A DNA stretch of 12,581 nt from Candidatus Aminicenantota bacterium (GTDB lineage Bacteria; Acidobacteriota; Aminicenantia; JAMOAD01). Below the pieces are notes generated by a model. The model searched no databases. It was given only the letters and a program-made list of their open reading frames with translations, and was not told the origin of the DNA. The position numbers and the translations under genes are program-made. Where the stretch lies: the NCBI GenBank assembly GCA_027061995.1, contig JAMOUT010000030.1, forward strand, positions 1 to 12,581. The letters run 5' to 3'. How positions within the stretch are numbered: the first letter of the stretch is position 1; each line of letters begins with the position of its first letter. Below are positions 1-12,581 of this stretch, one piece after another.

Positions 1-471
<471 letters not shown>

Positions 472-833
472 GCTTTGATGAAGAAGGTGTAAATATGTGG
501 CTTAAAACAAGACTGAAATTTCCGATGAAATGAGCGGAAGCGGATAAGAATTCTGAATGCTGAATTATGAATGTCGAAGCGAACGAAGCGAGCGAAGATC
601 CGCCGTGGCGGGCTGAATTTTAAATTTGTGAATTAGTTAAAATTAAGAAAGAGTCTGAAGCTTTGTTTGGTGGTATCCCGAGTTGCCTTATAAGCCGGAA
701 CGGCTGCTCGGCTGCACGAAGTTGCGGCTACTCGGCTTAAAACCTAAAACCCTTTCGCTCGTTAAATGTTTAGGATTTTAAATTTTGTTGAAAAATGTTA
801 AGAAATTGATTAATATTAAGGAGGAAAGGTAAG
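472..833. other. Intergenic region with GC-rich palindromes, no credible gene
   Basis: No credible gene is visible on either strand. It contains a GAATTCTGAATGCTGAATTATGAAT-like low-complexity stretch near 549-572, followed by a perfect hairpin CCGCC-GT-GGCGG at 600-611. At 691-738 is a GC-rich island in which a 13-bp unit, CGGCTGCTCGGCT (701-713), recurs as CGGCTACTCGGCT (725-737), with AAGCCG (692-697) able to pair with CGGCTT (733-738). These look like intergenic repeat debris. The promoter of the gene at 834 should lie at the 3' end of this region, but I cannot place a convincing -35/-10 pair. Confidence 0.6.
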
Positions 834-1049
834 ATGAGTAAGAACAAAATTCTATCAATATTAATAATAAGTTTGATGGTTTTGGGGACTATAATGTTTG
901 TGGCGAACAACCTTCAAGCGAAAATGGATGCAGGAGAAGGATGTGATAAAGTTAAGAGTCGCTGCACAAACGGTGGAGGACCTTTGTGTGCTACGGTTAC
1001 AGAAGGAAATATAACTTGGTATTGCTATTATGGTGCTATAGAAAGATAA
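834..1049 (+). CDS. Small exported Cys-containing peptide (NVEALA-like precursor)
   Basis: This 71-residue protein has an excellent ribosome binding site, AAGGAGG at 818-824. The N-terminus is a signal peptide: Lys-3 and Lys-5, a hydrophobic core at about 6-24, and a likely cleavage site after Ala-29 (Leu-Gln-Ala). The mature part is about 42 residues, rich in Gly, with four cysteines at 37, 44, 52 and 64, enough for two disulfides. Architecture and neighbourhood resemble the NVEALA-type small exported peptides of Bacteroidota, which sit beside 6-bladed propeller lipoproteins. The exact NVEALA motif is absent, so this is an analogy, not a family assignment. A strong hairpin 12 nt downstream should end most transcripts, so the peptide is probably made in excess over the two genes after it. 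Function is unknown; secreted structural, signalling or toxin peptides are all possible. Confidence 0.75.
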   Translation: MSKNKILSILIISLMVLGTIMFVANNLQAKMDAGEGCDKVKSRCTNGGGPLCATVTEGNITWYCYYGAIER

Positions 1050-1060
1050 TTAATAATCGG

Positions 1061-1105
1061 AAGCTTATCCGGAATAAGTTCCTTCCGGATAAGCTTTTAT
1101 TATAT
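1061..1105 (+). terminator. Strong hairpin terminator/attenuator inside the peptide operon
   Basis: A perfect 14-bp stem pairs AAGCTTATCCGGAA (1061-1074) with TTCCGGATAAGCTT (1083-1096) around an 8-nt loop. It is followed by a T/A tail starting TTTTATTATATAA. It begins 12 nt after the stop of the small peptide and ends about 25 nt before the start of the next gene. No new promoter is evident between them, so partial readthrough would set a high peptide-to-downstream expression ratio. The T tract is interrupted by A, so termination may be incomplete. Confidence 0.75.
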
Positions 1106-1123
1106 AATTTAATGGAGAAGAGA

Positions 1124-1663
1124 ATGAAAAAAACAATAATATTAGTTTTTACCACTTTTTTAATAATTATTTCATACTTTTGCGGATATAGAATGAATAA
1201 ATGTAAAAACGAAAACTCTTTAAATAAATATTTGAATAATCTAATCAGCAGCAAAAAACACTGTAATTCATACCAATATTACTTTTTTTTTATAGTTTCT
1301 CCAATGGACTGTCCTGCTTGTATACAATTTATAAAATCCAAAAAGTTTGTTATTAATCTAAAAAGTGTAATGAAAAAAAATAATAAAAAAGTGTTCATAG
1401 AGTTCATTATATATGGCAATATAGAAAAAGAAGAGAAGAACGAGTTCGTAAAAAATATAAAAGATGAAGTGGGGGTAACCTTTGAAAAAAGAAAAATAAT
1501 CGAAGTATTCTTAACAAAATCTTTTGGTAAAGTTTATACTCCGCTTGTTATTATACTTAATCATAGCGGTAGAATGAAATATTGGAGAACATTTTATGTC
1601 AAAGGAATGGACTATGAAAGACCCTATTTAAAATTTATTAATTCTCTCGGAGGCATGTTATGA
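1124..1663 (+). CDS. Membrane-anchored thioredoxin-fold protein with CPAC motif
   Basis: The ATG at 1124 is chosen because GGAG at 1114-1117 sits 6 nt upstream; the frame is open further upstream but there it overlaps the peptide gene and terminator. The product is 179 aa. An N-terminal hydrophobic segment at about residues 4-20 acts as a membrane anchor or uncleaved signal. A beta strand then leads into Cys63-Pro-Ala-Cys66, the redox pair position of thioredoxin folds. A Thr-Pro at 139-140 before a hydrophobic strand fits the cis-proline loop facing the active site. This suggests a periplasmic TlpA/thioredoxin-like oxidoreductase, though overall similarity to any named family is weak by eye. 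It overlaps the propeller lipoprotein gene by 4 nt (ATGA). Its cysteine-rich neighbour at 834 is an obvious candidate substrate, which is inference. Confidence 0.7.
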   Translation: MKKTIILVFTTFLIIISYFCGYRMNKCKNENSLNKYLNNLISSKKHCNSYQYYFFFIVSPMDCPACIQFIKSKKFVINLKSVMKKNNKKVFIEFIIYGNIEKEEKNEFVKNIKDEVGVTFEKRKIIEVFLTKSFGKVYTPLVIILNHSGRMKYWRTFYVKGMDYERPYLKFINSLGGML

Positions 1664-2751
1664 AAACGAAGTTTAATTTTTTTATCTTTATATCTTTAAT
1701 TTTAGTTTTTTCATTATCCTGTGATAAGAAAATATCAAAAAATAGATATAAAAAATTTAGAAAAGACTTTGTAATATTAAAGCAAAGTAATAAAAAAAGA
1801 GTATTTTCAAATAATTTGTTAGTTTTAATAAAAGAAGTGAAATTTAGAAATTTGAAAGAAGAAATTTATTTACCAAGCTATGTAGCGTTTGATTCGTCTA
1901 ATAATATTTATATATTTGATAGGAAAATGTATAAGATACATAAATTGTTATTTAAAAAGGGTTTTTCAAAATTAGAGCAGAAAATTTTTCAAAATAAATC
2001 GTTAAGAGGAAAAGGACCCGGAGAAATATCAAGATTATTGGATTTTAAAATTTACAATAAACGCCTTTATTTGCTTGACGAGGGAACAAATACTCTTATT
2101 GTCTATTCTGATAAAGGTGAATTGATGAAAAATATTAAAGTTAAGGAAAACAGAACCCTTTTGTTTAGAAAATTCACATTTTCGGGAGATGATCCGATTC
2201 TTTGTGTATATGGGAATAAAGACTTATTCTATCGAATTGATTTGAATGGGAAAATTATAAAAAGTTTCGGATCGTATGTGGATAAAAACTATTCTGAAAA
2301 TATTCTGTATCATCAGTATTCTGTTTCAAAACCGGTGAATAATAAGTGTTTTTATTATTTACCATTATATTTGGGGTTTGTCGGATTGTATGAAAACGGA
2401 GAACTTAAGTTTGTTAAGGAAACGATGGATGGTCGTAGGTTTCCTACCTTTATACAAGAAGAGATAGATGGAGCTCTTGTAACAAGAATGAAGGGCGTGG
2501 GGTTTCGAACCGTTTCAAAGTATGCGATAACTAAAAAAATAATTCTCATTAAATCTCTTGATATGGAGAAAAAAGTAGCATATTGGGATTTTTATACGGT
2601 TAAAAATTTTAATTATATAATCAGTATTAAAAATCCCCCCGTATCCTATTGTTTTGATATAAATGGAAATTACCTCGTAAGTGCAAATGAAGATGGTATT
2701 AAAATATTTAATATTGAATCAATTATTAAAAGAGCATCTCAAAACCTCTAA
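1660..2751 (+). CDS. 6-bladed beta-propeller-type lipoprotein
   Basis: This 363-aa protein starts within the stop of the previous gene (ATGA overlap), implying translational coupling. A signal peptide runs to Ser18-Leu19-Ser20-Cys21, a relaxed lipobox, so the protein is probably lipidated at Cys21 and exported. From about residue 60 it is built of repeated beta-rich blades of the form 'hydrophobic-tyr-leu-asp-x-gly' (for example 136-158 and 188-205). The Gly-Lys-Gly-Pro-Gly-Glu at 117-122 is a hallmark of the 6-bladed propeller lipoproteins (BF-type, TolB-like) common in Bacteroidota and related phyla. A terminal blade is visible at 330-352. In those phyla such proteins are encoded next to small exported peptides or redoxins. 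The role is unknown; ligand or peptide binding at the cell surface or in the periplasm is plausible. Confidence 0.72.
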   Translation: MKTKFNFFIFISLILVFSLSCDKKISKNRYKKFRKDFVILKQSNKKRVFSNNLLVLIKEVKFRNLKEEIYLPSYVAFDSSNNIYIFDRKMYKIHKLLFKKGFSKLEQKIFQNKSLRGKGPGEISRLLDFKIYNKRLYLLDEGTNTLIVYSDKGELMKNIKVKENRTLLFRKFTFSGDDPILCVYGNKDLFYRIDLNGKIIKSFGSYVDKNYSENILYHQYSVSKPVNNKCFYYLPLYLGFVGLYENGELKFVKETMDGRRFPTFIQEEIDGALVTRMKGVGFRTVSKYAITKKIILIKSLDMEKKVAYWDFYTVKNFNYIISIKNPPVSYCFDINGNYLVSANEDGIKIFNIESIIKRASQNL

Positions 2752-2960
2752 CAAGAGACAAAATAAAAGGATAGACTGGTAGTAGGTAAAAGTAGAAGAA
2801 ATCTTATAAGTTTGAAAGATTCTCCTCCTATAATCTTATTTAATAATATCTCTGACTTTAATCTTTATTTATTTTATCTTTCTCTCTTTTATTCTTAATT
2901 TTACACCTTTTTGCTTTTTTTTCACACTCTTATATTAATATATTAAGATACAAGGCGTTC
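2752..2960. other. Intergenic region with pyrimidine-rich tract, no gene seen
   Basis: No gene is seen. A weak hairpin, AAGATT (2816-2821) with AATCTT (2832-2837), might terminate the peptide/propeller operon, but it is short and not GC-rich. From about 2846 to 2930 the plus strand is strongly pyrimidine-biased (runs such as TCTTTCTCTCTTTTATTC). A hairpin CGGTTCT-TTC-AGAACCG follows at 2961-2977, at the start of the repeat. Confidence 0.6.
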
Positions 2961-3086
2961 CGGTTCTTTCAGAACCGTGCGAGATTTCACAAGAGCTGAG
3001 GGTTTTGATAGCTTTATACCCTGAGAGTCGAAACAAAGTGGAGATCCCGCACCAATTTATAAATCGGGAGAATAATAATGAAAAAA
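2961..3086 (+). repeat. Interspersed repeat, copy 2
   Basis: Positions 2971-3068 correspond base for base to 261-358, with eight transitions and no transversions or gaps. The upstream edge differs: here it carries a perfect 7-bp hairpin (2961-2977) where copy 1 has a longer unrelated stretch. The stem AGGGT/ACCCT (2999-3003 with 3018-3022) is fully Watson-Crick in this copy. The same forward frame as in copy 1 is open here (2939-3136), but no start codon or ribosome binding site supports a gene. Confidence 0.8.
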
Positions 3087-3241
3087 CTTTTAACAAAATT
3101 AAAATTATTGAAGAATGGGTGGAGAAGATGAGGGCATGAATATGATTAAGTAAATTTAGGGTAAAAAAATTCAATCAATTTAGTCATTCCTTTTTTAGAA
3201 TAAGATAACTTAATAAAAAAAAACAATAATTTGAAAAATTG

Positions 3242-3269
3242 TTGACATCGGTTCTTAATCTGCTATAAT
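3242..3269 (+). promoter_or_regulatory. Sigma-70-type promoter of the TetR/Lol-like operon
   Basis: A perfect -35 TTGACA (3242-3247) and perfect -10 TATAAT (3264-3269) are separated by 16 bp. Transcription should begin near 3276, exactly where the TetR-type palindrome starts. No internal promoter or terminator is evident until 9130, so it probably drives all six genes of the operon. Confidence 0.88.
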
Positions 3270-3275
3270 CGTATG

Positions 3276-3295
3276 TTGACCGAACGGTCGGTCAA
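3276..3295 (+). promoter_or_regulatory. TetR-family operator overlapping the transcription start
   Basis: TTGACCGAACGGTCGGTCAA is a 20-bp inverted repeat with 9 of 10 half-site positions matching. It has the GACCGA...TCGGTC core typical of many TetR/AcrR operators. It lies between the -10 box and the ribosome binding site of the TetR gene itself. Bound repressor would block initiation or early elongation, which implies autoregulation of the whole operon. Confidence 0.85.
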
Positions 3296-3305
3296 GGGAG
3301 GAGAA

Positions 3306-3947
3306 ATGGCTGCAAAACTTGTTAATAGGGAAGAAAAAAAAGGAAAAATCATTTATGCGGCACTTAAAGTGTTTTCAAAAAAAGGGGTATCATTTACAAC
3401 GATTAATGATATAGCAAAAGAAGCTGATATAGGAAAGGGAACTGTTTACGAATATTTTAAAAGTAAAGATGAGATTATTATGTCTGTTTTTCGCAGTTTT
3501 CTTGATGATGGAATAATTTTAATGAATCAGATAAAAAAACTTTCTGTTTCTCCCGATGAAAAATTGTTAAAAGGGTTATATATGTTTACTGAGATTATTG
3601 ATGATGAAGGGGTGGAAACATTCAAACTTTTATTTGATTTTTGGGCGATAGGTATTAAGGAAGAGAAATATTCATCCGAATTTTATAATCAAATGAAAGA
3701 ATTTTACAGATCATACAGAAAAATATTTTCAGATATTATAAAAGAGGGGCAAGAGAAGGGAATTTTCAGGGAAAAAATAGAGCCTGAAAGCGTAGGTGCA
3801 ATGATAATAGGGATGCTTGACGGTTTAATGGCTCAATGGATTTTGGATAGAGATAGGATAGATTATATCGGAGCGGTTAGAACAATGGCGAAATTATTGG
3901 TTTCGGGACTTAATATTAACAAAAAAAGAGGTGAAAAAAATGATTAA
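3306..3947 (+). CDS. TetR/AcrR family transcriptional regulator
   Basis: The 213-aa product has the normal TetR length. The start at 3306 is preferred because GGGAGGAG (3296-3303) precedes it; an in-frame ATG at 3273 would put the operator inside the coding sequence and lie upstream of the predicted transcript start. The DNA-binding domain is clear: helix 1 at about 10-28, then the helix-turn-helix at 31-51 (TTINDIAKEADIGKGTVYEYF) and the Lys-Ser-Lys-Asp-Glu that follows in most members. The C-terminal helical ligand and dimer domain is less conserved, as usual. It is first in the operon, and its stop overlaps the next start by 8 nt. It most likely represses this operon through the palindrome at 3276-3295 and is released by an unknown, perhaps hydrophobic, ligand. 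Confidence 0.93.
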   Translation: MAAKLVNREEKKGKIIYAALKVFSKKGVSFTTINDIAKEADIGKGTVYEYFKSKDEIIMSVFRSFLDDGIILMNQIKKLSVSPDEKLLKGLYMFTEIIDDEGVETFKLLFDFWAIGIKEEKYSSEFYNQMKEFYRSYRKIFSDIIKEGQEKGIFREKIEPESVGAMIIGMLDGLMAQWILDRDRIDYIGAVRTMAKLLVSGLNINKKRGEKND

Positions 3948-4701
3948 TGGTAGAAGGTTTTTAATATGTTTTTTAATTCTGATTTTTGTTATCAATGTTT
4001 TTATTTTTGCGGATACTGATAATCAAGCGAGAAAGATTGTCAAAAAAATTGATGAATTATACAGAAGTAAAACAAGTTATGCGAAAATTGAGATGACTAT
4101 AGAAACACCCCATTGGAAAAGAACTCTGCAAATGGTTGTTTGGACAGAGGGGATGAAAAAAACATTTATTAGAATTTTATCCCCGAAAAAAGATAAAAAT
4201 ACAGCAACTCTTAAAATCGGAAATCAGATGTGGAATTATCTTCCGAAAGTCAATAAGATAATTAAAATTCCCCCCTCAATGATGATGAGTTCATGGATGG
4301 GCTCTGATTTTACAAATGATGATTTGGTAAAAGAATATACTTTTCTTGATGATTATGATTTTAAAATTGTTGACAATAAAGGGGAAAAAGATAAGATATT
4401 TGTTCTTTGTATTCCGAAGAAAGGGGTTGCAATCGTATGGAGTAAAATAATGCTTGCGGTTGATAAAAAAAGTTATATCCCTATATGGGAGAAATATTAT
4501 GATGATAGGGGAGATGTTGTCAGAGAGATGAGTTTTAGTGATGTTAAGAGAATCGGAAGCAGAGTTGTCCCTATGACAATGGTAATGATTCCTTTAAAGA
4601 AGAAGGGGCATAAGACAATTATAAGATATCTTGAATTAAAATATGATATAAAACTTAATAATTCTATTTTTAGTATTAGAAATTTAAGGAATATAAGATA
4701 A
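3940..4701 (+). CDS. LolA-like outer membrane lipoprotein-sorting protein
   Basis: The 253-aa periplasmic protein starts at ATG 3940, with GAGGTG as ribosome binding site at 3928-3933; a GTG at 3931 in the same frame would lack proper spacing. The signal peptide covers about residues 5-24, with cleavage after Phe-Ala-24. The rest is a beta-rich LolA/LolB-type half-barrel. The segment from Ile-Pro-Pro-Ser-Met to Trp119-Met-Gly-Ser-Asp-Phe-Thr-Asn-Asp-Asp128 is characteristic of the LolA-like COG2834 branch that pairs with FtsX-type permeases. Members carry a lipid or lipoprotein across the periplasm in a hydrophobic cavity. The companion permeases, ATPase and barrel downstream suggest a dedicated envelope-transport role, not the housekeeping Lol pathway. 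The overlap with the TetR stop implies coupled translation. Confidence 0.88.
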   Translation: MINGRRFLICFLILIFVINVFIFADTDNQARKIVKKIDELYRSKTSYAKIEMTIETPHWKRTLQMVVWTEGMKKTFIRILSPKKDKNTATLKIGNQMWNYLPKVNKIIKIPPSMMMSSWMGSDFTNDDLVKEYTFLDDYDFKIVDNKGEKDKIFVLCIPKKGVAIVWSKIMLAVDKKSYIPIWEKYYDDRGDVVREMSFSDVKRIGSRVVPMTMVMIPLKKKGHKTIIRYLELKYDIKLNNSIFSIRNLRNIR

Positions 4702-4712
4702 GGGAGAGAAAG

Positions 4713-5930
4713 ATGTTGTTTTTAAAAATGGCATTTAGAAATATATTCAGGCAAAAACGGAGAACATTTTTTACGGCTCTTACAATGATAGGTGGTTTTG
4801 CTCTTGCCTGTATATCGATAGGTTGGGCTGACGGAAGTTATAATAATATAATTGGTATGTTTACCCGCGGGTGGCTCGGTCATATACAGATTCATTATAA
4901 GGATTATCTTGACAAACCATCCATATATAAGACAATTGATAATTACAATGAAATCGGGAAAAAAATCATGGAGATCAAAGGGGTGAAAAGTTGGACTGCA
5001 AGAGTATATTCCGCAGGTCTTGCCTCTTTTAAAGATAAAACATCGGGAGTTAGTATAATAGGGATAGACCCTGAAAAAGAGGATAAAACAACCGATTTTC
5101 ATAAAAAAATCATAAATGGGGATTATTTTAAAGCAGGGGTGAAGAATCAGGTTCTTATAGGTAAAGGGCTTGCCAAAATAATTAAGGCGAAAGCAGGAGA
5201 CAAGATTATCCTTGTATCACAAGCTGCGGACGGCTCTATGGCAAATGATATTTTTACGGTATCGGGAATAGTTTCAACAGATGATGATTTGTTTGACAGA
5301 ACCTCTTTTTATATGAAACTTGATGATGCAAGGGAATTTCTGGTGCTCGGTAATAAGGTTCATGAGATAGCTGTTACCGTTGATAAACTAAAAGAGGTGA
5401 AAAAGATAGATAAGAAAATATCTTTGGTATTGAAAAACACGGATTTATCGGTTGCTTCGTGGCAGGAGTTTGCCAAAGATTTTTATAAAGCCATGAAGGC
5501 TGATAAAGGGGGGATGTGGATATCCCTTTTTGTTATAATCCTTGTTGTTGCTGTCGGTGTGCTTAATACAATTTTAATGTCTGTTTTAGAGAGGATAAGA
5601 GAATACGGAGTTCTTAAAGCTTTGGGAACAAGACCCGGTGATATAATTCTCCTTGTGCTTTACGAGGCAAATATTATCGCTGTTTTTAGCATTTTCATAG
5701 GAGCTATCATAGGTTTTGCCGTAAACTATTATCTTTCTCTGCACGGTATTCATCTTTCGCAGTCATTTACATACGGAGGAATGAAATTCTCAGAGATAAT
5801 GACCGAGATAAATCTCAGAAGTTTTATTATCCCGGGAATAACCGTTCTTCTAACCACTGTAATCGTAGGCTTTTTCCCCGCACTTAAAGCTGCAAAAACA
5901 GATCCCGCTAAATCATTAAGGTTCCATTAA
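4713..5930 (+). CDS. ABC transporter permease, FtsX/LolC-LolE (MacB) type, first copy
   Basis: The 405-aa protein is preceded by AGGGAGAG (4702-4709). The topology is that of the type VII MacB/LolE permeases. It has a conserved basic N-terminal amphipathic start (MAFRNIFRQKRRT), TM1 at about 20-40, and a large periplasmic domain at about 41-267. Three more TM segments follow at about 268-292, 313-338 and 370-391. The coupling-loop signature Glu-Arg-Ile-Arg-Glu-Tyr-Gly-Val-Leu-Lys-Ala-Leu-Gly-Thr lies at 293-306. The C-terminal Pro-Ala-Leu-Lys-Ala-Ala-Lys-x-Asp-Pro-Ala is the family's usual end. It should form the membrane part of the transporter with the second permease and the ATPase downstream, and act mechanically on a periplasmic or membrane-anchored substrate passed to the LolA-like protein. 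Confidence 0.92.
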   Translation: MLFLKMAFRNIFRQKRRTFFTALTMIGGFALACISIGWADGSYNNIIGMFTRGWLGHIQIHYKDYLDKPSIYKTIDNYNEIGKKIMEIKGVKSWTARVYSAGLASFKDKTSGVSIIGIDPEKEDKTTDFHKKIINGDYFKAGVKNQVLIGKGLAKIIKAKAGDKIILVSQAADGSMANDIFTVSGIVSTDDDLFDRTSFYMKLDDAREFLVLGNKVHEIAVTVDKLKEVKKIDKKISLVLKNTDLSVASWQEFAKDFYKAMKADKGGMWISLFVIILVVAVGVLNTILMSVLERIREYGVLKALGTRPGDIILLVLYEANIIAVFSIFIGAIIGFAVNYYLSLHGIHLSQSFTYGGMKFSEIMTEINLRSFIIPGITVLLTTVIVGFFPALKAAKTDPAKSLRFH

Positions 5931-5940
5931 GGAGGAAGAT

Positions 5941-7170
5941 ATGTTGCTTTATATAAAATTAGCTTGGAGAAATATATTCAGAAATAAAAGAAGGACGATT
6001 ATATCGGGGTTGGCAATTGCGATAGGACTTGCTTCATTAATTTATGTAGATGCATTATATATCGGGATGAAAAATAATATTGTTGATAATATTACAAAAT
6101 CATTCATGAGCGACGGGCAGATTCACAGGAAAGGTTTCAGACAAAGACAGGAGGTTGAACTGACTATAAATAATATTGATGATGTTGTGAAAAATCTCAA
6201 GAAAGAAAAAATAGTGGATAAATTCTCGGTAAGAGCATACGGTTTTGCAATGATTTCTTCATCTAATAATGTAAACTCTGTTGTTCTTGTAGGCATCGAC
6301 CCCGATAGGGAGAGATACCTCTCTCAGATAGATGATACCATTATTAAAGGTATTTATTTTAAGGGAACAGATGATAATCAGATAATCATAGGTAAAAAAC
6401 TTGCCGAGATTTTGGAAGTTGAACTCGGTGACAGAATTGTTGTAACAGTTGCTCAAGCAAACAGTTCGGAGCTGTCTCAGGAACTTTTCAGAGTGTCGGG
6501 AATCTATTTTTTAAATAATCCTCAGTTTGACAAAGGGATGGCTTTTATCAGATTGGGGAAAGCACAAAAGATGCTCAATATTGGAAAAGGGGGACATGAG
6601 ATAGCAATTAAATTAAAAAAAGGGATTGACAGAATTCATATTGATAAATTAAATATTTGGAAAAAATTCAGCTCTAACGGAAATGAGGCGGAAAGTTGGA
6701 TAGATATTATGCCTCAGATGAAAATGATGTTTGAGATGACAAATTTAAGTTTATCTTTGATTGGTTTTATCCTTTTTGCTATTGTTGCCCTTGTTATTAT
6801 TAATTCCCTTTTTATGTCGATATACGAAAGGATGTTTGAGCTCGGAGTTTTGAGAGCAATAGGGACAAGACCTTCGGGAGCTTTTAAAATGATTATTTTT
6901 GAATCGGGTGCTCTTGCGGTTTTCAGTATTATTTTAGGGATTATTCTCGGTTATATTTTAACATTTATATTTACAAAAGTTGGGATAGATTATACGGGGA
7001 TAGAGATGATGGGTGTTACGATAAAAAATATTATATATCCTGTTATGGAGTTAAGACAATTTATAATATATCCGATAATAGTTTTTTTTATTACGATATT
7101 AGTCGGAGTTTATCCCGGGATATATGCTGCAAAATTACAGCCTGCGGAGGCTTTGAGGAAAAGTTTATAA
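5941..7170 (+). CDS. ABC transporter permease, FtsX/LolC-LolE (MacB) type, second copy
   Basis: The 409-aa protein has a near-perfect ribosome binding site (AAGGAGGA at 5930-5937) and lies 10 nt after the first permease. It shares the same plan: basic start, TM1 at about 20-40, a periplasmic domain to about 270, then three TM segments at about 271-296, 315-345 and 374-396. The Tyr-Glu-Arg-Met-Phe-Glu-Leu-Gly-Val-Leu-Arg-Ala-Ile-Gly-Thr coupling loop lies between the second and third TM segments. Matching start, loop and end motifs indicate an ancient tandem duplication with strong divergence in the periplasmic domains. The pair probably works as a LolC/LolE-like heterodimer. Confidence 0.92.
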   Translation: MLLYIKLAWRNIFRNKRRTIISGLAIAIGLASLIYVDALYIGMKNNIVDNITKSFMSDGQIHRKGFRQRQEVELTINNIDDVVKNLKKEKIVDKFSVRAYGFAMISSSNNVNSVVLVGIDPDRERYLSQIDDTIIKGIYFKGTDDNQIIIGKKLAEILEVELGDRIVVTVAQANSSELSQELFRVSGIYFLNNPQFDKGMAFIRLGKAQKMLNIGKGGHEIAIKLKKGIDRIHIDKLNIWKKFSSNGNEAESWIDIMPQMKMMFEMTNLSLSLIGFILFAIVALVIINSLFMSIYERMFELGVLRAIGTRPSGAFKMIIFESGALAVFSIILGIILGYILTFIFTKVGIDYTGIEMMGVTIKNIIYPVMELRQFIIYPIIVFFITILVGVYPGIYAAKLQPAEALRKSL

Positions 7171-7179
7171 GGAGGAGTT

Positions 7180-7884
7180 ATGAGTGATAAAAAGATAATA
7201 ATTAAAACTGAGAATCTTAAAAAAGATTATAAAGAGGACGGAGTTGTTGTCCATGCTGTTCGAGGAATTGATTTTATGATTGAAAAGGGGGAATTCAGTG
7301 CGATAGTGGGACCTTCTGGTTGCGGAAAAACAACTCTGTTAAATCTTATATCCGGACTTGATACACCTGATGAGGGAAAAGTTTGGCTTGACGGAAAACT
7401 TATATCTGATATGAGCGGAAAAGAACTTTCCGATTTCAGAAGAGATAATATAGGCTTTATATTCCAAGCTTACAATCTTATTCCTGTTCTAACCGTAGAG
7501 GAGAATATTGAATATATAATGTTATTGCAGGGGATAGGTAAGAAAGAGAGACACAACAGAGTTATTGAGATACTTGAAGAGGTAGGCTTATCGGGACTTG
7601 AAAACAGAAGACCGACGCAACTTTCGGGAGGACAACAGCAAAGGGTGACAATAGCAAGAGCAATGGTTTCAAAACCAAAAATAATTCTTGCGGATGAACC
7701 TACTGCAAACCTTGATTCTAAAACAGGAACCGAACTCCTTGATATGATGGCTGAACTTAATGAAAAAACGGGGATGACATTCCTTTTCTCCACTCACGAT
7801 AAGATGGTGATGGAGAGAGCGAGAAGGGTAGTTGTTTTAAAAGACGGGATGATAGTTGATAAAAAAGAGATAGATATTGTATGA
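7180..7884 (+). CDS. ABC transporter ATP-binding protein, LolD/MacB type
   Basis: The 234-aa ATPase has GGAGGAG at 7171-7177, directly after the permease stop. All nucleotide-binding motifs are intact: Walker A GPSGCGKT (44-51), Q-loop Gln-96, signature LSGGQ (148-152), Walker B IILADEP (168-174) and the switch His-206 in STHD. The length and the text around the Q-loop (IFQAYNLIPVLTVEEN) are typical of the LolD/MacB ATPases that energise FtsX-like permeases. It should act in the cytoplasm as a homodimer under the two permeases. Its stop lies 4 nt before the preferred start of the barrel gene. Confidence 0.95.
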   Translation: MSDKKIIIKTENLKKDYKEDGVVVHAVRGIDFMIEKGEFSAIVGPSGCGKTTLLNLISGLDTPDEGKVWLDGKLISDMSGKELSDFRRDNIGFIFQAYNLIPVLTVEENIEYIMLLQGIGKKERHNRVIEILEEVGLSGLENRRPTQLSGGQQQRVTIARAMVSKPKIILADEPTANLDSKTGTELLDMMAELNEKTGMTFLFSTHDKMVMERARRVVVLKDGMIVDKKEIDIV

Positions 7885-7888
7885 AAAA

Positions 7889-9130
7889 ATGAAAAAAATA
7901 GTTTTCGCATTAATTATCGTTTTATCGGTTTCGCCTCTTTTTTCAGGGAATAACATTGATTTTTCGGGATATTATAAATCATTCTTTTTGGTTTTTAATC
8001 CCATCGATAATCCATTTGAAGAGAATAACTCTTTAAACGGAGTTGTTTCAAATCGTAAAAGGTTTGATTTTTCTTTCAATCCTTCGGACAGGTTTTCCAT
8101 TAATATTAGTTATGATTTAATTCCTAAAACAGAGAATAAGACAGGTTTACCGTTTGCTACGAATATTTTAAATTATACTAATTCTTACAGAGCTTATGAT
8201 TTGAATAAAATATTATTGCCCTCGGGTTATGATGAATCAAGCGGAGGAAATTTCGCTGTTTATCAAAATCTTGACAGAGCATACTTAAGATTACGGTTTG
8301 ATTTTGCGGATATATATATAGGAAGACAGGCTGTATCATGGGGAAGCGGAAAACTTGCCAATCCGACGGATATTTTCGCCCCTTTCTCTTTTAATGAGCT
8401 TGATAAAGAGGAGAGAAGGGGAGTTGATGCGATAAGGGTTAGAATCCCCGTCGGAAATTTGTCCGAGATTGATACGGGTTTTGTTTTCGGTGATAAATTC
8501 AAGTTATCAAACAGCGGTTTTTTTCTTAGAAGTAAATTATTTATGTTAAATACGGATTTATCATTTATGGTTATAGGGTTTAGGAATAATCTTCTTCTCG
8601 GGGTTGATTTAACAAGACCCATAGGGGGAGCGGGATTTTGGTTTGAAGGTGCATATGTAAAAAACAATTTTTATAATAAAGATCAAGATGAGTTTTCAGA
8701 TAATTATACGAGGATTTCCACGGGTTTTGATTATAATTATAAAGGGGTTTATATGATGATTGAATATCATTATAATGGAGCGGGTTCAAGCTTGCCTCAG
8801 GGATACTATAATTTATTTAATACAAGGGCTTACAGAACAAACTCAATATTTTTTATGGGGATAAACTATGTGAGCATAATGAGTTTATATCAAATAACGG
8901 GTCTTTTATCCAATACAAATATGATTATATATAATATGAACGACAAATCAATACTCTTATCTCCCAAATTTGAATACAATATCTCGGAAAATATCTATCT
9001 CTCTTTCGGAGTATTTATCAGTATCGGTAAAAAACCATCCTATTCCTCCTATTTTATCCCACCCGCAATAAGGTCGGAGTTCGGAATGTATCCAGATATG
9101 TTTTATACATCTTTCAGAGTTTATTTTTGA
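7889..9130 (+). CDS. Outer membrane beta-barrel protein, DUF1302-like
   Basis: The start at 7889 (413 aa) gives a canonical signal peptide: Lys-Lys, a hydrophobic core at 4-18, and cleavage near Ser19-Gly20. A TTG at 7877 in the same frame is possible and would add four residues. Neither has a strong ribosome binding site, so translation may depend on termination of the ATPase gene. The body has the alternating aromatic/polar beta strands of a barrel and ends in Tyr-Phe, an outer-membrane barrel C-terminal signature. The segment near residues 142-185, with Gly-Arg-Gln-Ala-Val-Ser-Trp-Gly-Ser-Gly-Lys and Asn-Pro-Thr-Asp-Ile-Phe, is typical of DUF1302-type barrels. Those often neighbour LolA-like (DUF1329-type) and exporter genes. 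It may be the outer-membrane terminus of the transport route. Codons 57-113 are duplicated at 12414-12581. Confidence 0.8.
   Translation: MKKIVFALIIVLSVSPLFSGNNIDFSGYYKSFFLVFNPIDNPFEENNSLNGVVSNRKRFDFSFNPSDRFSINISYDLIPKTENKTGLPFATNILNYTNSYRAYDLNKILLPSGYDESSGGNFAVYQNLDRAYLRLRFDFADIYIGRQAVSWGSGKLANPTDIFAPFSFNELDKEERRGVDAIRVRIPVGNLSEIDTGFVFGDKFKLSNSGFFLRSKLFMLNTDLSFMVIGFRNNLLLGVDLTRPIGGAGFWFEGAYVKNNFYNKDQDEFSDNYTRISTGFDYNYKGVYMMIEYHYNGAGSSLPQGYYNLFNTRAYRTNSIFFMGINYVSIMSLYQITGLLSNTNMIIYNMNDKSILLSPKFEYNISENIYLSFGVFISIGKKPSYSSYFIPPAIRSEFGMYPDMFYTSFRVYF
8059..8226 (+). repeat. Direct repeat copy A, inside the barrel gene
   Basis: These 168 bp recur at 12414-12581 with a single difference: A at 8099, G at 12454, changing Ile-71 to Val. 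This is the internal region from codon 57 to codon 113 of the barrel gene. Because the second copy reaches the window end, the true repeat may be longer on the 3' side. Confidence 0.97.
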
Positions 9131-9144
9131 CGAATATAGAAAAA

Positions 9145-9173
9145 TTGACAAATATATATATCTATTCTATAAT
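9145..9173 (+). promoter_or_regulatory. Consensus sigma-70 promoter just after the barrel gene
   Basis: Perfect TTGACA (9145-9150) and perfect TATAAT (9168-9173) are separated by the optimal 17 bp, 14 nt after the barrel gene stop. Transcription should begin near 9180. No full-length gene follows within 400 bp, only a start-less open frame and weak small ORFs. The promoter may serve a displaced gene, a small RNA, or the restriction genes as a long leader. Confidence 0.8.
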
Positions 9174-9176
9174 TAA

Positions 9177-9287
9177 TTTCAAGGATGGGTAAAAACAACA
9201 CAATTTGCAGAGTCGAAAAATGTATCGGGCGGTAGCATACCTGACAAAGAAAAATTGATATCAAAGCGGGGGAGAACCGTAAAATAG
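9177..9287 (+). pseudogene. Short start-less coding remnant of unknown origin
   Basis: An open frame of 36 codons between in-frame stops has no ATG. Its translation (GWVKTTQFAESKN, then Val-Ser-Gly-Gly-Ser-Ile-Pro-Asp-Lys-Glu-Lys) looks protein-like and less AT-biased than the flanking DNA. I do not recognise the family. It could be a fragment of a gene broken by the insertion of the neighbouring island. An alternative reading from ATG 9185 gives only a 16-residue peptide after AAGG, probably meaningless. A chance open frame cannot be excluded. Confidence 0.25.
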
Positions 9288-9358
9288 ATAATAGAAAAAG
9301 GATTTTTAAACTGTTTGTTGCAAACAAACAAAATAGTTGTAAGAGTTGAAAATAAATT
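9288..9358. other. Non-coding gap containing a small hairpin
   Basis: A perfect 7-bp inverted repeat, TGTTTGT (9312-9318) with ACAAACA (9324-9330), surrounds a 5-nt loop. No T-run follows, so it is not an obvious terminator. It could be an operator or a structured RNA element downstream of the promoter at 9145. Confidence 0.4.
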
Positions 9359-9574
9359 ATGGGTAAAAAAATAGTAATAATAAAAGGTTATCCTTATCAA
9401 AAAATTATAGTAAATTTTGGTAAATTATTTCTGACAGTTTTACAGAATTATTATAGTAAATATAAAAGTTGTAAAGAACTAATAATCGAAGATTGGAAAA
9501 TGTCTCCAATATACATTATAGATTACGACTTAAATCAGGAAGTTAAATATATCAAATTTTCGGCTACTATATGA
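9359..9574 (+). CDS. Small hypothetical ORF, weakly supported
   Basis: The 71-codon frame begins ATG-GGT-AAA. No ribosome binding site is present at a useful distance; the closest purine run, AAGAG at 9341-9345, is 13 nt upstream. The product is rich in Ile, Lys and Tyr, with no recognisable motif, signal peptide or membrane segment. It lies downstream of the strong promoter at 9145 and upstream of the restriction endonuclease gene, where some systems carry a small control protein. No helix-turn-helix is visible here. A chance frame is as likely as a gene. Confidence 0.25.
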   Translation: MGKKIVIIKGYPYQKIIVNFGKLFLTVLQNYYSKYKSCKELIIEDWKMSPIYIIDYDLNQEVKYIKFSATI

Positions 9575-9611
9575 AATTATAAATAGAATACTAATATAAA
9601 TAAAACTCCTA

Positions 9612-9638
9612 TTGACAATGAAATTTTAGTATGATAAT
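9612..9638 (+). promoter_or_regulatory. Probable promoter of the restriction-modification genes
   Basis: A perfect -35 TTGACA (9612-9617) is followed after 15 bp by GATAAT (9633-9638), one mismatch from the -10 consensus. The spacer is short. TATGAT at 9630-9635 is an alternative -10 but sits too close. Transcription would start near 9645 and leave a leader of about 25 nt before the endonuclease start. Confidence 0.55.
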
Positions 9639-9669
9639 TTTTTAATATTATTAAGGAATGGGAGAAATT

Positions 9670-10449
9670 ATGAGTTTAATAGGAACAAAATATTTTAAAG
9701 AGTATAGGAACAAACTTGGTTTTACCAATCAACAAGAAACTAAAAAATTCTTTGCCGGAAAAGATATAATTCCAACGGTTGATTATCATTATATCAACTT
9801 GTTTAATAATAGGTTAATTGAGATAGTTCATAAAATAAATGAGTTGGTTGATAATTCTATAAAGATAAAAGAGTTAGATGCTTTTTGTTCTGAAAATATA
9901 AATTCAGTATTTCAAAAGTTGAAAAAGAATAATATTATTCCAAAATTAAATAATCAAGGAAGAAGACCCGAGCAAGTTTATTTTTCTTGGATGAGGGGAT
10001 ATGTTATTTCAAATTATTTTCTAAAAGCGCTAAGTTTAATATTTGAAGTTAATATTGATGATATAGATTTGATTGGAGATGATGATTTAGTGAATATTGA
10101 AACATTTAAAAGAACACCAAAAGCTGATTTGGAAATTAATTTACAGACAGGGAAAATAAGATTAGAAATTCAATCAGGATTTCAAGGAGTTAATGATATA
10201 AAGCAACATAAAGTTTTGGAAGCTAAGAGGTTGTTTTTGGAAAAAGGGATACCGACCATTGCAATACATTTTGATTTATTTAACGGACAGGTTGCTTTTG
10301 TTGAATTGAATAGTATTGAAGATAAAAGTGTTAATTGGATTACAAGGCAACAAATGGAAGGGCAAACCGTATTTAATATAGATCAGAATTATTTCATATG
10401 GAAAATAACGGATAAACCACCTAAATATAAAGATTTAAATTTCAGATAA
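9670..10449 (+). CDS. Type II restriction endonuclease, PD-(D/E)XK fold with E-x-Q active site
   Basis: The 259-aa product starts at ATG 9670, with GGGAG at 9660-9664; the in-frame ATG at 9658 has no usable ribosome binding site. The active-site pattern is visible as Pro150-Lys-Ala-Asp153, a 12-residue beta hairpin, then Glu166-Ile-Gln168. That is a PD-(D/E)XK arrangement with Gln replacing Lys, as known for BglII-like enzymes. The next helix (Asn-Asp-Ile-Lys-Gln-His-Lys) and strand (Ile-Ala-Ile-His-Phe-Asp) fit the fold. The gene ends 9 nt before a C5-cytosine methyltransferase, its presumed protective partner. The recognition sequence is unknown; some features recall the NgoBV/NlaIV group (GGNNCC), but that is a memory-based suggestion only. 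It should cut unmethylated foreign DNA as a dimer. Confidence 0.8.
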   Translation: MSLIGTKYFKEYRNKLGFTNQQETKKFFAGKDIIPTVDYHYINLFNNRLIEIVHKINELVDNSIKIKELDAFCSENINSVFQKLKKNNIIPKLNNQGRRPEQVYFSWMRGYVISNYFLKALSLIFEVNIDDIDLIGDDDLVNIETFKRTPKADLEINLQTGKIRLEIQSGFQGVNDIKQHKVLEAKRLFLEKGIPTIAIHFDLFNGQVAFVELNSIEDKSVNWITRQQMEGQTVFNIDQNYFIWKITDKPPKYKDLNFR

Positions 10450-10458
10450 GGTGATAAA

Positions 10459-11646
10459 ATGAAAATAAAAGTAATTGATTTATTTGCAGGGGTAGGTGGT
10501 TTAAGCTATGGATTTGCTCATGATAATGATTTTGAGATTATAGCAGCGAATGAAATTCTTCCGGATATGGCAAAAGCTTATGAATTAAATCATTCCAAGG
10601 TAAAGATGTATTGTAAGGATATAAAAGAGTTCGGTATTAAGGATTTGGAGAAAGATTTTAATATTAAAAAAGGGGAAATAGATTTAATTATTGGTGGTCC
10701 ACCTTGTCAAGCATATTCTACTGTTGGTAAAAGATTAATAGATGACCCGAGAGGAAAGTTATTTCAAGAATATTATAGAGTTCTAAAAGAATTAGATCCG
10801 AAAGTATTCTTGTTTGAGAATGTGAAAGGTCTGTTGTCAATGAAAAAAGGGGAATTAATAGAAACTATTGTTTCATTATTTAAGTCATTAAATTATAAAA
10901 TTAAATATAAAGTTCTTAATGCTGCTGATTACGGAGTCCCTCAAATCAGAGAAAGAGTTATTATTGTCGGGACTAAATTAAAATATGAGTTTAAGTATCC
11001 TAAGCCAACTCATAGCAGTTATGAAAATATATTCGGGTTAAAACCGTATCTTACACTATCTGAAGCAATAAGTGATTTACCTTTTATCAAAAGCGGAGAA
11101 GAAAGTTTTGATTATGCAAGTGAACCTAAAAACGAATTTCAAAGATTGATGAGAAAAAATGCACCTGAGAAATTAATGGATCATAATGCTCCGAAAAACA
11201 ATAGCAAATTAATTAAATTGATGGAATTATTACCCGATGGAGGCACACCGAAAGACTTACCAGAAGAATTGAGACCTAAAAGTGGTTTTGGGAATACTTA
11301 TTGTAGGTTGTGGTGGAATAGACCAAGCACTACAATTACCAGAAACTTAAGCACCCCGTCTTCATCAAGATGTATTCATCCCAAAGCTCCAAGACCACTT
11401 ACAACAAGAGAGGGAGCAAGAATCCAATGCTTCCCCGATGATTACAAATTTTATGGATCCCGAAGTTCTAAGAACTTGCAAATAGGTAATGCTGTTCCTA
11501 CTTTTTTATCAATAGCGTTAAAAGATGCTATTAAAAAGCATTTTGACAATTCACTGGAAAACAGAAATTTTACAGCAAATACTATACAAAATATAGAGAA
11601 TGTGAATATAACAATGAAAAATCAATTGACAAAAATATATCCATAA
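10459..11646 (+). CDS. DNA (cytosine-5-)-methyltransferase
   Basis: The 395-aa enzyme has AAGGTGAT as ribosome binding site (10448-10455). It carries the C5-methyltransferase motifs in canonical order: motif I DLFAGVGG (7-14) binding S-adenosylmethionine, motif IV GGPPCQ (79-84) with catalytic Cys-83, motif VI ENVKG (120-124) and motif VIII QIRERVIIVG (162-171). Motif IX lies around RPLTTREGARIQCFPD (312-327) and motif X is QIGNAVP (341-347). The target-recognition region falls at about 180-305 and is of moderate size. A short, low-complexity, Asn-rich tail follows motif X from about residue 363. It methylates cytosine in the site cut by the upstream endonuclease and so protects the host. The arrangement is R then M on the same strand; no separate control (C) protein or Vsr repair gene is seen. 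Confidence 0.95.
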   Translation: MKIKVIDLFAGVGGLSYGFAHDNDFEIIAANEILPDMAKAYELNHSKVKMYCKDIKEFGIKDLEKDFNIKKGEIDLIIGGPPCQAYSTVGKRLIDDPRGKLFQEYYRVLKELDPKVFLFENVKGLLSMKKGELIETIVSLFKSLNYKIKYKVLNAADYGVPQIRERVIIVGTKLKYEFKYPKPTHSSYENIFGLKPYLTLSEAISDLPFIKSGEESFDYASEPKNEFQRLMRKNAPEKLMDHNAPKNNSKLIKLMELLPDGGTPKDLPEELRPKSGFGNTYCRLWWNRPSTTITRNLSTPSSSRCIHPKAPRPLTTREGARIQCFPDDYKFYGSRSSKNLQIGNAVPTFLSIALKDAIKKHFDNSLENRNFTANTIQNIENVNITMKNQLTKIYP

Positions 11647-11654
11647 GTTATTAT
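11626..11654 (+). promoter_or_regulatory. Promoter within the 3' end of the methyltransferase gene
   Basis: TTGACA (11626-11631) and TATTAT (11649-11654), the latter one mismatch from consensus, are 17 bp apart and overlap the methyltransferase stop. Transcription would start near 11661 and leave about 58 nt of leader before the membrane protein at 11719, giving it expression independent of the methyltransferase. Confidence 0.6.
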
Positions 11655-11672
11655 TATAAAAATTTATAATAA
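11651..11672 (+). repeat. AT-only inverted repeat between methyltransferase and membrane protein
   Basis: A perfect 10-bp inverted repeat (TTATTATAAA, 2-nt spacer, TTTATAATAA) overlaps the predicted -10 and transcription start. With only A-T pairs it is a poor terminator. Its position fits an operator or a chance AT palindrome. Confidence 0.4.
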
Positions 11673-11718
11673 ATAAATTAAATCTTAAGGATAAATTCTA
11701 AAATAAAGGAGGGATAAG

Positions 11719-12246
11719 ATGATTCCAAATCTTGTGAGTCTAATTTCTGTTATTAAGGTTTTAATTTCAGCAATTGTTGCTTTTATCACTGCATGGTTAA
11801 CAGTTAAATTTAATTTGGTTAGAGAAAGAAATAAAGGGAAAATATTAATTTTTGAAATTGTAAAAAAATATTTTATACTTTTTTACAATAGTTTTGAGAA
11901 AGGTAAAGAAAGTTCAACAATTAAAAAAGATAGAATATCGAAGGAAAAATATTTAAGAGTTATTGAAAAAATTGAGAATGATTTTATTAATCTACAGAAT
12001 AATTTATACTATTCTTGTTTGTTAGAAAATTATCCTTCAATCACCATGACGCAAATCTTAATAAGTATGGAAATAGCTGAGCTCAGAAACAGAGAAGATT
12101 TTGCCTTTAATGCAGGGACAGTAAAACATTTTTGTAAATTATTTAAAGCAATTAAAAAAGATATCCCGAAAAAATACCTGAAAAATGAAGTAATGAAAAA
12201 CTTCAACCATATATTGGAATTTATTGAAAAACAAAACTTATGTTAA
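11719..12246 (+). CDS. Membrane-anchored protein of unknown function beside the R-M genes
   Basis: The 175-aa product has a strong ribosome binding site (AAAGGAGGG at 11706-11714). One N-terminal transmembrane segment spans about residues 7-29. It is followed by a basic stretch (Lys-Phe-Asn-Leu-Val-Arg-Glu-Arg-Asn-Lys), so the remaining 145 residues are predicted to be cytoplasmic. That part is Lys/Glu/Ile-rich and probably all helical, with no catalytic motif I can recognise. No cleavable signal is evident. It shares the island with the restriction and methylation genes but has its own likely promoter. It may be an accessory defence protein or a passenger; the sequence does not decide. Confidence 0.7.
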   Translation: MIPNLVSLISVIKVLISAIVAFITAWLTVKFNLVRERNKGKILIFEIVKKYFILFYNSFEKGKESSTIKKDRISKEKYLRVIEKIENDFINLQNNLYYSCLLENYPSITMTQILISMEIAELRNREDFAFNAGTVKHFCKLFKAIKKDIPKKYLKNEVMKNFNHILEFIEKQNLC

Positions 12247-12402
12247 TTTTAGATGTTATTAGATTTTTTATAATAAAAGTTTGAATAAATTGAAAAATAA
12301 TTATTATATAAAAAAATTGTAAGATAAAAGTTACCATATTACCATAATGGTATGAAAAAACATTGAAAAATAAAGCTCCAAACTAATTTTGATGAATGAA
12401 AT
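12247..12402. other. AT-rich spacer with a 13-bp palindrome, no gene seen
   Basis: Very AT-rich sequence follows the membrane protein gene. A perfect palindrome, TACCAT-A-ATGGTA, lies at 12340-12352 and is preceded by a further direct TTACCATA half-copy at 12331-12338. This operator-like arrangement has no obvious gene to control apart from the truncated barrel frame starting at 12403. No convincing terminator is seen. Confidence 0.5.
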
Positions 12403-12581
12403 ATGAGAAGTTTAAGGTTTGATTTTTCTTTCAATCCTTCGGACAGGTTTTCCGTTAATATTAGTTATGATTTAATTCCTAAAACAGAGAATAAGACAGG
12501 TTTACCGTTTGCTACGAATATTTTAAATTATACTAATTCTTACAGAGCTTATGATTTGAATAAAATATTATTGCCCTCGGG
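12403..12581 (+). pseudogene. 5'-truncated duplicate of the barrel gene, running off the window end
   Basis: From 12414 the sequence is copy B of the 168-bp repeat, encoding residues Lys/Arg-58 to about 113 of the barrel protein at 7889-9130 with one Ile-to-Val change. The signal peptide and first strands are missing. An ATG at 12403 is in frame (Met-Arg-Ser-Leu, then the barrel sequence), but it has no ribosome binding site and would give a protein without export signal, so it is probably non-functional as a barrel. The near identity, including silent positions, means the duplication is recent. It may continue past the window. Confidence 0.75.
12414..12581 (+). repeat. Direct repeat copy B, truncated barrel gene
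   Basis: It matches 8059-8226 at 167 of 168 positions, offset by 4355 bp. The left boundary is sharp: upstream of 12414 there is no similarity to the sequence before 8059. The right boundary is beyond the window. Together with copy A it brackets the restriction-modification genes in direct orientation. Confidence 0.97.

Follow-up and report, generated by a model that had tools for sequence, protein, structure and literature searches.

Many islands use tRNA 3′ ends as attachment sites. To our knowledge, the entry route of restriction-modification (R-M) genes that come without a transposase or integrase is still open since the long target duplications of Helicobacter. According to PMC1643837, PMC3031569, and PMC3874152, insertion of R-M genes with such a duplication was described by Nobusato et al. 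(2000) and Furuta et al. (2010). The locus presented here resembles these cases in that an R-M pair lies between an intact and a truncated copy of a host gene. An initial annotation had read it as a long target duplication, which implies that the intact left copy is the native one; the anatomy stands, whereas this implication probably does not, since the right 3′ end appears ancestral and the left one carries five derived changes.

Results and Discussion

Two Copies of a Barrel Gene Flank a Restriction-Modification Pair

The window, i.e., the whole stretch of DNA analyzed, comprises 12,581 nt and corresponds to the complete contig C30 (JAMOUT010000030.1) of Candidatus Aminicenantota bacterium (GCA_027061995.1); an Rfam search of the window gave no match. 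On the forward strand, an open reading frame of 417 amino acids ending in VYF (7877–9130) encodes an outer-membrane beta-barrel-like protein, for which no Pfam or NCBIfam family was matched. This barrel gene is the final gene of a lolA-like/ftsX/ftsX/ABC operon, and orthologs with 39–64% identity are found at the equivalent operon position in relatives. A part of it (8059–8226) is repeated in the same orientation at 12414–12581, with 167 of 168 positions identical, a start-to-start spacing of 4355 bp and a single difference at 8099 (A left, G right), which corresponds to I75V. A chance repeat was ruled out, as the length at such identity is far beyond chance. The R gene (9658–10449) and the M gene (10459–11646) lie between the repeats, as the initial annotation had described.

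The right copy stops at 12581 because contig C30 ends there, inside the copy. The 3′ part that had been expected beyond this point was found elsewhere in the genome, on contig C103, whose sequence opens with the last third of the second copy. Its first 418 nt (L007:1-418) align with window positions 8711–9128 (406/418 identical, 97%) and keep the frame, but end with an own stop codon, TAG instead of the TGA of the left copy, and lead into different downstream sequence with a DEAD-box helicase gene (L007:549-2132). For positions 8227–8710 only the left copy and no second one was found in the genome, so that the right copy lacks an assembled middle part. The duplicated unit is about 1.07 kb long and reaches from codon 61 to the stop codon; its left copy (8059–9128, forward strand) is covered by two alignments (8059–8226 and 8711–9128). 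As had been proposed, an intact left gene is thus accompanied by a right copy that begins inside the gene. In this right copy (12403–12581, forward strand, running off the contig end and continuing in C103), an ATG supplied by the island at 12403 (MRSL…) is fused to codon 61 onwards, and there is no signal peptide. A complete artefact, in which a sequencing error would have split a single barrel gene, was ruled out: besides their stop codons, 12 sites distinguish the two 3′ ends, and the DNA downstream of them is not the same.

M, encoded on the forward strand, is a DNA cytosine-5 methyltransferase, which matches PF00145 (E 8.2e-79) and, above cut-off, TIGR00675 (1.5e-67), with M.HaeIII as its best sequence match in the PDB (1e-39). 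R, also on the forward strand, is a predicted restriction endonuclease, an assignment that is based on its homologs, its linkage to M, conserved residues and an AlphaFold model. Its family is represented by no Pfam, NCBIfam, or PADLOC model, and a sequence comparison with the PDB gave nothing useful. The searched genome contigs contained 80 R homologs. Of 82 R-homolog loci, which come from many phyla, 79 also encode an M homolog. No R homologs were found on plasmids and only two in viral contigs. The residues D157…E170-x-Q172 are invariant in 41 homologs, and the AlphaFold model (pLDDT 89) has a PD-(D/E)XK-like fold, with similarity to the Holliday resolvase Hjc (Z 8.2, rmsd 2.6, 114 residues) and DpnI (Z 6.9). 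Judged by these features, R and M form an intact type II R-M pair of a widespread family, in which R is predicted to cleave DNA.

The insert would begin at the stop codon of the left copy (~9117–9128) and end at 12413. The putative left junction (9117–9128, forward strand) has a TATTTTT microhomology between the native barrel 3′ end, GTGTATTTTTAG, and the island edge, GTTTATTTTTGAC, and the TGA of the left copy falls inside the island-edge motif. This motif, TTTATTTTTGACGAATATAG (9120–9139, forward strand), occurs at eight sites of the genome with at most two mismatches, in comparison to none for the reversed control, and several of the sites lie directly 5′ of promoter-like sequence. In the island, the first element is an exact match to the sigma-70-type promoter consensus TTGACA-17-TATAAT (predicted; 9145–9173, forward strand), and the segment 9163–9238 on the same strand is common to intergenic places on contigs C95 and C57 (83% over 76 bp). 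Going by these matches, the left edge of the island is dispersed DNA of this genome. The island has a G+C content of 26.9%, the flank 33.8%, and the sampled genome 32.2%.

The island thus spans 3.3 kb with a promoter, R, M, and one ORF without known function. The latter, the cargo ORF orf175 (175 aa; 11719–12246, forward strand), has an N-terminal hydrophobic stretch, matches nothing in Pfam, NCBIfam, or PADLOC, and is absent from homologous R-M loci. The ORF list additionally holds a putative gene of 71 aa, orf71 (9359–9574, forward strand), without homolog among the 82 R-M loci. The flanking repeats are not insertion sequences, as would be expected of a composite transposon, but the barrel gene itself, and no transposase was recognized among the ORFs of 9131–12413. 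Likewise, no integrase was recognized among the four ORFs of the island (orf71, R, M, and orf175), of which R, M, and orf175 were scanned against Pfam, and no replication or integration protein was recognized in the island.

Polarity of the Duplicated 3′ Ends

At positions conserved across relatives, the left copy has the derived residues L326F, K329I, S337L, I354M, and A379V, whereas only N312D and D407N are derived in the right copy. This polarity rests on seven amino-acid differences, whose counts alone (5 vs. 2) are not significant, the weight coming from which positions changed. When scored with a profile that contained only the relatives, the left 3′ part was 13.0 bits below the inferred ancestor and the right 3′ part 0.9 bits. 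Unselected random changes lose on average 8.4 bits per five changes, and the left 3′ part is within their range; the pN/pS of the window pair is 0.41, a value without a clear departure from neutrality (p = 0.12). Combining the left 5′ end with the right 3′ end would give a barrel gene with every conserved residue. It is more likely that the right 3′ end is the native one and that the left one arrived with the island; with the left end derived and the right end ancestral, the island-adjacent end would be foreign or decayed.

In family-mates, a single barrel gene lies behind the conserved upstream operon, but different genes follow it; the barrel-helicase adjacency is absent in them and the helicase orthologs are located elsewhere. 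They therefore offer no direct empty-site counterpart.

In a survey of 71 homologous R-M loci, five had direct repeats of at least 40 bp at a distance of no more than 2.2 kb from R and M, whereas none of 104 control placements did (Fisher p = 0.01; 0.026 without locus L090, whose repeat is probably a dispersed one and is not relied on). All five repeats are short (44–259 bp). At L086, the repeated element is a helicase 3′ end, and its two copies differ by 28 changes, of which about four are nonsynonymous (p = 2e-11 vs. neutrality). As these changes are mostly synonymous, both ends evolved as working genes before being brought together. At L078, which shares the R-M family with the window, a 47-bp tRNA-Ser 3′ end is found on both sides, and at four further loci a tRNA directly adjoins R or M. 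A search for older duplications at the protein level yielded three of the 71 loci (L086, L078, and a weak L072) vs. two control hits and therefore added no convincing new case.

Origin of the Island

The data show two partial copies and how far they extend, a contig on which the second 3′ end lies, the direction of the changes, and an R-M pair. On this basis, the island probably entered by recombining with the barrel gene and brought with it a worn copy of this gene's end. The specific event that we favor, and to which we assign about an even chance, is a single-crossover integration of an R-M island carrying its own 5′-truncated barrel copy. The incoming DNA, a circle or another donor, would have contained the island and a barrel copy from codon 61 to the stop codon, and one plasmid-like (Campbell-type) homologous crossover would have occurred in the center of the barrel gene, where the sequences are identical. 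The upstream barrel gene would have retained its native 5′ part and received its 3′ part from the island, while the native 3′ part would have been displaced beyond the island, beside the helicase gene and behind the island-derived truncated 5′ end. If the crossover were reversed, the island would leave as a circle of 4355 bp and a conserved barrel gene would form again, in line with the earlier expectation that recombination between the copies leaves one barrel gene.

A possible but rather unlikely alternative is that the wrong arms were joined, i.e., that on the chromosome the helicase gene follows an intact, conserved barrel gene, while the island is found apart from it, as a 4355-bp circle with the truncated barrel copy, or in only part of the sequenced population. 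C30 ends exactly 127 nt past the last left/right difference, C103 starts 99 nt ahead of the next one, and other contig ends in the genome have 126/127 nt in common, which suggests an assembler k-mer of 127. Both breaks coincide with de Bruijn k-mer boundaries, and integration is therefore indistinguishable here from a free circle of 4.36 kb next to an intact gene: the assembly graph is identical (left arm, core, island, core, right arm), and, as the 710-nt core was placed only once, the left/right linkage is the assembler's choice. The complete set of conserved residues in a barrel gene made of the left 5′ and right 3′ parts is also what this alternative would predict. Nevertheless, the assembly did connect the left arm to the island, and a circle without a recognized replication gene, if replicon-less, would be transient unless constantly excised. 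Integration would place both copies on one molecule across the unassembled core, a linkage that depends on the assembly.

It appears unlikely that the R-M unit duplicated 1.07 kb of its target in the strict sense, with identical copies that drifted after insertion, the left one being kept and the right one being a remnant. The anatomy of a direct repeat with one intact and one truncated copy around R and M fits this explanation, and such events are reported for R-M systems in Helicobacter in PMC1643837, PMC3031569, and PMC3874152. However, the five changes at conserved positions are found in the left copy, the one that was kept, whereas the dead right copy retains the ancestral residues, the opposite of what would be expected, and a foreign or decayed left 3′ end would fit single-crossover integration better than a fresh target duplication. 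In addition, the duplications reported in PMC3874152 are “in the order of 100 bp,” about ten times shorter than the present one, and L086, with the same R-M family, has diverged orthologous ends rather than drifted duplicates. An integrase-dependent island with the barrel 3′ end as attachment site is very improbable, since no integrase was recognized in the island and 1.07 kb far exceeds the usual attachment core, even though an upstream gene restored by the island with its native 3′ end displaced is seen at tRNA sites as well and tRNA genes are found at L078 and the four further loci.

Applied to the window locus and L086, the combination of ancestral-residue polarity and selection on the divergence, which separates duplication on insertion from import by recombination, points to recombination. 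As it needs sequence only, it is applicable to every R-M locus with flanking repeats. More generally, and quite tentatively, some apparent insertions with long target duplication might be small DNA units that use a host gene 3′ end as homology arm. If so, such units would integrate by ordinary homologous recombination, renew the host gene end, displace the old one and be able to exit, and flanking repeats would record recombination between diverged gene ends instead of a duplication made by insertion.

Comparison With Known Systems

As in type II R-M systems whose methyltransferase is a C5 enzyme, M.HaeIII-like by sequence, R and M are adjacent, with the same order in most homologs, whereas R lies outside the family models of Pfam, NCBIfam, and PADLOC. 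In common with islands at gene-end attachment sites (tRNA or protein-gene 3′ ends), to which L078 is similar, the element would supply the host 3′ end and displace the native one; it differs from them in that no integrase was recognized on the island and in the much longer repeat. In long target duplications, as at this locus, direct repeats of part of a host gene surround the R-M genes, one of the two copies is intact and the other truncated, and recombination through the repeats would allow a clean deletion. They differ in length, being in the order of 100 bp according to PMC3874152 in comparison to 1.07 kb here, and in that the copy at the island's left edge has diverged at conserved positions, so that the repeat looks imported and not made in place. 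With Campbell-type integration of a circle that carries a homologous segment, the locus would share a direct repeat of that segment, a hybrid left gene, a hybrid truncated right copy and reversibility, although the replicon or donor plasmid is not known here and the crossover point would lie somewhere in the identical core. The locus is a clear, not a radically new, example of how R-M defense genes move.

Two Partial Copies of the Barrel Gene Around the R-M Genes

The R and M genes lie between two direct repeats of an outer-membrane beta-barrel-like gene (7877-9130, + strand), which, as described in the initial annotation, are found at 8059-8226 and 12414-12581 and are identical in 167 of 168 bases. 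The right copy (12403-12581) stops at 12581 because contig C30, which makes up the entire window, ends there; the genome (2.36 Mb) is distributed over 104 contigs. The prediction that the 3′ part of the barrel gene would follow past this end was borne out by a search of the same genome with the barrel gene, which showed that contig C103 opens with the missing part (locus L007). L007:1-418 matches window 8711-9128 at 406 of 418 positions with the frame kept. A stop codon follows, beyond which the DNA is unrelated and carries a DEAD-box helicase gene. The repeated unit therefore comprises about 1070 bp, from codon 61 to the stop of the 417-codon gene. A second copy of 8227-8710, searched for in the same genome, was absent from the assembly.

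C30 runs on for exactly 127 nt past the last difference between the copies, and the first 99 nt of C103 precede the next difference. Stretches of exactly 126 or 127 nt, and once of 99 nt, are also shared by other contig ends of this genome, alongside a few other lengths. Such lengths have the appearance of k-mer boundaries in a de Bruijn assembly, and both breaks are therefore as expected where an exact repeat exceeds the k-mer in length.

Window 3273-9130 encodes a TetR protein, a LolA-like protein, two FtsX/MacB permeases, an ABC ATPase and the barrel protein, and resembles an operon for the export of outer-membrane lipids or lipoproteins. Many genomes of the class share its gene order from the LolA-like to the barrel gene; the barrel protein matched no family model in Pfam or NCBIfam.

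Native 3′ End and Origin of the Repeat

A single difference separates the copies within the 5′ 168 bp. In the 3′ 420 bp there are 12, plus the stop codon, and seven of these 12 alter the protein. In barrel relatives from 11 genomes (39-64% identical), positions 326, 329, 337, 354, and 379 are occupied by L, K (R or Q), S/T/N, I/L, and A (S or G). Here the right copy (L, K, S, I, A) agrees with the relatives, whereas the left copy (F, I, L, M, V) differs; at positions 312 and 407, the left copy equals the nearest relatives and the right copy is changed. On a profile built from the relatives only, the loss from the inferred ancestor amounts to 13.0 bits for the left 3′ part and 0.9 bits for the right one, with five random unselected changes costing a mean of 8.4 bits (95% range 1.4 to 15.5). 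The island-side 3′ end therefore behaves like unconstrained DNA and the helicase-side 3′ end like part of a working gene. The better reading of these sequences, short of proof and with small counts (5 vs. 2), is that the helicase-side end is native and the island-side end has diverged.

We see about an even chance that the island arrived carrying a truncated barrel copy of its own and was joined to the chromosome by a single homologous crossover inside the identical core, in which case the left gene would have acquired the island-borne 3′ end and the native 3′ end would have been displaced. A separate circle or a mixed population, representing the same recombination in its other state, appears less likely. 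The assembly graph would be the same for one chromosome ordered left arm, copy, island, copy, right arm and for a 4355-bp circle beside an intact gene; joining the left 5′ part to the right 3′ part would give a barrel gene with all conserved residues. A strict duplication upon insertion is likewise less likely than the crossover: the anatomy of the target duplication proposed initially holds (repeat, truncated right copy), but an in-place origin predicts changes in the right copy, the reverse of the diverged left and conserved right 3′ ends observed.

Genes and Edges of the Island

Between the barrel copies lie a perfect promoter-like sequence (TTGACA-17-TATAAT, exact match, 9145-9173), a doubtful 71-aa ORF (9359-9574), R (263 aa, 9658-10449), the cytosine-5 methyltransferase M (395 aa, 10459-11646) and, downstream of M, a 175-aa ORF (11719-12246) with a hydrophobic, membrane-anchor-like N-terminus, for which no homolog was found in other R-M loci. 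The G+C content of the island is 26.9%, that of the left flank 33.8% and that of the genome 32.2% (295 kb sampled).

For R, no model matched in Pfam, NCBIfam or PADLOC, and no PDB entry reached a useful E-value by sequence. Its 80 relatives in genome contigs are 41-79% identical, and an M homolog is present in 79 of the 82 loci holding R. The AlphaFold model built from 41 sequences (pLDDT 89) resembles PD-(D/E)XK nucleases (archaeal Hjc, Z 8.2 over 114 residues; DpnI, Z 6.9), Z-values that are modest when taken alone; Foldseek returned HincII and Hjc with weak E-values. Residues D157, E170, and Q172 are invariant among 41 homologs. The modest structural Z-values together with the linkage to M make a good case for R as a putative restriction endonuclease. 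At a locus of the same phylum (L055, G088:C1:539951-540691), an R homolog (43% identity) lies beside a convergent N6_N4-type methyltransferase gene, not a C5 enzyme; judging by this locus, the R nuclease family appears to have switched methyltransferase partners.

The left copy and the native end are homologous up to the stop codon, where the left copy reads GTTTATTTTTGACGAATATAG and the native end GTGTATTTTTAGGAGGATAC. The left-edge sequence belongs to the motif TTTATTTTTGACGAATATAG (window 9120-9139), which has eight genome sites at ≤2 mismatches (this one and seven others, L183-L190), compared to none for the reversed control. At several sites the motif lies directly upstream of a -35/-10-like promoter-like sequence, and it may be an upstream promoter element or a repeat edge. 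The stretch after it (9163-9238) recurs on contig C95 and partly on C57. Given these recurrences, the left edge of the island is DNA of this genome's own kind, and we infer that a TATTTTT microhomology served as its junction with the barrel gene. On the right side, the island supplies an ATG (12403) that leads in frame into codon 61; the product would be without signal peptide. Elsewhere, window 225-400 and 2967-3089 belong to a dispersed repeat family with 20 genome matches, several of which are at 88-95% and some of which lie close to contig ends.

Repeats at Related Loci and Comparison With Known Systems

Direct repeats of at least 40 bp within 2.2 kb on both sides of the R-M genes were found at 5 of the 71 family loci with enough flank, vs. 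none of 104 controls placed within these loci (Fisher p = 0.01). They consist of the 3′ 259 bp of a helicase gene (L086, 89% identical), the end of a ruvB-like gene immediately upstream of R (L057), 47 bp of a tRNA-Ser 3′ end (L078), a 72-bp sequence (L079, 89%) and a probably dispersed repeat (L090). Additionally, tRNA genes adjoin R-M genes in 5 of 56 scanned loci, before R in L068, L077, L078, and L091 and after M in L105. The helicase ends of L086 differ by 28 changes, about four of them nonsynonymous (pN/pS 0.06, p = 2e-11 vs. neutral), and both therefore evolved within working genes. Among family-mates, this site is seen both loaded (G333, where other cargo is present and a 3′ helicase fragment lies some 3 kb downstream) and empty (G332 and G331, with a single helicase gene and no fragment). 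Across L086, L201, L202, and L203 (genomes G310, G333, G332, and G331, respectively), the helicase 3′ end is an integration hot spot with varying cargo (R-M, a toxin-antitoxin-like pair, others), at which 3′ fragments remain.

Insertion of R-M genes with long target duplication is already known from earlier reports (PMC1643837; PMC3031569; PMC3874152). In one of them such duplications are of "the order of 100 bp" (PMC3874152), whereas the repeat described here is about ten times longer; its length and its divergence pattern are what is new.
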